DNA of 64,000 nt. Source: Candidatus Desulfofervidaceae bacterium (GTDB taxonomy: Bacteria > Desulfobacterota > Desulfofervidia > Desulfofervidales > Desulfofervidaceae). How positions within the stretch are numbered: the first letter of the stretch is position 1; every line of letters begins with the position of its first letter. The notes below the pieces were generated by a model. That model searched no databases, was not told where the DNA came from, and worked only from the letters and a program-made list of their open reading frames with translations. Below are positions 1 to 64,000 of this stretch, piece by piece. The stretch is from contig JALWFG010000013.1 of NCBI GenBank assembly GCA_027038965.1, positions 1 to 64,000 on the forward strand, written 5' to 3'. The translations under genes and the position numbers were made by a program.

Positions 1-137
1 ACTATAAAACTCCTTATTCTGTCTACTACAACAATGACCCAAAACCCCTTTCTAAAAAATGGGAGATTTATGCTTGACAAATTTTATATTAACCATTATA
101 TCTTTCCAAAAAATTGGGGCATTGCAGTGAATAATTG

Positions 138-590
138 CTAAGAGTTTTTGCCTAAGGTCTTTTTGCTTATACATGGCCTTTTCCTCATATGCCTATTTTT
201 AAGGCGATAAACGCCTTCTATAACACCATCTTCCCTTTTGCGTTTTCCAATCCGCTCCACATATCCAGCCATCCGATACAAACGCACATAACTCTTTACA
301 GTCTCTCTGTCTGCCTCAGCTAGCTGTGCGATCTCATTTACTGTCCATTGCGGGCAATACCGCCACGCCCGCCAGATTTTATCCGCCACAACCCTCCTTT
401 CAGGCCTCCCCAAATACCGATACATGCCATCGTCAACCACAAGTTCCCCCCGCCGCAAAAAATCCCGCACCGTATCTCTTGCACTTTGCCTATCCACAGA
501 AGCAGCCTCGCCAAGCTCCTTATACCTTCCAACTGGCCAGGCCTTCACCAATTTAAAAAGCTCTCTAATTCTTTTCGCCGCTCCCCTCAT
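138..590 (-). CDS. Winged-helix protein of the Mu-like early operon
   Basis: A 150-residue, strongly basic protein with two helix-turn-helix-like stretches. The first is at about residues 20-50 (ELGEAASVDRQSARDTV) and the second at about 80-110 (TVNEIAQLAEADRETVKSYV). This pattern suggests a tandem winged-helix DNA-binding protein. Its start codon overlaps the stop of the MuB-like gene (ATGA), so it is the third early gene of the same leftward operon. I do not recognise a named family. A role in early phage regulation or replication is inferred from position only. A purine-rich AAGGAG follows at about 9-14 on the minus strand, so the next gene of the operon probably starts just outside the window. 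Confidence 0.75.
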   Translation of the reverse strand: MRGAAKRIRELFKLVKAWPVGRYKELGEAASVDRQSARDTVRDFLRRGELVVDDGMYRYLGRPERRVVADKIWRAWRYCPQWTVNEIAQLAEADRETVKSYVRLYRMAGYVERIGKRKREDGVIEGVYRLKNRHMRKRPCISKKTLGKNS

Positions 591-1462
591 ATCCCCTTCA
601 CCACATCCATTGTCAAAGAGACAAGTCTATTTGTGTTCATAAGCCGAACTGCCGCAAATGCATCCCTAACTACCAGCCGAAAATCCCCCTGACTTCTTTG
701 CCAGAGTGCATGGGCAACCTCGCTGTTCAGACTGAGCCCTACGGACATCTGATAATACGCCACCACATCCGCCACCGTCACCGGATCAAAGACCACCACC
801 CGACGCACACGGCTTTTTAGCCTCCGTTCGCTATCCAGCACCCGTCTTAATGGTTCTTCTCCTACAAGCAAAATAGGACAGCTACATCTCTCATTTATGC
901 CCCGCAGCATTTCAAAATATTTCTTTGGCATCTTATCCGCTTCATCTAAAATAATGAGACGCCTGCCTTGAAGAGTGGCCTCATCAATCACATCCAGACA
1001 GGCCCGAAAGGTGCGGGGTCTAATGCCGCCAATCTCATAGGCAATTTCCCGGGCCACGTCCACAAGAGAAAAGCCGTCAACGAAAAGCACATAGATTGAT
1101 TCTGAATGTTGCACTACATAATGCCGGGCCGCCTTTGTTTTGCCCCTGCCTGCTCGTCCTATCACCACCCCGATTGAAGAAGTCAAATCACTATCCCGGT
1201 CCAGGAGCTCATCACAAAGAGTATCAAATTTGTGCACATTCGCCGTCTTAATAAAAACATCAGAACGAACCCGAAATTTTGTTTTTGAAACCACATAGCC
1301 CGCCTCTTTGAGCTTATCCAGAATTTCCGTTTCTACTTGACCATCGCCGCCATATTTGTTATTCTTGATTTGACTGATGGTGCTTTTTGAGTAGCCGGTG
1401 ATGCGGGCGACATCGCCGGCACTCAACCCAAAATGACTCATTACCTCTTTTAGACCTACCAT
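587..1462 (-). CDS. MuB-like transposition target-capture ATPase
   Basis: Homologue of Mu phage protein B, an AAA+ ATPase that binds target DNA and stimulates the MuA transposase. Residues 1-60 form a Cro/lambda-type helix-turn-helix (LSAGDVARITGYSKSTISQI). Walker A is GRAGRGKT at about residue 102 and Walker B is RLIILDEADKM near 170, as in the MuB/TniB/IstB ATPase group. The ATG at 1462 is preferred over an upstream start at 1519 because AAGGAGG lies 6 bp before it and the upstream version would overlap muA by 46 bp. The resulting 291 residues are close to the roughly 310 of Mu B. It lies 11 bp downstream of the transposase gene and must be co-transcribed with it. Confidence 0.9.
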   Translation of the reverse strand: MVGLKEVMSHFGLSAGDVARITGYSKSTISQIKNNKYGGDGQVETEILDKLKEAGYVVSKTKFRVRSDVFIKTANVHKFDTLCDELLDRDSDLTSSIGVVIGRAGRGKTKAARHYVVQHSESIYVLFVDGFSLVDVAREIAYEIGGIRPRTFRACLDVIDEATLQGRRLIILDEADKMPKKYFEMLRGINERCSCPILLVGEEPLRRVLDSERRLKSRVRRVVVFDPVTVADVVAYYQMSVGLSLNSEVAHALWQRSQGDFRLVVRDAFAAVRLMNTNRLVSLTMDVVKGI

Positions 1463-1473
1463 TTTGCACCTCC

Positions 1474-4083
1474 TTATATTGCCTTTTTCTCTCCGTAAAT
1501 TCGCCTGTAACCCTCCCAATACACCTTTTCATCTCCATCCATTTTTGCCTCGTAATCTCTCATAAACGCCCTATCTCTTTCAGAAAGCACTTGTCCTGCT
1601 ATCATGCAGTCCAAACACCACTTGTAATAATCCCAGTCTGTCTGGAAAACCGGTCTCGCCACAATCGGCACCACTTTTTGAGGCCCTTTCATACTCTCTT
1701 CCACGATCCGCCTGGCCTCTGCCTCAATCTCTTGCCCACTCATCTTCCGTTTGGCGTGTATAGCAGCCCTTGTGTGCTTACTATACTCAATAATTCCAGG
1801 CACAGGTCTGGTTAAACGCCTGTAATGCTCTATGACGGCCTGCATCATCTGCCGCTTCCAGGCCATGACTCTGTTTGTCTTCTCCTTGTCCTTCATGGAA
1901 GATACAGGCACCGGATACAACTTCCGAGTGCTCCCATCTGGCAGCACCGCTATGACCTTTGCCGCATCAAACGGGTCGTATCTAACTTCAATTTCCGTTT
2001 TATCCGGCAAATGCCACAGGCCTGCCTCAAGATTGTCCTGGCTGATCGGGTCTCCTTGATACCAGGTATGGTTTAGAAGAATACGGCCACGCTGAACCTT
2101 TCTTGTTGTCCGGGCCAAAAGCACAAAGTCAATTTCTGATTCAGGCAAATATCGGGGCACAAATCCTTCTTCTTTCACCGCCCGCCATAGTTCATCTATA
2201 GGTGCTCTGCCCAAAGCGGCATGTCTGCGTTGGTTATAGACCTGGACTGCCTCAAAAACCTTGACTAAAAACTCTTCAAAAGTAAGAAGCTGATTGGTTT
2301 TGATGAGATGCTTAAGCCGCCTATCCGAAAGGGCCCTTTCTTCTGAAAGGCCCTTTAACTCCCGCACCAGCCCCGGCGTGCCCAAATCCCTCATAATTCC
2401 TTCAAACGAGCGGAAAAAACGCTCAATAGGCTTTGCCTTTGCGTTGTAGGCACGGGCCCGACGGTGCCACTGCCTCGGGCTGCGAACCACTTCCAAAGGC
2501 TCGCCGTCAGGGCCCTCAATGACATAACCATCCTCTGCCCTGTATAACTCAGCCATATCAGCAACCTGACTTCCCCAGCCAGCTATATCGTTTATAACAG
2601 TGTTTACATAATTGCTGATTTCAGGTTTACCGTTATCAGTATAGCAACTCCTGAATTTGCCAAACCGCAAAAGCCCCATCCGCATGGCATGTCCAACAAG
2701 GTACTTATCATAGTGTCTTGCCACAGAAATCCCGTAAATCAGCCTTGTTCGCATATCCAGCCACAAAAAACATTCAGGCCGAAAAACATCACCTGTCTCT
2801 GCAACCCGTACCCAGAAATCAAACCGATGCTGATCCCCAACAATAACTTCAAACGGGGAAAGATCCCTGTAATCCCGCATGATATAAAAGACATTATCCA
2901 GAGCCCGCCTCCCACCGCGGGCATATTTCTCCAGGAGTGGATTGAACTTTTGTAAATAAGCGAAGGCTGACGACTCACACCCAACCCGCCAGCCCTTCTT
3001 CTTTGCCTCTGCCACTACTGCCTGATATGCCCTGCGCTTTGAGCAGTCTCCGCCCTCACGCACGGCCTTCAAATACACACCCCTCAAAAAATCAAGAGCT
3101 TCCTGGTCCCAGGCCACAAGCCCTTTAGATGACCTGGGCTTAACAAGAAAAGAAAGCCCCTTCTCCCGATATATCTTTATGTCGCGGTAAAGCGTTTTAG
3201 GAGAAATCCCAAACTCTTCGGCTACCTCTCTGATCCAGACAGATTTTTTTCTGTCCGGCGGACAGCTCAAGGCCTTCTGTATAGCCTCTATTTTTCTTGC
3301 CACCTTATTTTTAAGACTTTCTTGCCTCAGCACCTCTAACCCCACCCCTTCCACAGGCGCCGTAAGCCTCATAATTTCCCACTGCGCCTGTGGAGAAAGT
3401 TTGTCCTTGATATGCTCTGGAAGCCGCTTAGCCTCCTCTTCGTTTTCTTGCACCCACTTCACCTGGGCTTGCTCAGGAAGACAGGAAAGGGCGACTTCGT
3501 ACACCTTCCCGCCAAAGCCTTTATTGGATGGGACTACTCTTGATAGAAATTTTCCGTTTCTACATCTCTTCTGAACTGCTCTATCAGAAATTCCAAGTAG
3601 TTTTGCTACCTGATTCGTAGAGAGCCATAGTTGCGGTGCAGGTTCGTTAGTAAACCCGATTTTAGGTTCGTTAGGTTCGTTAGTAAGCCCTGAAAAGTTC
3701 GTTAGTCCAGCCTCCACTAACGAACCACTTTTATTTTTTTCTGTTTTCTCCGCATCTTCAAAAAGTGCCTCAGTTCCATTTAGTTCCATTTTGGTTACAC
3801 TTACAGATTTTCCATTCTCAGAAACCCCAGTATCTATGCGGTTTTTTGAGGTTACACTTAGGTTCCACTTAGTTACGCTTTGGTTACACTTAGAGGTTAC
3901 ACTTAAGACCTTTTCTTGCACATCTTCAGGTAGAGTTTCGACTATGTAATATTTTGCAGGGCTTCCTTTTCCATCCGCTCTTGGCTCTTCCACAAACAGC
4001 CAGTTTTCCTTTTTTGCTCTCTTTAAAACAGCTATTCTTGATATGCCCAAAATCTTAGCAATCTCCTTTGCCGTCAGTCTCAT
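1474..4083 (-). CDS. MuA-like DDE transposase
   Basis: Transposase of a Mu-like transposable phage, which cuts and joins the phage ends to target DNA. In the 869-residue form, a helix-turn-helix at residues 1-30 (LTAKEIAKILGISRIAVLKR) and a second at about 155-180 (STNQVAKLLGISDRAVQKR) flank a low-complexity linker. A third HTH is at about 285-305. The integrase core carries Asp417 (GDQHRFDFW), Asp483 (YTDNGK) and Glu554 (KPIERFF). A basic C-terminal region follows, where MuB contact would be expected. ATG at 4083 is chosen because AAGGAAG precedes it and it clears the upstream gene; an upstream GTG at 4143 is possible. The linker is encoded by unusual short DNA repeats. Confidence 0.93.
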   Translation of the reverse strand: MRLTAKEIAKILGISRIAVLKRAKKENWLFVEEPRADGKGSPAKYYIVETLPEDVQEKVLSVTSKCNQSVTKWNLSVTSKNRIDTGVSENGKSVSVTKMELNGTEALFEDAEKTEKNKSGSLVEAGLTNFSGLTNEPNEPKIGFTNEPAPQLWLSTNQVAKLLGISDRAVQKRCRNGKFLSRVVPSNKGFGGKVYEVALSCLPEQAQVKWVQENEEEAKRLPEHIKDKLSPQAQWEIMRLTAPVEGVGLEVLRQESLKNKVARKIEAIQKALSCPPDRKKSVWIREVAEEFGISPKTLYRDIKIYREKGLSFLVKPRSSKGLVAWDQEALDFLRGVYLKAVREGGDCSKRRAYQAVVAEAKKKGWRVGCESSAFAYLQKFNPLLEKYARGGRRALDNVFYIMRDYRDLSPFEVIVGDQHRFDFWVRVAETGDVFRPECFLWLDMRTRLIYGISVARHYDKYLVGHAMRMGLLRFGKFRSCYTDNGKPEISNYVNTVINDIAGWGSQVADMAELYRAEDGYVIEGPDGEPLEVVRSPRQWHRRARAYNAKAKPIERFFRSFEGIMRDLGTPGLVRELKGLSEERALSDRRLKHLIKTNQLLTFEEFLVKVFEAVQVYNQRRHAALGRAPIDELWRAVKEEGFVPRYLPESEIDFVLLARTTRKVQRGRILLNHTWYQGDPISQDNLEAGLWHLPDKTEIEVRYDPFDAAKVIAVLPDGSTRKLYPVPVSSMKDKEKTNRVMAWKRQMMQAVIEHYRRLTRPVPGIIEYSKHTRAAIHAKRKMSGQEIEAEARRIVEESMKGPQKVVPIVARPVFQTDWDYYKWCLDCMIAGQVLSERDRAFMRDYEAKMDGDEKVYWEGYRRIYGEKKAI
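3641..3726. repeat. Array of GGTTCGTTAG repeats inside the transposase gene
   Basis: GGTTCGTTAG occurs at 3641-3650, 3665-3674 and 3674-3683. A nine-base match (GTTCGTTAG) is at 3697-3705 and an inverted copy (CTAACGAACC) at 3717-3726. The repeats encode the TNEP-rich part of the linker between the first two DNA-binding domains of the transposase. Confidence 0.85.
3793..3905. repeat. Array of GGTTACACTTA repeats inside the transposase gene
   Basis: GGTTACACTTA occurs exactly at 3793-3803, 3850-3860, 3882-3892 and 3895-3905. A one-mismatch copy (GGTTCCACTTA) is at 3861-3871 and a weaker one follows at 3871. On the coding strand the array gives repeated SVTK/SVTSK peptides. A tandem TAGTTCCATTT duplication lies just before the first copy. 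Confidence 0.85.
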
Positions 4084-4094
4084 TCTCTTCTTCC

Positions 4095-4298
4095 TTAATT
4101 TTCCTGCTTCTTTAACCCTTTCCTCAAATATTCCTCTGGACACCCATGCTCTTTAAGCCACTCAACCACCCGCGCCGATGTGCTTTTGCCCTGTATGACC
4201 AAAACCACTGCCACATGGCTTATCCCAAGTTCCCTGGCAATCTGTGTCTTTGTAATCCCCTGCCTCTTAAGCCACTTATTTATCTTTTGTGTCTTCAT
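4095..4298 (-). CDS. Small phage HTH regulator
   Basis: A 67-residue protein made almost entirely of one helix-turn-helix (ITKTQIARELGISHVAVVLVIQ, about residues 15-36, HTH core inside). Size and position resemble Ner/Cro-type negative regulators that lie at the start of the early operon of transposable phages. Its start overlaps the end of the upstream gene by 4 bp and it ends 11 bp before the transposase. A role as an early-promoter regulator is inferred from size and place. Confidence 0.75.
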   Translation of the reverse strand: MKTQKINKWLKRQGITKTQIARELGISHVAVVLVIQGKSTSARVVEWLKEHGCPEEYLRKGLKKQEN

Positions 4299-4732
4299 AT
4301 CCCTATCTCCTCTAATAATTTCCGAGTTTTTCTTGACAATTCACGCCTTTTAATCTCTGCCTTCGCCCATTCAAGCAGCTTTACCTCCTTGCCTATAACC
4401 AACGTTGCCCCAACTGGGGCCGCCAATGCAGCAAGCGGCAAAATACTGCCTGTAACCTTGCAAAAAATCGGCAATAACTTCCAGGGAATAATGTGGGCTG
4501 CCTCCTGTGCTACCCATTTATCCAGTAGCGAAGGCGAAACCTTAGCATGAACGCCATTAATCTTGGCCAATCTATTCATTTCATCGCTGATTTGTTCCCT
4601 AGACAGGCCGCATTCCTTAATTGCCTCTTTCATAGCCGCCTTCACCTTAGGAACAGGGTTTAAAGAGGGGCTGCCAAAGAGATGTCTTTGTTCAAAAGAC
4701 TTCTTGTCCGAAAAAAGCCGTTGACTTTCCAT
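4295..4732 (-). CDS. Phage regulatory protein, CII-like
   Basis: A 145-residue protein, first gene of the leftward early operon, starting 96 bp from the divergent repressor. The central part (EAIKECGLSREQISDEMNR, then a segment ending in PSLLDKWVAQEAAHIIP) resembles the phage CII/CP76-type regulators that combine an HTH with a conserved hydrophobic 'IP..LLPIFCKVTG' stretch. The assignment rests on recalled pattern, not on a search. An adaptor or replication-control role cannot be excluded. Confidence 0.6.
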   Translation of the reverse strand: MESQRLFSDKKSFEQRHLFGSPSLNPVPKVKAAMKEAIKECGLSREQISDEMNRLAKINGVHAKVSPSLLDKWVAQEAAHIIPWKLLPIFCKVTGSILPLAALAAPVGATLVIGKEVKLLEWAKAEIKRRELSRKTRKLLEEIGI

Positions 4733-4778
4733 TTCTTTGTCAGTTACAGTATTGGTAAATTACTTGGGAGTATAATAA

Positions 4779-4824
4779 TCGGTATACGGATATTTGCCAA
4801 GAATAAATTTTCGGTATGGGGATA
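4779..4824. promoter_or_regulatory. Operator-like direct repeats between repressor and early operon
   Basis: Two copies of TCGGTAT-x-x-GGATA lie at 4779-4792 and 4811-4824. They are 32 bp apart (about three helical turns), inside the 96-bp divergent promoter region. The second copy sits directly before the repressor start. This is where a repressor would control both its own gene and the early operon. Binding is inferred. Confidence 0.65.
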
Positions 4825-4828
4825 ATTT

Positions 4829-5503
4829 ATGGTTGGCCGTAGGATAAGAGCATATAGAAAGAAAAAGGGCTTAACTGTTAAACAGTTAGCAGAAATTATC
4901 GGTATTTCTCAAGGTTCCCTATCTGATATTGAAAATGAAAAAACAAAACCATCTGCAAAAACCATAACTTCTCTTGTTCGGAATACCGATATAAATCCTA
5001 CTTGGCTTCTCACTGGTCAAGGAGAAATGTTTAAAAAGCCAGTCAAAGAATTACCCATTGAGCCCATGACTGCTCAAGAAATTTTGCAAAAATTTCCAGA
5101 AGTTAAGCCTGTTAAAGCAGTTCCTGTTATAAACATTCAGGTTCCAGCAGGCTTTCCAGAACTACCTTTATCCCAAGAACAAATCATTGATTACCTTTAT
5201 TTACCCGACATTCCCAAAGGCTCCATTGCTATCAAAGTCAAAGGCAACAGTATGGAACCTACCATTGAAGATGGAGAATATGTAGTATTCTTACCAATAA
5301 ACAAACTCATGGAGTCCATCAAAAGCGGCGACATAATCATCGTCAGAAACGAATGGAATGAACTCATCTTAAAAAGATACAGAGAAAAAAATGGCAAAAT
5401 CTATCTTACAAGTGATAATCCCAAATACCCGACAATTGAAGTAAACGAACATTACAAAATAGTAGGAAAAGCAATCTGCGCAGTAAAAGAGAAGAAATTC
5501 TAA
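4829..5503 (+). CDS. Prophage repressor, HTH plus S24 self-cleavage domain
   Basis: A 224-residue CI/LexA-like repressor. Residues 1-65 are an HTH_3/XRE DNA-binding domain (LTVKQLAEIIGISQGSLSDI). Residues about 95-220 are a peptidase S24 domain with the nucleophile Ser141 (GNSMEPT) and general base Lys182 (ELILKRY). An Ala107-Gly108 pair in VPAGFP is placed like the LexA/CI autocleavage site, so induction by the SOS response is likely. It is divergent from the early genes, as in other transposable phages. No strong ribosome-binding site precedes the ATG, so low or leaderless expression is possible. The neighbouring HTH gene is the alternative control protein. Confidence 0.9.
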   Translation: MVGRRIRAYRKKKGLTVKQLAEIIGISQGSLSDIENEKTKPSAKTITSLVRNTDINPTWLLTGQGEMFKKPVKELPIEPMTAQEILQKFPEVKPVKAVPVINIQVPAGFPELPLSQEQIIDYLYLPDIPKGSIAIKVKGNSMEPTIEDGEYVVFLPINKLMESIKSGDIIIVRNEWNELILKRYREKNGKIYLTSDNPKYPTIEVNEHYKIVGKAICAVKEKKF

Positions 5504-5927
5504 ACCCAGCCTGAGGGTTTATAAACGTTTATAAACACTTTGGTCATTTTGTAAAATTGTCTAAGGTTATGTTGGAACAACCCGCTCAAACAGATTTAAG
5601 CCTGTAAAATTACGACATTACTTGAGACAAACTTTCCCGCACCACTCCTACAAAAACCTTTATATTCCAATTCTATAAATTTCTAAAATTAAATTATATT
5701 TTACATTTATCTCCTGTGGCGTTACGAGTTCACTTTTCATTTATGCCCACTTTTACTGCATTTTTGCCTTTTGGGTAGCTTCAAAATAAACGAGTTGCTG
5801 TCAAAAAAAACTGAGTCTAAGTGGCCTTTGTTGTTTCTAAACCCCATTTTTATTGAAATTATTTGTTTGACAGAAAAGAGAAAATTTAATAAAAGTAAGC
5901 CTGACAAAGAGATAGAAAAATATCAAC
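5504..5927. other. Gene-free region holding the probable prophage end
   Basis: No convincing coding sequence is present. The repressor of a Mu-like phage lies next to its left end, so the host junction should fall in this AT-rich stretch. Three sites sharing an ACGA core followed by a T-rich half (about 5612, 5724 and 5790) are spaced on the scale of MuA-binding sites. The exact boundary cannot be set without an empty-site sequence or the other phage end. Confidence 0.5.
5517..5536. repeat. Tandem 10-bp palindrome
   Basis: GTTTATAAAC, itself a perfect palindrome, occurs twice back to back 14 bp after the repressor stop codon. It may be a protein-binding site near the phage end or part of a termination structure. 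It lacks a following T-tract. Confidence 0.6.
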
Positions 5928-5955
5928 TGTCCTGCATCCCTAGGGGTGCAGGACA
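5928..5955. repeat. 28-bp dispersed palindrome, copy 1
   Basis: TGTCCTGCATCCC followed by TAGGGGTGCAGGACA forms a near-perfect dyad. Related copies lie at 18024-18051 and 55321-55348. The shared consensus arms are TGTCCTGCACTCTT and its complement. This copy directly precedes the MITE-like element. Confidence 0.8.
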
Positions 5956-5959
5956 ACCG

Positions 5960-6103
5960 TGAATATGTCCATTCGGCTTTGGGCTGTTTAAGCCCAACCC
6001 AATTTGAAAGGCATTTTTGTCAAAATTATTATCAGGAGGTAGCTTAATGACCTCTACCTTAAAATGGGCTAAAATATGTCCACCCTAAAGGGGGTCACTA
6101 CAA
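5960..6103 (+). mobile_element. MITE-like element, copy A
   Basis: About 95 bp (5960-6054) and 35 bp (6069-6103) match the element at 20900-21252 with few substitutions. The left part has a conserved hairpin, GGGCT-GTTTA-AGCCC. The right part has another, around CCACCC-TAAA-GGGGGT. Between them AGGAGG precedes an ATG after a short gap, opening a 12-codon reading frame (MTSTLKWAKICPP). AATATGTCC occurs near both ends in direct orientation, and there are no terminal inverted repeats. Subterminal hairpins without inverted ends are typical of IS200/IS605-derived elements, so a deleted transposon of that type is the best guess. Confidence 0.6.
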
Positions 6104-6253
6104 GGTTATAATCCCAAGTTTTGGTAAATAATTGTCCTAGCATCAAAGGATTTTGGGGGAAAGTAGGATAACCCTTGACCTTAATTAATTTCTAATGATA
6201 GAATATTTTTTATAATCTACATAGTTTGGAATTTTTAAATCAATTTTTAAATC

Positions 6254-6643
6254 ATGTGGATTTTTGCAAAGATTGCTGAAAGAAGAATCCAAGAAGCCAT
6301 CCAAAATGGAGAGTTTGATAATTTGCCAGGGAAGGGTAAGCCGCTTAAGTTGGAAGATGATAGTCATATCCCTCCTGATTTGCGTATGGCCTACAAAATT
6401 TTGAAAAATGCTGGCTGTTTACCCCCAGAAATTGAGATTAAAAGAGAGATTGTAGAGCTTAAGGATTTACTTGAGACACTTGAAGATGAAAAGGAAATCT
6501 ATCTTTGCTGTCGGAGGTTGAATTTCCTCATTATGAAGCTCAATATGCGTCGGGCTGTTTCTCCACTCCTTGAAGAGGGACAGATTTACTATAAAAAGCT
6601 TGTCTATCGGATGGCCAAGAAAAGGGGCAAGGTAGACTTTTAA
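6254..6643 (+). CDS. DUF1992 (DnaJ-C28-like) family protein
   Basis: A 129-residue protein matching the DUF1992 pattern. The N-terminal signature is IAERRIQEAIQNGEF, then a glycine/proline turn (DNLPGKGKPL), then PPDLRMAYKILKNAG and a long helical tail with conserved arginines. The family is widespread, usually 110-140 residues, and also forms the conserved part of the eukaryotic DNAJC28 protein. Its biochemical role is not established. The gene stands alone, with no clear ribosome-binding site before the ATG. The next gene is convergent. Confidence 0.85.
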   Translation: MWIFAKIAERRIQEAIQNGEFDNLPGKGKPLKLEDDSHIPPDLRMAYKILKNAGCLPPEIEIKREIVELKDLLETLEDEKEIYLCCRRLNFLIMKLNMRRAVSPLLEEGQIYYKKLVYRMAKKRGKVDF

Positions 6644-6827
6644 CTCTTCAGGTCCTCTGAGGGCAAATCCTATTTATCCTTATCCCTTTGCCCCCAATTC
6701 TGTTATAGTCTTTGATATGAGCCCAAAGGTTAACTGTGCCCTTATATTCCAAAAATTCTATAAAATCTTTAAAACGGTTAAGCCAAGCCCCTCTTAAGCC
6801 TGAAGATTATTAAATCAAGGCAATGTC

Positions 6828-6857
6828 AAGAGGCCCCTAAAAAAGGGGACCTCTTTT
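6828..6857. terminator. Hairpin terminator between DUF1992 gene and metE
   Basis: AAGAGGCCCC pairs with GGGG-A-CCTCTT across a TAAAAAA loop, with one bulged A. A short T-run follows on the plus strand. It lies 5 bp from the metE stop codon and may serve both convergent genes. Confidence 0.7.
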
Positions 6858-6860
6858 AGC

Positions 6861-9119
6861 TTAATTTTTTTGGGTTTCTTCCCTGAGCCTTTTGGCGGCA
6901 ATAATCATGTTTTGAAGAGAGGGAATCACTTCTTTCCATTGACGGGTTTTAAGACCACAATCCGGATTAACCCATAACTGCTCTGGCCTCAACACCTTCA
7001 AACAACGCCTTAGGATGACAAGCATTTCCTCTACGCTTGGAACGCGGGGGCTGTGAATATCGTATACCCCCAATCCAATCCCCTTCCTGTAGTGATGGTC
7101 TTCAAAGGTGCTGATAATGTCCCCCCGACTTCGAGAGCATTCGATGGAAATGACATCTGCATCCATGGCGTCAATGGCTTCAATAATATCTTGAAATTCA
7201 GCATAGCACATATGGGTGTGGATTTGAGTTTCTGGCTTTACAGGGGCATGAGTTAACCGAAAGGCCTTTACTGCCCAATCAAGATAAGCACTCCAATCCT
7301 TCTTTTTCAGAGGTAATCCTTCCCTGACGGCAGGCTCATCTATTTGAATGATTTTTATGCCTGCCTTCTCTAGATCAAGGACTTCATCACGGAGGGCCAG
7401 GGCAATTTGATAGGCCACCTCGCTTCTGGGTATGTCCTCTCTTACAAAGGACCAATTTAGGATTGTTACAGGGCCAGTAAGCATTCCCTTAACAGGTTTT
7501 GAAGTTAAGCTTTGGGCATAAGTGATTTCTTTAACCGTCATAGGGCTGGGACGGCTCACATCGGCATAGATAATGGGCGGCCGCACACATCTGGAACCAT
7601 ATGACTGAACCCAACCATGCTTGGTAACGATGAAACCGGTCATTTTTTGAGCAAAATATTCCACCATATCGCTGCGTTCAAATTCGCCATGAACAAGGAC
7701 ATCAAGACCAATGCCTTCTTGAACTCCAATACAAAAGGCCATCTTTTCTCTTATGAATTGCTCGTATTCTTCTTGAGTGATTTCTCCTCGATTAAATTTG
7801 GCTCGCATCTGACGCACATCTTTGGTTTGGGGAAAGCTGCCAATGGTCGTCGTAGGGAAAAGAGGCAAATTGAGGACCTTTTGCTGCCTTTGAGACCGAA
7901 CCTCATAAGATTCACCTCGCTTAAAGTCCCTTTCTTCAAGCGACCTCACCCGTTCTTTTACCTCAGGCAGGGCATGAACTTCTCGTTCATGGCTAAAGAC
8001 ATCTTCTGGTAATTTTGCATTTTTAATAGCTTCGGTCAAAAGGGCAATTTCTCCTAATCTTTCTTTAGCAAAGGCCAAAATAGTCCTAATTTCCGGAGCA
8101 AGTTTGGTTTCAAGTTCAATTGTAACTGGTAAATGTAATAAACTACAACTTGGTTGTATTATAACACCTTTGGACCGAGCCTTTTCTATGATTGTTTGGG
8201 CCAAGGCAAAGGCCTTTTTGATGTCTGTGCGCCAGACATTCCTCCCATTTACCAACCCAATCCCCAAAATTTTATCCTGGGGAAAACCGTATTTGTTGAG
8301 GTTTTCAAGGTTTTCTTCAGTCCGGACAAAATCAAGCCCAATTCCCGAAACCGGCAGATTCACTACCCGTTCGTAAAAGCTCACACCCCCAAAATAGGTT
8401 TGCAAAATGAGATTTAACCTATCAGTGGCAAGTTGCTGATAAATGGCCTCTACCTGTGAGATTTCTTCTTCGGTCATATCAAGCACAAGTCCTGGCTCAT
8501 CTATCTGAACCCACTGGACACCAGCTTCGGCCAGTTGGGTCAAAATGACTTTGTAAACAGAAAGCAACTCCGGCAGAATGTCCTTTTTGCTTAATCCTGC
8601 CTCTTTGCTCAGTTTCAAAAAGGTATATGGTCCTACCAGGACTGGTTTGGGATTAAATCCAAGTTCTTTAGCCATCTGGTACTTGGCTAAAAGAGAATTT
8701 TCTAAGACACTGGGCTGAATGTCCAATTCCGGGACCAGATAATGGTAATTGGTGTCAAACCACTTGGTCATTTCTAAGGCAGGAGTGTCCTTGGCCCCTC
8801 TGGCCATAGCAAAATAGGTTGGGAAATCAACCTTTATTCCATTTCCCTGCTTATCTGCTAAGTGGCGGAACCTTTCAGGGATAAGTCCCAGCATAATGGC
8901 CATATCCAGCATATGGTCGTAATAAGAAAAATCTCCAACAGGAATAAGTTCTATTCCAGCATCTTTTTGGGTTTGCCAATTCTGTTTTTGAATATTAGTA
9001 GCCGTATCCTTAAGTTCTTCTTCGCTTATCTTTCCTGACCAATAACCTTCAAGTGCCTTTTTCAGCTCCCTTTTGGCTCCCATCCGAGGATAACCAAGAT
9101 TGCTACTTAGAATTTCCAT
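6861..9119 (-). CDS. metE: Cobalamin-independent methionine synthase
   Basis: Transfers the methyl group of 5-methyltetrahydropteroyltriglutamate to homocysteine to make methionine in the cytoplasm. At 752 residues it has the full two-barrel length. The N-terminal half begins with the family motif LGYPRMGAKRELKKALE. The C-terminal catalytic half holds the zinc ligands in IHTHMCYAEF (His-x-Cys) and NPDCGLKTR (Cys), plus the conserved TTIGSFPQT and VHGEFERSDMV stretches. AGGAGG stands 7 bp before the ATG. It is monocistronic, or leads from the flavin oxidoreductase 100 bp upstream. I see no SAM riboswitch in that short gap. Confidence 0.97.
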   Translation of the reverse strand: MEILSSNLGYPRMGAKRELKKALEGYWSGKISEEELKDTATNIQKQNWQTQKDAGIELIPVGDFSYYDHMLDMAIMLGLIPERFRHLADKQGNGIKVDFPTYFAMARGAKDTPALEMTKWFDTNYHYLVPELDIQPSVLENSLLAKYQMAKELGFNPKPVLVGPYTFLKLSKEAGLSKKDILPELLSVYKVILTQLAEAGVQWVQIDEPGLVLDMTEEEISQVEAIYQQLATDRLNLILQTYFGGVSFYERVVNLPVSGIGLDFVRTEENLENLNKYGFPQDKILGIGLVNGRNVWRTDIKKAFALAQTIIEKARSKGVIIQPSCSLLHLPVTIELETKLAPEIRTILAFAKERLGEIALLTEAIKNAKLPEDVFSHEREVHALPEVKERVRSLEERDFKRGESYEVRSQRQQKVLNLPLFPTTTIGSFPQTKDVRQMRAKFNRGEITQEEYEQFIREKMAFCIGVQEGIGLDVLVHGEFERSDMVEYFAQKMTGFIVTKHGWVQSYGSRCVRPPIIYADVSRPSPMTVKEITYAQSLTSKPVKGMLTGPVTILNWSFVREDIPRSEVAYQIALALRDEVLDLEKAGIKIIQIDEPAVREGLPLKKKDWSAYLDWAVKAFRLTHAPVKPETQIHTHMCYAEFQDIIEAIDAMDADVISIECSRSRGDIISTFEDHHYRKGIGLGVYDIHSPRVPSVEEMLVILRRCLKVLRPEQLWVNPDCGLKTRQWKEVIPSLQNMIIAAKRLREETQKN

Positions 9120-9219
9120 CTCTACCTCCTTTTATATTCTTTCGTTCATTTTTTTCTTACAACAATTGAGTTTTTCCAATTCCTACACTGCCTTCTTGAC
9201 TTGAGGTTAACCATAGTTA

Positions 9220-10299
9220 TTATGCCCTTTTCATGCCCTCCAGTAATTCAGTGATCAAATCCTTTACTTTAACAATTTTATTGGAACGATAGGCGTTGCT
9301 TCCAGCAAAGGCAAAGCCTTCGTCAAGATTGCCCTTTTGGGCATTAATCAAGGCCAAAGAAATACAATAAGGTGCCTTCCTTGGGTTACAGGTTTTTAAA
9401 CAGTGATAATGGCATTTAAACGGTATTTTTTCTCCCTTTTCTACAGATTCTAAAAAGGCATTTTTAATGGCCCTTCCTGGAAGACCTACAGGGCTTTTGA
9501 TAAAAACAATGTCTTCCTTTTTGGCTCGGATGTGTTCTATTTTAAAGGCCTCTGAGGCATCACACTCTTCGGTGACCACAAAGCGGGTTCCCATTTGAAC
9601 TCCAGAGGCACCGAGGTTCAAAAAGTAGGCGATGTCTTCTCCGGTGTAAACACCCCCGGCCACAATTACAGGAATTTCTTTACCGGCCTCTTGGGCATAA
9701 GGGGCAACCTGTTCCAGAAGCTCTATTAAAATCTTCTCCACCTTATATCGGTGAGATACTAAATCTTCTAATTTAAAACCTAAGTGCCCTCCGGCCTTGG
9801 GACCTTCAAGCACAAAGGCGTCAGGGAGGTAGTGATAGCTCCTTAACCACTTTTTGCATAGAATGGCTGCTGCCCTGGCTGAGGAAACTATAGGAACAAG
9901 GGCCGTTTTACTGTAAGGAAACCTTTGTTTTAAGACAGGAAGGCCGGTAGGAAGCCCTGCTCCGGCAAAGATAATATCAACATCTGTTTCTAAGGCGGTC
10001 AAAACTAGGTCTTCAAAGTCAGTAAGGGCAACCATTATATTTACGCCAATAATCCCTCCTGGGGCCAATTGTCGCGCCAAGGCGATTTCCCTTTTAAGCG
10101 CTCGCCTGTTGGCTTCATGGGGACTTTTATCAAAATCTGGCTCTAAAAAACCCACGTCTGCAGCCGATATTACGCCAATAGCCCCCATATTGGCCACGGC
10201 ACTGGCTAAGGAATGTAAAGAGATGCCCACTCCCATTCCACCTTGAATAATAGGAATTTCAGCAATATGGCACCCTATCTTGAGATTTGGAATAAGCAT
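9220..10299 (-). CDS. Nitronate monooxygenase/FabK-type flavin oxidoreductase
   Basis: A 359-residue FMN-dependent TIM-barrel protein of the 2-nitropropane dioxygenase family, which includes nitronate monooxygenase and the enoyl-ACP reductase FabK. It shows IPIIQGGMGVGIS at the N terminus, GPKAGGHLGF (the conserved flavin-binding histidine region), PVIVAGGVYTGEDI and GASGVQMGTRFV (phosphate loop). A cysteine-rich segment near the C terminus (CHYHCLKTCNPRKAPYC) is extra and could bind metal. The start at 10299 is chosen over 10362 because GAGGAGG precedes it. In a strict anaerobe a reductase role is as likely as nitronate oxidation; the substrate is unknown. Confidence 0.85.
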   Translation of the reverse strand: MLIPNLKIGCHIAEIPIIQGGMGVGISLHSLASAVANMGAIGVISAADVGFLEPDFDKSPHEANRRALKREIALARQLAPGGIIGVNIMVALTDFEDLVLTALETDVDIIFAGAGLPTGLPVLKQRFPYSKTALVPIVSSARAAAILCKKWLRSYHYLPDAFVLEGPKAGGHLGFKLEDLVSHRYKVEKILIELLEQVAPYAQEAGKEIPVIVAGGVYTGEDIAYFLNLGASGVQMGTRFVVTEECDASEAFKIEHIRAKKEDIVFIKSPVGLPGRAIKNAFLESVEKGEKIPFKCHYHCLKTCNPRKAPYCISLALINAQKGNLDEGFAFAGSNAYRSNKIVKVKDLITELLEGMKRA

Positions 10300-10458
10300 A
10301 AAAAAAACCTCCTCGTGGCCCCAAAATTTTCTTAGTTTTATCAGAAAATGGCCGATTAGCAAGGTGTGTTAGCATTTTAATAAACATCAAACTTCCATGC
10401 GGGTCTTTTAATCGGACCTATCAGGTCTGATATGCCTGTGCCAATTTTTGATACTGAA

Positions 10459-10499
10459 TTGACAAAAAATTGCACCCATTCTAAGATATATTTTGTCAA
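10459..10499. promoter_or_regulatory. Dyad upstream of the pilin promoter, candidate activator site
   Basis: TTGACAAAA (10459-10467) is matched by TTTTGTCAA (10491-10499) with a 23-bp spacer. It lies about 30 bp upstream of a sigma-54 core promoter, where a bacterial enhancer-binding protein such as PilR would act. Binding is inferred. Confidence 0.45.
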
Positions 10500-10527
10500 A
10501 TAGCAGAGAAGGATTATATTTCTATTT

Positions 10528-10542
10528 TGGCACAGAGTTTGC
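10528..10542 (+). promoter_or_regulatory. Sigma-54 promoter of the pilin gene
   Basis: TGGCAC-N5-TTGC matches the -24/-12 consensus exactly, with the invariant GG and GC at the correct 10-bp spacing. Transcription would start near 10555, about 100 bp before the pilin start codon. Sigma-54 control is the usual mode for major type IV pilins. Confidence 0.88.
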
Positions 10543-10658
10543 TACGTTTAATGCTCAAAGATTAAGTTCAGTAATATTTAAGGAGGTGAGGAAATAGAAG
10601 GCACGAAATTAAAGCTATGTAGGAATTTGTGATTAAAAAACAAAAAGGAGGTAGAAAG

Positions 10659-11117
10659 ATGTTTAGAAAGTGGCAGTATTTGAAGAAGAATTCAAAAGGT
10701 TTTACACTGATTGAATTGATGATTGTAGTGGCCATTATTGCCATTCTGGCCGCCATTGCCATTCCGCAGTATAAGAAGTTTCAAGCTAAGGCCAAAGCCA
10801 GTGAAGCCAAGACAAACTTAGGGTCGATTGCTACGGCTGAAGAGGCCTATAAAGCAGAAAATGACAAATATATTGCATGTGCAAAGCAACCTTCATCTGC
10901 ACCTACGGCTAAGACCAATTTTGATGAGTCTAACGCCAGTTTTGCTAAGATAGGCTTTGCCCCTGCTGGTAAGGTCAGATACGCTTATCAAGTTAATAGT
11001 AGTGATTTAAATAATAAATTTCACGCTAACGCTGTTTCTGCTGTGCCAGAGCTTCAATCTGCAGGGTTAAATGCATTTCATATGAATCAGGATAGAGTAT
11101 TAAAGTCAGGAGGTTAA
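10659..11117 (+). CDS. pilA: Type IV major pilin
   Basis: A 152-residue prepilin with a 14-residue positively charged leader (ending KKNSKG) cut before FTLIELMIVVAIIAILAAIA. Glu5 and Pro22 of the mature protein are conserved. The mature 138-residue subunit has Phe1, Tyr24 and Phe27 in the helical core, the aromatic arrangement seen in electroactive Geobacter pilins, followed by a longer globular domain. AAGGAGG precedes the ATG at 10659; the GTG at 10629 is rejected. It sits behind a sigma-54 promoter and ahead of a strong terminator, so it should be the main transcript of the locus. In syntrophic sulfate reducers such pili have been linked to direct electron exchange; that role here is inferred. 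Confidence 0.92.
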   Translation: MFRKWQYLKKNSKGFTLIELMIVVAIIAILAAIAIPQYKKFQAKAKASEAKTNLGSIATAEEAYKAENDKYIACAKQPSSAPTAKTNFDESNASFAKIGFAPAGKVRYAYQVNSSDLNNKFHANAVSAVPELQSAGLNAFHMNQDRVLKSGG

Positions 11118-11143
11118 AATATAAGAAACCTTAATTCAAGTTC

Positions 11144-11178
11144 AAGGCCGGGCTCAAGCTTGAGCTCGGCCTTTTTTT
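11144..11178 (+). terminator. Rho-independent terminator between the two pilin genes
   Basis: AAGGCCGGGCTCAAGC pairs with the following TTGAGCTCGGCCTT, then seven T residues. It lies 26 bp after the first pilin gene and should limit read-through into the second pilin and the glycosyltransferase genes. Confidence 0.9.
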
Positions 11179-11194
11179 AAAAAATTAAGGCCAT

Positions 11195-11707
11195 ATGAAG
11201 ACCAAAAGGAATAGCAATAAAGGTTTTACCTTAATAGAACTAATGGTAGTAATTGCCATTATCTCTATCTTAGCGGCTGTGGCTATAGCTAGATACAAAG
11301 ATTTTCAATTAAAGACAAAAACTACTGAGGCCAGGGCAAACACTGAAGCAATTAAAAAATGTGAGATAAGTTATTCTGCTGAAACAGGTAAGCTTTTAAC
11401 CGAGGCCTATTATCCTGGAGGGGCCGGGTCAGTTACCCAAACTTGGGATGAAGCCAGTGCTGGAAATTTTTCAAAACTTGGGTTCGCTCCAAAAGGCCGG
11501 GTTTATTATGATTATGGAATTGCCTCTGGAGACTATACCTCTAGTCCTGCTTCAGCCACTCCAACAAGCGGTGAAGTGGCTGATGGAGACGGACCGGACA
11601 TTACCATTATTGCCCGTGGAGACCTAGATGGAAACGGCCAGTATTCTTATTATTGTACCTGCGATGAAGGTTACTCTCTTATTGGACCAAAGGGAGATAG
11701 GTTTTAA
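11195..11707 (+). CDS. Second type IV pilin-like protein
   Basis: A 170-residue prepilin with a 10-residue leader (ending SNNKG-like, read as SNKG) before [20 protein letters not shown]. Glu5 is kept but mature Pro22, normally conserved, is Ala (AIARYKDF). The C-terminal domain has a DLDGNG loop like a calcium-binding turn and two cysteines in YYCTCDEGY. About 45% of the first helix matches the preceding pilin, so the pair probably arose by duplication. It lies 16 bp after the terminator with only a weak ribosome-binding site (TAAGG), suggesting a minor pilin. A pseudopilin role is the alternative. Confidence 0.88.
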
Positions 11708-11790
11708 TTAATCTCATGCTATAAGTAAGGTCTTTAAAAAATTTTCCTGTCTAAGTGCCTTTAAGAAAGATTTAAGGTAAGATATGGGAT

Positions 11791-14001
11791 ATGAGATATG
11801 AGGAGCCTATAGCAGGACCTAAAAGGTCTTTTTCTAGGTTAGAGAAATGGATTTACATTTTCCTGACTTGTCTTTTTATTTTAATGTTTTTATGCCTCTC
11901 CCTGCAAAAAATCCATTGTTTTGATGTCTGGTGGCATCTCGCTACTGGCAAGTGGATCTGGACACATAAAACCATCCCCTGTAAAGATGTCTTTTCTTAT
12001 ACGCAGAAAGGCCGGCCTTGGACAGATTTTACTTGGGGATTTCAAGCCTTAATTTACCCCATTTATAAAATAGGTGGTTTCTATGGTTTAATTTTATTTA
12101 AAACTTTGGTTTTATCTCTGGCCTTTTATTTTCTCTATAAGACCTTAAAGTTGTTGACAAAGAATTCGCTTTTAATCTGGTTCTTAATGTTTTCTATTCT
12201 CTTAGCCAGTTATCCTCGTTTTATGGTAAGGCCCCATATTTTTGGCTTTTTATTTGTTAGCCTTTTTTTATACGGGCTAAATTGCTACCTCCAAAGTCTT
12301 TCTTGGACATGTTTCTTAGGGCTCTGCTTGGCCTTTGTTATCTGGCTTAACCTACACGCAAGCTTTCTCCTTGGGTTATGTGTTAGCGGTGCTTATCTTA
12401 TTGGAGAAGTCACCTCAAGATACAACTGGCAGGTAAAAGAATTGATAAAATTACCTATTATTAGAAGGCTGGCGTTGTTATGTGCCATCCTTATGCTTTT
12501 TGCTTTCATCAACCCGTATGGTTTTAAATTAATTAAATTTGCCCTTTTTTCTCATATAGGTGAGGGTGAAGAAGCAACCAGATATATTGCCGAATGGCAG
12601 TCGTTACCTTTTAAAGAAATCTTTTTATTTAAGTTTAACCCAACTCTCTTCTTTAAGTTAATCTTCTGGCTGGCCATCTTGGCCTTTATTTTCGCCAGAA
12701 AGCCCCTGGTTTTAAGGGACATCTTGATTTTTGGCCTGTTTGGATATCTAACCTTTAAACACGCCCGGTTTATGGGTCTTTTTGCCTTTACAATGGCTCC
12801 GATCATTGTCCAGTGGTGGCCTTCTTTTAGGAAAGAAATCTTGGTTTATACTGGTCTTTTAGTTCTCACCCTAGTTTTTTGTGTTAAAATAATTATTTTA
12901 AACCCTTATTTCAAAGAGAACCTTGGTTTTGGTGTCGCCAAAGGGATTTATCCGATCCAAACAACCGCCTTTTTAAAAAGGCATCGTCTTAAAGGTAATC
13001 TTTTTAACTCCTATGGCTTTGGCGGTTATCTGATTTGGCATTTGTATCCTAAATATCAAGTTTTCATAGATGGCCGCACGCCTACCATTTATCCACCTGA
13101 ATTTTACTGGCAGTATCGGGTGGCAGAAAACGGCCCTATAAAATCGTTTCAAAAGCTGACCCAAACATACAATATTTGTCTTGTCTTAACAAAAAGCAAG
13201 GGTTTGGTTCAAAGGCTAAAAAGGGATTCAAAATGGTCCCTTATTGGATTTGATGATAGGGGCTACCTATTGGCCAAAAAGGCTGTTTTGTCTCCCCACA
13301 TCAAACCCTTTCTTTATTTTGATCCTGCAACGGATATAAACAAATTGATAGCTCAATATAAGAAGAAGGGACAGCTTCCCTTATTAATTTCAGACCTAAA
13401 GCGGGCGCAAAAGGCGTTTCCTAAAGTGGTTTTAATTTACAACAATCTCGGCCTGATTTATGCTGAAGAAAGGGATTATCAGAAGGCCATCTTGAGCTTC
13501 AAGCAGGCATTGAGGCTTAATCCTTATGATCCAACGAATTATTATAATCTTGGACTTGCCTATAAAAATGCCAAAATGTGGGGGCTGGCCATTAAGGCCT
13601 TTAAAAGGGCCTTGGCCTTTAATAAAAAATATGCTGAGGCCTATTATCATTTAGGTCTGATTTATTACCAGAAAAGGCAATATAAAAAGGCCCTAGGATG
13701 CCTCAAAAGATATTGTCAGCTAGTGGAAGACGAAGCCGTGCCCAGTGCCTATGAATATCTGGGACTTTGTTATTATAAAACCTTTTGTTTAGACAGGGCC
13801 ATTAAGTATTTTAAGAGGGCGGTGTTTGTAGCCCGCACTAAGGAAGAAGAAAAGAAGAATTTATACAACCTGGGCAATTGCTATTTTGGATTGGGCCAAT
13901 ACAAAATGGCCGCCGAATATTATGAAAGGGCCTTAAAGCTTGATCCTCATTTTGAAAAGGCAAAATTCAATTTGAGAAGGTCACAAGAAAGGTTGAAATG
14001 A
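11791..14001 (+). CDS. GT-C-like membrane protein with C-terminal TPR repeats
   Basis: A 736-residue protein. Residues 1-370 contain about ten membrane segments. The first outer loop holds FDVWWHLATGKWIW and SYTQKGRPWTDFTWGF, a pattern of GT-C glycosyltransferases that use polyprenol-linked sugars. A periplasmic stretch contains KYQVFIDGRTPTIYP. Residues about 535-735 form five TPR repeats (such as LIYNNLGLIYAEERDYQKAI). Membrane glycosyltransferases with TPR tails are known as O-oligosaccharyltransferase-like proteins for pilin or O-antigen. The target here is not shown, but the neighbouring pilins make pilin glycosylation the natural guess. The next gene overlaps by 4 bp. Confidence 0.75.
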   Translation: MRYEEPIAGPKRSFSRLEKWIYIFLTCLFILMFLCLSLQKIHCFDVWWHLATGKWIWTHKTIPCKDVFSYTQKGRPWTDFTWGFQALIYPIYKIGGFYGLILFKTLVLSLAFYFLYKTLKLLTKNSLLIWFLMFSILLASYPRFMVRPHIFGFLFVSLFLYGLNCYLQSLSWTCFLGLCLAFVIWLNLHASFLLGLCVSGAYLIGEVTSRYNWQVKELIKLPIIRRLALLCAILMLFAFINPYGFKLIKFALFSHIGEGEEATRYIAEWQSLPFKEIFLFKFNPTLFFKLIFWLAILAFIFARKPLVLRDILIFGLFGYLTFKHARFMGLFAFTMAPIIVQWWPSFRKEILVYTGLLVLTLVFCVKIIILNPYFKENLGFGVAKGIYPIQTTAFLKRHRLKGNLFNSYGFGGYLIWHLYPKYQVFIDGRTPTIYPPEFYWQYRVAENGPIKSFQKLTQTYNICLVLTKSKGLVQRLKRDSKWSLIGFDDRGYLLAKKAVLSPHIKPFLYFDPATDINKLIAQYKKKGQLPLLISDLKRAQKAFPKVVLIYNNLGLIYAEERDYQKAILSFKQALRLNPYDPTNYYNLGLAYKNAKMWGLAIKAFKRALAFNKKYAEAYYHLGLIYYQKRQYKKALGCLKRYCQLVEDEAVPSAYEYLGLCYYKTFCLDRAIKYFKRAVFVARTKEEEKKNLYNLGNCYFGLGQYKMAAEYYERALKLDPHFEKAKFNLRRSQERLK

Positions 14002-15644
14002 ATATTAAGCTTAATCATAAAACTCAGGCCATCGTGGCAGTTTTTTATATTGCCTTAGCTCTAGGAATTTTTATTACTGCCTATGACCATCAAGTATTAT
14101 CTAATCCCTACCTCGTCAATGATGACGATTTGCCTCAAATTTTTTATTTTTACAAGGTTGATCACAAGTCCTTTGCTAAAATTACTCCTATTGCTAAATA
14201 CTATTTAGACCTTTTGCCCTTGGGCTATAAGTATCTTTATAAAATGGCCGTCTCGCTGGGCTTTGACCCCATTTGTTTTTCCAAGTTACTGACCGCCTTC
14301 TTATTTTTGACTACATTATTTACCGCCTTTGTCTTGGGTTACAGGTTGGCCAATCTGAATGGAGCCATCTTTCTTTTTACGGCCACCTTTATTTGTGAAG
14401 GCTTTTTTGAAAGGATGGCCGGAGGTTTGGCCAGGGCCTTTGGCTATCCTTTGGCATTTTTGTTTATCTATGGTGTATTCGGACAAAACATCTGGTGTGT
14501 GGTCATGGCCCTGATAGGAACTGTCTTATTTTATCCACCACTGACCCCATTTATGGCCCTTTACACCAGTCTTATCTTCTTTTGGCCACATCGGTTCAAC
14601 TTTTTTCCCTTAAGCAAATGGTCCCTTTGCAAGCGTCTTCTCTGTTTAACACTCCTGGGTTTTGTTTGCTTTATTACGCTTCTTCCTCCTCTTTTAAGAA
14701 GCAGACACTGGGGACCCATGCTTTCAACTAAAAAAATGCAGCAGCTGCCAGAGATGCAAACAGGTGGGCGTTATGACCCCCCTGACCGCACTCCCTCTCC
14801 ATCCATCTTTCAGGCCCTGGATATTGCCAGATATAGGGTCTTTAGAATCTTCAATCGCCCTCATGGTAAAGGCCAGATATTCCTCACAGACCGTTACGGT
14901 TGTTTATTCTTGCTGCTTTGCCTTTGGCCCTATTTTGTCTGTCCCTCATCTTCTTTAACTTCCTTAACCGCCCTCTGGAGTCTTTTAATTATACTTTATG
15001 AGGCCAGTGCCTGGTTTTATCCCAGACTATACATTCCAACCCGATTTGTGCTTTATTTGATGCCTATATTTGTTTTAGTGGGAATTACGCTTGGCTTTAA
15101 GCAAATAGGAAAAAAAATAAAGCGGGGACAGAATCTAGTCGCATTAGGTGTTTTTGGCCTCATTTCTATCTTAGGGCTGCTCTATGCCCCTAGTGGTAGA
15201 AGTGGTTTTGATTACGATTTCAGACAGCTAGCCTCGCTTTACCAAGTGATTCAGAAGTTACCTGATGACGCCGTTATTGCTGGCTGGCCTGATCCAGTGC
15301 TTGATGCCGTGCCCCTGTTTGGGCATCGCCCCATTCTGACAGGATATGAAACTTATCAATTATTTCACAGACGATATTTAAATATGATGCGTGAAAGAAT
15401 GGTGGCCAACCTCCAAATTTTGTTTGCTGATGACCCAAAAACCTTCACCCACTTAATTCAAAAATACCACATAAAATATGTCTTGTTTCCTGAATATATC
15501 TATCAAGATTGTCAGCACCTCCATATATTTACCCCATTTAGCCAAATGGCGATAAAATTATGTAAACAAATGAAAAGACCTATTGTTGGCGATTTGCCTT
15601 GGGTATGGAAGGAGAAGGGATATAGACTGGTAAAGGTCAAATGA
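13998..15644 (+). CDS. Polytopic membrane protein, probable GT-C glycosyltransferase
   Basis: A 548-residue protein with about ten hydrophobic segments. An N-terminal outer loop is rich in acidic residues (NPYLVNDDDLPQIFYF), and a C-terminal soluble domain begins near 'LPDDAVIAGWPDP'. The architecture (acidic first loop, many membrane spans, small C-terminal domain with a Trp-Pro-Asp motif) fits GT-C-type transferases or their partner subunits, but no family signature is certain. It overlaps the genes on both sides by 4 bp, so all three are made together. A role in moving or attaching lipid-linked sugar is inferred from context. Confidence 0.65.
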   Translation: MNIKLNHKTQAIVAVFYIALALGIFITAYDHQVLSNPYLVNDDDLPQIFYFYKVDHKSFAKITPIAKYYLDLLPLGYKYLYKMAVSLGFDPICFSKLLTAFLFLTTLFTAFVLGYRLANLNGAIFLFTATFICEGFFERMAGGLARAFGYPLAFLFIYGVFGQNIWCVVMALIGTVLFYPPLTPFMALYTSLIFFWPHRFNFFPLSKWSLCKRLLCLTLLGFVCFITLLPPLLRSRHWGPMLSTKKMQQLPEMQTGGRYDPPDRTPSPSIFQALDIARYRVFRIFNRPHGKGQIFLTDRYGCLFLLLCLWPYFVCPSSSLTSLTALWSLLIILYEASAWFYPRLYIPTRFVLYLMPIFVLVGITLGFKQIGKKIKRGQNLVALGVFGLISILGLLYAPSGRSGFDYDFRQLASLYQVIQKLPDDAVIAGWPDPVLDAVPLFGHRPILTGYETYQLFHRRYLNMMRERMVANLQILFADDPKTFTHLIQKYHIKYVLFPEYIYQDCQHLHIFTPFSQMAIKLCKQMKRPIVGDLPWVWKEKGYRLVKVK

Positions 15645-17167
15645 AGAAAGGTAGATACGACTGGGCAGCGGCATTTAAGGAAGACGAATTATTTATAAAA
15701 AGATGGCTGGAAGCAGGCCGACCTGTACCCAGAATTGGTATATTTGTAGTCGCCTATAATCATGTAAATTTTTTGGCCAGGACTTTGAAACGCATTCCTC
15801 CTCTTATTCTGGACATGGTAGAGGAAATCTTTGTCTTTGATGATGCCAGTAAAGACGATACTTATTTGGTGGCTGAGGGTTTTAAAAAGGTTTATGATTT
15901 AAAGAAGCTCACTATTCATAGACAGCCTCAAAATCGAGGCTATGGCGGGAACCAAAAGGCGGGTTATATCTATGCCATAAAAAGGGGCTTGGACTATGTT
16001 ATTCTGCTTCATGGTGATGGACAATATGCCCCTGAGGCATTGCCTTCTCTTATCAGGCCTATTCTCGAAGAAAAGGCAAAGGTAGTCTTTGGTTCTAGAA
16101 TGCTCATTCCGGGAGAGGCCAGAAGGGGTGGTATGCCTTTATATAAATATATTGGCAATAAGATACTTACTGCCTATGAGAACCTATTTTTGGGCTTGAG
16201 TTTGAGCGAATACCATTCTGGTTACCGCCTTTACAGCACTAAAGTCTTGAAGAAAATCCCTTTTACTTTGAATAGTGATGACTTCCACTTTGATACAGAG
16301 ATTATTGTTCAAATAAGAGAATTGGGAGAAAAGATCCACGAAATTCCCATTCCGTCATATTATGGAGATGAAATCTGCTATGTTAACGGCATCAAATACG
16401 CCTGGAATATCTTTAGGACAATTATACATTACAAGCTTTATCAATGGGGATTAAGAGAAGACGGCAGATTCAAAATTACCTCTTTTAGGCCTTCCTACGA
16501 GTTAAAGAAACATCCCCTTTCAAGTCACATACAAATTGTAAGGATTATTCCCTATAATAAATGTGTCTTGGACATTAGATGTGGTTATGGGGCTCTACTT
16601 CCTTTTTTGGTGGAGAAAAACTGCCAGGTAATAGGTCTAGATACCTTGCCTTGTGACAAAATAGACAAAAGGTTTTTTCATTATATTCGTTGCGACTTAG
16701 AGAACATCTCTGAAATACCCTACCCTGAAAACACATTTGATGTAGTCATTTTAGCAGATGTGCTTGAACACATTAAAAATCCACAAAAGTTGTTATCAGA
16801 AGTAAGACGCGTTATAAAACCCGATGGAATTGTAATCGCTTCTACAGGCAACATTGCCTTGTTTCTATACAGGATATTACTCCTCTTTGGTCTTTTTCCC
16901 TACAGTAAAAAGGGTATTCTAGATGAAACACATGTGCATCTTTATACCTTTAAGACATTTTGCCAACTTATGCGTCAAGCAGGCTTTAAAATCATAAAAG
17001 TAGTATCTACCCCCATTCCCTTTGAGCTCATTTTGGGGAACAAGCTAGGCGGGATGTTGACATATTTATATTATCCTTTGACTAAACTAAGAAAGACTTT
17101 ATTTGCTTATCAATTTATCTTAGTATGTCAAAAGGAAGTATTTTTTACTACCACAGAAAAAAAATGA
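15641..17167 (+). CDS. Fusion of family 2 glycosyltransferase and SAM methyltransferase
   Basis: A 508-residue, two-domain protein. Residues about 30-260 are a GT2 domain of the dolichol-phosphate-mannose-synthase type, with FVVAYNHVNF, VFDDASKDDT (nucleotide-sugar Asp), GYGGNQKAGY and LHGDGQYAPE (the DxD-like catalytic site). Residues about 300-480 are a class I methyltransferase, with VLDIRCGYGALLPF as motif I and FDVVILADVLEHI as motif IV/post-I. The usual first glycine of motif I (DIGCG) is Arg here. Without membrane helices it should act in the cytoplasm, loading sugar on a lipid carrier and methylating sugar or lipid. It is the last gene of the post-pilin operon. Confidence 0.88.
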   Translation: MKKGRYDWAAAFKEDELFIKRWLEAGRPVPRIGIFVVAYNHVNFLARTLKRIPPLILDMVEEIFVFDDASKDDTYLVAEGFKKVYDLKKLTIHRQPQNRGYGGNQKAGYIYAIKRGLDYVILLHGDGQYAPEALPSLIRPILEEKAKVVFGSRMLIPGEARRGGMPLYKYIGNKILTAYENLFLGLSLSEYHSGYRLYSTKVLKKIPFTLNSDDFHFDTEIIVQIRELGEKIHEIPIPSYYGDEICYVNGIKYAWNIFRTIIHYKLYQWGLREDGRFKITSFRPSYELKKHPLSSHIQIVRIIPYNKCVLDIRCGYGALLPFLVEKNCQVIGLDTLPCDKIDKRFFHYIRCDLENISEIPYPENTFDVVILADVLEHIKNPQKLLSEVRRVIKPDGIVIASTGNIALFLYRILLLFGLFPYSKKGILDETHVHLYTFKTFCQLMRQAGFKIIKVVSTPIPFELILGNKLGGMLTYLYYPLTKLRKTLFAYQFILVCQKEVFFTTTEKK

Positions 17168-17249
17168 TTTTATACCAGTTCTCATTAAATTTATAAGCTT
17201 TGTAATTCCACTTGTTACCTTTATTGAAGTATGAGGGTGAAGGGCGCAT

Positions 17250-17292
17250 AAGGCTAAAGGCAAATGGTACAAGGAAAAACCTTTAGCCTTTT
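17250..17292 (+). terminator. Inverted repeat after the glycosyltransferase operon
   Basis: AAGGCTAAAGG (17250-17260) pairs with CCTTTAGCCTT (17280-17290) over a 19-nt loop, with a short T-run. It probably ends the operon 83 bp after its last stop codon. The rest of the 17168-17419 gap shows no gene. Confidence 0.55.
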
Positions 17293-17419
17293 ACTTGATT
17301 ACCTATCGCTTAGGTAGTAAGTATCATATTCCATCTTATAGGATAAAACCATATTGGTGGAATTGGTATAACACCCAAACTCGGCGGCGACGGATACGCC
17401 GGTCCGCTAAAGTAAATTG

Positions 17420-17716
17420 TTAGGTCTTTAATCTTTTCTCAATTTTATTCGGATCTTGCCTACAATCTAAGACCGCGTACACTATAACTTCATTCTTCTC
17501 AAGCTTATAATATATCGCATAAGGAAATCTTTTGGATAACATTCTGTAGAAACCAAAAAATTTTTGATGAATTCCTGCATATAAATACAGAGACTCAATA
17601 TCAGAAAACAACGAATTCAAGAAATAATCACCTAACCTTTCTTTTTGTTTTTCATAAAAAGCATAACCTGCCAACAAATCCTGTTTAGCAGATTCAAGTA
17701 TTTTAATTTTCATCAA
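17420..17716 (-). CDS. RelE/ParE-family toxin
   Basis: A 98-residue basic protein of the RelE/ParE superfamily. It has an N-terminal helix pair (ILESAKQDLLAGYAFYEKQ) and C-terminal strands ending YAIYYKLEKNEVIVYAVL with DCRQDP. ParE-like toxins target gyrase and RelE-like toxins cut ribosome-bound mRNA; the sequence does not decide between them. It overlaps the antitoxin gene upstream by 14 bp, the usual antitoxin-first order. Confidence 0.88.
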   Translation of the reverse strand: MMKIKILESAKQDLLAGYAFYEKQKERLGDYFLNSLFSDIESLYLYAGIHQKFFGFYRMLSKRFPYAIYYKLEKNEVIVYAVLDCRQDPNKIEKRLKT

Positions 17717-17921
17717 TAATTTTTAAAATGTCTTTTTTAGCTCGCTGCCAACTTAAAACTTTCTCTTTATTTTCTTTTACTCTTTTTTCTCTTGCCAATA
17801 ATTCATCTTTATGCCAAGCTGGTGATGGTATATCTTTTTCTGTTTTTAATAAATCATTCCATATAAATTCTATTAACTTAAGTTTATCTTCAATTGTTAA
17901 ATTGTTAAGATCAATATGCAT
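17703..17921 (-). CDS. Antitoxin of the addiction-module component family
   Basis: A 72-residue acidic protein with the pattern of the PF09720 addiction-module antitoxins: LTIEDKLKLIEFIWNDL in the N-terminal half, then W-H and a basic tail (LLAREKRVKEN). It should neutralise the overlapping RelE/ParE toxin and repress their joint promoter. CAGGAGG stands 6 bp before the ATG. The gap to the next gene on the right holds only AT-rich sequence and the clpB-end palindrome. Confidence 0.87.
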   Translation of the reverse strand: MHIDLNNLTIEDKLKLIEFIWNDLLKTEKDIPSPAWHKDELLAREKRVKENKEKVLSWQRAKKDILKIIDEN

Positions 17922-18023
17922 TTTCCCTCCTGAAATTTTTGTTTTATTAAAAACCTTAATTTTTTAGTTTTATCTTATCCTGTAATAAAAAAATCCTTAT
18001 ATGTCAAGAAAGATGTTAAATTC

Positions 18024-18051
18024 TGTCCTACACTCTTAGGGGTGCAGGACA
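18024..18051. repeat. 28-bp dispersed palindrome, copy 2, overlapping the clpB stop
   Basis: TGTCCTACACTCTT and AGGGGTGCAGGACA form the dyad. The clpB stop codon (18036-18038) and its last five codons fall inside it, so the element both ends the reading frame and offers a hairpin for transcription termination. Confidence 0.85.
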
Positions 18052-20645
18052 AAATCAAGACGGCTATCTTTAACAATTACCTTTACTTTGCTACCCTCTC
18101 TAACCTCTCCAGCAATAACCTTTTTGGCCAGGGCTGTCTCAAGCTGTCTCTGAAGATACCTTTTGAGAGGTCGTGCCCCATACACAGGGTCATAGGCATT
18201 TCTGGCAATGTATTCTCTCGCTTCTTCGGTCAGTTCAATAACAATGTCTCTATCTTTAAGCCTTTGGTTGATATAGCCAAGCTGTAAATCTACAATTTTT
18301 TTAATTTCTTCCAATGTAAGCGGTTTAAATAATACAATCTCGTCAATGCGGTTTAAAAACTCTGGCCTAAAGCTGCGGCGCAAAAGCTGCATCACCTTTT
18401 CCTTGGTTTCAGATTTAATCTCTCCCTGAGGTGTTACCCCTTCAAGTGAATATTCACTACCTAAGTTGGAAGTCATGATGATAACCGTATTTTTAAAATC
18501 CACGGTGCGACCGTGAGAGTCAGTCAGCCTACCATCATCCAAAATCTGAAGCAAAATATTAAACACATCTGGATGGGCCTTTTCAATTTCATCAAGTAAA
18601 ATTACGCAATAAGGTTTACGCCGCACGGCCTCGGTCAACTGTCCTCCTTCTTCATACCCCACATAGCCAGGTGGGGCACCAATAAGACGAGAAACTGCAT
18701 GTTTCTCCATATATTCAGACATATCAAGACGGACCATATTTTCTTCGGTATCAAATAGGGCCTCGGCTAAAGACTTGGCCAATTCAGTCTTGCCTACCCC
18801 TGTGGGACCAAGAAAGATAAAAGACCCAATCGGACGATTGGGGTCTTTGAGCCCCGCTCTGGCCCTTAAAACGGCATCTACTACCGCTTGTACTGCTTCA
18901 TCTTGACCGACTACCCGCCTGTGCAAGATCTTATCAAGCTTTAAGAGTTTCTCTCTTTCTCCTTCCATCAGTTTACTGACAGGTATTCCTGTCCAGCGGG
19001 AAACCACCTCAGCGATTTCTTCCTCGGTTACTTCCTCACGCAGTAATTTACCGGTCCTCTGACGTTCAGCCAATTTGCTTTCCATTTCTTTTAATTCTTT
19101 TTCTAAGGCTGCCAGCTTGCCATATCTCAACTCAGCGGCCTTATTCAGATCATATTCCCTTTCGGCCTTTTCAATTTCATATTTGACGCGATCAATTTCT
19201 TCCCGTATTTTCTGTAATTTGACGATGACTTCCTTTTCGGCCTCCCATTGGGCCTTAAGGGCATCTGCTCTTGCCCTTAAATCGGCCAGTTCTTTTTCAA
19301 TAACCGCCAGCCTTTCTTGAGAGGCCTTATCTTTTTCCTTTTTGAGGGCCTGTTGCTCTATTTCAAGCTGCATAATGCGCCGCATGACTTCATCCAGCTC
19401 TGCTGGCATAGAATCGATTTCAGTTCGAATCATAGCCGCGGCTTCATCTACCAAATCAATGGCCTTATCAGGTAAGAAACGGTCAGTAATATACCTGTGG
19501 GAAAGTACTGCTGCTGCCACCAAGGCCGTATCTCGAATTCTAACCCCATGATGCACTTCGAACTTTTCTTTTAACCCCCGTAAGATAGAAATGGTATCTT
19601 CAACTGTAGGCTCTTCTACCAACACGGGCTGGAAGCGACGTTCAAGGGCTGGGTCTTTTTCAATATATTGGCGATATTCATCCAGCGTAGTGGCTCCAAT
19701 GCAACGTAATTCTCCCCTAGCCAGCATCGGTTTAAGCATATTTCCAGCATCTATTGCCCCTTCTGCCTTTCCAGCTCCTACAATGGTGTGAAGTTCATCA
19801 ATAAACATAATGATCCGACCTTCGCTGGCCTGAACCTCTTTCAAAACGGCCTTTAGTCTTTCCTCAAATTCACCTCGATATTTGGCCCCGGCCAGTAAAG
19901 AAGCAATATCTAATTGATATATGGTTTTATTCTTAAGCCCTTCAGGCACATCTCCCTTGACAATCCGCTGGGCCAGGCCTTCTACAATGGCTGTCTTTCC
20001 TACCCCAGGTTCCCCAATCAAGACCGGGTTGTTTTTGGTGCGTCGGCAAAGGATGCGGATTACCCTTCTAATTTCGGCATCTCGCCCAATAACAGGATCA
20101 AGTTTGCCCTTTCTAGCCTCTTTAACCAAATCACGCCCATATTTTTCTAGGGCTTCATAGGTATCTTCAGGATTGGGACTAGTGATGCGCTGTGTGCCCC
20201 TGATTTGGGTTAACACTTCCAAAAAGCGTTCTCTGGTAATCTTGAATTGCTCTAAAATGCGGCTGGCATCAGTGGTAGAACCCTCTTCAATAAAGGCAAG
20301 AATGATATGTTCTACACTCACATATTCGTCTTTAAGATGTTTGGCCTCATCTTGGGCCTTAGTAAGGACTTGATAAAGTCTTTGAGAAAGATAAATTTTC
20401 CCCAATTCTCCTCCAGGACCTTTTACTTGAGGTCTTTTGGCAAGGGCCTTTTCCAACTGTTCTTTGAAGGCTTCTATAGAAACATCCATTTTTTGCAATA
20501 GTCTAGGGAAGAGTCCCCCCTCTTGTTCTAAAAAGGCCATAAGAAGATGTTCCCCGTCTACCTCCTGATGGCCATATCGAACGGCAATATTTTGGGCCTC
20601 TGTTAGCGCTTCTTGAGCCTTCTGCGTGAAATGGGAGATATCCAT
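18036..20645 (-). CDS. clpB: Disaggregase chaperone ClpB
   Basis: Hexameric AAA+ chaperone that pulls proteins out of aggregates together with DnaK. At 869 residues it is full length: a Clp N-terminal repeat domain (1-145), AAA-1 with Walker [10 protein letters not shown] (about 200), a coiled-coil M-domain (about 410-520), AAA-2 with GPTGVGKTE (about 605), and the C-terminal D2-small domain. The M-domain separates it from ClpA/ClpC. The start at 20645 follows AGGAGG; an upstream start at 20684 lacks one. The last residues (FVLHP) are encoded by a dispersed palindrome. No CIRCE element is seen upstream. Confidence 0.97.
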
Positions 20646-20899
20646 ATCTTTCCTCCTAAAACTCTTTTTTCTAAAAGTAAGCATTGGAACTCAGGAAGGC
20701 AACTAAGAGAGTAACCCTATGAAAATATGCAAGATAATAAAAAACAGTTTTGCTATGAGGCTATTATCCTAAGGGGAGGGCAGAGACAGAAGCGGATGAT
20801 AGAACGATAAAGAAAAAAGTTATTTGGCTGTCTGGATTTACAAGCCCTGTTAAATAAAATAATTTAACGGGGAGGCGAGGGCAGTCTAAGGTATAACTG

Positions 20900-21252
20900 T
20901 GAATATGCCCATTCGACTTTGGGCTATTTAAGCCCTACCCAATTTGAAAGGCATTTTTATCAAACGTATTATCAGGAGGCTGCTTAATGGCTCACTACCT
21001 TGCTAAATAAGGCAAAAGCGGAGCTCAGTTAAAACTTAACAACTAAGGACTAAGCACCAGTTGGATTTTAAATTTTGGATTTTAGATTTTGGATTAGGTT
21101 GCAATTGCTCAATGTAAAATAGGGCGAAAGGCTAAAGGCGAGCTTACTTAAAACTTAAAACTTAAAACTTAAAACTTAATAACTAAGCACTAAGTACTAG
21201 GGACCAAGGACTAAGGACTAAAATATGTCCGCCCTGGAGGGGGTCACTACAA
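20900..21252 (+). mobile_element. MITE-like element, copy B, with inserted short repeats
   Basis: 20900-20995 and 21218-21252 match copy A (5960-6103). They keep both hairpins, the AGGAGG and the ATG, which here opens only 7 codons (MAHYLAK). About 220 bp of simple sequence are inserted between the two blocks. This includes four tandem AAAACTT units (about 21148-21178) and degenerate ACTAAG heptamers up to 21220. The flanks (20646-20899 and 21253-21290) show no gene; the left flank should hold the clpB promoter. Confidence 0.65.
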
Positions 21253-21290
21253 ACCCTTACCTCTATGGCAAGATTTAGTTTTAACAAATC

Positions 21291-22139
21291 CTAGGCGTCT
21301 TTCTTGATGATTACTTCTTGGATTCTTCTAGGAGTGGCATTGATTATCGTAATGACAAGATTTTTGTAACGGACTATCTCCTTTTTTTTAGGGACCTTAC
21401 CGGTCAAATTTATAATAAAACCAGCTAGGGTTTCATATTTACCCTTTGGAAGGCTTACTCCCAAGATTTCTTCTAATTCCTCAAGGTCTATATTGGCCTT
21501 CACTCTCCAAGTGTGCTCATCTATCCGAATGGCCTTTACCATTTCCTTATCATATTCATCTTGAATCTCTCCAAAAATCTCTTCTACAATGTCCTCAAGG
21601 GAAACAATCCCTGCCGTGCTTCCGTATTCATCTACAACCACGGCTAAATGCATGTGTCTGGCGTTCATTTCCTTCAAAAGGCCCCCAATCTTTTTGGTTT
21701 CAGGAACAAATAAAGGGGGATGAAGTATTTCAGTCAGTTTTATTTCTTGTTGCCCTTCTTTTTTTGCCCAGACCTTTAGCAAGTTTTTGGCATGAAGAAT
21801 CCCCACAACGTTGTCAAAATTGTCCTGATAGATAGGAATCCTTGTGTGCCCCTGTTCAATAATTATTGAAACAATTTCTTGTATTGGAGTGTTAACTTCA
21901 GCACATACTACCTCTGCGGCTGGCACCATGATTTCTTTAACCATCTTTTTACCAAAATTCAGGGCCCTGGCAATAATTCTTGTATCTTCTTCTGTTAGAA
22001 AACCGCCCTCTCTCCCCTTTTCTAGAAACCAAAAAAAATTTGATTTATAGGTATCTTCATTCTTCTTAATTTCCCTTTCCCACAGACATCTCAAGAGTTT
22101 CCTTACATTTTGGCAAATCAGGTTGTCTTCGCTGTTCAA
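21291..22139 (-). CDS. corC: CorC/HlyC-type CBS-domain protein
   Basis: A 282-residue protein with an N-terminal linker, a pair of CBS domains (about 70-200; MVPAAEVVCAEVNTPIQEIV and VVVDEYGSTAGIVSLEDIVE) and a C-terminal CorC_HlyC transporter-associated domain (about 210-280). It lacks the DUF21/CNNM membrane domain, like the free-standing CorC/YbeX proteins linked to magnesium/cobalt efflux and ribosome function. The only well-placed start is TTG at 22139 behind AGGAGGAG, which makes it overlap the end of speD by 74 bp. Translational coupling is likely. Confidence 0.88.
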   Translation of the reverse strand: MNSEDNLICQNVRKLLRCLWEREIKKNEDTYKSNFFWFLEKGREGGFLTEEDTRIIARALNFGKKMVKEIMVPAAEVVCAEVNTPIQEIVSIIIEQGHTRIPIYQDNFDNVVGILHAKNLLKVWAKKEGQQEIKLTEILHPPLFVPETKKIGGLLKEMNARHMHLAVVVDEYGSTAGIVSLEDIVEEIFGEIQDEYDKEMVKAIRIDEHTWRVKANIDLEELEEILGVSLPKGKYETLAGFIINLTGKVPKKKEIVRYKNLVITIINATPRRIQEVIIKKDA

Positions 22140-22548
22140 CTTCCTCTCCTCCTAACAGCATATCCTCAATAACTTGCAAAAATTCTTCACCCCTTATTAG
22201 GGTTTTGATAGTGCCTCTTTTAACTCCAAAGGCATTAATGACATCTTTTATGGCCTTATTGATATCAAACTCCTTACAGGAGTAGATATCCAAATCCATT
22301 TTGCCATCGGTAATATTGGTGGATATGCTAATGTGGCTCTCGGCAATCATGACAAAACCAAAAATCCTTTCCGCTCCACCCAAGAAATACCTTCTTACAA
22401 AGGGAATAGAAACCTTTGTCATATTTATCTCGGCAGGATAGGCGTCCAAAAACTGATAAATGAAGCCTGCATCCGCAATTTTGGCTGAATTACACTCCAA
22501 GGCATCGATTATCAAATGAAATCCCCTGGGATTATGAATGATGTTCAT
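22066..22548 (-). CDS. speD: S-adenosylmethionine decarboxylase-like protein (SpeD 1)
   Basis: A 160-residue member of the pyruvoyl AdoMet decarboxylase family. These proteins self-cleave to make the pyruvoyl group and supply decarboxylated AdoMet for aminopropyl transfer. The cleavage region reads AESHISIST. By ungapped alignment to the Thermotoga enzyme as I recall it, Ser63 and Cys83 (DIYSC) are present, but the processing His68 is Ser. The C-terminal 40 residues are an extension. It lies 26 bp downstream of spermidine synthase with AAGGAGG before the ATG. Normal activity is uncertain because of the lost histidine. Confidence 0.85.
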   Translation of the reverse strand: MNIIHNPRGFHLIIDALECNSAKIADAGFIYQFLDAYPAEINMTKVSIPFVRRYFLGGAERIFGFVMIAESHISISTNITDGKMDLDIYSCKEFDINKAIKDVINAFGVKRGTIKTLIRGEEFLQVIEDMLLGGEEVEQRRQPDLPKCKETLEMSVGKGN

Positions 22549-22574
22549 TGTTCTATCCTCCTTACTCTCTTATT

Positions 22575-23408
22575 TTACCACCCAGCCTTGCGGCTCATAA
22601 TTCTATCATATAAAGATTTAGGCAAAAAGCTCCATGTGTGGACATTTTTATCATAAAATTTAAGCCCTTTTACCTCAGGACGCACAGGCCTTCTGGGGTC
22701 AAATTTGAGAGAAGCAATAGAAAAACTCCACCAATTTCCAGGATAAGTGGCAATGGGAGTAGAATATAAATCTACAATTGGAAAAACCCTTTTTAAGGTT
22801 TCCTGAATCTCTATAGTAACATCTTTGTGAAAACACAAGGATTCGCTATGAGTAACAAAAACACCATCTTCTTTAAGGGCAAGCCTAACATGTTTAAAAA
22901 AATCTTCGGCATAAAGGCTTCGGGCCATACCAATGGCGTCTGTAGAATCGACAATGATGACATCAACATTTTTATTGGCCTTGATAAACTCTGCTCCATC
23001 AGTAATATGAATTTCAACCCTTGGGTCTTCAAAAGAGGAGGCCACAAATGGCAAAAAGTTTTTAGAAACTTCAATCACCTTGTTATCTATCTCGGCCAGA
23101 AAAACCTTTTCTACGGTCTGATGCTTGAGTACTTCCCTCACTGTTCCCCCATCGCCACCACCAATTACAATAACCCGCTTAGGATTGGGATGGACATGCA
23201 ACGCTACATGAACAAGCATTTCGTGATAAAAAAATTCATCTCTTTCAGTTAATTGAACAATATTATCCAGCACTAAAACCCTTCCAAAATCAGGACTTTC
23301 AAAAACCATAATCTCCTGGAATGGACTTTTCCCCTTATATAAAACCCTTTCCACCTCATACATATACTGAATTGGGGAAAAGGGTTCGTTCTCTATGAAT
23401 TTAATCAT
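22575..23408 (-). CDS. speE: Spermidine synthase
   Basis: Aminopropyltransferase, 277 residues, that joins the aminopropyl group of decarboxylated AdoMet to putrescine (or a related amine). It shows an N-terminal tetramerisation strand region, the motif VIVIGGGDGGTVREVLKH, AEIDNKVIEVSK and VDVIIVDSTDAIGMARSLY (with the DSTD catalytic loop), and PTYPGNWW-like IATYPGNWWSF at the C-terminal side. It forms an operon with speD and the PLP decarboxylase upstream. Thermophile homologues can prefer agmatine; the sequence does not settle the acceptor. Confidence 0.95.
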   Translation of the reverse strand: MIKFIENEPFSPIQYMYEVERVLYKGKSPFQEIMVFESPDFGRVLVLDNIVQLTERDEFFYHEMLVHVALHVHPNPKRVIVIGGGDGGTVREVLKHQTVEKVFLAEIDNKVIEVSKNFLPFVASSFEDPRVEIHITDGAEFIKANKNVDVIIVDSTDAIGMARSLYAEDFFKHVRLALKEDGVFVTHSESLCFHKDVTIEIQETLKRVFPIVDLYSTPIATYPGNWWSFSIASLKFDPRRPVRPEVKGLKFYDKNVHTWSFLPKSLYDRIMSRKAGW

Positions 23409-23533
23409 CTTCGCCTCCTAACTATGATTTCCTTGATCTATATCACTACCATTTCCGCCTGTTTTAAATGGACTTTTTCCTTTTAGTTGTCGGGTTAAGT
23501 TTAGGCAAATTTGTTTACTCATTACTGCGCCCT

Positions 23534-24700
23534 CTAAATTAAGACTACCTTGGGAATTGGAAACCCATTAAATTCTGATGCATAAGAAATCGTATAGGCC
23601 CCAGCAGACAAAATAAGAACAAAGCTCCCTTCTTCTACATCAGGTAAATCCACGTGTCTCACTACAATATCCATACTATCGCAACTTGGTCCCCCAATAA
23701 TCCATTTTTTACATGGAGACGATTTGGAGGTTTCTTCTGTAATATAGGTATATTTAATCCCTCCCAAACTTTCCATTAAACCGTTAAACACGCCAACATC
23801 TAAATAAAGCCAATGTTCATAATTTCTCTCTGCCTTACCCAAAACTCGGGTAACCATAATTCCAGCATTGCCTACAATAGCCCTCCCAGGTTCAATAAAA
23901 ATCTGAGTTCGGGAAGGAAATTTTTCCTTCAAAAACTTTCTAATTTGGGATTCCACCTCCCTAATATCAGGTGCCACTCTGGTATAATTAATAGGATAAC
24001 CTCCTCCAATATTCAACATCTCCAAATTAATTCCATTTTCTTTACACCTTTCCCATAACTGCTTTGCCTTTTCTATGGCGATGTACCAGTTATATACATT
24101 AAGACATTGAGACCCCACATGAAAGGTAACTCCTACGGGTTTTAGGTTTGTTTGAGATGCCTTTTGCAAAAGGAAAAAGGCCTCCTCCAATTCCACCCCA
24201 AATTTCTTGCTTAAAGGCCACTCACTGCCTTCATTAGGCACGGCCAACCGGACATACACACGGGCCCCAGGGGCAAATAGGGACAATTTTTCCAGTTCAG
24301 ACAAGGAATCAAAGGCAAAATATTGCACTCCATATTGATATGCCTTTTGAATAAAAGGCACGGATTTTATAGGATTACTAGTAATGATGCGTTGGGGAGA
24401 AATTCCCAAACTCATTAATAATTCAAGCTCACCTTCAGAGGCAATTTCAAAACCAACATCTTGATGCTTCAACAATTTTAGAATAGACAAATCGGCATTG
24501 GCCTTGACGGCATAAAAGACCTGACTACCTTTAATTTCTTTCCCAATAATGCTTACATTTTCTAGTATTTTCTCTTTATCCATTAAAAGCACAGGGGTAT
24601 CCATTTGGGGATGAGCATCAATAAACGATAATGCTTTCAAGAGGGTTCTTTTACTAACAATCTTTCTATGATGATTTTCTATCCTAAACTTCCTTACCAT
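23534..24700 (-). CDS. Ornithine/lysine-type PLP decarboxylase (fold III)
   Basis: A 388-residue alanine-racemase-fold decarboxylase that would make putrescine (or cadaverine). It has the PLP lysine in FYAVKAN (about 85), the HVGSQ motif, the phosphate loop NIGGGYP, the EPGRA motif, and GGPSCDSMD, whose Cys and Asp complete the active site across the dimer. Length and motifs fit bacterial ornithine decarboxylases; diaminopimelate or carboxynorspermidine decarboxylase are less likely because GPSCDSMD is typical of ODC. It lies 125 bp upstream of speE on the same strand. Confidence 0.9.
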   Translation of the reverse strand: MVRKFRIENHHRKIVSKRTLLKALSFIDAHPQMDTPVLLMDKEKILENVSIIGKEIKGSQVFYAVKANADLSILKLLKHQDVGFEIASEGELELLMSLGISPQRIITSNPIKSVPFIQKAYQYGVQYFAFDSLSELEKLSLFAPGARVYVRLAVPNEGSEWPLSKKFGVELEEAFFLLQKASQTNLKPVGVTFHVGSQCLNVYNWYIAIEKAKQLWERCKENGINLEMLNIGGGYPINYTRVAPDIREVESQIRKFLKEKFPSRTQIFIEPGRAIVGNAGIMVTRVLGKAERNYEHWLYLDVGVFNGLMESLGGIKYTYITEETSKSSPCKKWIIGGPSCDSMDIVVRHVDLPDVEEGSFVLILSAGAYTISYASEFNGFPIPKVVLI

Positions 24701-24817
24701 AAAGTAACCTATGCCTCAATGGAAATAGCATGCACCTGCATTGTTTACCTTTCAAGACAAAATGTCAATACAGGTGAAAATAAAGGGTGTTTTATATAAT
24801 TTACAGATTGCCTTTTG

Positions 24818-25210
24818 TCAATGCCCTATTAAAGATTCCGGAGTAACAATCCTAATAAGCACCTCTTTGGAAACCGCATTTGGAGATGGTGTTTTTTCTA
24901 AGACCCAGCCCTTCACATGATGCAGAAAAACTTGTCTTTTAATCCCGTCAGGGGTTTTATAAACAATCTGGATACCATCAATTCTTGAAAAATCGTCTAA
25001 TACAATATCTATTCTTTCCAAAAGGCGTATATTCCCGGGGCCGAAATCAGTCATTATGTATTTTGAGCTTGTCGGGAATCCCCTTGTATTTATTCCCCAA
25101 AAATGAGCGCCATAAAGCTTGCAATATTCTTGACTCAAAACTTCTGCTCGGGCAACCAAACATCCCCAAACAAGAAGGGCAAGGATCCCAAGAAATACCT
25201 TTTTAGTCAT
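24818..25210 (-). CDS. Secreted protein of unknown function
   Basis: A 130-residue protein with a clear signal peptide (TKKVFLGILALLVWGCLVARA) and a likely cut before EVLSQEY. A lipobox-like VWGC is present, but the Trp is unusual for lipoprotein attachment. The mature part of about 108 residues is predicted to be mostly strands, including a conserved-looking YKTPDGIKRQVFLHHVKGW. No family is recognised. It stands between the decarboxylase and tyrA, all on the minus strand, with AGGAGG before its ATG. Confidence 0.75.
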   Translation of the reverse strand: MTKKVFLGILALLVWGCLVARAEVLSQEYCKLYGAHFWGINTRGFPTSSKYIMTDFGPGNIRLLERIDIVLDDFSRIDGIQIVYKTPDGIKRQVFLHHVKGWVLEKTPSPNAVSKEVLIRIVTPESLIGH

Positions 25211-25276
25211 ACTTTCCTCCTTTCAATGCTCTTTAAATCTATCCAGTCTATTTTAACCATTTCAACCTAAAAACAA

Positions 25277-25294
25277 AAGCAGAATATTCTGCTT
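25277..25294. repeat. Perfect 18-bp palindrome
   Basis: AAGCAGAATATTCTGCTT is perfectly symmetrical. It lies 67 bp upstream of the secreted-protein gene, where it could be an operator. A palindrome with no loop favours protein binding over termination. Confidence 0.6.
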
Positions 25295-25389
25295 CAATTG
25301 GAATTGGCCCAAGTGGTTTAGCAATTTAGCAGTTGAATAGGTGAGTAGTTGAATGGAAAAATCTTTTTGCTTAGCACTTAAAATCATTT

Positions 25390-25405
25390 CAGGCCTTTAG
25401 GCCTG
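25390..25405 (-). terminator. Short hairpin after tyrA
   Basis: CAGGCC-TTTA-GGCCTG forms a 6-bp GC-rich stem 17 bp after the tyrA stop codon. It lacks a clean T-tract on the minus strand, so it may be a weak or factor-assisted terminator. Confidence 0.45.
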
Positions 25406-25421
25406 CTGTCGCAATTTTCTT

Positions 25422-26219
25422 TTATTTACTAGAATATTTACTAGAAATATAATTTTCTATCTTTTTAAACATTTCTGTAAAGGCCTTTTGGTTTTGGTTT
25501 GAAACAATGTCTTTTAATTTTTCCAAATGTTTCCAAAATAGAGGCAAGACCCTTTCTTTGTAAAATGGATTATCAAATTGAATCGCCCCATAGATTTCTG
25601 GATTTTGAGAAGTCAGGCCGATTATGCGTTCCCAGAGAACACGAAAATTAGGTGTAGAGTAACGCTGTAACGTTTCTGAACAAAAAGACAGATTGGCTAC
25701 CGTAGTACCAAAGGCAATAAAAAGAAAATGGGTCAGGGCCTGAATGACGGCCATGATTTGGTCATGTTCCTCAGGGGTAGTTAATTCAAGCCGGGCCTCC
25801 TTAAATACCCTTTTCAGCCAATCAAGCCATGTCTTTCCTCGGGCTGGACAAAGCACGATTGTTTGTTCCTTAAGCCCGCAGATCCCAGGGCCAAAGAGGG
25901 GGTGAGCGCCTATTACTTCCACTTTATCGTTTGTTGCCCTTAACATCGCCCTTACGGGCTCTGTCTTTAGCGAGGTAAAATCCATTAAAAGGCAATTTCC
26001 CCGCACATAAGGGCCAATTTCTTCTATAATCTTTACAGTAACATTGATTGGAACAGAGACAATAACCACATCGCACCTTCTGGCAAGTTCTTGGTTGGTT
26101 AGTTTGGTTTTTCTTCCAGAGATGAGCACCCTATATCCTTTACTTTCAAAAAAGGACTTAAACCACTGTCCCATACGACCCGTGCCACCGATAATTCCGA
26201 TAAAGTCTGGTTCTTTCAT
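25422..26219 (-). CDS. tyrA: Prephenate dehydrogenase
   Basis: A 265-residue NAD(P)-dependent dehydrogenase that decarboxylates prephenate (or arogenate) in tyrosine synthesis. The Rossmann signature is [32 protein letters not shown], the active-site histidine region [11 protein letters not shown] and [12 protein letters not shown] follow, all typical of TyrA. No chorismate mutase or ACT domain is attached. Its start overlaps the stop of aroC by 4 bp, so chorismate synthase and tyrosine synthesis are translated together. Confidence 0.92.
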
Positions 26220-27265
26220 CCTATCATCCTCTGACGCAAAAGATGGTCTGCCAATACCAATCTAACCATAGCTGCACATACAGGCACAATTCGAGGAATG
26301 GCCGAAATATCGTGCCTACCCTTAACAGAAATGGTGGTAGCCATACCCTCTTCAGTAATTGTCCGTTGCTCTTTTTCAATGGAGGGAATGGGTTTTACAG
26401 CTACCCGCACTATAATTTCATCGCCATTAGAAATGCCAGCTAAAATGCCTCCGGCATTGTTGGTCACAAAACCCTCTGGGGTAATTTCATCATTACATTC
26501 TGAGCCAAGCATCTCTGCTACCTTAAATCCAGCCCCAATTTCTACTCCTTTAACTGCTCCAATAGACATCAAGGCCTTGGCCAAGTCGGCATCCAGTTTG
26601 TCAAAAACTGGTTCTCCTAGTCCAGGAGGACAGTTTTTTACCCTTATTTCTACAACACCACCTAATGAATCACCTTGTTTTCTTACTTGAGCAAGGCGTT
26701 GTTCCATCTCTTTAGATGCCGCTTCATCACAGCAGAACAAAGAATTTTTCTCAATAAAATCCAAATTGCATGTTTTGGCCCAAATGCCCCCCAAGGATAC
26801 AGTATAGGCATAAACCTCTATTCTAGCGGTATCTAAAACCTTTTGAGCGACCGCTCCAGCCGCCACTCGGGCCACGGTCTCTCTGCCTGAAGAGCGGCCC
26901 CCTCCACGCCAATCCCTAAGACCATATTTTTTAAAATAGGTGTAGTCCCCGTGACCGGGACGAAAGATATCTTTTATGGCTTCGTATTTGCTACTGTCCA
27001 CATCCCTATTGTAGACTACCATAGCAATGGGGGTGCCTGTCGTAAGTCCTTCAAAAACGCCTGAGAGTATTTCTACTCTGTCTGGTTCTTTGCGAGGGGT
27101 GGTCAATTGCCGACCAGGACGACGCTTATCAAGCTCTTTCTGAATATCTTCAGGTGTTAACCTGAGTTTAGGAGGACATCCATCGATCACTACGCCTAAA
27201 GCTATCCCGTGAGATTCTCCGAAGGTAGTTACCCGAAACGCTTGACCAAAGGTATTTCCAGGCAT
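26216..27265 (-). CDS. aroC: Chorismate synthase
   Basis: Last enzyme of the shikimate pathway. It makes chorismate from 5-enolpyruvylshikimate-3-phosphate using reduced FMN. At 349 residues, it starts with [19 protein letters not shown], the conserved family signature. [33 protein letters not shown] and the [17 protein letters not shown] stretch follow. AAGGAG before the ATG at 27265 fixes the start; the frame open to 27430 has no support. It heads an operon with tyrA. Confidence 0.96.
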
Positions 27266-27463
27266 AAACACTCTCCTTGGGCTGGAATAAAATCCCGCCC
27301 CTGTTGTAGCGTGGCAGACTATTTTCGTCAAGTAATAATCAAGTGAATCAGAAAGCACAATGTTCATCTTACAATTTTGTCTCATTATAAGCAGAATTTT
27401 ACAAAAATGTAAATAATTTTTTTCGGCCATTTAAATAAAATTCGTATATGTTTTTGTTTTTAA

Positions 27464-27883
<420 letters not shown>

Positions 27884-27924
27884 ATGGGCTTAGGGCATAA
27901 ATTAAAAAAATAAGGAGGGAAAGG

Positions 27925-29136
27925 ATGATTTCAGGAGCAGACACCGCTTGGTTATTGGTAGCATCGGCCTTGGTGATGTTAATGACCCCAGGTTTGGCCT
28001 TTTTCTATGGGGGGATGGTGAGAAGCAAAAACGTGCTCAACACCCTATTTTTAAGCTTTATCGCCTTGGCGGTAATTACCTTAGAATGGGTTGTGATTGG
28101 CTATTCCATGGCATTTGGTCGAGATATTGGTGGTTTTATCGGCGGGCTAAATCATCTCTTTTTGCATGGAGTTGGTTTAACCCCCAGTCCAAATTATGCC
28201 TCTACAGTACCGGTCTTGGTCTTTATGATTTTCCAAATGATGTTTGCCATCATCACGCCTGCCTTGATTTCTGGGGCCTTAGTAGAAAGGATGAAATTCA
28301 GCGCTTATGTGTGGTTTATCTTGCTTTGGGCCATTTTAGTATATAATCCAGTATGCCATTGGGTTTGGGCAAAAGGAGGGTGGCTTGGGAAATTGGGTGC
28401 CCTTGATTTTGCTGGTGGAACTGTGGTTCATATCAATGCTGGAATCTCGGCCCTCATAGTAGCCTTGGTTTTGGGGAAGAGAAAAGGATATCCCAGTGCC
28501 AACTTTGTTCCGCATAACCTCACCTTGACTGCTATTGGAGCGGGGCTTTTATGGTTTGGGTGGTTTGGCTTTAATGCCGGTAGTGCCTTAGGGGCAAACC
28601 AAACTGCGGCCTTGGCCTTTGTAACTACCCATATTGCCGCAGCAGCAGCGTCGTTTTCCTGGTTAATGGCTGAATGGATTCATGTAGGAAAGCCTAGCAC
28701 TTTGGGGGCCGTTTCTGGATTAGTAGCTGGTCTAGTAGCTATTACCCCGGCCGCAGGATTTGTCTCTCCTATAGGGGCCATTTTTATTGGCCTGGGTGCA
28801 GGGGTAATCTGTTATATCTCCGTGCTTCTTAAAGGAAAATTTGGTTATGATGACTCATTAGATGCCTTTGGAGTTCATGGTGTAGGTGGTATTTGGGGGG
28901 CAATTGCAACAGGTATCTTTGCCTGTCATAATGCCACTGGCCTCTTGTCAGGCAATGTCCATCAATTTATAGTCCAAGTCATCGCCGTTGCGGTTTCAAT
29001 AGTATATGCTGGTTTTATGACCTTTGTTATTTTAAAGGTAATTCAAGCCATTATAGGACTTAGGGTTGAGGCTGAAGAAGAGGTTACCGGTCTTGACCTC
29101 ACCAGTCATGGAGAAACTGGTTATAAGCTAGTCTAA
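27925..29136 (+). CDS. amtB: Ammonium transporter
   Basis: A 403-residue inner-membrane protein with about 11 spans. It shows MTPGLAFFYGGMVRSKNVL (Amt signature), DFAGGTVVHINAG with the first pore histidine region, WFGFNAGSALGANQ, and DDSLDAFGVHGVGG, which holds the second pore histidine. No signal peptide is apparent, unlike E. coli AmtB. TAAGGAGG precedes the ATG 41 bp after the PII gene, so both are on one transcript. The C-terminal tail (GLDLTSHGETGY) is the PII contact region. Confidence 0.96.
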   Translation: MISGADTAWLLVASALVMLMTPGLAFFYGGMVRSKNVLNTLFLSFIALAVITLEWVVIGYSMAFGRDIGGFIGGLNHLFLHGVGLTPSPNYASTVPVLVFMIFQMMFAIITPALISGALVERMKFSAYVWFILLWAILVYNPVCHWVWAKGGWLGKLGALDFAGGTVVHINAGISALIVALVLGKRKGYPSANFVPHNLTLTAIGAGLLWFGWFGFNAGSALGANQTAALAFVTTHIAAAAASFSWLMAEWIHVGKPSTLGAVSGLVAGLVAITPAAGFVSPIGAIFIGLGAGVICYISVLLKGKFGYDDSLDAFGVHGVGGIWGAIATGIFACHNATGLLSGNVHQFIVQVIAVAVSIVYAGFMTFVILKVIQAIIGLRVEAEEEVTGLDLTSHGETGYKLV

Positions 29137-29142
29137 ACATAA

Positions 29143-29178
29143 TTGCCAGCCCTTGCCCAAGGGCTGGCAACGCCTTTT
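29143..29178 (+). terminator. Terminator after amtB
   Basis: TTGCCAGCCCTTG and CAAGGGCTGGCAA form a 13-bp perfect stem directly after the gene, followed by a short TTTT. It should end the nitrogen operon. Confidence 0.75.
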
Positions 29179-29295
29179 ATTCTTTGGGCCCATAGCCAAT
29201 TTTGAACTTTGTTTTAAGCCAAACAAAGGCAATTACAAATTTGGGGGTCTTGAGACCTTGTCAAATATGATTAAATTTGTTATTTTGTTTTTAGC

Positions 29296-29371
29296 GGGCG
29301 GTTAACTCAGCGGTTAGAGTGCCATCCTCACACGGTGGAAGTCGCTGGTTCGAATCCAGCACCGCCCACCA
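29296..29371 (+). tRNA. tRNA-Val (anticodon CAC)
   Basis: Cloverleaf: acceptor GGGCGGT/ACCGCCC, D-arm ACTCAGCGGTTAGAGT, anticodon stem CCATC/GGTGG around loop CTCACAC, and T-arm GCTGG-TTCGAAT-CCAGC. The CCA is encoded. The start of pgeF lies only 9 nt after the CCA. Confidence 0.95.
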
Positions 29372-29380
29372 TCTTATGTC

Positions 29381-30142
29381 ATGCCTTTTGAAAATAGGGA
29401 ATTGCCGGTTTTTGTTTTTAAATCCTTGTCGTCCCTTCCCTTTTTAACCCATGCCGTTTTTACCCGTCACGGAGGATTTAGTCGTGGCCCCTACGCCAGT
29501 CTCAATCTGAGCGATACAGTAGGAGATGATTATCAGGCCGTCAGCCAAAATCTGGCCAAAGTCAAGGCCTTTTTAGGGACAAATAAACTCGTTTATGCCA
29601 CCCAGGTTCATCAGGATAAGGTAGCCATCATCAGAGTTGCTCAAGGGTCTTCTCGGGTATCTAATGTGGATGCCTTGATAACCAATCAACCGGGCGTTGC
29701 CCTTTTGATAAAATTGGCGGATTGTCAAGGTATTTTTTTATGCGACGTCAAAAACAAGGTCATCGCTGCTATTCACAACGGTTGGAGGGGGAGTGTCCTT
29801 AATATCATTTCCAAAACTGTAAAAATTATGGAAGATGAATTTAAAACTCATCCTAAAGATATCTGGGCGGCAATTAGTCCTTCCCTTGGCCCTTGTTGCG
29901 CTGAATTTAAAGATTATCGCACCCTATTGCCAAAATCTTTCTGGCAATATAAAATGTCAGGCAATCTTTTCAATTGGTGGGAGATTTCATGTCACCAACT
30001 TGAAAACGCTGGGGTTCCCAGAAGGCAAATAGAAGTAGCTCAAATTTGCACCGTCTGCAATTCTAATTTCTTTTCTTATCGGCGAGATAGGGGCAAAACA
30101 GGTCGTTTCGGTGTGGCCATTATGCTTAAAGAGGAAAAATGA
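29381..30142 (+). CDS. pgeF: Peptidoglycan editing factor/YfiH-type multicopper-like protein
   Basis: A 253-residue member of the YfiH/YlmD (DUF152, laccase-domain) family. Studied members cleave purine nucleosides or remove wrongly placed L-Ser from peptidoglycan precursors. Conserved metal ligands are visible: His in THAVFTRHGGFS and ATQVHQDKV, Cys in LIKLADCQGIF and His in AIHNGWRG. The ATG lies 9 nt after the tRNA-Val CCA with no ribosome-binding site. The mRNA may therefore become nearly leaderless after tRNA processing. pyrK follows with a 4-bp overlap. Confidence 0.92.
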   Translation: MPFENRELPVFVFKSLSSLPFLTHAVFTRHGGFSRGPYASLNLSDTVGDDYQAVSQNLAKVKAFLGTNKLVYATQVHQDKVAIIRVAQGSSRVSNVDALITNQPGVALLIKLADCQGIFLCDVKNKVIAAIHNGWRGSVLNIISKTVKIMEDEFKTHPKDIWAAISPSLGPCCAEFKDYRTLLPKSFWQYKMSGNLFNWWEISCHQLENAGVPRRQIEVAQICTVCNSNFFSYRRDRGKTGRFGVAIMLKEEK

Positions 30143-30924
30143 TGATTTTAGAAGTGGCAACCGTGGTTGAGCATAGGCATTTTGTGGCCTCCAAGGCAGA
30201 ATCCTTTCATATTTTAAAACTTCGTTCTCCTGAAATAGCTGTTCAGGCAATGCCAGGGCAGTTTGTAATGCTCAGGGTAAATGAATTGTTTGATCCCCTT
30301 TTAAGACGTCCCTTTTCTATATTTCATACGGAAAAGGATTGTCTTTACCTTTTTTATAAGGTGGTAGGGAAAGGGACTTCCTTGATGTCACAATGGTCCC
30401 AAGGAAGGGAAGTGAGCCTTTTGGGACCGCTTGGAAATGGGTTTGGTTTGCCTTCAAAAGATGTCCCCTGGCTTGTGGCTGGAGGGGCAGGCATTGCCCC
30501 GTTATTTTTTTTGCATCACTACCTCAAGCACCATGGATATAGGCCCAAAATACTTTGGGGGCTGCGGTATCGGATATCTCAAGAGCTCATAGACTTTTTG
30601 AGCAAATATTTGGATAATATTGTCATTTATACAGAAGACGGAAGCCTTGGTTATCAGGGGTTGGTGACCGAGGGGGTAGAAAAATTATACCAGATAACCA
30701 AACCATCTAAAATTTATGCCTGTGGTCCAATCCCTATGTTAAAGTCAGTTTATGACTGGCTTAAGAATAAGGATATTCCCATGGAGGTTTCGTTAGAGGC
30801 CCAAATGGCTTGTGGAATAGGAGCATGCCTTGGGTGTATTATAAAGGGCAAAGAGGGCTATAAAAAGGTGTGTTGTGAAGGCCCGGTGTTTGATGCCAGG
30901 GAGATAAAATGGGACGAGATATAA
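30139..30924 (+). CDS. pyrK: Dihydroorotate dehydrogenase electron-transfer subunit
   Basis: A 261-residue FAD and [2Fe-2S] protein that passes electrons from dihydroorotate dehydrogenase B to NAD+. FAD contact is in LLRRPFSIF, NAD-binding in LVAGGAGIAPLFF. The iron-sulfur cysteines cluster near residue 225-250 (ACGIGACLGCIIKG and CCEGPVF). It overlaps pgeF by 4 bp and pyrD by 16 bp, so the complex is made by coupled translation. Confidence 0.95.
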   Translation: MMILEVATVVEHRHFVASKAESFHILKLRSPEIAVQAMPGQFVMLRVNELFDPLLRRPFSIFHTEKDCLYLFYKVVGKGTSLMSQWSQGREVSLLGPLGNGFGLPSKDVPWLVAGGAGIAPLFFLHHYLKHHGYRPKILWGLRYRISQELIDFLSKYLDNIVIYTEDGSLGYQGLVTEGVEKLYQITKPSKIYACGPIPMLKSVYDWLKNKDIPMEVSLEAQMACGIGACLGCIIKGKEGYKKVCCEGPVFDAREIKWDEI

Positions 30925-31826
30925 ATTTAACGGTCAAATTAGGAGGCCTTGAGCTAAAAAATCCTGTTATGGTGGCTTCAGGCACCTTTGGTTATGGAGA
31001 AGAATATAGTTGGCTTGTAGATTTAAACCAACTTGGGGCCGTAGTGGTCAAGGGGCTTTCATTGAAGCCAAAGCTTGGGAATCTACCTCCCAGGTTGGTA
31101 GAGACGCCCTGCGGTCTTATTAATGCCATTGGGCTTGAAAATATAGGGGTTAAACGCTTTGTAGAAGAAAAACTGCCCTTTTTGAAACAATTTGACACCA
31201 AAGTCATAGTGAATATCTTTGGATATTCTGTTGGAGAGTATGCCCAATTGGCCGAATTTTTGAGTTCTGCTAGTATTGATGCCTTAGAAATCAATATTTC
31301 TTGTCCCAATATCAAGGAAAGTGGCAGGCTTTTTGGCACTGATCCCAAGATGGCCCAGGAAGTTACAAAGGCCGTATGTCAACACACCCATTTACCAGTA
31401 TTTGTGAAATTGACTCCTATGGTAACTGACATTACCGGTATTGTTGAGGCCGTTATGGAGGCCGGGGCCGATGGAGTGTCTTTAATCAATACCATACCTG
31501 CAATGGCTGTTAACATTTATACCAGACGCCCTCGGTTGGGAAATGTTACAGGAGGGATGTCTGGTCCTTGTCTTAAGCCCATTGCCCTAAAGTTGATTTG
31601 GGATATAGTGCAAAAAATGAGAGTTCCTATAATCGGCATTGGAGGAATCACCAATTATGAGGATGCCCTTGAGTTTCTCATAGTAGGGGCTCGGGCAGTT
31701 CAAATTGGGACGGCTAACTTTGTCAACCCCAAGACAAGCATAGAGATTATAGAGGGAATTCAGCAATATCTTAAAAAACAAGGCTTAAAAGATATAAATG
31801 AGGTTATTGGAACTTTGAGGATTTAG
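30909..31826 (+). CDS. pyrD: Dihydroorotate dehydrogenase, catalytic subunit (type 1B)
   Basis: A 305-residue FMN TIM-barrel enzyme of pyrimidine synthesis that oxidises dihydroorotate to orotate. It shows LKNPVMVASGTFGYG at the N terminus, ALEINISCPNIKESG with the active-site Cys typical of class 1, PVFVKLTPMVTDI, LINTIPAM, and the FMN-phosphate loops IIGIGGITNYEDA and ARAVQIGTANF. Pairing with pyrK defines the NAD-dependent 1B type, as expected in an anaerobe. Confidence 0.96.
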   Translation: MGRDINLTVKLGGLELKNPVMVASGTFGYGEEYSWLVDLNQLGAVVVKGLSLKPKLGNLPPRLVETPCGLINAIGLENIGVKRFVEEKLPFLKQFDTKVIVNIFGYSVGEYAQLAEFLSSASIDALEINISCPNIKESGRLFGTDPKMAQEVTKAVCQHTHLPVFVKLTPMVTDITGIVEAVMEAGADGVSLINTIPAMAVNIYTRRPRLGNVTGGMSGPCLKPIALKLIWDIVQKMRVPIIGIGGITNYEDALEFLIVGARAVQIGTANFVNPKTSIEIIEGIQQYLKKQGLKDINEVIGTLRI

Positions 31827-32014
31827 TAAAGCAGGGCATTTGCTAGTAGTTGTTGGTTTAGTTGTTAACTGGCCTTACGCAAAACAAAAAAGTGCTATCA
31901 TAAGCAGCAAGTGAGAAAAATAATCATATGTTTTCTGGGTATAATCTTGTTTTTCGCCCAAAAGAGGCATTTTCTCTTGAAAGAAGTATGCTAAAAATGA
32001 TAGACTATTAAATA

Positions 32015-32899
32015 ATGAAGATATTTAAACCCTACGATTTTTTTGCTCAAGATTTGTTAGAGATTTTGGATAATCTTCCAGTAGGAGTTGTTTTATACCA
32101 AGAGAAGATTGTTTATGCTAATCCAATCTCGTTAATTCTTCTGAGTTGTTCTCCCAGGGATGTGTTTAATAGATATACTTGGGAATTGTTTCCGAAACCT
32201 TATCAAGAGTTTATTAGAAACAACGTTGAAAGAAGGATTAAAGGTAATCTTGTTTCTCCCAAGGTTTATCCTCTAGAAGTTACTACCTCAAGGAAGGAAA
32301 AAAAGTGGATAAGAATTGAGGCTACAACTGTTAAATATAGGGATGAACACCTAGGGTTAGCTACTATTATTGATATTACCAAAGAAAGAAAATTGGAAGA
32401 AAGGCTAACCGAACTTGCCAACATAGATGATTTGACTAAGATATACAATCGCCGGAAGTTTTTTAAAGAGCTCTCAAAGGAAATAGATAGGGCAAAAAGA
32501 TATAATAGACCTCTTTCGTTAATTATGGCAGATATTGATGATTTTAAATTGGTTAACGATACATATGGCCATCTTATAGGGGATTGTGTGCTTAAAGACC
32601 TAGCCCAGCTTTTTAAAGACATGATTAGGGCCAGTGATTGTGTCGCCCGATATGGTGGTGAAGAATTTGTTATTATAACCCCAGAGACAGATTTAGCAGG
32701 GGCAGTTAAACTGGGAGAAAAGCTACGTCAAGTTGTAGAAGGTTTTTCCTTTTGTTCTGGTATTCACATTACCATAAGCTTAGGAGTAACCCAATTTGAA
32801 AAAGAAGATACTACTGACCTCTTAATCAGAAAAGTGGATAATGCCATGTACGAGGCCAAAAGGCAGGGGAAAAATCAAGTTGTAGCCTATGGAGTTTAG
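32015..32899 (+). CDS. Diguanylate cyclase with PAS domain
   Basis: A 294-residue protein. Residues about 10-125 are a PAS sensor domain (LDNLPVGVVLYQEKIVYANP, and the PAC end VKYRDEHLGLATIIDITKER). Residues about 130-290 are a GGDEF domain with DDLTKIYNRRKFF and the active site YGGEEFVI. An inhibitory RxxD site may be absent. It would make cyclic-di-GMP in response to a bound ligand. No membrane segment is present, so it senses a cytoplasmic signal. It sits 189 bp after pyrD with no ribosome-binding site and is 3 bp from a FliK-like gene. Confidence 0.93.
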   Translation: MKIFKPYDFFAQDLLEILDNLPVGVVLYQEKIVYANPISLILLSCSPRDVFNRYTWELFPKPYQEFIRNNVERRIKGNLVSPKVYPLEVTTSRKEKKWIRIEATTVKYRDEHLGLATIIDITKERKLEERLTELANIDDLTKIYNRRKFFKELSKEIDRAKRYNRPLSLIMADIDDFKLVNDTYGHLIGDCVLKDLAQLFKDMIRASDCVARYGGEEFVIITPETDLAGAVKLGEKLRQVVEGFSFCSGIHITISLGVTQFEKEDTTDLLIRKVDNAMYEAKRQGKNQVVAYGV

Positions 32900-32902
32900 T
32901 CA

Positions 32903-33904
32903 ATGCAACCATTTAGGGTCTTAAATGCACCTGAATTAATAGAAATTTCTGAAAAGGAAAGAGAGCTTTTTGCCCGCATTGGCCAAATCCTTAAGGCCCA
33001 AGTGGTAGAACAGCTTTCTGAAAAACGCTTTTTTCTCCGGTTTGGAGAAAAGCTCGTCATGGCAGAAGCGATGGTGCCCCTTGAAGCAGGAAAGGAAATC
33101 AAGGTAAGAGTTGAGGCCCTGAGACCGAAGATTACCTTAAAGCTTCTTCCCCTAAAGGCAAGAGCAGATGTGGGAAAACAAGGTATTTTAAATGCCATTG
33201 CCCAAAAACAAGATTTATCTTCATTGATAGAGCGAATGCTTAGCCTAAAGGAAGTTCCTGATTTGCAAAAAATCATTAAAGACATCATTGCCAATAAAGA
33301 AAAGTTGCAAAAAAAGGACTTCTGGCAGAATTTGGGAAAAGTGCTTTTGGGAAGGTCCGAAAAGGGCGAAGATGAATCTTCCTTACAAAGGATACTTACC
33401 TCCCTTTTCAATGAGGCAAGGGCTGAACACAAAAAAATCCTAGCCGATTTTCTAAGTCAGTTTGAAATCATTAAGACCATAAATGCCCACCTGAAACAGG
33501 AAGAGATTTATTTACAAATTCCTTATATGGGTACTAATCAAGCCCATAGTCATAATATAGAGATACTCATTAGTAAGGAAAAAAGAGAAAAAAACTTGGC
33601 CGGTTCTTTTAAAAGGGCCTATCTGTTCCAATTCCGAATGTGTTTGGAAGCACTGGGCAAAATAGAGGGGAAAATAAGGCTTCCTTCAGAAAATGAAATG
33701 TTTATCTATTTAAGTACGGAAAGAGAAGATACGGCCAAGTTTATCGAATCTCAGGTATCTCTGTTAAAGAAAAATTTGGAGAAGTCTAAATTTATTTTAA
33801 GAGAATTTTTATGTCAGGCCCAACCAGATAACGAAAAATGGAGGCAAGATTTCTGTCTTTCTTTATTAAAACTTGGTAAAAATTTTCTTGATTTAAGGGC
33901 ATAG
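32903..33904 (+). CDS. FliK-like flagellar hook-length control protein
   Basis: A 333-residue protein with a helical, low-similarity N-terminal part and a C-terminal region (about 200-330) of the Flg_hook type. Weak markers are IYLQIPYMGT, FRMCLEALGKIEGKIRLP and a final VSLLKKNLEKSKF helix. FliK measures hook length and switches export by contacting FlhB. The next gene encodes a free FlhB C-terminal-like domain, the same pairing as Bacillus ylqG-ylqH. No other flagellar gene is in the window. Assignment depends mainly on that pairing. Confidence 0.65.
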   Translation: MQPFRVLNAPELIEISEKERELFARIGQILKAQVVEQLSEKRFFLRFGEKLVMAEAMVPLEAGKEIKVRVEALRPKITLKLLPLKARADVGKQGILNAIAQKQDLSSLIERMLSLKEVPDLQKIIKDIIANKEKLQKKDFWQNLGKVLLGRSEKGEDESSLQRILTSLFNEARAEHKKILADFLSQFEIIKTINAHLKQEEIYLQIPYMGTNQAHSHNIEILISKEKREKNLAGSFKRAYLFQFRMCLEALGKIEGKIRLPSENEMFIYLSTEREDTAKFIESQVSLLKKNLEKSKFILREFLCQAQPDNEKWRQDFCLSLLKLGKNFLDLRA

Positions 33905-33907
33905 GAA

Positions 33908-34219
33908 ATGACTTCAAAGGATAAAAAGGCCGTGGCTCTGAGATATGAATACGGAAAGAATACGGCCCCTCAAGTCGTAGCCAAGGGAAGAGGGGCCTTG
34001 GGTCAAAAGATTATAGAAGTAGCCCAAAGACATGGAGTTTACATTTATCATGACCCTGATTTGACGGAAGTCCTTTATAAATTGGACCTCTTAGACGAAA
34101 TTCCGCCCCGCCTTTATCAAGCAGTGGCTGAGGTGCTGGCCTTTGTTTATGTAGTAGGTCGCAAATGGAAAGAAAACAAAAAAGAGGTTGTAAGCCGTAA
34201 GGAAAAGGATTATCTTTGA
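33908..34219 (+). CDS. FlhB C-terminal-like protein (FhlB/YlqH)
   Basis: A 103-residue protein equal to the cytoplasmic C-terminal domain of FlhB/YscU-type export proteins. It has AVALRYEYGKNTAPQVVAKG, GVYIYHDPDLTEVLYKL and DEIPPRLYQAVAEVLAFVY. The NPTH autocleavage motif of true FlhB is not present, since the protein begins just after it would be. Such free copies occur widely and can partly replace the FlhB C-terminal domain. It begins 3 bp after the FliK-like gene. Confidence 0.9.
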   Translation: MTSKDKKAVALRYEYGKNTAPQVVAKGRGALGQKIIEVAQRHGVYIYHDPDLTEVLYKLDLLDEIPPRLYQAVAEVLAFVYVVGRKWKENKKEVVSRKEKDYL

Positions 34220-34257
34220 TTGTGAGTGAAGAGTTATAATAAAGGGGAGGGGTGTAA

Positions 34258-34479
34258 ATGCCTCTACAACATCTAGCCAAATTTTTGATTTTTACAGGAT
34301 TAATTATTGTTTTATTTGGTTTGATACTCCTTTTTGCCCATAAAATTCCTTATTTAGGAAGGCTGCCGGGGGATATTATTATTCAACGCAAAAATTTTAC
34401 CTTCTATTTCCCCTTGGTGACTTGCCTTATTTTAAGTGTTGTTTTGACGGTAATCCTAAATTTAATTTTGAGGAAGTAA
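34258..34479 (+). CDS. DUF2905 small membrane protein
   Basis: A 73-residue protein with two membrane segments (about 8-30 and 48-70) and the family core GRLPGDIIIQRKNFTFYFPL between them. DUF2905 proteins are common short inner-membrane proteins without a known role. GGGGAGG precedes its ATG. It starts 38 bp after the FlhB-like gene and ends 1 bp before pepP. Confidence 0.9.
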   Translation: MPLQHLAKFLIFTGLIIVLFGLILLFAHKIPYLGRLPGDIIIQRKNFTFYFPLVTCLILSVVLTVILNLILRK

Positions 34480-34480
34480 A

Positions 34481-35581
34481 ATGCGCCTTTTTCGTTTGCG
34501 GCAGTTAATGGAAAAAAGAGGGCTTGGTAGCCTTTTGGTTTCTCGCCCCTCTAATCGCCGCTATTTAAGCGGCTTTGAAGAAGATGACCCTCAAGAGGGG
34601 GAGACTTCAGGAATGCTTTTTATATCTTCTAGGCAGGCCATTTTGGCAACTGACCCCCGTTACGCTGAGTTGGCCAAAAAAGAGGCAAGAGGCTTTGAAA
34701 TATTTGTGTATAAAGGGAACTTTTTTGAGCAAATTGTTCCTATTTTACAGCGACTTCCGTCTCCATTGGGCTTTGAGGCCATGCATCTAAGCTATGGCCT
34801 ATATGAAAGGTTAAAACAAACCATTATCAAAAATAGACTCCTACTCAATCTCACTCCTACCGAATATCTGGTAGAAGAACTTCGTCAGGTCAAAGACCAA
34901 GAAGAGATTGGGCTTTTGAAAAAGGCCGTTTCTTTAACAGAAGATTTATTTAATCATTTAAAGGCATATCTTAAGCCAGACCTGACTGAAAGACAAATTG
35001 CCTGGGAGATTGAAAGGTTTATTCGTCAGGATTTAAAGGCAGAGCTTTCCTTTTCTCCAATTGTAGCCAGTGGTCCTAATGCGGCCATACCCCATGCTGT
35101 GCCTACTGACAAGAGGATTCAGTCACACGAACCTATCATTATTGATTGTGGGGTAAGGTGGAAGGGATATTGTGCTGATATGACACGCACCTTTTTTATA
35201 GGCCAGCCTGATAGAAAATATCAAGAAATATACAATCTGGTCTTAGAAGCTCAACAAAAAGGCATGGAGACGGCTAGGGCAGGTGTTACGGCCTCTGAGG
35301 TGGATAATTCCGCCAGGGAGCTTTTAAAAAGTAAGGGCTATGGTGAGGCCTTTTTGCATGCCCTAGGGCATGGCGTAGGGCTTTTTGTGCATGAACCACC
35401 AAGCCTCTCGCCCAGAAGGCCTAGTCAAGTGCTTAAAGAAAATATGGTAGTTACCATAGAACCTGGCCTTTATTTATCAGGATGGGGTGGGGTAAGGATT
35501 GAAGATATGGTGTTGATTTCTAAGGATGGATGTGAACGTTTTAGCCACTTACCTAGCCATCTTGAGTATTGGATTTTATGA
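34481..35581 (+). CDS. pepP: Xaa-Pro aminopeptidase (M24B)
   Basis: A 366-residue metallopeptidase that removes an N-terminal residue ahead of proline. A creatinase-like N-terminal domain (1-125) is followed by the pita-bread catalytic domain. The metal ligands are in IIDCGVRWKGYCADMTRTF (two Asp), ALGHGVGLFVHEPP (His), VTIEPGLYL (Glu) and GVRIEDMVL (Glu). All five are present, so it should be active. It overlaps the next gene by 4 bp (ATGA). PepQ is a possible alternative name. Confidence 0.93.
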   Translation: MRLFRLRQLMEKRGLGSLLVSRPSNRRYLSGFEEDDPQEGETSGMLFISSRQAILATDPRYAELAKKEARGFEIFVYKGNFFEQIVPILQRLPSPLGFEAMHLSYGLYERLKQTIIKNRLLLNLTPTEYLVEELRQVKDQEEIGLLKKAVSLTEDLFNHLKAYLKPDLTERQIAWEIERFIRQDLKAELSFSPIVASGPNAAIPHAVPTDKRIQSHEPIIIDCGVRWKGYCADMTRTFFIGQPDRKYQEIYNLVLEAQQKGMETARAGVTASEVDNSARELLKSKGYGEAFLHALGHGVGLFVHEPPSLSPRRPSQVLKENMVVTIEPGLYLSGWGGVRIEDMVLISKDGCERFSHLPSHLEYWIL

Positions 35582-36462
35582 TTTTTATTACTGGTGGCAC
35601 AGGTTTTGTGGGAAACCATGTTGTTTATGTCCTTGCCAGATGGGGCCATCGGGTTTGCTGTTTGGTGCGTCCAGGTTCTGAAAAAAAATTGCGACAGAGG
35701 CGAGGAATAAAGATTGTTTATGGAGATGTCTTTTACTCCGACCTTGCCCAAAAGATGAAGGGTTGTCATACAGTTATTCACCTCATTGGGATTATTAGGG
35801 AATTCCCTGAAAGAGATATTACCTTTGAAAGACTCCACGTTGAGGCTACAGCCAGGATAGTTCAGGCTGCCAAAAAGGCAGGTGTTAAACGCTTGTTATA
35901 TATGAGTGCCTTGGGAACTCGTTCTCATGCCCGAACAAAGTACCATCAGACTAAATACAAAGCTGAAGAAATTGTTAGAAAGAGCGGCCTTAATTATACC
36001 ATCTTTCGTCCCTCAGTAATTTACGGCCCAGGAGACCATTTTATAAGCCCTCTAGTAAACTTTATTAAAATTTCTCCCTTTGTACCCATTATTGGAAACG
36101 GCCAATACAAATGGCAGCCTGTCCATATTTCCACCGTTACCCTTGGTTTTGAGCTTGCTTTGCACCTATCTTCTTCGTTTAACCAAACATTTGAAGTAGG
36201 TGGTCCTGAGGTATTGACTTATAACCAAATTGTGGATAACATAGCACGGCATTTAGGAAAGAGGCGACTTAAGGTGTATATTCCGTTAAAATTGACTAAA
36301 ATTGTTACCAGAAGGGCTCAATGTTTCCCTTTGTATCCCTTGACTGAAGAAATGGTCATGATGTTGTTAGAGGATAATATAGTCCAAAAGCCAGATTTTT
36401 ATGAAGTATTTCCATTAAAATCTATAAGCCTTTCTCAAGGAATAGGAGCTCTAAGATGGTAG
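35578..36462 (+). CDS. NAD(P)-dependent epimerase-like protein (NDUFA9 type)
   Basis: A 294-residue atypical short-chain dehydrogenase/epimerase. It has [19 protein letters not shown] at the N terminus (nucleotide-binding GxxGxxG), [12 protein letters not shown] and [12 protein letters not shown] (Tyr-x3-Lys). It resembles the complex I NDUFA9-related group, seen in many bacteria. Substrate unknown; a nucleotide-sugar or quinone-linked role is possible. The ATG at 35578 lies within the pepP stop region, and purC overlaps its end by 7 bp. Confidence 0.85.
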
Positions 36463-37331
36463 TCTATGAAACCAACTTCCCTTTTGGCAAGAAATATCAT
36501 GGTAAGGTAAGGGATCTCTATGTGCTAAATGGGCATTTGCTTATGGTAGCTACAGATCGCATTTCTGCCTTTGATGTAGTCATGCCCAATCCTATTCCTG
36601 ACAAAGGGTATGTTCTCACTCAGATCTCATTATATTGGTTTAAGTTGAAAGAAGATATTGTGCCCAATCATCTCATTACAGCCGAGCCAACTGAATATCC
36701 CCCTGTATGTCAAAGCTATGCTCACATCTTGGAAGGCCGAAGCATGCTTGTAAAGAAGGTCCAGCCTTTGCCAGTAGAATGCATTGTGAGGGGCTATATT
36801 ACTGGATCAGCCTGGAAGGAATACCGGCAGAGTGGCAAGGTTTGTGGGATTGAGTTGCCCCAAGGTCTTCAGCAAGCTGAGAAGCTTCCAGAGCCCATTT
36901 TTACCCCCTCTACCAAAGCCAAAGAGGGGCACGATCAAAATATCACCTTCGAAGAAATGGTTTCCATTTTGCAAAACAAAAAACTGGCCGAGGAAATTAA
37001 GGAAATTAGTTTGGCGATCTATAAACAAGCCGAACAAATTGCCTATAAAAAAGGCATTATTATCGCCGATACCAAACTGGAGTTTGGATTAGATAAAGAT
37101 GGGAAATTGATCCTCATTGATGAATTATTGACTCCTGATTCTTCACGCTTTTGGCCTCTAGATGAATACAAGCCAGGTGGTTCTCAGGTGAGTTTTGATA
37201 AACAATATCTGAGGGACTACCTAGAAGGCATAGGTTGGGATAAGAAACCTCCTGCACCCAGCCTCCCTCAAGAAGTGATTAATAAAACAAGACAAAAGTA
37301 TTTTGAGGCCTTGAACAGACTGGTAGGATGA
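36456..37331 (+). CDS. purC: SAICAR synthetase
   Basis: A 291-residue ATP-dependent ligase that joins aspartate to CAIR in purine synthesis. It shows [53 protein letters not shown] (active loop), [11 protein letters not shown] and [15 protein letters not shown]. Length fits the yeast/Thermotoga-like class of about 290-300 residues. It is part of a tight run with overlaps on both sides. Confidence 0.96.
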
Positions 37332-37831
37332 AGCAGATTATTGGTATCATTGGAGCTGGTAGCTGTGACGAGGCCACCTATCAAATGGCCGTTTCTGTAG
37401 GCAGACAGATTGCTTCCAGGGGCTATGTGCTTATCTGTGGTGGTTTAGGGGGTGTTATGGAAGGAGCAGCCCGAGGGGCCAAAGAGGCAGGGGGAACGAC
37501 AGTAGGTATCCTTCCGGGTTTTAGTCCTCAGGATGCCAATCCCTTTATCGATATTCCTATTGTAACAGGCATTGGACATGCAAGGAATGTAATTATCGTG
37601 CGCACTGCGGCTGTTTTAATTGCCATTTCCGGAAGTTATGGTACTCTTTCAGAAATTGCTGTGGCCCTAAAACTCAAGAAACCGATCGTGGGGCTTAAAA
37701 CATGGCCAGGATTTGAAGAAATTCATTATGTCTCTACACCTGAAGAGGCTGTAGCCAAGGCAGTTTCACTTATTCCTAATTGTATCCCCCATCCCCCTTA
37801 TGGCAATCACGGCGGTGGATATTGCCCCTAA
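37328..37831 (+). CDS. LOG/TIGR00725-type nucleotide-binding protein
   Basis: A 167-residue Rossmann protein of the LOG-like TIGR00725 group. It has [39 protein letters not shown] (a PGGxGTxxE-type loop is replaced here by [10 protein letters not shown]), and [14 protein letters not shown]. Relatives include nucleotide phosphoribohydrolases and molybdenum-cofactor carrier proteins. The catalytic PGGxGT motif of true LOG enzymes is not intact, so a binding role is more likely. It ends with a His/Gly-rich tail ([13 protein letters not shown]) that could bind metal. Confidence 0.85.
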
Positions 37832-37913
37832 ATAGTCCTACCTGAAAAACACTGTTCTGGCCAAAACCCTAGTCTTGTCAACTTAATAACAATATGTTAG
37901 TCTTAAACCTGTG

Positions 37914-37991
<78 letters not shown>

Positions 37992-38008
37992 TCACAAGGA
38001 AAAAAGTT

Positions 38009-38046
38009 AAGGCCGATTAGGAAAGCTAGCCTGGTCGGCCTTTTTT
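38009..38046 (+). terminator. Terminator after tRNA-Pro
   Basis: AAGGCCGA pairs with TCGGCCTT across an 18-nt loop and is followed by TTTTTT. Confidence 0.85.
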
Positions 38047-38194
38047 GTTTGTCCTAATATTTTGAATCTGGCTAGGCTGGTTATTAATGTCACTGTTTTT
38101 TAAATCTAGGTATTTTAAAAGCGGACTATCTCTTGAGGTTTTCCCAAGCGGATAGTGGCCGTTGTCTTGGTGAATAGCCCATCATTTTGTATAT

Positions 38195-38223
38195 TTGACA
38201 GATAGGGAAATATCCTTTAAATA
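38195..38223 (+). promoter_or_regulatory. Sigma-70-like promoter before ahbB
   Basis: TTGACA-N17-TAAATA. The -35 box is perfect and the -10 box is weak. Transcription would start about 20 bp before the ahbB start codon, whose GGAGGTGAT ribosome-binding site lies at about 38239. Confidence 0.45.
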
Positions 38224-38249
38224 CGGATAAAACCCATGGAGGTGATGTA

Positions 38250-38717
38250 ATGCAGTTAACAGGATTGGAAAAAAGGATTATTCACGAACTTCAAAAGGAT
38301 TTACCAGTAGAAAAAAGTCCCTTTGCCACCATTGCTGCCAAATTAGGAATCAGAGAAGAAGAGTTAATCACCCATATCAAGCGTTTTGTGGATGCTGGTA
38401 TTATTCGCCGGTTTGGGGCCACTATTTATCATCATCGCTCTGGTTTCGAAGCCAATGTAATGGTTGCCTGGAAGGTGCCTGAAAATAAATTAGATGAGAT
38501 AGGGGGAAAAATGGCCAATTTTAGCGAAGTAACACATTGTTATGCCAGAATTACCTATCCGAATTGGCCATATAATCTTTACACAATGATTCATGGAAGA
38601 AACAAGGAAGAGTGTCTGGAAGTTGTGCGTAGGATTTCTGAGGCTACAGGAATAAAGATTTATAGACTCCTCTTTACAGAAAACACCTTTAAACGAACAA
38701 GCCCGGAGTATTTTTAA
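38250..38717 (+). CDS. ahbB: Siroheme decarboxylase subunit AhbB
   Basis: A 155-residue Lrp/AsnC-like protein with an N-terminal HTH fold and the enzyme core motifs IRRFGATIYHHRSGFEANVMVAW and HCYARITYPNWPYNLYTMIHG (each cited in part). These match AhbB from Desulfovibrio and ending SPEYF is typical. AhbA/B remove two carboxyl groups from siroheme to 12,18-didecarboxysiroheme in the alternative haem pathway of sulfate reducers and archaea. AhbA is not in the window. This supplies haem b for cytochromes such as c3 encoded 6 kb away. Confidence 0.9.
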   Translation: MQLTGLEKRIIHELQKDLPVEKSPFATIAAKLGIREEELITHIKRFVDAGIIRRFGATIYHHRSGFEANVMVAWKVPENKLDEIGGKMANFSEVTHCYARITYPNWPYNLYTMIHGRNKEECLEVVRRISEATGIKIYRLLFTENTFKRTSPEYF

Positions 38718-38719
38718 TC

Positions 38720-39313
38720 ATGTCTTCCAATGAGCATATCTATATTGGGTTAGTCCATTACCCAGTCTATAATAAACGGAAGGAAGTGATTATTTCGGCG
38801 GTGGCTACCGTTAACTTGCACGACCTATCCCGTTTGGCAAAGACGTATGAATTAGGGGGGGTTTTTGTCATTAATCCCCTTGAGGATCAACATGAGTTAA
38901 TCCATCGATTTCTTGATCACTGGCTTAAGGGTTATGGTGGGATATATAATCCCAAGAGAATTCCAGCCTTGAGCCTAATTCAGTGTGTTTATAGTTTAGA
39001 GGAGGCCACTTGCTTAATAGAAAAAAGGTGGAAACGAAGGCCTAAACTGATAGTTACTTCAGCCAAGCAAGTTGGTGAGGGTATTGATTATAAAAATGCC
39101 AGGAAGATATTGAAGTTAAAAGAAAATCCCTATATAATTTTATTTGGAACGGCTTGGGGATTAACTGAGGACTTGATTTCTCAAGCAAATTATGTTTTAA
39201 AACCTATTTACGGGGCGGGAGATTATAACCATCTTTCTGTCAGGGCTGCTGCCGCTATTATCTTAGACAGACTTTTAGGAGGAGAAGGAGATGCAGCGCA
39301 TTCAAATGATTGA
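38720..39313 (+). CDS. TrmD-associated RNA methyltransferase (SPOUT, PF09936 type)
   Basis: A 197-residue protein of the Methyltrn_RNA_4 family. It has [20 protein letters not shown], the knot-region motif [16 protein letters not shown] and the C-terminal [21 protein letters not shown], where a SPOUT knot binds AdoMet. In many genomes it lies between trmD and rplS; here trmD itself is not adjacent. Its RNA target is not established. It overlaps rplS by 23 bp. Confidence 0.88.
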
Positions 39314-39635
39314 GAAAGAACACATGCGCATGGATTTACCTGAAATTAAACCAGGTTATACCGTTAAGGTCCATCAGCGTATTTCTGAAGAGGGGAAAGA
39401 GCGGATTCAGGTATTCCAAGGTGTTGTTATTAAGGTGAGAGGGTCTGGTACAAACGCTACTTTCACTGTAAGAAAGATTTCTTATGGCGTAGGCGTAGAA
39501 AAGATTTTTCCATTTTGTGCTCCTACTATAGAGAAAGTTGAAGTGGTCTCTAAGGCTAGGGTAAGAAGGGCCAAACTCTACTACTTGAGGCAATTAAGAG
39601 GTAAGGCTGCTAGGTTAAAGGAAATTAGAAGATAG
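39291..39635 (+). CDS. rplS: Ribosomal protein L19
   Basis: A 114-residue 50S protein at the subunit interface. It shows [51 protein letters not shown] and [11 protein letters not shown] in family order. TTAGGAGG precedes the ATG at 39291, inside the end of the upstream methyltransferase gene. rnhB follows after 7 bp, the common rplS-rnhB order. Confidence 0.97.
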
Positions 39636-39642
39636 TCAGCCT

Positions 39643-40248
39643 ATGTTACCTAACGATGAGTATGAACAGGGACTGTGGCATAAAGGATATCGTTATATAG
39701 CGGGCCTAGACGAAGCAGGACGTGGTTGTTTAGCAGGGCCCGTTGTTGCTGCAGCAGTAATATTAGATCCTAAATTGAGATTAACGGGGCTTAACGATTC
39801 AAAAAAGCTAACTCCGCACAAAAGGGAGGAGCTTTTTTTAGAGATTCAAAAAGCAGCCTTAGGGATAGGGATTGCTTTGGTAATGCCTGAAGAAATTGAT
39901 CAGGTGAATATTTTAAATGCCTCTCTTAAGGCCATGGCCCAGGCGGTAGAAAGGTTGCCCTTAAAACCAGATTGTCTTTTGGTTGACGGGCCATATCCAA
40001 TTAAGGGAGTTTCTGTTCCTCAACTGTGTCTTAAGCATGGTGACAGTCTAAGTGTTTCTATTGCGGCTGCTTCTATTATTGCTAAGGTTTGTCGTGACCA
40101 AATCATGAGCACCTATCATCATTTCTTTCCTGCTTACAACTTTAGAAAAAATAAAGGATATCCTACCGCAGAACATAAAAGGGCTATTGTTCAACACGGC
40201 CCTTGCTATTTGCATCGCTATAGCTTTAGGTTGCCCCGTTATGATTGA
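39643..40248 (+). CDS. rnhB: Ribonuclease HII
   Basis: A 201-residue enzyme that cuts RNA in RNA-DNA hybrids and single ribonucleotides in DNA. Active-site residues are in YIAGLDEAGRGCLAGPVV (Asp-Glu), LLVDG (Asp) and SIIAKVCRD (Asp). The C-terminal GYPTAEHKRAIVQHGP is typical. Overlaps the next gene by 8 bp. Confidence 0.96.
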   Translation: MLPNDEYEQGLWHKGYRYIAGLDEAGRGCLAGPVVAAAVILDPKLRLTGLNDSKKLTPHKREELFLEIQKAALGIGIALVMPEEIDQVNILNASLKAMAQAVERLPLKPDCLLVDGPYPIKGVSVPQLCLKHGDSLSVSIAAASIIAKVCRDQIMSTYHHFFPAYNFRKNKGYPTAEHKRAIVQHGPCYLHRYSFRLPRYD

Positions 40249-40582
40249 AGGATATCAGTTTGGACAAATAAAGATTGCAGGCCAGATATATACCAGCGAT
40301 GTTATTATCAAGGCTGGAGAAATAATTTCTGGCTGGTGGCGTAAGGAAGGGCACAAGTGTTATTGGGAAGACATTACACCCTATCTCAGTTCGGAAATAA
40401 AATGCGTGATCCTTGGGACAGGGGCTTATGGGTTAATGAGACCTGACTCCTCTTTAATTGCTAAATTGAGGGAAAGGGGAATAGAAATAATCATTCAACC
40501 AACAAAAGAGGCTGTTAAGAGTTTTAATGAGAGGGTTTCTGAAGTTAAGTCTATTTTAGCTGGATTCCATCTCACTTGTTGA
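40241..40582 (+). CDS. Mth938/NDUFAF3-like domain protein
   Basis: A 113-residue protein of the DUF498 family (Mth938-like, NDUFAF3). It has IEGYQFGQIKIAGQIYTSDV, WWRKEGHKCYWEDI and the core VILGTGAYGLMRPD followed by a 'LRERGIEIIIQPTKEA' helix-strand. Eukaryotic NDUFAF3 helps assemble complex I; the bacterial role is unknown. The start at 40241 (ATG over the rnhB stop) is preferred to an upstream start in the rnhB frame shadow. Confidence 0.88.
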   Translation: MIEGYQFGQIKIAGQIYTSDVIIKAGEIISGWWRKEGHKCYWEDITPYLSSEIKCVILGTGAYGLMRPDSSLIAKLRERGIEIIIQPTKEAVKSFNERVSEVKSILAGFHLTC

Positions 40583-40615
40583 AATTATGGCAGGGTCAGG
40601 TCTTTATAACATTTG

Positions 40616-40776
40616 GCCGTCCTTAGTCCCTGGTGCTTAGTTTTAAGTTTCAAGTTTTAAGTTGTTAGGAAGGTTTTTTCTTCTACAACCTTTCTTACTT
40701 CTTCATTCATTATCAACCATTAACCAATTAAGGTGCGGGGGACCTTTGGAGAAAAAAAGCGGATTTTGGGTTTATG
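40616..40776. repeat. Dispersed intergenic repeat, family 2, copy 1
   Basis: Begins with degenerate heptamers (CCTTAGTCCC, TTAGTTTTAAGTTT) and continues with blocks shared with 58305-58450: CTACAACCT, CAACCATTAACCAATTAAGG, TGCGGG, and CTTTGGAGAAAAA followed by a GCGGATTTTGGGTT-like end. It has no reading frame. The rest of the 40583-40828 gap shows no gene. Confidence 0.7.
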
Positions 40777-40828
40777 GCAAGTCTTTACAAAATAGTCACT
40801 CCATTGTAGAATCAGACACACTCGGCGT

Positions 40829-40904
40829 GGGGATGTAGCTCAGTTGGGAGAGCGCCTGCTTCGCATGCAGGAGGTCAGGGGTTCAATTCCCCTCATCTCC
40901 ACCA
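40829..40904 (+). tRNA. tRNA-Ala (anticodon CGC)
   Basis: Acceptor GGGGATG/CATCTCC, anticodon stem CCTGC/GCAGG with loop TTCGCAT, and T-arm AGGGG-TTCAATT-CCCCT. The CCA is encoded. hisB begins 22 nt after it. Confidence 0.95.
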
Positions 40905-40926
40905 TTTTTTATTTCAAGGGCTTGAT

Positions 40927-41514
40927 ATGCGACAAGCAAAGATACAAAGACAAACAGGAGAGACCGATATCACTTTAGCTATTAATTTAGATGGCAAGGG
41001 GAGGGCTTCTTTAAAAACCGGTGTGCCTTTTTTAGAACATATGCTTAACCTTTTTGCAGTTCATGGTCTCTTTGATTTAGAAATAGATGCCAAAGGAGAC
41101 TTAGAAATAGATGCCCATCATACAACTGAGGATATAGGGATCTCTTTAGGGCAAGCCCTGAAAGAGGCTTTGGGTGAAAAGAGGGGAATTCATCGTTATG
41201 GCCAAGCCGCAGTCCCTATGGATGATGCCCTAGCTGAGGTTTTTGTCGATCTTTCAGGAAGGCCATTTTTCTGTTACCAAGGGCCTATCTTGACTGGGAA
41301 AGTAGGAACATTTGACTTGGAGCTGATTAAAGAGTTTTTGAGGGCTATGGCAAACGAAACGAAAATGAATTTGCATGTGTGCCTGCGGTATGGAGAAAAC
41401 AAGCATCACTGCGCTGAGGCTATATTTAAGGCCCTAGGGCGGGCATTACGTCAGGCAGTTAGTTTAGACCCCCGCCGTACTCACAATGTCCCTTCATCTA
41501 AAGGAGTTTTGTAA
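40927..41514 (+). CDS. hisB: Imidazoleglycerol-phosphate dehydratase
   Basis: A 195-residue manganese enzyme of histidine synthesis. It has TGVPFLEHMLNLFAVHG, the duplicated metal site DAHHTTEDIGISLG, FFCYQGPILTG-type middle and ENKHHCAEAIFKALGRAL. It is the single-domain form without the phosphatase of E. coli HisB. It lies close behind tRNA-Ala and 2 bp before hisA. Confidence 0.97.
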   Translation: MRQAKIQRQTGETDITLAINLDGKGRASLKTGVPFLEHMLNLFAVHGLFDLEIDAKGDLEIDAHHTTEDIGISLGQALKEALGEKRGIHRYGQAAVPMDDALAEVFVDLSGRPFFCYQGPILTGKVGTFDLELIKEFLRAMANETKMNLHVCLRYGENKHHCAEAIFKALGRALRQAVSLDPRRTHNVPSSKGVL

Positions 41515-41516
41515 AA

Positions 41517-42242
41517 ATGGTAATCATTCCTGCTATTGATTTAAGGAATGGCAAGTGTGTCCGTTTGCTTCAAGGAAAAGAAGGTACCGAAACCGTATTC
41601 CATGATGATCCTGTAAGTGTGGCTCGACTTTGGGAAAAAATGGGAGCCAAACGACTTCATATTGTTGACCTTGATGGAGCCTTTTTAAAGAGACCCCATC
41701 ATGTAGATTTAATCTCTCAAATGGTAGAGGCCATATCTATCCCTGTTCAGGTAGGTGGTGGGATCAGGACGGCCTTTGATATTGAGAAATACTTAAAAAT
41801 AGGGGTAAAGTGGGTAATCCTAGGCACCTTAGCCTTAGAGGCCAGGGCGGAGTTTCAGGAAATTTGTCGTGAGTTTGAGGGACATATTCTATTGGCTATT
41901 GATGCCAAGGATGGCAAGGTGGCTATTCAAGGATGGAAGAATATTACCAACAAAGATGCCTATGAGTTGGCTCAAGAGGCCGAACAAATGGGCGTGGTTG
42001 GCATTAATTATACAGATATCAATCGAGATGGTATGGAAACAGGCCCCAATATCAGCGCCCTTGAGAAGATGCTACATAAGGTGAACTTACCTGTATATGT
42101 AGCTGGAGGGGTAGCTAAGATAGAAGATATCAAGCGACTTTTGCCTTTGGAAGAAATGGGCCTTGCAGGAGTGATTGTTGGAAGGGCCCTTTATACAGGG
42201 AGGCTTGACCTTAAGGAAGCCATGGCCATAGGAGGAATTTGA
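41517..42242 (+). CDS. hisA: ProFAR isomerase
   Basis: A 241-residue TIM-barrel enzyme that isomerises ProFAR to PRFAR in histidine synthesis. The N-terminal IIPAIDLRNGKCVRLLQG carries the catalytic Asp. VGGGIRTAFDIEKYL and a second phosphate loop VAGGVAKIEDI show the half-barrel duplication. hisH and hisF are not in the window; purM follows directly, mixing histidine and purine genes. Confidence 0.97.
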   Translation: MVIIPAIDLRNGKCVRLLQGKEGTETVFHDDPVSVARLWEKMGAKRLHIVDLDGAFLKRPHHVDLISQMVEAISIPVQVGGGIRTAFDIEKYLKIGVKWVILGTLALEARAEFQEICREFEGHILLAIDAKDGKVAIQGWKNITNKDAYELAQEAEQMGVVGINYTDINRDGMETGPNISALEKMLHKVNLPVYVAGGVAKIEDIKRLLPLEEMGLAGVIVGRALYTGRLDLKEAMAIGGI

Positions 42243-42244
42243 AA

Positions 42245-43288
42245 ATGGAATCGGAACTCACCTATGATAAGGCTGGGGTGAGCTTGGAAAGGGCGACTGA
42301 ATCTGTTGCTAGGATAAAAGAATTGGTGAAAAAAACGTATCAAACTGGGGTTTTGTCTGATATTGGACAGTTTGGTGCCTTTTTTGCCATTTCTCCTGAT
42401 AGATATAAGGAACCTGTATTGGTTTCTTCAACCGATGGGGTGGGAACAAAATTAAAGATTGCCTTTATGTTGGATAAACACGATACAGTAGGCATTGATC
42501 TAGTGGCGATGTGTGTGAATGATATTGTAGTGCATGGGGCAAGGCCTCTATTTTTTCTGGATTATATTGCCACGGGATACCTTTCTCCCGAAAGGGTAGA
42601 GGCCGTTATCAAGGGCATTGTTGACGGATGCTGCCAAGCCGAATGTGCCTTAATTGGCGGTGAAACAGCCGAGATGCCAGATTTTTATGCCCCTGGCGAA
42701 TACGATTTAGCTGGATTTGTAGTAGGAATTGTAGACAGAAATAAGATTGTTGATGGCTCTGATATTGCTGTGGGGCATAAAATCATTGGGATTGCTTCTA
42801 ATGGATTACACAGTAATGGTTATTCTCTAGTCAGAAAATTGTTCTTTGAAGTCCTAAATTGGCCGCTTGATAGGTATTTGGAAGATTGTGAATGTAGTTT
42901 AGGAGAAGAACTTTTAAGACCAACCAGAATTTATGTTCCTACTGTGCTTAATCTTTTAAGAGACTTTCAGATTTCAGGTATTGCTCATATCACGGGTGGG
43001 GGCATTCCAGAAAATCTAGGGCGGATATTGCCTCAGGCCTGCAAGGCCGTTATTAAAAAGGATAGCTGGCCTCAGCCCCCAATTTTTGAAATAATCAAAC
43101 GGACTGGAAGGATAAAAGAAGGTGAAATGTTTCGGACATTCAATTGTGGTATTGGTTTGGTTTTAGTAAGTCCTGCTGAAGAAACAGATGAAATCATGAA
43201 CAGACTTAAGGGACTTAAAGAAGATGCCTTTGTTATTGGAGAAATTGAAAAACGGGAAAAAGAAGAACCCAAGGTGATTTTTGTATAA
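42245..43288 (+). CDS. purM: Phosphoribosylformylglycinamidine cyclo-ligase
   Basis: A 347-residue AIR synthetase of purine synthesis. It shows TYDKAGVSLERATESVARI, SSTDGVGTKLKIAFML, VAMCVNDIVVHGARPLFFLD, ALIGGETAEMP, IASNGLHSNGYSLVRKL and HITGGGIPENLGRILP. The ATG at 42245 behind AGGAGG is preferred to a TTG at 42239. Overlaps of its ribosome-binding site with the hisA end suggest coupled expression. Confidence 0.96.
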   Translation: MESELTYDKAGVSLERATESVARIKELVKKTYQTGVLSDIGQFGAFFAISPDRYKEPVLVSSTDGVGTKLKIAFMLDKHDTVGIDLVAMCVNDIVVHGARPLFFLDYIATGYLSPERVEAVIKGIVDGCCQAECALIGGETAEMPDFYAPGEYDLAGFVVGIVDRNKIVDGSDIAVGHKIIGIASNGLHSNGYSLVRKLFFEVLNWPLDRYLEDCECSLGEELLRPTRIYVPTVLNLLRDFQISGIAHITGGGIPENLGRILPQACKAVIKKDSWPQPPIFEIIKRTGRIKEGEMFRTFNCGIGLVLVSPAEETDEIMNRLKGLKEDAFVIGEIEKREKEEPKVIFV

Positions 43289-43303
43289 TTTGAGGGGATA
43301 CTT

Positions 43304-43798
43304 GTGATTTTAGTAAGTGCGTGTCTTATAGGAATCAAATGTAGGTATGATGGCACTCATGCCTTGTGTCCTGAATTGGTGTCATATCTTAAAAATAGGG
43401 ATTACCTTCCGGTTTGTCCAGAACAATTAGGGGGCCTGCCGACCCCTAGGCCTGCTACCATTTTGGTAGGAGGAGATGGCAGGGATGTTTTGACCCTTAA
43501 GGCACGGTTGATGAATGAGAAGGGTCAAGATTTAACCTTTAATTTTTTGAAGGGTGCTAAAAAGACTTTAGAGATGGCGCAGGCGTTTAAGGTAGAGATG
43601 TGTTTGTTAAAAGAAAAAAGTCCCTCTTGTGGGGTAAACTTAATTTATACAGATGAGGGTTTGGTAGCAGGTGTGGGAGTAACTACCGCCATGCTTTTGA
43701 AAAATGGTTATCGGGTAATAGGGATTCAACCTGGGGAGACAAAAATTGAAGATATATTGCATCTTAATCAAGGAGGGAAAGATGAGCTGGAAATGTGA
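43304..43798 (+). CDS. DUF523 family protein
   Basis: A 164-residue protein of the DUF523 (YbbK-like) family, with a GTG start. It has [34 protein letters not shown] and [19 protein letters not shown]; the conserved cysteines suggest a metal or iron-sulfur site. The family's role is not firmly known. It overlaps the start of rpmB by 17 bp. Confidence 0.9.
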
Positions 43799-43988
43799 AA
43801 TTTGTGGGAAAAGACCTCATGTGGGCAACAACGTTAGTCATGCCAATAATCGGACCAAAAGGAGATGGCTTCCCAACTTGCAAAAGGTGAGGGTGATGGT
43901 AAACGGCCAGGTAAAACGCATGAAGGTATGCACCAAATGTCTTAAGGCAGGTAAAATAGTAAAACCGGGAGTTAGAACCTTTTCTTAA
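43782..43988 (+). CDS. rpmB: Ribosomal protein L28
   Basis: A 68-residue 50S protein in its zinc-binding (C+) form, with CEICGK and CTKCLKAG pairs. It also has [17 protein letters not shown], the family signature. AAGGAGGG precedes the ATG at 43782; an upstream in-frame start at 43746 is rejected. The 43989-44236 gap shows no gene. Confidence 0.96.
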
Positions 43989-44236
43989 AAAATTGTGCTC
44001 AAAGTTTGGCCTGCCAGGTTGTGCCCTGGTATTTAGAAGGTATTTGCTTGGCTTTTGTTAAATAAGGCGTTGAGGTAAATTTAAAGTCAAGGCTTCATTG
44101 AAAGCGGGGTTTCTAAGCTCCCTTCCCTCAATATTTTTTTCATATGTTTCAATTTAAGCATACCTTATTTTTGGCTTGATTTTTCCTGTCAAGATTGTTA
44201 AAAGGGACAATAGTGAGGTTTAAGGAGGGAATAGAG

Positions 44237-44731
44237 ATGAAATTGGAAGATGTTTTGGCTGTTGAAAAATGGCAGGATTTGGCCAAAGAGCTCCATGAAA
44301 GGTATGGTATGAATGGAGCAGTCAGCAATAGAGAGGGTTTTATTATTCATTCAAATGTAGGTTGGGCTAATGAAGTTTGTCCTTTGATTAAAGGAAACCC
44401 TCAAAGTAGGGTAGTGTGCGCTTCGGTGCAACAAAACATGATTAAAGAAGCGAAAGAGACAAAATCTCCCGTAATAGGTGAATGTGATATTGGTTTTACC
44501 AAATTTGTATTGCCCATTTTTTACCAAGGTGAGTTTCTAGGGGTGGCTGGTGGTTGTGGTGTTTTGTTAGAAGGTAACGAGTTAGATACCTTCTATATAG
44601 CCAAACTTTTAGGAAAAGATGAAAAAGAGGTTCAGGCAATGGTTTCTGAGATAAAACCCATTTCCCAAAACAGGCTTCAGGAGGCCATAGAATTTACCAA
44701 AACTTGGCTTAAAAATGCCCTTAGAATATAA
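44237..44731 (+). CDS. PocR sensory-domain protein
   Basis: A 164-residue protein made of a single PocR ligand-binding domain. It begins with KLEDVLAVEKWQDLAKEL, then NREGFIIHSNVGWANEVCP, and has cysteines at the family positions in NEVCPLIKG, SRVVCASVQQ and IGECDIGFTKFVLPI. PocR domains bind small ligands (hydrocarbon derivatives or metals) and usually precede output domains, but none follows here. TTAAGGAGG before the ATG at 44237 fixes the start. It stands 86 bp ahead of cytochrome c3, so a redox or ligand sensor role is conceivable. Confidence 0.85.
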   Translation: MKLEDVLAVEKWQDLAKELHERYGMNGAVSNREGFIIHSNVGWANEVCPLIKGNPQSRVVCASVQQNMIKEAKETKSPVIGECDIGFTKFVLPIFYQGEFLGVAGGCGVLLEGNELDTFYIAKLLGKDEKEVQAMVSEIKPISQNRLQEAIEFTKTWLKNALRI

Positions 44732-44745
44732 TGATTAAAAATTTC

Positions 44746-44774
44746 TTGACAAAATATGGTGGTATTTTTATATT
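44746..44774 (+). promoter_or_regulatory. Sigma-70 promoter of cytochrome c3
   Basis: TTGACA-N17-TATATT lies 44 bp before the cytochrome start codon and after the PocR gene, so the cytochrome can be expressed on its own. Confidence 0.75.
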
Positions 44775-44817
44775 AGGTAATGTTCAAAATTTGAGAGGAA
44801 AGGAGGTGAGAAAGACC

Positions 44818-45249
44818 ATGAAAAAGGGGAGGTTTTTAATTAGTTTTTTGGCGATAGCGGCCTTTTTAGTGGTAGGTTATACAGTGGCGATGAGTGGTTC
44901 TGGGCCGGAAAACATTGTGATTAAAGATTCTGCCTTTGGCACATTTCACAAAAAGGGCGTTTGTTTCACTCACAAGAAACATGGTGAAATGCTTGGGTGT
45001 GTAAAATGTCATCATACCTACAAAGATGATGCAGCAGTGAAGGCTGGCCCGGTTAAGAAGTGTTCTGCTTGCCACAAGGCTAATCCGGCAGAAAAGAATA
45101 GTCTAGGGTATTGTGAAAGGACTTATAAAGGCAAGGCCCCTGGCTTGAAATGTGCTTATCACATGAACTGCTGGGGATGCCACAAGAAGGCCAAAAAGCA
45201 AGGTAAACCTGCACCTACTAGCTGTAGCAAATGTCATTCTGCTAAGTAA
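44818..45249 (+). CDS. Tetrahaem cytochrome c3 (class III)
   Basis: A 143-residue periplasmic electron carrier. A signal peptide (residues 1-26, KKGRFLISFLAIAAFLVVGY inside) is followed by four CxxCH haem sites: CVKCH (61), CSACH (82), CWGCH (118) and CSKCH (136). Histidines at THKKH (51-55) and CHHTY can serve as axial ligands. This fits the cytochrome c3 of sulfate reducers, which shuttles electrons from hydrogenase or formate dehydrogenase. Three extra cysteines (49, 99, 112) are unusual. AAGGAGGTGA precedes the ATG at 44818. A strong terminator follows. Confidence 0.92.
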   Translation: MKKGRFLISFLAIAAFLVVGYTVAMSGSGPENIVIKDSAFGTFHKKGVCFTHKKHGEMLGCVKCHHTYKDDAAVKAGPVKKCSACHKANPAEKNSLGYCERTYKGKAPGLKCAYHMNCWGCHKKAKKQGKPAPTSCSKCHSAK

Positions 45250-45278
45250 CTTTGTTTTAAGATTTGGTTTTATTTCAT

Positions 45279-45312
45279 AAAGGGGAGCTTAGACTCCCCT
45301 TTGTATTTTTTT
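45279..45312 (+). terminator. Terminator after cytochrome c3
   Basis: AAAGGGGAG pairs with CTCCCCTTT, followed by a T-rich run at 45301-45312. Confidence 0.9.
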
Positions 45313-45385
45313 AAGGCAATTTTTAAATTTGGGCCTTAGGCACGGTTGACAGTCTAGACGCCTTTTGGTATCATTTAACCAGCGT

Positions 45386-45461
<76 letters not shown>

Positions 45462-45476
45462 AAGAAGCAGAGAAGC

Positions 45477-45520
45477 AAAGGTCAGTGAGGAAGGGTTCCG
45501 AGCTGGCCTTTTTGTTTTTT
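45477..45520 (+). terminator. Terminator after tRNA-Ala(GGC)
   Basis: AAAGGTCAG pairs with CTGGCCTTT (one G-T pair) and is followed by TTTG and six T residues. Confidence 0.8.
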
Positions 45521-45653
45521 TAGTCACCTTTTGGCGTAAGATGTGGCTTTAAGATTCTATTTTGAAATAGATGCCTGTAAGGTAGTTTGAGTAAAAAGGC
45601 ACGGTTTTTTAACCTCCTACCTAATCAAATGTGAAATTTGCCCTATTTTATTC

Positions 45654-45682
45654 TTGACAAATTCTTTAATTTATATTATAAA
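45654..45682 (+). promoter_or_regulatory. Strong sigma-70 promoter of sat
   Basis: TTGACA-N17-TATAAA with ideal spacing, about 82 bp before the sat start codon. A strong AAGGAGGAGGTG ribosome-binding site follows, as expected for an abundant energy-metabolism enzyme. Confidence 0.85.
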
Positions 45683-45763
45683 ACGGCCGTTTAATTACAA
45701 TAGGGGTAGTTGTATTAAAGTGAAAAATAAGTATAGGTTTTAACAAAAAGGAGGAGGTGTGCA

Positions 45764-47122
45764 ATGTCAAGTTTATTAATTCAAACGCCTTTACCTCATG
45801 GGGGAAGGCTAGTTGAAAGGGTCATTAGAGATAAGGAAGCGGCCAAAAAGATGATAAAAGGCTGCCCCTCTTATGACATCAAACCTACCTTACATTATGA
45901 GACTGGCGTCCCGGTGCGCAATGTCTATCGTGAGATTATGTCTATTTGTTATGGGTTCTTTAGCCCAGTAGAAGGCTCTATGAAACAAGCAGAGGTAGAA
46001 CGTATTCTTAAGGAACGTCGTCTCCTTAACGATTGGATTTTCCCTTATCCATTGGTATTTGACATTAGCAAGGAGGACTATAAAAAACTTGGTGTTGGAG
46101 CGGGTGATCGTCTTGTTCTTAATCTCAAGGGGAAGCCATTTGCCATTCTTGACATTGAAGAGGTTTGGGAAATTGACAATCCCGAGGAATTGGCTCATAA
46201 GACCTTTGGAACCCCTAAGGACAATCCAGAAGTGGTGAAAGAGCCCTTTGACAAAAAGCATCCCGGCTGGGTGATTTATCGTAGCCTTCAGCCCATTGTT
46301 TTGGCTGGTAAATATACCATCATCAATGAGCCCAAGTTCCGGCCGCCTTTTGATCGCTTTTGGTTCCCACCACGCAAATGCCGCGAGGAGTTTAGTAAAC
46401 GGGGATGGCGGACAGCTATTGCTCACCAAACCCGTAATGTGCCTCATGTAGGGCACGAATTTTTGATGAAAAATGCTGCTTATACTGGCGATGTAGAGCC
46501 TTGCCATGGCATTTTGGTGAATGCCATTATTGGAGTAAAACGTCGGGGTGATTATCCAGATGAAGCCATTGTTGAGGGACAGGAAGCGGTGAGCACAGGC
46601 GGTTATATCAAACCTGAAAGGCGTTTTGTAAGTATATGTCTTTGGGATATGCGTTATGGTAACCCATTAGAATCTTTGTTGCATGGCATTATTCGTCAGA
46701 ATATGGGGTGTACCCACCATATGTTTGGTCGTGACCATGCGGCTGTAGGTGAATACTATGACAAGTGGGCTACCCAAATTCTCTGGACCAAAGGTATTCC
46801 AAGTTATGGTTTTCCTGCTCCCCCAACCGATGTGCCTTATGGACTTACAATTAGGCCTCAGAATATGCGTGAATTTTCTTACTGCCCAACTTGTAAAGAA
46901 ATGGCTTACAGCGAGAGTTGTGGACACAAGCGTGAAAAGCTCAGTGGTAGTTTTCTCCGCGGCATGGTTGCTGAAGGTGTCCAGCCACCTGCTATCATTA
47001 TGCGTCCTGAAGTTTACAAAGTGATTGTTAAGTGGTGGAAACACTTTGGTTATCCATTCTGTAATGAGAAATATGTTATTAACAAAGAGAAAGAGCTTGA
47101 AGTTGATTTGGAAGATCTTTAA
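45764..47122 (+). CDS. sat: Dissimilatory sulfate adenylyltransferase
   Basis: Activates sulfate to adenosine phosphosulfate, the first step of sulfate respiration, in the cytoplasm. At 452 residues it is the single-domain homo-oligomeric form without an APS-kinase tail. The catalytic motifs are QTRNVPHVGHE (about 227) and GRDHAAVGEYY (about 325). The zinc module CPTCKEMAYSESCGH (about 379-393) is typical of the Archaeoglobus/purple-sulfur/SRB type. aprBA and qmo are not in the window. It is followed by a 118-residue partner gene and then a terminator. Confidence 0.96.
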   Translation: MSSLLIQTPLPHGGRLVERVIRDKEAAKKMIKGCPSYDIKPTLHYETGVPVRNVYREIMSICYGFFSPVEGSMKQAEVERILKERRLLNDWIFPYPLVFDISKEDYKKLGVGAGDRLVLNLKGKPFAILDIEEVWEIDNPEELAHKTFGTPKDNPEVVKEPFDKKHPGWVIYRSLQPIVLAGKYTIINEPKFRPPFDRFWFPPRKCREEFSKRGWRTAIAHQTRNVPHVGHEFLMKNAAYTGDVEPCHGILVNAIIGVKRRGDYPDEAIVEGQEAVSTGGYIKPERRFVSICLWDMRYGNPLESLLHGIIRQNMGCTHHMFGRDHAAVGEYYDKWATQILWTKGIPSYGFPAPPTDVPYGLTIRPQNMREFSYCPTCKEMAYSESCGHKREKLSGSFLRGMVAEGVQPPAIIMRPEVYKVIVKWWKHFGYPFCNEKYVINKEKELEVDLEDL

Positions 47123-47148
47123 AAATTAACCTTTGGAGGAGGTTTAAA

Positions 47149-47505
47149 ATGGCTCATTTTATAGTGGTTCTTTTAGATGATAATCGGATGGCAAAGCTCA
47201 GTGGGAGCGGCCTAGAAGATAAAATTAAATATATGTTTGGTGGTGAACTTCGGTGTCTAGAAGTGGAAGTCCCCGAGGAAATTAGCAAAAAGATCTTGGC
47301 AACCTTTGATACAGCTCGGATTGACTCCCGTGGTGCCATTACAGATGTGCCGGTAGCCTTCTTACGGGAACTTTTCAATCAAATTGCTGAAAAGAAATCC
47401 TTGGGGCCTGAGGTGTTAGAAGCGGTTCTGGCTAAGGCCGATGAAATCAAAGAGGCTGCAGCTAAAGAATCTGAATATTTACCACCGCCAGATATAGAAG
47501 TCTAG
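47149..47505 (+). CDS. Small sat-linked protein of unknown function
   Basis: A 118-residue cytoplasmic protein directly after sat, with GGAGGAGG before the ATG. The N-terminal half has strand character (HFIVVLLDDNRMAKLSGSG, LRCLEVEVPEEI) and the C-terminal half is helical and acidic (LRELFNQIAEKKSLGPEVL), ending EYLPPPDIEV. I recall similar small genes next to sat in other sulfate reducers but cannot name a function. Single cysteine (LRCLEV). A partner or regulator of Sat is inferred from linkage. Confidence 0.8.
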   Translation: MAHFIVVLLDDNRMAKLSGSGLEDKIKYMFGGELRCLEVEVPEEISKKILATFDTARIDSRGAITDVPVAFLRELFNQIAEKKSLGPEVLEAVLAKADEIKEAAAKESEYLPPPDIEV

Positions 47506-47538
47506 GCTGCGTGAACGTGAATGATATTTGATGCCATC

Positions 47539-47575
47539 AAAAGGGCCGTCTAGAAAGGCGGCCTTTATTTTTTTC
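47539..47575 (+). terminator. Terminator of the sat operon
   Basis: AAAGGGCCG pairs with CGGCCTTT (one bulged G) around TCTAGAAAGG, followed by a long T-rich run. Confidence 0.85.
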
Positions 47576-47600
47576 TTAGGCATTTATTTTCATAGTTGCT

Positions 47601-48605
47601 ATGAAAGAAAGAGAACTAATTTCTTTGTTTAATAAGATTGCCAAAGAGCTGCATCATTCCTCTCTTATCAAAGGGATTGGTGACGATGCAGCCGTTATCT
47701 CCCTAACTTCAGAAGACAATCTTTTAGTAACTGCTGACCTTATGATAGAAGATATCCATTTTATCAGAGATATTACTCCGCCTTATGCCTTGGGTTATAA
47801 GGCCTTAACTATCAGCTTGAGTGATATTGCGGCCATGGGGGGATGTCCTGATTTTTTTACCCTTTCAGTTGGTTTTCCCTGCCTGGAAGATTCGTATTTT
47901 TCTGAATTTAGCGCCGGACTAAAGGCGGCCTCTCAAAAATTTAGGGTAGACCTTATTGGGGGAGATACTGTAAAATCAGAAAAGATAGTTGTTAATACTA
48001 CTGTCTTGGGGCGTGTGAAGGCAAAAAAGGTGTTGTTACGTTCTTGTGCTCAGGTAGGAGATATAATCTTGGTAAGTGGATATGTGGGAGATTCGGCCGC
48101 TGGTCTTGCCCTTTTGAAGCAGGGAATAAAGTCCCCAGATTTGGACCCTTTGATAAGGGCCCACCTTATGCCTGAACCCGAGGTGTTATTAGGTCAGTGT
48201 TTGGCTGATTTGGACGGTGTTCACGCGGCCATTGATTTATCCGATGGGATTGCTACTGACTTGGCTTGGATTTGCACTCAGAGTGGGGTAGGGGCAAGAA
48301 TCTTTGAAGAAAGGCTTCCCATTTCTGAGCTTTGTGTCCAGGCGGCGAATTTTCTGGGGTTGAATGCCTTAAATTGGGCTCTTAGTGGAGGAGAGGATTA
48401 CAAACTTCTTTTTACTGTGGCCCCTGAGGCTGTTTCCCAGATAAAAGAGGCCGTTTTTAGAAAATTGCAGAGGAGACTGTTTGAAATTGGGGAAATTACC
48501 GACGGAAAAGGAACAATGCTTGTTACCACATCTGGAGAGCAAAGGGACATTACCTTTGAGGGTTATGAACATTTCAGGGCCTTTGAAAGCCACCTGCCTG
48601 TATAA
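47601..48605 (+). CDS. thiL: Thiamine-monophosphate kinase
   Basis: A 334-residue ATP-dependent kinase making thiamine diphosphate. It shows GIGDDAAVISLTSEDNLLVTAD, YALGYKALTISLSDIAAMGG, DLIGGDTVKSEKIVVNTTVLG, AAIDLSDGIATDLAWIC and ALSGGEDYKLLFT (each cited within limit), the AIR-synthetase-fold signatures of ThiL. The ribosome-binding site is weak. Its last 43 bp overlap the convergent uvrA. Confidence 0.95.
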   Translation: MKERELISLFNKIAKELHHSSLIKGIGDDAAVISLTSEDNLLVTADLMIEDIHFIRDITPPYALGYKALTISLSDIAAMGGCPDFFTLSVGFPCLEDSYFSEFSAGLKAASQKFRVDLIGGDTVKSEKIVVNTTVLGRVKAKKVLLRSCAQVGDIILVSGYVGDSAAGLALLKQGIKSPDLDPLIRAHLMPEPEVLLGQCLADLDGVHAAIDLSDGIATDLAWICTQSGVGARIFEERLPISELCVQAANFLGLNALNWALSGGEDYKLLFTVAPEAVSQIKEAVFRKLQRRLFEIGEITDGKGTMLVTTSGEQRDITFEGYEHFRAFESHLPV

Positions 48606-51022
48606 GAGGCTTTATTTTGAGAAATTTCACTTGGTGTGCCCATGGCAACGATTTCCCCTCCATTTTCCCCACCTTCAGGACCGAGGTCAACAATGTAATC
48701 TGAAGCGGCAATAATATCTAGGTTGTGTTCTATAATGAGCACGGTGTTTCCTTTGGCAACCAGCCTTTTAAATATTTTAATGAGCCTTTCTACATCGGCC
48801 CTATGGAGTCCGGTTGAAGGTTCATCCAAGATATAGAGAGTTCTTCCTTCTTCCCTTTTGCAAAGTTCTGAGGCCAACTTAATACGCTGGGCCTCTCCGC
48901 CAGAGAGGGTGTAACTTGGTTGTCCTAGGGTCAGATAGCCTAATCCAATCTCATCAAGGGTCTTTAAAGGTTGATATATTTTGGGAATAGAGCCAAAGAA
49001 ATCCATCGCTTCGCTGACAGTCATCTCCAATACCTGAGCAATATTTTTGCCTTTATACTGAATTTTTAATGTTTCTTTATTGTAGCGTGTGCCTCCACAA
49101 ATCTCACAATCTACATAGACATCGGGCAAAAAACTCATTTCAAGCTTTGTCTTCCCCTGCCCCTGACAGTGTTCACACCTTCCTCCTTTTACGTTAAAGG
49201 AAAAATGACTGGGGCGAAATCCTTTAATCCTTGCTGCCGGGACCTGAGAAAAAAGATTCCTGATTTGAGTCCAAAAGCCAACATAAGTAGCTGGGGTAGA
49301 ACGAGGGGTGCGTCCAATCGGGCTATGGTCTACAATCAACACCCTTTTTACGGCTTGCCAACCTTTAATGTCGGTGTGATTGGGAGGAGGTATTTGACCG
49401 TTTAACCTAGCCTTGAGCCCCTTGTAAATTACTTCTATAACAAGAGAACTTTTCCCCGATCCCGAAACTCCAGTCACACATAAAAGCACTCCAAGAGGCA
49501 ATTTGACATTGATATTCTTGAGATTGAAGGCTTTGGCATTTTTTATTTCTAGCCAACTCGAAGGCCGAAGGGGAGAACGATTGAATTTGAATGGCCTTTT
49601 TAAATACTGGCCTGTTATGGAGTGAGGATTTCTTTTTATTTCATTTGGTGTGCCCATGGCAATGATTTTGCCTCCCCTTACCCCAGCACTAGGCCCGAGA
49701 TCGATTACAAAATCTGCCGCTTCAATGGTTTCAGGGTCGTGTTCTACAACAATAACCGTATTTCCTCTATCACGAAGTTTTTTGAGGATATTTATCAACA
49801 TAGCATTGTCCCGAGGATGAAGTCCAATGGTAGGTTCATCCAAGATGTAGCAAACGCCTTTCAGATTGGAACCAAGTTGCGCTGCCAGACGGATTCTTTG
49901 AGCTTCTCCTCCTGAAAGGGTATTGCCACTTCGGTCAAGGGTAAGATAACCAAGCCCTACTTCTTTTAAAAAAGAAAGTCTTTTTAGAATTTCAGGCAAA
50001 ATAGATTTGGCGATAGCTTGTTCCCGAGCATCTAGTGGCAAATTGGGAATTTCCTTTAAAAGCCTTTCTACACTTTTTTGTTGAAGACTAGCGATATCTT
50101 CTCCCCCAATTCTGAAGGATAAGGCCATTTTATTTAACCGTTTCCCTTGGCATAGGGGGCATATCTTTTCTCCTTTTACCCCTAGACCTCCACATTCAGG
50201 GCAGGCTCCCATAGGGCTATTAAAGGAAAAAAGTCTAGGGTCAGGCGAAGGTAAACCAATCCGACAACGAGGACAGAAACGTCGTTCGCTATAAAGGACC
50301 TCATTTTCAAGATTTGTAATAACCACAGTGCCTCGGCCTTCTTTTAGAGCGAAGAGTAAGGTCCTTTTAAGATTACCAAAGTTTTGGCAAGTTATCTTGA
50401 ATTTATCAATTACAAATTCAATGTCGTGTTCTTGATAACGGTTCAAGTCAGGGGGCAACTTTGTTAGGTTATGATACCTTCCATCAATCCTGATTTCTTG
50501 AATCCCTTTCTTCAAGGCCTCCTTAAAGATTTCCTTATGCCATCCCTTCTTTCTTCTTACTTTGGGGGCAAGAATTACAACCTTTTCCCCTTTCCATTTG
50601 TCAAAAATGGTTTCTAAGATAGTAGTTTGAGACATTGGTTGGACGAGGTGTCCGCAATAAGGACAAAATTGTTTACTGGCCTTGGCAAACAATAGACGGA
50701 GGTAATGATAAATCTCAGTAATGGTGGCTACGGTAGAACGCTGGGTAAAAATGCTACTGCGTTGGTTAATAGCCACTGTAGGGGGAATTCCCCTTAAGAG
50801 GTCCAAATCAGGCTTCGCTAGGACTTGCAAGTATTGTCTTACATAAGCAGGTAAGGTTTCTAAATAACGTCTTTGTCCTTCAGCAAACAAAATGTCAAAG
50901 GCCAGAGTGGTTTTCCCAGAGCCGCTGATGCCAGTAATGACTACTAACTTATCTCGGGGGATTTTAAGACTAATATTTTTGAGGTTATGCTCTCTAGCAC
51001 CATAAATTTCTATAAACGACAT
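48563..51022 (-). CDS. uvrA: Compact excinuclease subunit UvrA
   Basis: DNA-damage recognition ATPase of nucleotide excision repair. Both ABC modules are intact: Walker A GISGSGKTTLAFD (about 30) and GVSGSGKSSLVIE (about 510), and signatures NTLSGGEAQRIRLA and YTLSGGEAQRIKLA. The UvrB-binding region is present (LAPKVRRKKGWHKEIF). At 819 residues it is about 120 shorter than usual. The gap falls between CPECGGLG and CPLCQGKRLN, exactly where the DNA-binding insertion domain belongs. The C-terminal zinc finger (CEHCQGQG, CEICGGTRY) is kept. No frame disruption is seen. Confidence 0.93.
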   Translation of the reverse strand: MSFIEIYGAREHNLKNISLKIPRDKLVVITGISGSGKTTLAFDILFAEGQRRYLETLPAYVRQYLQVLAKPDLDLLRGIPPTVAINQRSSIFTQRSTVATITEIYHYLRLLFAKASKQFCPYCGHLVQPMSQTTILETIFDKWKGEKVVILAPKVRRKKGWHKEIFKEALKKGIQEIRIDGRYHNLTKLPPDLNRYQEHDIEFVIDKFKITCQNFGNLKRTLLFALKEGRGTVVITNLENEVLYSERRFCPRCRIGLPSPDPRLFSFNSPMGACPECGGLGVKGEKICPLCQGKRLNKMALSFRIGGEDIASLQQKSVERLLKEIPNLPLDAREQAIAKSILPEILKRLSFLKEVGLGYLTLDRSGNTLSGGEAQRIRLAAQLGSNLKGVCYILDEPTIGLHPRDNAMLINILKKLRDRGNTVIVVEHDPETIEAADFVIDLGPSAGVRGGKIIAMGTPNEIKRNPHSITGQYLKRPFKFNRSPLRPSSWLEIKNAKAFNLKNINVKLPLGVLLCVTGVSGSGKSSLVIEVIYKGLKARLNGQIPPPNHTDIKGWQAVKRVLIVDHSPIGRTPRSTPATYVGFWTQIRNLFSQVPAARIKGFRPSHFSFNVKGGRCEHCQGQGKTKLEMSFLPDVYVDCEICGGTRYNKETLKIQYKGKNIAQVLEMTVSEAMDFFGSIPKIYQPLKTLDEIGLGYLTLGQPSYTLSGGEAQRIKLASELCKREEGRTLYILDEPSTGLHRADVERLIKIFKRLVAKGNTVLIIEHNLDIIAASDYIVDLGPEGGENGGEIVAMGTPSEISQNKASYTGRWLSKALKCS

Positions 51023-51069
51023 ATACGGTTAGGGCAATGGACTAAATGAAAAAGGATTTACATATTTTT

Positions 51070-51300
51070 TTAGACTGCTTCTACTGATTTTACTTCGGGA
51101 ATCTCTTTTTTTAGATAGTTTTCTACTCCCATTTTCAGAGTCATTTGGGACATAGGACACCCAGCACAAGCCCCTCTTAATTTTACCTTTACTACTCCGT
51201 CAACTATATCAACTAATTCAATATCTCCTCCATCGGCTTGGAGCTGAGGCCTAATGCGATTTATTACTAACTGCACCTTATCTTTCAATTCTGAGTTCAT
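51070..51300 (-). CDS. NifU C-terminal (Nfu) iron-sulfur carrier
   Basis: A 76-residue Nfu domain, IRPQLQADGGDIELVDIVDG then GACAGCPMSQMTLKMGVE, with the CxxC pair that binds an iron-sulfur cluster between two subunits. Free Nfu proteins deliver clusters to target enzymes. It follows the SpeD-2 gene by 29 bp on the same strand and precedes uvrA by 47 bp. Confidence 0.93.
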   Translation of the reverse strand: MNSELKDKVQLVINRIRPQLQADGGDIELVDIVDGVVKVKLRGACAGCPMSQMTLKMGVENYLKKEIPEVKSVEAV

Positions 51301-51329
51301 TTCATTCCTCCTATTGTATTAAATGAGTT

Positions 51330-51671
51330 CTACCCTCTCTTCAGGTTAAGGACTTGAATTTTCTGAGGGTTTAAATATTTCTTTAATATAGGAATAACCT
51401 TTTCTAAGTCTACATAAGGGGCGGATGTGTAAATGTCAATTGCAGCATATCCTACTTCCGGCCATGAATGAATACTCATGAAAGATTCGTTTAAAAGGGC
51501 AACAGCGCTTAGCCCCTGAGGATTAAACTTATGGGTTTTGATATCTACCAATGTAGCTCCTGAAACCTCTACACTCTTCTTTAGCATTTCTTCTACATAT
51601 TGAGGAGAATCCAAATTTTCCCCTCTACATCCCCATACCTCTACAATCAAATGTTTCCCCGCACATGCCAT
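51330..51671 (-). CDS. speD: AdoMet decarboxylase-like protein (SpeD 2)
   Basis: A 113-residue SpeD-family protein, about the length of the Thermotoga enzyme without its tail. GKHLIVEVWGC opens the domain. The processing region is NESFMSIHSWPEVGYAAID: Ser63 and His68 are kept. However, the donor Cys83 is Ser (DIYTS) and His64 is Phe. It lies 27 bp downstream of bpsA, whose aminopropyl transfers need decarboxylated AdoMet. Normal decarboxylase activity, altered substrate (ornithine or arginine) or a partner role with SpeD 1 are all possible. Confidence 0.87.
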   Translation of the reverse strand: MACAGKHLIVEVWGCRGENLDSPQYVEEMLKKSVEVSGATLVDIKTHKFNPQGLSAVALLNESFMSIHSWPEVGYAAIDIYTSAPYVDLEKVIPILKKYLNPQKIQVLNLKRG

Positions 51672-51698
51672 TCCACCCCCTCCTTTATGTATTTGCCC

Positions 51699-52730
51699 TT
51701 AAGGGCAGGTAACATATGCTTCATCATCATAATAAAGCTCTCTTTCCCACTCTACTTTACCTTTAACCAGCGGCTTAGGTTTTTCTACTGCATAAAGACG
51801 GAAAAGATTAGAGGTGTAAAAATCCACTTCTGGAGATTCTACAGTTACGGGTGCCTCCTTAGCTACCCTAAGCTCAAGTTTGAGGACATCGTCTCTGTCC
51901 AGAAGATAAGTCTGAAAATTACGGATGATGTCCGTGATAGTAAATCCCATTTCTAAAATGTCTTTCTGGATTTGCCTCCATTTCCGCCGAGATGCTTCCA
52001 GATGGGTGAGCCCAAAGTATCCTACGCATCCTTCTCCCTTCAGTCCTTCTACACACCGGGATAGAAATAACCTTAATCCTCCAATGGTTTCTACAGGATC
52101 TGTTAAGAAGACATCATATTGAGCTTTAAGTTTGTCTTCAATGGGGAACCGGGCATCATACTTAATAGTTTCTACTTCCCAACCTTCGTTCTTGGCTACC
52201 TGATTGATGAAATTGATAATTCTCTCATCTATTTCAAGCACGGTAACTTTTTTAGGCCAGCCTGAAGCCAGGAGGGCTAAGGAGGTAAGGTCATCATCTC
52301 CAAGTAAGAGAAAACTTTTGCCTTCTACATCCCCTACCTCATACATAAAAAGTACCCGACTAACCGTATCTGAGGGCATTACATATCCCTGATCATATTC
52401 AGAAATGGCCTTAGGTCTATTTTGAGCTATGTCTTGGAATTTATTTAAAAGCTGATGATACTTCTCCGTGGTGATTGTTTTTCCACCACAGACAGGACAA
52501 CGGACGGATTCAAATGCAGAAACACCCAATTGGCTGGCCTGGCTTTTGCCCTTTTCAGTAATTCTAAAAAGCCCATTTTGATATTCAATAAAACCTTGTT
52601 TTAAGAGTTTTTTAAGAGTTTTTTGGGTGGTAGGTAAATCAACGTCTATAGATTTGATAAGCTTCCAGTATGTGAGAGGTTTAGCTAATAAAACCCGCAA
52701 CGCAAGATATGCAACCCTTTCTTCGGCCAA
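51699..52730 (-). CDS. bpsA: N4-bis(aminopropyl)spermidine synthase
   Basis: A 343-residue branched-chain polyamine synthase that adds two aminopropyl groups to spermidine. Residues 1-75 are a winged-helix region (TYWKLIKSIDVDLPTTQKTL) and a CPVCGG zinc pair. The catalytic domain has FLLLGDDDLTSLALLASG (the GDDD signature), VLEIDERIINFIN and YDVFLTDPVETIGGLRLFL. The C-terminal YYDDEAYVTCP tail is typical. Branched polyamines protect nucleic acids at high temperature, so the gene points to a thermophile. It forms an operon with SpeD 2. Confidence 0.92.
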   Translation of the reverse strand: MAEERVAYLALRVLLAKPLTYWKLIKSIDVDLPTTQKTLKKLLKQGFIEYQNGLFRITEKGKSQASQLGVSAFESVRCPVCGGKTITTEKYHQLLNKFQDIAQNRPKAISEYDQGYVMPSDTVSRVLFMYEVGDVEGKSFLLLGDDDLTSLALLASGWPKKVTVLEIDERIINFINQVAKNEGWEVETIKYDARFPIEDKLKAQYDVFLTDPVETIGGLRLFLSRCVEGLKGEGCVGYFGLTHLEASRRKWRQIQKDILEMGFTITDIIRNFQTYLLDRDDVLKLELRVAKEAPVTVESPEVDFYTSNLFRLYAVEKPKPLVKGKVEWERELYYDDEAYVTCP

Positions 52731-52927
52731 TCTCCCCTCCTCTCTAAGCTGATTTCTCTTGTTTGAAATAATATTACACTACATCGATCGGCGCTCATAG
52801 CGGCCTCATATTTACATGAACTGAATGCAATGTCAAGGGTTAATATAAAAGTCTCCTCAATATTGGTTATTGTTTTTTTTAGTTTTAATGATAAAGTTAA
52901 AAAAATAATACCAATTAGAGATGAAAA

Positions 52928-55051
52928 ATGGGAAAGAAAAAAAGCAAAGAAAGAAGATGTGACGAAAAGGGTGTTTTAAGGTTTATGTCCAAATTGGGAA
53001 GACCTGTAAGTTTAAGGGAAATTTGCCGTTATTTTAAACTTACAAAGCAAAAGGAGTTAGTTAAAGGGCTTTTGGAGGGGCTTGAGAAAAAAGGAGAAAT
53101 TTTAAAAATAGGCCATAGGCGGTATGGTCTTACCAAAAAGATGAATTTGGTTGTGGGAAGGTTGGCCTGTCATCCTGATGGTTATGGATTTGTGATTCCA
53201 GATGAAGGCAAAGGGGATGTCTTTATTGCTCCCAGATATCTTAAAGAGGCGATGCATGGGGATAGAGTTGTTGTTCGTTTAGAAAAGAAAAGGCGAGGCA
53301 AGCTGAGAGAAGGGGAAATTATTCGGATTCTAGAAAGGAAAAATAAATATATTGTGGGTCGGTTTGAGACGGATGGTCAGGTAGGTTTTCTATTACCAGA
53401 AGAAAAGAAGTTTACTACAGAGGTGGTTGTTCCTCTATCCTGGGCAGGAGACGCCGCTTCTGGCCAGATGGTGATAGCCGAAATTGTGCGATATCCTAGT
53501 CCTAATAGAGGGGCCCTGGCTAAGGTTATAAAGACCCTGGGGGATGAAACATTGGCAGCCACACAGTCTGAAATTGTAACTTATAAGTATTCACTGCCCA
53601 AGGAATTTAGTAAAGTGGCTTTGACTGAGGCTCAAAGCAAGGCTCAGGAAGCTGTCCAATTGGGTGAGCGTAAAGATCTAAGAAGGTTTACCCTTTTTAC
53701 TATAGACGGGGAAAGGGCAAGGGATTTTGACGATGCTGTAGGTATAAAAAAAGAACGCAATGGCTATCGACTTTTTGTATCGATTGCCGATGTGGCCCAT
53801 TATGTAAGGACAGGCTCTGTTTTAGACCAAGAGGCCTACACCAGAGGCAACAGTGTATATTTTCCTGATAGAGTTTTGCCCATGCTTCCCTTTGAACTAT
53901 CTCAAGGGATTTGTAGCCTTAATCCCAATGAAGACCGCCTGGCCTTAACAGTGGAAATGAAATTTAGCTTTCGGGGGGATTTGCTTAATTATGATATTTA
54001 TGAGAGTGTGATTCGAAGTAAGGCAAGACTTACATATCGTCAAGTTCAAACCGTCTTGGATGGGGATAAAAGTGCAATAAAGAGTAAACGAATTATTAAC
54101 GCCCTTTATCATATGAAAAAATTGGCCCAAATTCTTCTTGAGCGTCGGAATCAAAGGGGGAGTCTTGACTTTGATTTGCCTGAGCCCGAAATTCGCTTAG
54201 ACCTTTTGGGACATACTACTGATATTTTGAGGGCTGAAAGGTTATTTGCCCATCGCATTATTGAAGAATTTATGATTGCTGCCAATGAGGTTGTGGCTGA
54301 GCATTTGACTGAAAAGGGATGGCCAGTAATATATCGGGTCCACGATAAACCTAGTGGTGAAAAAATGGCTATTTTTTCAAAATTTATTGAAACCTTAGGA
54401 TACACCTTGCCTAAAACAGAGGATTATACTCCTGTTGACTTTCAGAGGTTATTAAATGAAGTCAAGAACACACCTCATGAATTTTTGGTCCATCGCCTTT
54501 TACTCCGCTCTCTCAAACAGGCCCGTTATAGTGCCTTTAACATCGGTCACTTTGGCCTGGCTTCTGAGTGTTATGCCCATTTTACCTCGCCTATCCGTCG
54601 TTATGCCGATTTGATTGTCCATCGTCTTCTCAAGAAACAGCTTCGTGGGGCAAAACCCAAAGGGAAATGGATAGAAAAGCTTGAAGAAATGGCCCAGCAT
54701 ATTTCTGAACGGGAGCGCCTTGCCATGGAGGCCGAGAGGGAAATTGTAGATAGACTTCGGGTGCAGTTTATGGCCAATAAAATAGGCAATGAATATGAAG
54801 GAGTTATTTCAGGGGTAAACAGCTTCGGTTTTTTTGTAGAATTGAACGAGGTGTTTGTGGAAGGGGTAGTGAGGTTATCTTCTCTGCATGATGATTATTA
54901 CTTGCTTCAGGAAAGAACCTTTTCCCTGATTGGTAAACGCACTAAGCGTCAATTCCGGTTGGGAGACAGGGTAAAAGTAAAGGTGATAAACGTTAACCCT
55001 GCCCGAAGGGAAATAGAACTTCACTTAATTGACAAAATTTATCCCCAATGA
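52928..55051 (+). CDS. rnr: Ribonuclease R
   Basis: A 707-residue 3'-5' exoribonuclease. An N-terminal winged helix (SKLGRPVSLREICRYF, about 20-75) and two cold-shock domains (from LACHPDGYGFVIPDEGKGDV) are followed by the RNB domain with TIDGERARDFDDAVGI (metal-binding aspartates, about 263). A C-terminal S1 domain runs from YEGVISGVNSFGFFVEL. It degrades structured RNA. Its last 13 bp overlap a convergent gene remnant. Confidence 0.95.
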   Translation: MGKKKSKERRCDEKGVLRFMSKLGRPVSLREICRYFKLTKQKELVKGLLEGLEKKGEILKIGHRRYGLTKKMNLVVGRLACHPDGYGFVIPDEGKGDVFIAPRYLKEAMHGDRVVVRLEKKRRGKLREGEIIRILERKNKYIVGRFETDGQVGFLLPEEKKFTTEVVVPLSWAGDAASGQMVIAEIVRYPSPNRGALAKVIKTLGDETLAATQSEIVTYKYSLPKEFSKVALTEAQSKAQEAVQLGERKDLRRFTLFTIDGERARDFDDAVGIKKERNGYRLFVSIADVAHYVRTGSVLDQEAYTRGNSVYFPDRVLPMLPFELSQGICSLNPNEDRLALTVEMKFSFRGDLLNYDIYESVIRSKARLTYRQVQTVLDGDKSAIKSKRIINALYHMKKLAQILLERRNQRGSLDFDLPEPEIRLDLLGHTTDILRAERLFAHRIIEEFMIAANEVVAEHLTEKGWPVIYRVHDKPSGEKMAIFSKFIETLGYTLPKTEDYTPVDFQRLLNEVKNTPHEFLVHRLLLRSLKQARYSAFNIGHFGLASECYAHFTSPIRRYADLIVHRLLKKQLRGAKPKGKWIEKLEEMAQHISERERLAMEAEREIVDRLRVQFMANKIGNEYEGVISGVNSFGFFVELNEVFVEGVVRLSSLHDDYYLLQERTFSLIGKRTKRQFRLGDRVKVKVINVNPARREIELHLIDKIYPQ

Positions 55052-55332
55052 ATTTTAACTTTTCCTTCTCTTTGGATTTTTCTTTTAAATTCTTGTCTGA
55101 GCCCAAAGGCGTCTTGTGGACCACCTGTAAGCCAATGCCATTTACCCTCAAGTGCCTTGGCAGGCAGTTTTAACTCTATTCCATGCCGCCTGAGCAGATT
55201 TTTCTGGGCTTCGGTGAGGTAAATATCCTTTTGAAAGGAAACAAAATGGGCCTGTTTTCTTTTTATACGCCACCAATCATCAAAACGATGCTTAAAGAGA
55301 TAGGCTTCTGATAAAAAGGTTATTCTGCACTC
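55039..55332 (-). pseudogene. 3' remnant of a gene cut by a palindromic repeat
   Basis: A 97-codon open frame runs leftward into the end of rnr. It begins just after an in-frame TAA inside the dispersed palindrome and has no ATG, GTG or TTG codon. Its protein looks genuine: EAYLFKHRFDDWWRIKRKQ, then LTEAQKNLLRRHGIELKLP and GKWHWLTGGPQDAFGLRQE. The high Trp and conserved-looking GPQDAFGLR favour a real domain over chance. The 5' part of the gene is missing from the window. The family is not recognised. It belongs to the same leftward run as the three genes to the right. Confidence 0.65.
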
Positions 55333-55348
55333 TTAAGAGTACAGGACA
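55321..55348. repeat. 28-bp dispersed palindrome, copy 3
   Basis: TCTGCACTCTT and AAGAGTACAGGACA form the dyad; the left end has diverged (TATTCTG instead of TGTCCTG). It marks the breakpoint of the truncated gene on its left. Confidence 0.75.
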
Positions 55349-55393
55349 CACAATTATGCCAATTTGTCCATCTTTAAAGCATATCTTCTCTTC

Positions 55394-55924
55394 TCAATCT
55401 TTCTTGTCCTCAAAAAATTCAGGTGCCATCACCAGCACATCAGGCAGGCTCTTGCGAATGGCGTTAAAGTAGATTTCTCTTAAGTTAGGGTTTTTAGCAA
55501 TTTCATAAGGGACATTGAGAAGCCTTTTTTCCCTTCTGACAACATATCTGTTGAACTGCCTGCCAGTAATCTCTCTATGTAGATCGTTTGATTTTAGGTC
55601 TTTGTCCGGATGAACTTCTCTGGGAGAGAGGCTGTTTGACTTGGTCTGGACCGTGTTTTGAGTCTTCTTGGAAGTCAGCATATATCGGATGATCAAAGTT
55701 GCTCCCTTACCTTTTGAAGGTTGGTGCAGGATTTTGTCATTAGGACCCATGTTGTGCTTCATCACTTCACAGCACACCGGCATTCTGTGATTAGGCCCTG
55801 GGTAGCCTCCAACCCTTCTATGGAGATCCCCTGATTTTACATCTACATAAGGCAGCCCTTGCCTTTGGGCCGCCTGAAGGATGGCTGTTAACTCATTCTG
55901 AAAATCTTGAGCAGTAGGTGGCAT
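55394..55924 (-). CDS. Protein with a duplicated DLHR motif, unknown function
   Basis: A 176-residue basic protein. Residues 28-55 contain DVKSGDLHRRVGGYPG followed by NHRMPVCCEVM, and residues 69-81 contain PSKGKGATLIIRY. A second copy of the first motif, DLKSNDLHREITG, is at 109-121. I recall small uncharacterised bacterial proteins with this motif near DNA-modification or phage genes, but no function is established. The His/Arg/Cys set could bind metal or nucleic acid. AAGGAGG precedes its ATG. It follows the AGOG-like gene by 61 bp. Confidence 0.78.
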   Translation of the reverse strand: MPPTAQDFQNELTAILQAAQRQGLPYVDVKSGDLHRRVGGYPGPNHRMPVCCEVMKHNMGPNDKILHQPSKGKGATLIIRYMLTSKKTQNTVQTKSNSLSPREVHPDKDLKSNDLHREITGRQFNRYVVRREKRLLNVPYEIAKNPNLREIYFNAIRKSLPDVLVMAPEFFEDKKD

Positions 55925-55985
55925 TTTTTACCTCCTTAGGTAATTTTTAAAAATTATAAAATCATCAGGGATTTTGCCCAAACTT

Positions 55986-56711
55986 TCAGTTGATCCCTCC
56001 AGCCATTTGCCAGAGATAGCTATCAAGATGAAAGATGGTGATTTGAGGCCGTTCTTTTTGAATTTCCTTCAGTATGTCTTGCCATACCTCTTGAATGGCG
56101 GTTTCATTAAGTTTTTGAGGCCCCAAAAGCTGAAGCTTAGAGGTGATTTTTTTGATGCGGCTATCAACGGCAATAGGCATATTGCACTTGATTGCCTCTA
56201 CACCTACATTAAGCATCCGCAAGGCGATGAAAAGGCATTTCATAGCAAAGACAATGGTCTTTTTATAAGACCTTTGTCTCATTGTAAAGGCGAGCCTCTC
56301 CCAGATGGTATCAAAGGAGTCGGCTATTAGAAGTTTATCTGCCTGCCACAGCCATCTAGCCAATTCACTTTTTAAAAAGCGGAACAGGCGGTTTATTTTT
56401 GTCTCGTGGAAACGCTCGTTTTGATAAAAAGGTTTAAGCAGAGCAATTAGGTCATCGCGCCCTTGAGGGATTTTGCCTTTTTGCCCTAATTTCACAAGTT
56501 TGGGCCAATAGACTTTCTCGGCCCTGCCTTTAAGCTGGTAGTCATTGAGACCTGCAGTCAACATAAAGCAGATAAAGGTGTTTTCAGGATAAATTTTTGA
56601 AAGTGGCATGGTGAATTGCCATTCTGGCTCATTTCTTAGGTAATCCTCCCATTCCTTGTCCGAAATCCTTTTAAGGACTTGAATAACCCTGTCCATTGCT
56701 GCTTGATTCAT
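55986..56711 (-). CDS. AGOG-family 8-oxoguanine DNA glycosylase
   Basis: A 241-residue protein that aligns along its length with archaeal GO glycosylase from Pyrobaculum (recalled, not searched). Shared blocks are the start RVIQVLKRI, YQLKGRAEKVYW, then RQRSYKKTIVFAMKCL, PIAVDSRIKKIT and HLDSYLWQMAG. Lys151 and Asp183 correspond to the catalytic Lys and Asp of the helix-hairpin-helix glycosylase site. The enzyme would remove oxidised guanine and nick the strand. AAAGGAG precedes the ATG. It is typical of archaea and scattered bacteria, so transfer is likely. Confidence 0.85.
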   Translation of the reverse strand: MNQAAMDRVIQVLKRISDKEWEDYLRNEPEWQFTMPLSKIYPENTFICFMLTAGLNDYQLKGRAEKVYWPKLVKLGQKGKIPQGRDDLIALLKPFYQNERFHETKINRLFRFLKSELARWLWQADKLLIADSFDTIWERLAFTMRQRSYKKTIVFAMKCLFIALRMLNVGVEAIKCNMPIAVDSRIKKITSKLQLLGPQKLNETAIQEVWQDILKEIQKERPQITIFHLDSYLWQMAGGIN

Positions 56712-56769
56712 ATTTTCTCCTTTTAATCTGGCCTTTCAATAGGGCCCCGAGCGCCCCTAAATTTAACTA

Positions 56770-57405
56770 TCAACTAACAACTAGTTTGGTCTTAGAGATG
56801 TTGCCTTTCAAATCTAACTCAGGGACATTGCCACTTAAAAGATTGGCAAACCATTGGCCGGCCAAGGTGTAGTAATCCCGACCATAGGGGCCCATAATTG
56901 TCTTTCCATTTGAATCATAAAAACACAGCCTTTTGGCAAATGGGGTACTTTTAAAAGGAGAGAAATAACTGGAAGAAGTCAAAAAGATGGCCTCTTTGAA
57001 TTGGAACTTTGCCATATACCTCTTGAGACCAGCTACCAAGAGCCTTTTACAACTTGGTTTGACTTGAGAGATGGCCAGGTTGTAATCTAAGATGCCATCG
57101 GTTGGTCTTAAAAATCCGTAATAGGCCGAAAGGATAAGCACTCCTATTTGCCCTGCTCTTTGCCATAAATAGGGGTTAATCTGCCGATAGAAGACTCCAT
57201 TATATCGAAGACAGGCTGGATAGGGCCTTGAATTTTGAACAAACTGGCGGTAAGCGGCTTCGGTGCACTGGCGATAATCCCCAAACATTTCAAGGGGGAG
57301 GGAAGGCGTTAAGGAAACCCCTTTCAAAAGCCGTTTGATTTCAACATCTTTTCTCTTAGTGGCCGAGCAGGCCAAAATAAAGAGCCAGTCTTTTTTGCAA
57401 TTCAT
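56770..57405 (-). CDS. YaaA-like (peroxide-stress/DUF6884-type) protein
   Basis: A 211-residue protein. It opens LFILACSATKRKD and contains CLRYNGVFYRQINPYLWQ and VLILSAYYGFLRPTDGILDY, close to the 'LSGLYGLLRPLD' core of YaaA proteins, which bind DNA and limit iron-driven oxidative damage in E. coli. GPYGRDYYTLAGQW is near the end. AAGGGGG before the ATG at 57405 fixes the start. It is first of a three-gene leftward run with the AGOG-type glycosylase. Confidence 0.72.
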   Translation of the reverse strand: MNCKKDWLFILACSATKRKDVEIKRLLKGVSLTPSLPLEMFGDYRQCTEAAYRQFVQNSRPYPACLRYNGVFYRQINPYLWQRAGQIGVLILSAYYGFLRPTDGILDYNLAISQVKPSCKRLLVAGLKRYMAKFQFKEAIFLTSSSYFSPFKSTPFAKRLCFYDSNGKTIMGPYGRDYYTLAGQWFANLLSGNVPELDLKGNISKTKLVVS

Positions 57406-57509
57406 GTTTTCCCCCTTATTTCTTTTCAAGATATATTTTAATTATTAAACTCATTTTGTCAAGGTTGAATTTTTTACCTTGAAATAAAGGCTTGCTTTTT
57501 AAATAACAA

Positions 57510-58208
57510 ATGGTTATGATGGAAACGATGGAGATTAAAGAGGCCTTAAGTACAATTGCCATAGGGCTTAGACGGCTTGGAGAGGCCCAGCAGGACTGGG
57601 AGCGGGTCCAGATAGGTTGGCAGGCCGGTAAGCCTCCCTTTGACGACTTTTTTTATTATATAGCCCTAAGTGCAGTCTGGCAGACCTTTAGCCAAAGGAT
57701 AGAAGGGGAGCAAAGAAGGATGTTGGTGCTTGATTTGTATAAGGCTTTTAAGAGGGTTGTTCAAGGAGAAGATTTTGGGGTGATAGAGAGGGTACTAAGA
57801 GAATATAAGGCCTCTCGGTTTATGGCTGGAGTGAATCTGTTTTCGCTTTGGACAAAAATAATCAGGGCATTAGGAGATGTAAAAGGGATTTCTGATCCGC
57901 TTTTGATTCAGAAAACGGCGGAGAAAATTTCTTCACGCACTCAGCACTGGCTTATTTATGCCCCTTTAGAGGCGGCCATTGTGGTAGGCGGGATTTTTCC
58001 TGCTTTAGAAGAAATTGTGCCTCCTCTTGGCAAAAGGGTTATGGCCGGTTTTGTAGAATTGGGTCTTCACTTTGGTTATCCTCCCATCAGAAAGGAGCTT
58101 GAGGTTATTCACCGTTTTTTGTTACACTTGGCCGCCATGGCAGGTACCAATCACCTTATTATTGAAATGGGGATCTGGCAGATGGGAGGCTCACACCAGC
58201 AAAGGTGA
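57510..58208 (+). CDS. Helical protein of unknown function
   Basis: A protein of up to 232 residues, divergent from the YaaA/AGOG run, with its start 104 bp away. ATG codons at 57510, 57519 and 57528 are possible and none has a clear ribosome-binding site. Most of it is predicted helix (IKEALSTIAIGLRRLGEAQQ, FKRVVQGEDFGVIERVLREY). A hydrophobic glycine-containing segment (PLEAAIVVGGIFPALEEIV) might be a buried helix rather than a true membrane span. No family recognised. Shared promoter region with the DNA-repair-like run suggests common control. Confidence 0.7.
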   Translation: MVMMETMEIKEALSTIAIGLRRLGEAQQDWERVQIGWQAGKPPFDDFFYYIALSAVWQTFSQRIEGEQRRMLVLDLYKAFKRVVQGEDFGVIERVLREYKASRFMAGVNLFSLWTKIIRALGDVKGISDPLLIQKTAEKISSRTQHWLIYAPLEAAIVVGGIFPALEEIVPPLGKRVMAGFVELGLHFGYPPIRKELEVIHRFLLHLAAMAGTNHLIIEMGIWQMGGSHQQR

Positions 58209-58304
58209 TTCCCTCAAGGGAGCCTCTACCAGAGACAAGTGAAAAATTTTAATTACTAAATAGGACTTTTCCCTGACAATAAATAACCTTGCGGGGGGGC
58301 AGGA

Positions 58305-58450
58305 GTGCTTAGTGCTAGTTGTTATTCTTTGGCTTTAAGGTAAGGTTTCCCCTCTACAACCTCTTACTTCACTGTTTACCACTCACTATCGACCATCAAC
58401 CAATTAAGGTGCGGGTACTTTTGGAGAAAAAGTGGACTTTGGGGTTCAAA
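58305..58450. repeat. Dispersed intergenic repeat, family 2, copy 2
   Basis: Shares AGTGCTTAGTGCTAG-type heptamers, CTCTACAACCTCTTACTTC, CCATCAACCAATTAAGG, TGCGGG and TTTTGGAGAAAAAG with 40616-40776. Same orientation, no reading frame. The remaining 58209-58590 gap shows nothing else. Confidence 0.7.
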
Positions 58451-58590
58451 AAATCTTTTTTGGGGCGGATGTAATGGTCTTTATTATCAATCTAAAATAG
58501 GGTAAGGAGAGATTTTTATTTTCTCTGTCTTTTCTCTTGTGTGGACAAGTTGGAAGGAGACTTTGAAAGAGTTTGAAACAACCATTAAAA

Positions 58591-58666
58591 TGGCTCCCCG
58601 GGCCGGACTCGAACCAGCAACCTAGTGGTTAACAGCCACCCGCTCTGCCGATTGAGCTACCGGGGA
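58591..58666 (-). tRNA. tRNA-Asn (anticodon GTT)
   Basis: On the minus strand: acceptor TCCCCGG/CCGGGGA, D-arm GCTCAATCGGCAGAGC, anticodon stem GGTGG/CCACT with loop CTGTTAA, and T-arm GCTGG-TTCGAGT-CCGGC. The CCA is encoded. It follows trpA by 50 bp on the same strand. Confidence 0.95.
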
Positions 58667-58716
58667 GCAACTAGCTATTTAATAACAGTTTTTTAGAAAA
58701 AATCAAGAGGAGAGGT

Positions 58717-59517
58717 TCAATTTTTTATCTTTGTCGCTTGAGCCAGTTGGGATATAAATTTTCCTACTTGAGCACAGGCTTCATCTGCAGTCTTGCTTTT
58801 TTCTATAATACGCACGATAGCACTTCCTACCACAATGCCATCGGTATAAGGCACCAGGTTTTGCACCTGCTCTGGGGAAGAAATGCCAAAGCCAACTGCA
58901 ATAGGTTTTGGGGTAATTTGTTTAAGTTGTCTCAGGTTTTCAATCAGGTCTTGGGGCAATTCTTTCCTAGCTCCTGTAACCCCGGTAACAGATACATAGT
59001 AAATAAAACCTGAACTTTTTGAGGCAATCTTTTTGGCCCTGTCTATAGGGGTAGTGGGAGCGATCAGGAAGATGTTGTCTAATTTATATTCCCGACAGTA
59101 TTTGAACCATTGCCCTGATTCTTCTACTGGCATGTCAGGGATGATAAATCCATTTATACCCGCCTGAGCGGCATCTTGAACCAGCCTTTTGAGTCCATAT
59201 TGATAAAATGGATTGTAATATCCCATGAGCACAATTGGCATTTCTATTTGTGAGCGCACTTCTTTGACCAATTCAATGATGTCCTTTAAGGTAATGCCGT
59301 TTTTCAAGGCCCGCTGGGAGGCCGCCTGAATGGTAGGTCCATCGGCCAAAGGGTCAGAGAAGGGTACTCCTAGTTCCAAGATGTCGCCACCGTTTTGGGC
59401 AATGGCGAAGATAAGCCTTTTTGTGGTTTCAATGTCCGGGTCCCCGGCCGTAATAAAGGGAATCAACACCCGTCGTCCTTGTCTCTGGGCCTTTTTAAAT
59501 ACTTTTTTTATGGTCAT
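58717..59517 (-). CDS. trpA: Tryptophan synthase alpha chain
   Basis: A 266-residue TIM-barrel subunit that cleaves indole-3-glycerol phosphate. It has [35 protein letters not shown] with the catalytic Glu, [14 protein letters not shown] (Asp), [15 protein letters not shown] and [14 protein letters not shown] at 59517 behind GGGAG is preferred to a TTG at 59550. It overlaps trpB by 23 bp, fitting equal production of both chains. Confidence 0.96.
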
Positions 59518-60703
59518 TTTTTTCTCCCTTTTTAACTCTTTCAAAGACAATTCCCAGATCTTTGTCTCCCCGACCAGACAGGTTTATTATAATAATCTGG
59601 TCTTTTTCTAATTTAGGGGCTAGTTTGGTTGCATAAGCCACGGCATGGGCGCTTTCAAGCGCCGGGATGATGCCTTCTATTTCAGACAGCAAATGAAAGG
59701 CTTCTAGGGCTTCTTTATCTGTAACAGCAGTGTAAAAGGCAAATTTTTCATCTTTATAGTAGCTGTGTTCTGGCCCTACCCCTGGGTAATCAAGTCCTGG
59801 GGCAATGGAATGGGTAGGTTGAATCTGGCCATCTGGGGTTTGAAGAAGATAGCTCATAGCTCCATGTAAAATGCCTATACTGCCGGCGCAAAGGGTGGCG
59901 GAATGACTGCCTTTGTCCAGTCCCAATCCTGCGGCTTCTACCCCGATGAGTTTGACATCATCCCTTTTAAAGGGATAAAAGATGCCCATGGCATTGCTAC
60001 CACCGCCAACACAGGCAATAATGTAGTCTGGCAGGCGGCCTTCGGCCTGCTTGATTTGCCTTCGGGCCTCTTTCCCTATAACAGATTGAAAGTCCCGTAC
60101 CATCGTGGGGTAGGGATGAGGCCCCACAACCGAGCCAATTAAATAATAGGTAGTGCGTACATTGGTCACCCAATCTCTGATGGCCTCATTGATGGCATCT
60201 TTTAATGTCCGGCTGCCTTGTTTGACCGGAATGACCTCTGCCCCTAAAAGCTTCATCCGAAAGACATTCATCTCCTGTCGCTTGGTGTCTTCTTCGCCCA
60301 TATAAACTACACATTCAAGTCCCAGCAGGGCACAGGCCGTGGCCGTGGCCACCCCATGCTGGCCAGCCCCTGTTTCCGCAATGATGCGTTTTTTGCCCAT
60401 GCGTTTGGCCAGAAGGGCCTGACCAATGGTGTTGTTGATTTTATGAGCGCCGGTGTGGTTTAAGTCTTCCCTTTTAAAATAAATTTTGGCCCCACCAAGG
60501 TGTTCGGTAAGCCTTTTGGCAAAATAAAGGGGACTAGGACGTCCCACATAATGTTTGAGATAGTACCTAAATTCTTTTTGAAAGGCACGGTCTCTCTTGG
60601 CTTCTTTGTAAGCCTGTTCTAGTTCAGCCAAAAGGGGCATTAGGGTTTCAGGCACATATTTACCGCCATAAATTCCAAAGCGTCCTCTTTTGTCCGGTAG
60701 CAT
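59495..60703 (-). CDS. trpB: Tryptophan synthase beta chain
   Basis: A 402-residue PLP enzyme joining indole and serine. [20 protein letters not shown] holds the PLP lysine. [19 protein letters not shown] (catalytic Glu region), [13 protein letters not shown] (phosphate loop) and [11 protein letters not shown] follow. It is TrpB1-type, with trpA directly downstream. Confidence 0.97.
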
Positions 60704-60715
60704 TTGAATAACTCC

Positions 60716-61342
60716 TTAAATGTTTTGCCATATTTCAAATACTTGCTGCATTTTTTCCCTGTCTTTCACACCAGGTGACTTCTCTATACCACTATTCACA
60801 TCAATTGCATAGGGACTTACCGTTTTGATAGCCATTTCAATATTGTCTGGCGAAAGACCACCTGCTAAAATAATGGGTATGCCTATTTTTTGGGCCTCTA
60901 CGGCCAAGTTCCAGTTAAATGTCCTACCTGTGCCTCCAGGTAATCCCTTTTTATAGGTATCTAAAAGGAGCCCCTTTACCTTCCCCTGATATAGGGACAA
61001 ATCGGAAAGTTGGGTTTCGTCCTTTATGCGAATGGCTTTAATGCACGGCAATCCAAGCTTTAGACAAAACTCTGGGGATTCACTACCATGAAGCTGGACA
61101 AGATTTAACCTGCAGAAATCATAAATTTGTCTTATTGCTTTTATTTCTTCGTTAACAAATACACCTACAGTAGATACAAACGGCGGGAGTTCAGCAATAA
61201 TTCCTTGTGCCCTTTCTGGCCTGATATATCGGGGACTCTTTTTATAAAAAATAAACCCCAGGGCATAGGCACCCAATGATGCGGCTAAAAGGGCATCTTC
61301 TAAGCGGGTTATCCCACAGATTTTGATTCGCACCCTTTGCAT
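60716..61342 (-). CDS. trpF: Phosphoribosylanthranilate isomerase
   Basis: A 208-residue TIM-barrel. IKICGITRLEDALLAASLGA contains the catalytic Cys. LNLVQLHGSESPEFC, LLLDTYKKGLPGGTGRTF (Asp) and ILAGGLSPDNI with IDVNSGIEKSPGVKD follow. It lies 12 bp upstream of trpB and 37 bp downstream of a marC-type gene. Confidence 0.96.
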   Translation of the reverse strand: MQRVRIKICGITRLEDALLAASLGAYALGFIFYKKSPRYIRPERAQGIIAELPPFVSTVGVFVNEEIKAIRQIYDFCRLNLVQLHGSESPEFCLKLGLPCIKAIRIKDETQLSDLSLYQGKVKGLLLDTYKKGLPGGTGRTFNWNLAVEAQKIGIPIILAGGLSPDNIEMAIKTVSPYAIDVNSGIEKSPGVKDREKMQQVFEIWQNI

Positions 61343-61379
61343 ACACCAAGATTAGCATAAGCAAATTAAATCTACAAGG

Positions 61380-62030
61380 TTAGTGAAGGGCCTTTTCTAG
61401 CAGATAGGGCATTGTTTCATGGAGCCCTGCCAAGATAAATTGAATAGATATAGCTGCCAATATGAGCCCCATGATTCTGTTTATGATGTTTATTCCCGTC
61501 TGGCCGAGGATTTTTTGAATATAGACAGATTCACGCAGTATAAAATATACCCCTATAGAGGTCAAAATAATGGCCAATAAAAGTTCTAGGACTTCCCAAA
61601 GGCTCTGAGCGGCCGTTCTTAAGACCAACACAGTAGTAATAGCGGCTGGGCCACTTAATAATGGAATGGCAAGGGGAACTATGGCAATGTCTTCCTTCTG
61701 TATTCCTTCCATGTGTTCTTCAGGAGTAGTCTTTACCCTAGAAGACTTGGCTTGAAGCATGTGGAGGGAAATCACAAAAAGGATAATTCCTCCAGCAATG
61801 CGAAAAGAAGGAAGGGTAATTCCAAAAATATGAAGAATTTTATTCCCTAATATAGCAAATACCAGAAGTACACAGCCACAGGTTATAGAGGCCAACTTGA
61901 CAGTATGATAGTGTCTGGAAACTGGTTGGCCTTCAGATATCCCTAAGTATATTGGTATGGCTCCAACAGGATTAACGATTACAAAAATAGAAGTAAGGGT
62001 CTTTATGAAAAAAATTACCTCTTTAGGCAT
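61380..62030 (-). CDS. MarC-family membrane protein
   Basis: A 216-residue inner-membrane protein with six hydrophobic segments, of the MarC/NAAT (UPF0056) family. VIVNPVGAIPIYLGISEG near the N terminus and IAIVPLAIPLLSGPAAITTV in the middle are the family repeats with conserved NPVG and PLxxGP. Its transport role is uncertain. It overlaps trpC by 8 bp and sits inside the tryptophan operon, which suggests coupled expression and possibly an amino-acid-linked function. Confidence 0.92.
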   Translation of the reverse strand: MPKEVIFFIKTLTSIFVIVNPVGAIPIYLGISEGQPVSRHYHTVKLASITCGCVLLVFAILGNKILHIFGITLPSFRIAGGIILFVISLHMLQAKSSRVKTTPEEHMEGIQKEDIAIVPLAIPLLSGPAAITTVLVLRTAAQSLWEVLELLLAIILTSIGVYFILRESVYIQKILGQTGINIINRIMGLILAAISIQFILAGLHETMPYLLEKALH

Positions 62031-62820
62031 CTGTCAGCTCTTGCAACTTCTGGGCAATGTCCTGCGATTGCATTAAGACCGTGCCAATTAGAATGGCATC
62101 AAACCCGGCCTCTTTAATAACCCTGACATCTTTTTTGCTCTTAATCCCACTTTCAGCCACCTTTATTTTATCCTCGGGTATTTTTTTAACCAAATTTAGG
62201 CAGGTATTGATGTCTGTCTTAAGGGTTTTCAAATTGCGGTTGTTGATTCCGATGATGTTTGCCCCAGCTTCAAGGGCCCTTTCTATGTCCCTTTCATCAT
62301 GCACTTCAACCAGCGCCTCAAGCCCCAATTCATGAGTTAAGGCTAGAAGGCCCTTCAGTTGGTCTTTTGATAATACGGTGGCTATCAAGAGCAGGGCATC
62401 GGCCCCATAAAGTTTGGCCTCATATATCTGATAGGGGTCAATGATAAAGTCCTTGCGTAAGACAGGGAGATTGACTATGGCCTTTACCTCAGTCAAGAAT
62501 TTGATATCCCCCTGGAAAAATTTTTTATCTGTGATAACAGAAATGGCACTAGCACCATTTTCAGCATAAATTCGGGCAATTTTACTCGGGTTAAAGTCAT
62601 TCCTGATAAGCCCTAAAGAAGGAGAAGCCTTTTTTAATTCGGCAATTATACCTATCTTCCCAGGGGTCTTAAGGGCCTCTGAGAATTTGAATGTCGGGTA
62701 AAGAGAAACATCGGCTACGGTTTTATCTAGAGGATGTCTTTCTTTTAAGGCTTCTATTTCCCTTTTTTTAAAAGCAATAATTTTATTGAGCACATTTCCC
62801 ATAAGTAAGGTTTTTAGCAT
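62023..62820 (-). CDS. trpC: Indole-3-glycerol phosphate synthase
   Basis: A 265-residue TIM-barrel. IIAELKKASPSLGLIRNDF contains the catalytic Lys and Glu region. LRKDFIIDPYQIYEAKLYGA, LEALVEVHDERDIERALEAG, IIGINNRNLKTLKTD and KVAESGIKSKKDV follow in family order. The ATG at 62820 is kept; the ATG at 62802 (MGNVLNKII) fits family starts equally well. It is the first gene of the trpC-marC-trpF-trpB-trpA run; trpE, G and D are not in the window. Confidence 0.95.
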   Translation of the reverse strand: MLKTLLMGNVLNKIIAFKKREIEALKERHPLDKTVADVSLYPTFKFSEALKTPGKIGIIAELKKASPSLGLIRNDFNPSKIARIYAENGASAISVITDKKFFQGDIKFLTEVKAIVNLPVLRKDFIIDPYQIYEAKLYGADALLLIATVLSKDQLKGLLALTHELGLEALVEVHDERDIERALEAGANIIGINNRNLKTLKTDINTCLNLVKKIPEDKIKVAESGIKSKKDVRVIKEAGFDAILIGTVLMQSQDIAQKLQELTDA

Positions 62821-62879
62821 TTCTTTTTATTTCTGGCAAGAAGCTTGCTTGTTTAGTCTATATCTGTTATTAAATTTCT

Positions 62880-63818
62880 ATGGAAGACATATTAGCCGCC
62901 ATAGATATTGGTACCCATACGGCTCGGCTCTTAATCGCCCATTTAAAAAAGGATATTTTTATCCCTTTGGAAACAAAGCGCATCATTACCAAATTGGGCA
63001 TGTTCGCAAGTTCTGGAACTCTTGCGGCCTCAGCCGTCCATGATTTAATTCAAGTACTTAAGCAATATAAAAAAGAAATGAGCTTACATAAAGTTGCTGA
63101 TTATAGGGCAGTAGCTACGGCGGTTTTAAGGATGGTTCGAAATAAAAAGGACGTTATCCGCAAAATCTGCGAGGAAACTGGAATCAATCTGGAGGTGATA
63201 GATGGCCAAACTGAGGCCAAGTTGAGTGCTAAAGGGGTGTTATCTACTTTAAATATTTTTAAAACCCCAGCCTTAATTGTTGATATTGGAGGAGGTAGTA
63301 CTGAACTCATATCTCTAGGAACGGTCACAAGCCAAAGTGTACCTTTGGGCTCCAGCCTATTGAGTCAAAGATTTTTAAAATCTGATCCACCCTTGGCAAC
63401 TGAAATAGACATGGCCTTTAAGGAAACTCAAAGAATCCTTGAAATCGCCATGAAAAACTTTCCTCAGCCGGCAGTATTGATTGGCACGGCCGGAACAATA
63501 TCTACCCTGGCCGCAATTGATCTGAAACTAAAGGTATATCAGCCTGCTTTGGTAAATGGTTACACACTTACTAAGGAGAGAATAAAGGAGGTTTTTGACA
63601 AATTAACAAGTCTGCCGGCCGTCAAGCGGTGTCAAATCCCAGGGCTTGAAAAGGGACGGGAAGAAATTATTCTTGGAGGGATTATTATCATTCTTTCCTT
63701 GATGGAAATTTTAGAGCAACCAGAGTTGATTGTAAGTGAAGGAGGACTTTTAGAAGGCATTTTGGTAGACCTGGCCGAAACTAAAAGAGGCTTAAAAGGT
63801 TTGAAATTTATATATTAG
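62880..63818 (+). CDS. Ppx/GppA-type phosphatase
   Basis: A 312-residue ASKHA-fold enzyme. LAAIDIGTHTARLLIAHL is the phosphate-1 motif, and ALIVDIGGGSTELISLG the phosphate-2 motif. YRAVATAVLRMVRNK and the C-terminal IILGGIIIILSLMEIL with VSEGGLLEGIL follow. It would hydrolyse polyphosphate or pppGpp. It lacks the C-terminal HD-like domain of E. coli Ppx (length about 510), as in many short bacterial homologues. Divergent from trpC with a 59-bp gap. Confidence 0.92.
   Translation: MEDILAAIDIGTHTARLLIAHLKKDIFIPLETKRIITKLGMFASSGTLAASAVHDLIQVLKQYKKEMSLHKVADYRAVATAVLRMVRNKKDVIRKICEETGINLEVIDGQTEAKLSAKGVLSTLNIFKTPALIVDIGGGSTELISLGTVTSQSVPLGSSLLSQRFLKSDPPLATEIDMAFKETQRILEIAMKNFPQPAVLIGTAGTISTLAAIDLKLKVYQPALVNGYTLTKERIKEVFDKLTSLPAVKRCQIPGLEKGREEIILGGIIIILSLMEILEQPELIVSEGGLLEGILVDLAETKRGLKGLKFIY

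Positions 63819-64000
<182 letters not shown>

Follow-up and report, generated by a model that had tools for sequence, protein, structure and literature searches.

The transpositional enhancer of phage Mu is a textbook case, and its detail is known from one phage group. It lies in the operator region upstream of gene A and is also called the internal activation sequence (IAS). A Mu-type enhancer has an IHF site between its sub-sites and stimulates transposition in cis on supercoiled DNA. In the heteroimmune pair Mu and D108, the N-terminal domain of A and the control DNA differ, and the rest of A is conserved. The I-alpha domain of MuA binds the enhancer (PMC3362531), which comes together with both Mu ends ahead of transpososome formation (PMC3362531; PMC3820752). 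According to a 2021 survey (PMC8705779), the domain that binds the enhancer is 'so far ... specific to Mu'. The replication origin iterons of phage lambda lie inside gene O, the gene for their binder (PMC4488673).

In this study, we analysed a window of 64,000 nucleotides that carries part of a Mu-like prophage, in which positions 3641-3905 fall within the MuA-family transposase gene. The prophage is divided between contigs and comprises window positions 1-5705 and positions 1 to about 26700 of contig C10 (G000). The late genes are on contig C10, together with the right end, which adjoins host genes. The genes and the terminus in the window were as follows.

1474 to 4143, minus strand: MuA-family transposase gene, 889 aa from GTG (phrog_310 transposase, E 1.9e-73; DDE_2; Mu-transpos_C; relatives)
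587 to 1519: MuB-type AAA ATPase gene, adjacent to and downstream of the transposase gene (phrog_296 DNA transposition protein, E 4e-49)
4095 to 4298, minus strand: Ner-like HTH gene
4829 to 5503, plus strand: CI/S24 repressor gene
5692 to 5705, minus strand: probable left terminus of the prophage, TGTAAAATATAATT, a sequence also present in locus L002

The catalytic core and C-terminal domain of the transposase are of the MuA type, with PF09299 above the cut-off and PF02914 just below it (22.7 vs 23 bits). A Ner-like gene, a regulator and the CI/S24 repressor lie upstream of the transposase gene. A palindrome, GTTTATAAACGTTTATAAAC, is found at 5517-5540 by the 3' end of the repressor gene and is conserved, including in L002, L003 and L050. 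Neighbouring heptanucleotide tandem arrays (TTGGATT, ACTTAAA and ACTAAGG) occupy 21061-21221 of the window.

The first-pass annotation had reported two short-repeat arrays at 3641-3905. Array 2 is GGTTCGTTAG as listed by position and CTAACGAACC on the coding strand; array 1 is GGTTACACTTA, or TAAGTGTAACC on the coding strand.

3641 to 3726, minus strand: array 2, CTAACGAACC, an inverted copy at 3717-3726 and then four direct copies
3793 to 3905, minus strand: array 1, TAAGTGTAACC, four exact and one or two degenerate direct copies in two reading frames
3772 to 3791, minus strand: two degenerate array 1 copies, AAATGGAACT

The coordinates and copies given there stood, with small corrections to the counts. 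GGTTCGTTAG has three exact direct copies (3641, 3665 and 3674) and a fourth at 3696 (AGTTCGTTAG), in which the last base of the coding-strand motif is altered, together with one exact inverted copy at 3717-3726. On the coding strand, the direct copies of array 2 start at 3705, 3683, 3674 and 3650, with a spacing of 21, 22, 9 and 24. GGTTACACTTA has four exact copies at 3793, 3850, 3882 and 3895, a copy with 1 mismatch at 3861 (GGTTCCACTTA), and weaker copies at 3872 (AGTTACGCTTT) and 3772/3782 (AGTTCCATTT). All copies of array 1 are direct with near-tandem spacing, and none is inverted. The arrays lie 0.24-0.5 kb inside the transposase gene, and the inferred left end is about 1.8-2.1 kb away. 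In the 380-bp region, 6 copies of the best 10-mer family were counted, compared with a maximum of 3 both in 40 dinucleotide shuffles and in 22 other stretches of the locus. When the whole 2.19-Mb assembly was searched, 4/5 exact copies of each motif were in this gene, and near-identical sites were absent from the rest of the prophage. The arrays are therefore real, with copy numbers reached by 0/40 shuffles and 0/300 synonymous recodings.

The repeats had been read as TNEP and SVTK peptide repeats. This reading held only in part. Array 1 copies occupy two frames and read as SVT or as KCN/KWN. Array 2 copies also occupy two frames, and the inverted copy reads GSLV. The peptide-repeat reading was rejected, as the copies are mutually out of frame. 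When the linker codons were recoded synonymously, at most 4 copies arose in 300 recodings, compared with 6 observed. The observed copy number was likewise reached by 0/300 recodings in each of the window and the loci L003, L050, L005 and L068, where L-numbers denote related Mu-like loci compared with the window. Control stretches of the same gene did not exceed their own recoded copy numbers. Since the copies lie in different frames and one is inverted, the arrays are constrained at the DNA level, not at the peptide level. They also differ from a coding minisatellite, which has head-to-tail copies in a single frame and orientation.

The arrays had been placed between two DNA-binding domains of the transposase, and the structural models bore this out. 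The domains of the protein that bear on the arrays were as follows.

3904 to 4086, minus strand: I-alpha-like domain 1, K-type (ISRIAVLKRAKKENW), recognition-helix position 15 = Ile37 (alignment; AlphaFold winged helix, pLDDT about 72-91)
3424 to 3636, minus strand: I-alpha-like domain 2, W-type (WLSTNQVAKLLGISDRAVQKRC), recognition-helix position 15 = Arg188 (PF12728 HTH_17; AlphaFold pLDDT about 86-97)
3130 to 3255, minus strand: HTH of the end-binding I-beta/gamma region (PF13518/PF13384 at aa 304-338; conserved across the clade, 69-98% identity between relatives)

In the AlphaFold model, the two winged-helix domains are linked by a predicted disordered stretch that coincides with the arrays. 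The pLDDT of this linker is below 50 at residues 78-154 of the modelled fragment, which correspond to about aa 89-165 of the protein. Array 2 adjoins domain 2, and array 1 adjoins domain 1. A profile built without Mu had 1tns (MuA I-alpha) as its only Mu match (E 7e-5). 1tns was also the top Foldseek match, with a probability of 1.00 but an E of 0.013, and the next match was the Mu repressor domain. Both N-terminal domains of the window transposase thus resemble MuA I-alpha by sequence profile and by fold. In L007 (2348-2432) and L051 (5790-5866), a different two-domain transposase N-terminus has a linker array, GATTGGCGACA, of direct copies only.

The end sites and the repressor operators were located separately from the arrays.

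5557 to 5577, plus strand: transposase end-site-like sequence TTGTCTAAGGTTATGTTGGAA at the left end; L002, L003 and L050 have these sites too
5610 to 5630, minus strand: second left-end site, TTGTCTCAAGTAATGTCGTAA
4776 to 4825, no strand assigned: probable repressor operators ATAATCGGTATACGGATA and TTTTCGGTATGGGGATAA, which have no relation to the arrays; L050, with the repressor HTH in common, keeps them, and L002 and L003 have other operator sequences

The sites at 5557 and 5610 are of the TTGTCTNANNTTATGTTGNAA kind, and at the right end three such sites stand in tandem with 21-22 bp spacing (contig C10, 26636-26699), in an arrangement that resembles R1-R3 of Mu. A tandem triple of end sites is also present in the closest viral contig, and the TTGTCTNANNTTATGTTGNAA sites are conserved across the window, L002, L003 and L050. 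Because the arrays look similar to AARYRCGAAA, the consensus of the Mu ends in the D108 annotation, we considered them as end-binding sites, and rejected this since the true end sites were found separately. As with a Mu-type enhancer, we found a cluster of repeated sites that is internal, near the left end and apart from the end sites. Unlike a Mu-type enhancer, it does not overlap the repressor operator, which lies at 4776-4825 and has a different motif. The repressor HTH is swapped among the window, L002 and L003 (19-27% identity); the C-terminal half is 78-98% identical, and the operators change to match.

A comparison with related prophages had been proposed, and it revealed arrays at the matching place with different motifs and a common geometry, under DNA-level constraint in L003, L050, L005 and L068. 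Among 395 genomes of the phylum, five matches were found besides the window's own copy, and those loci were examined by an array-signature scan. Related transposases, 52-72% identical, have arrays at the matching place, with the motifs AAAGTGCCAAC in L002, AGGTGCGAAC in L003 and L004, AAAGTGCGCAA in L050 and GATTGGTGGACAA in L005. L050 is MZGJ01000038.1, a contig filed under a CPR3 MAG and possibly misbinned, whose prophage is close to that of the window. In the more distant L008, L025, L027, L068 and L073, the arrays are at the start of A, partly within its first codons, and in L008 and L073 the copies flank the start. The common geometry begins with an inverted copy. Direct copies follow at steps of about 20, 12, 20 and 12 bp, or else a single direct copy stands about 90-105 bp downstream. 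Direct and inverted copies stand in fixed 10-12 and 20 bp phasing. The window is atypical, as an inverted copy is missing from array 1 and the spacing in array 2 is 21/22/9/24 instead of 20/12/20/12. A scan for this signature picked out about 20 distinct real loci, compared with 0 hits in 1.35 Mb of shuffled sequence.

The idea that arrays are limited to W-type transposases was wrong. In phages with a K-type transposase, an array of the same geometry lies between the repressor and ner, in non-coding, intergenic DNA near the early promoters. These K-type arrays contain AT-rich gaps of about 90 bp, and in one of them (L192) the motif, AAGTGTAA, is similar to array 1. Arrays near A are absent in some related Mu-like phages, and a search near A in Mu, D108, SfMu, D3112, JBD24, Ab30 and B23 gave none. 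A viral-contig scan with L068 as the query gave no match. The same copy count applied to the repressor-ner region of Mu gave 4 copies, a weak signal. As 3/40 shuffles also reached 4 copies, the control in Mu agrees with the reading without being strong evidence for it.

Two arrays of one phage have a common motif in L003 (388-460 and 2186-2259) and in L050 (433-505 and 2225-2297). The left-end arrays of these phages (L003:388-460 and L050:433-505) are apparent duplicates of the start of gene A. The agreement within a phage could be due to gene conversion or to a shared binder; gene conversion is possible because the flanking sequence shows that both arrays of a phage are duplicates. A second array of this kind was not found at the left end of the window. 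At L002:3373-3433, a second array with the L050 motif stands beside L002's own array, with only one I-alpha domain in the transposase. It is a possible relic of a specificity switch.

These comparisons bear on two explanations in which the repeats would not be protein-binding DNA. One is slippage expansion of a flexible linker, which the first-pass annotation had considered; in the form assessed here, slippage or recombination would have expanded an unconstrained linker, and the repeats would have no binding role. The linker is indeed predicted to be disordered by AlphaFold, and array 1 is all direct and near-tandem. However, inverted copies and several frames occur, the same geometry recurs at non-coding positions and in other phages with other motifs, and all copies of an array change in concert. 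Slippage as the main cause is therefore highly improbable, although it may have lengthened array 1, since the copies there are all direct. A second explanation is an RNA-level element, in which mRNA hairpins formed by the inverted copies regulate translation of A. Inverted repeats of 10-14 nt are present, but most copies are direct repeats, an equal geometry is found in intergenic DNA, and the fixed phasing of 10-12 and 20 bp is as for a DNA-binding protein. We consider this explanation scarcely credible.

We then compared the candidate binders with the array motifs. The repressor, raised as a binder in the first-pass annotation, is unlikely to play this role in this clade, because the repressor HTH is 90% identical between the window and L050 and the operator is common to both, but the array motif is different. 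A reading of the arrays as the repressor operator was also rejected for this clade, as the probable operators have a different sequence. Ner is an unlikely binder as well, because L002 and L003 share Ner (95% identical) but not the motif, and L201 and L214 share the motif and I-alpha but not Ner. L195 has the motif of L201 and L214 and a similar I-alpha helix, with a different repressor and Ner. Between L003 and L050, the I-beta/gamma region is 98% identical and the I-alpha wing 96%, but the I-alpha helix-turn-helix is only 47% identical, and the motif differs.

The motif was also associated with a residue of the recognition helix. Helix position 15 is R in 8/8 CGAA arrays compared with 5/19 others (Fisher 0.0006) and Q in 5/5 CAAC arrays (Fisher 0.0003), in a set of 27 arrays in which the motif features were chosen after looking and the loci are phylogenetically non-independent. 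Permutation over positions gave p 0.007 for the association between residue and motif. In the 20 loci where I-alpha, the repressor and Ner were comparable, I-alpha had the best single-column association (permutation p 0.026 for CAAC and 0.053 for CG[AC]A). The CGAA feature alone failed the permutation test in this set (p 0.20), and the repressor and Ner had no significant association with the motif. A whole-domain Mantel test of motif against I-alpha was not significant over all 20 loci (rho 0.07, p 0.25) and gave p 0.019 within the K-type subset. The covariation is thus modest. Conservation extends to the end sites and to the domain that binds them, and it is the array and the I-alpha helix that vary. 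Together, these sequence comparisons provide moderate, indirect evidence that the I-alpha domain reads the arrays. In the window, the likeliest pairing by sequence is that of array 2 (ACGAACC) with domain 2 (R188), as the residue rule predicts. Pairing of array 1 with domain 1 (I37) would be a guess.

The clustered sites had been likened to the Mu internal enhancer, and this suggestion gained support, as the geometry is kept while the motif changes and the motif appears to track the I-alpha recognition helix. We propose, with a probability of roughly two in three, that the arrays are a transpositional enhancer bound by the transposase's own I-alpha domains, a counterpart of the Mu IAS. By analogy with Mu, we infer array binding by I-alpha, the pairing of domain and array, and enhancer activity. 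The N-terminal winged-helix I-alpha domains would bind the arrays as double-stranded DNA sites, so that the transposase would hold the array via I-alpha and the end sites via I-beta/gamma. Joining of the enhancer and the prophage ends in one complex would promote assembly of the active transpososome. The enhancer would sit inside the A gene, in the codons of the disordered linker next to the domain that reads it. More tentatively, and at somewhat less than even odds, these arrays may define a class of in-gene enhancers in which the array and its reading domain move and switch specificity as one cassette. The window transposase would then have dual specificity, each of its two I-alpha domains having a cognate enhancer, and the R/Q rule with CGAA/CAAC would apply across Mu-like phages.

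An autoregulatory operator would be a different role for the same DNA: a Ner-like protein, the repressor or the transposase would bind the arrays and control transcription through A, with no enhancer role in transposition. The K-type arrays of the same geometry in the repressor-ner region by the early promoters would fit this, as would the copies that flank the start of A in L008 and L073. In Mu, moreover, the operators and the enhancer are one DNA ('O/E, operator/enhancer' in a figure legend of PMC3820752). However, the window array is 0.24-0.5 kb into the gene, away from its start, the repressor operator has a different sequence, and neither Ner nor the repressor tracks the motif. If the binder is the transposase, the operator role is compatible with the enhancer reading. 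An operator without an enhancer role is improbable.

It is also conceivable that only array 2 is functional and that one window array (array 1 being the probable one) is what was left of an earlier enhancer after the gain of a new array and I-alpha domain. The second array of L002, which has the AAAGTGCGCAA motif of L050 beside a single I-alpha domain, and the absence of an inverted copy from array 1 point in this direction. However, array 1 is little decayed, with four exact 11 bp copies, a possible reader for it is retained in the window as the second I-alpha domain, and a similar motif occurs in the K-type phage L192. We regard a relic as rather doubtful.

If the transpositional enhancer reading is true, enhancer arrays are widespread in Mu-like phages and can be found by geometry alone, and a testable rule ties one transposase residue to the site sequence. 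An enhancer in the transposase gene, apart from the operator, would separate functions that are entangled in Mu and could be tested without disturbing repression. A description of such arrays was not found in the open-access literature, for which coverage was incomplete.

The closest known system is the enhancer of Mu and D108. Like the Mu enhancer/IAS, the arrays consist of short sites clustered towards the left of the phage; the winged-helix I-alpha domains are homologous by sequence and fold, separate conserved right-end sites occur in threes, and the arrays of the K-type relatives lie in the repressor-ner region, the place of the Mu enhancer/operator. Unlike in Mu, the window array occupies linker codons of the transposase gene and is not the repressor operator. 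The window repressor is of the CI/S24 type and unrelated to I-alpha, and the window has two I-alpha domains and two motifs. As between Mu and D108, the N-terminal domain and the control DNA vary and the rest of A is conserved, but here the array and the domain swap within the A gene, and repressor specificity varies separately. The closest layout is the lambda origin in gene O, where binding sites lie within the gene of their binder, as the candidate sites would here. The likeness is one of layout only, as the protein family and the process are different.
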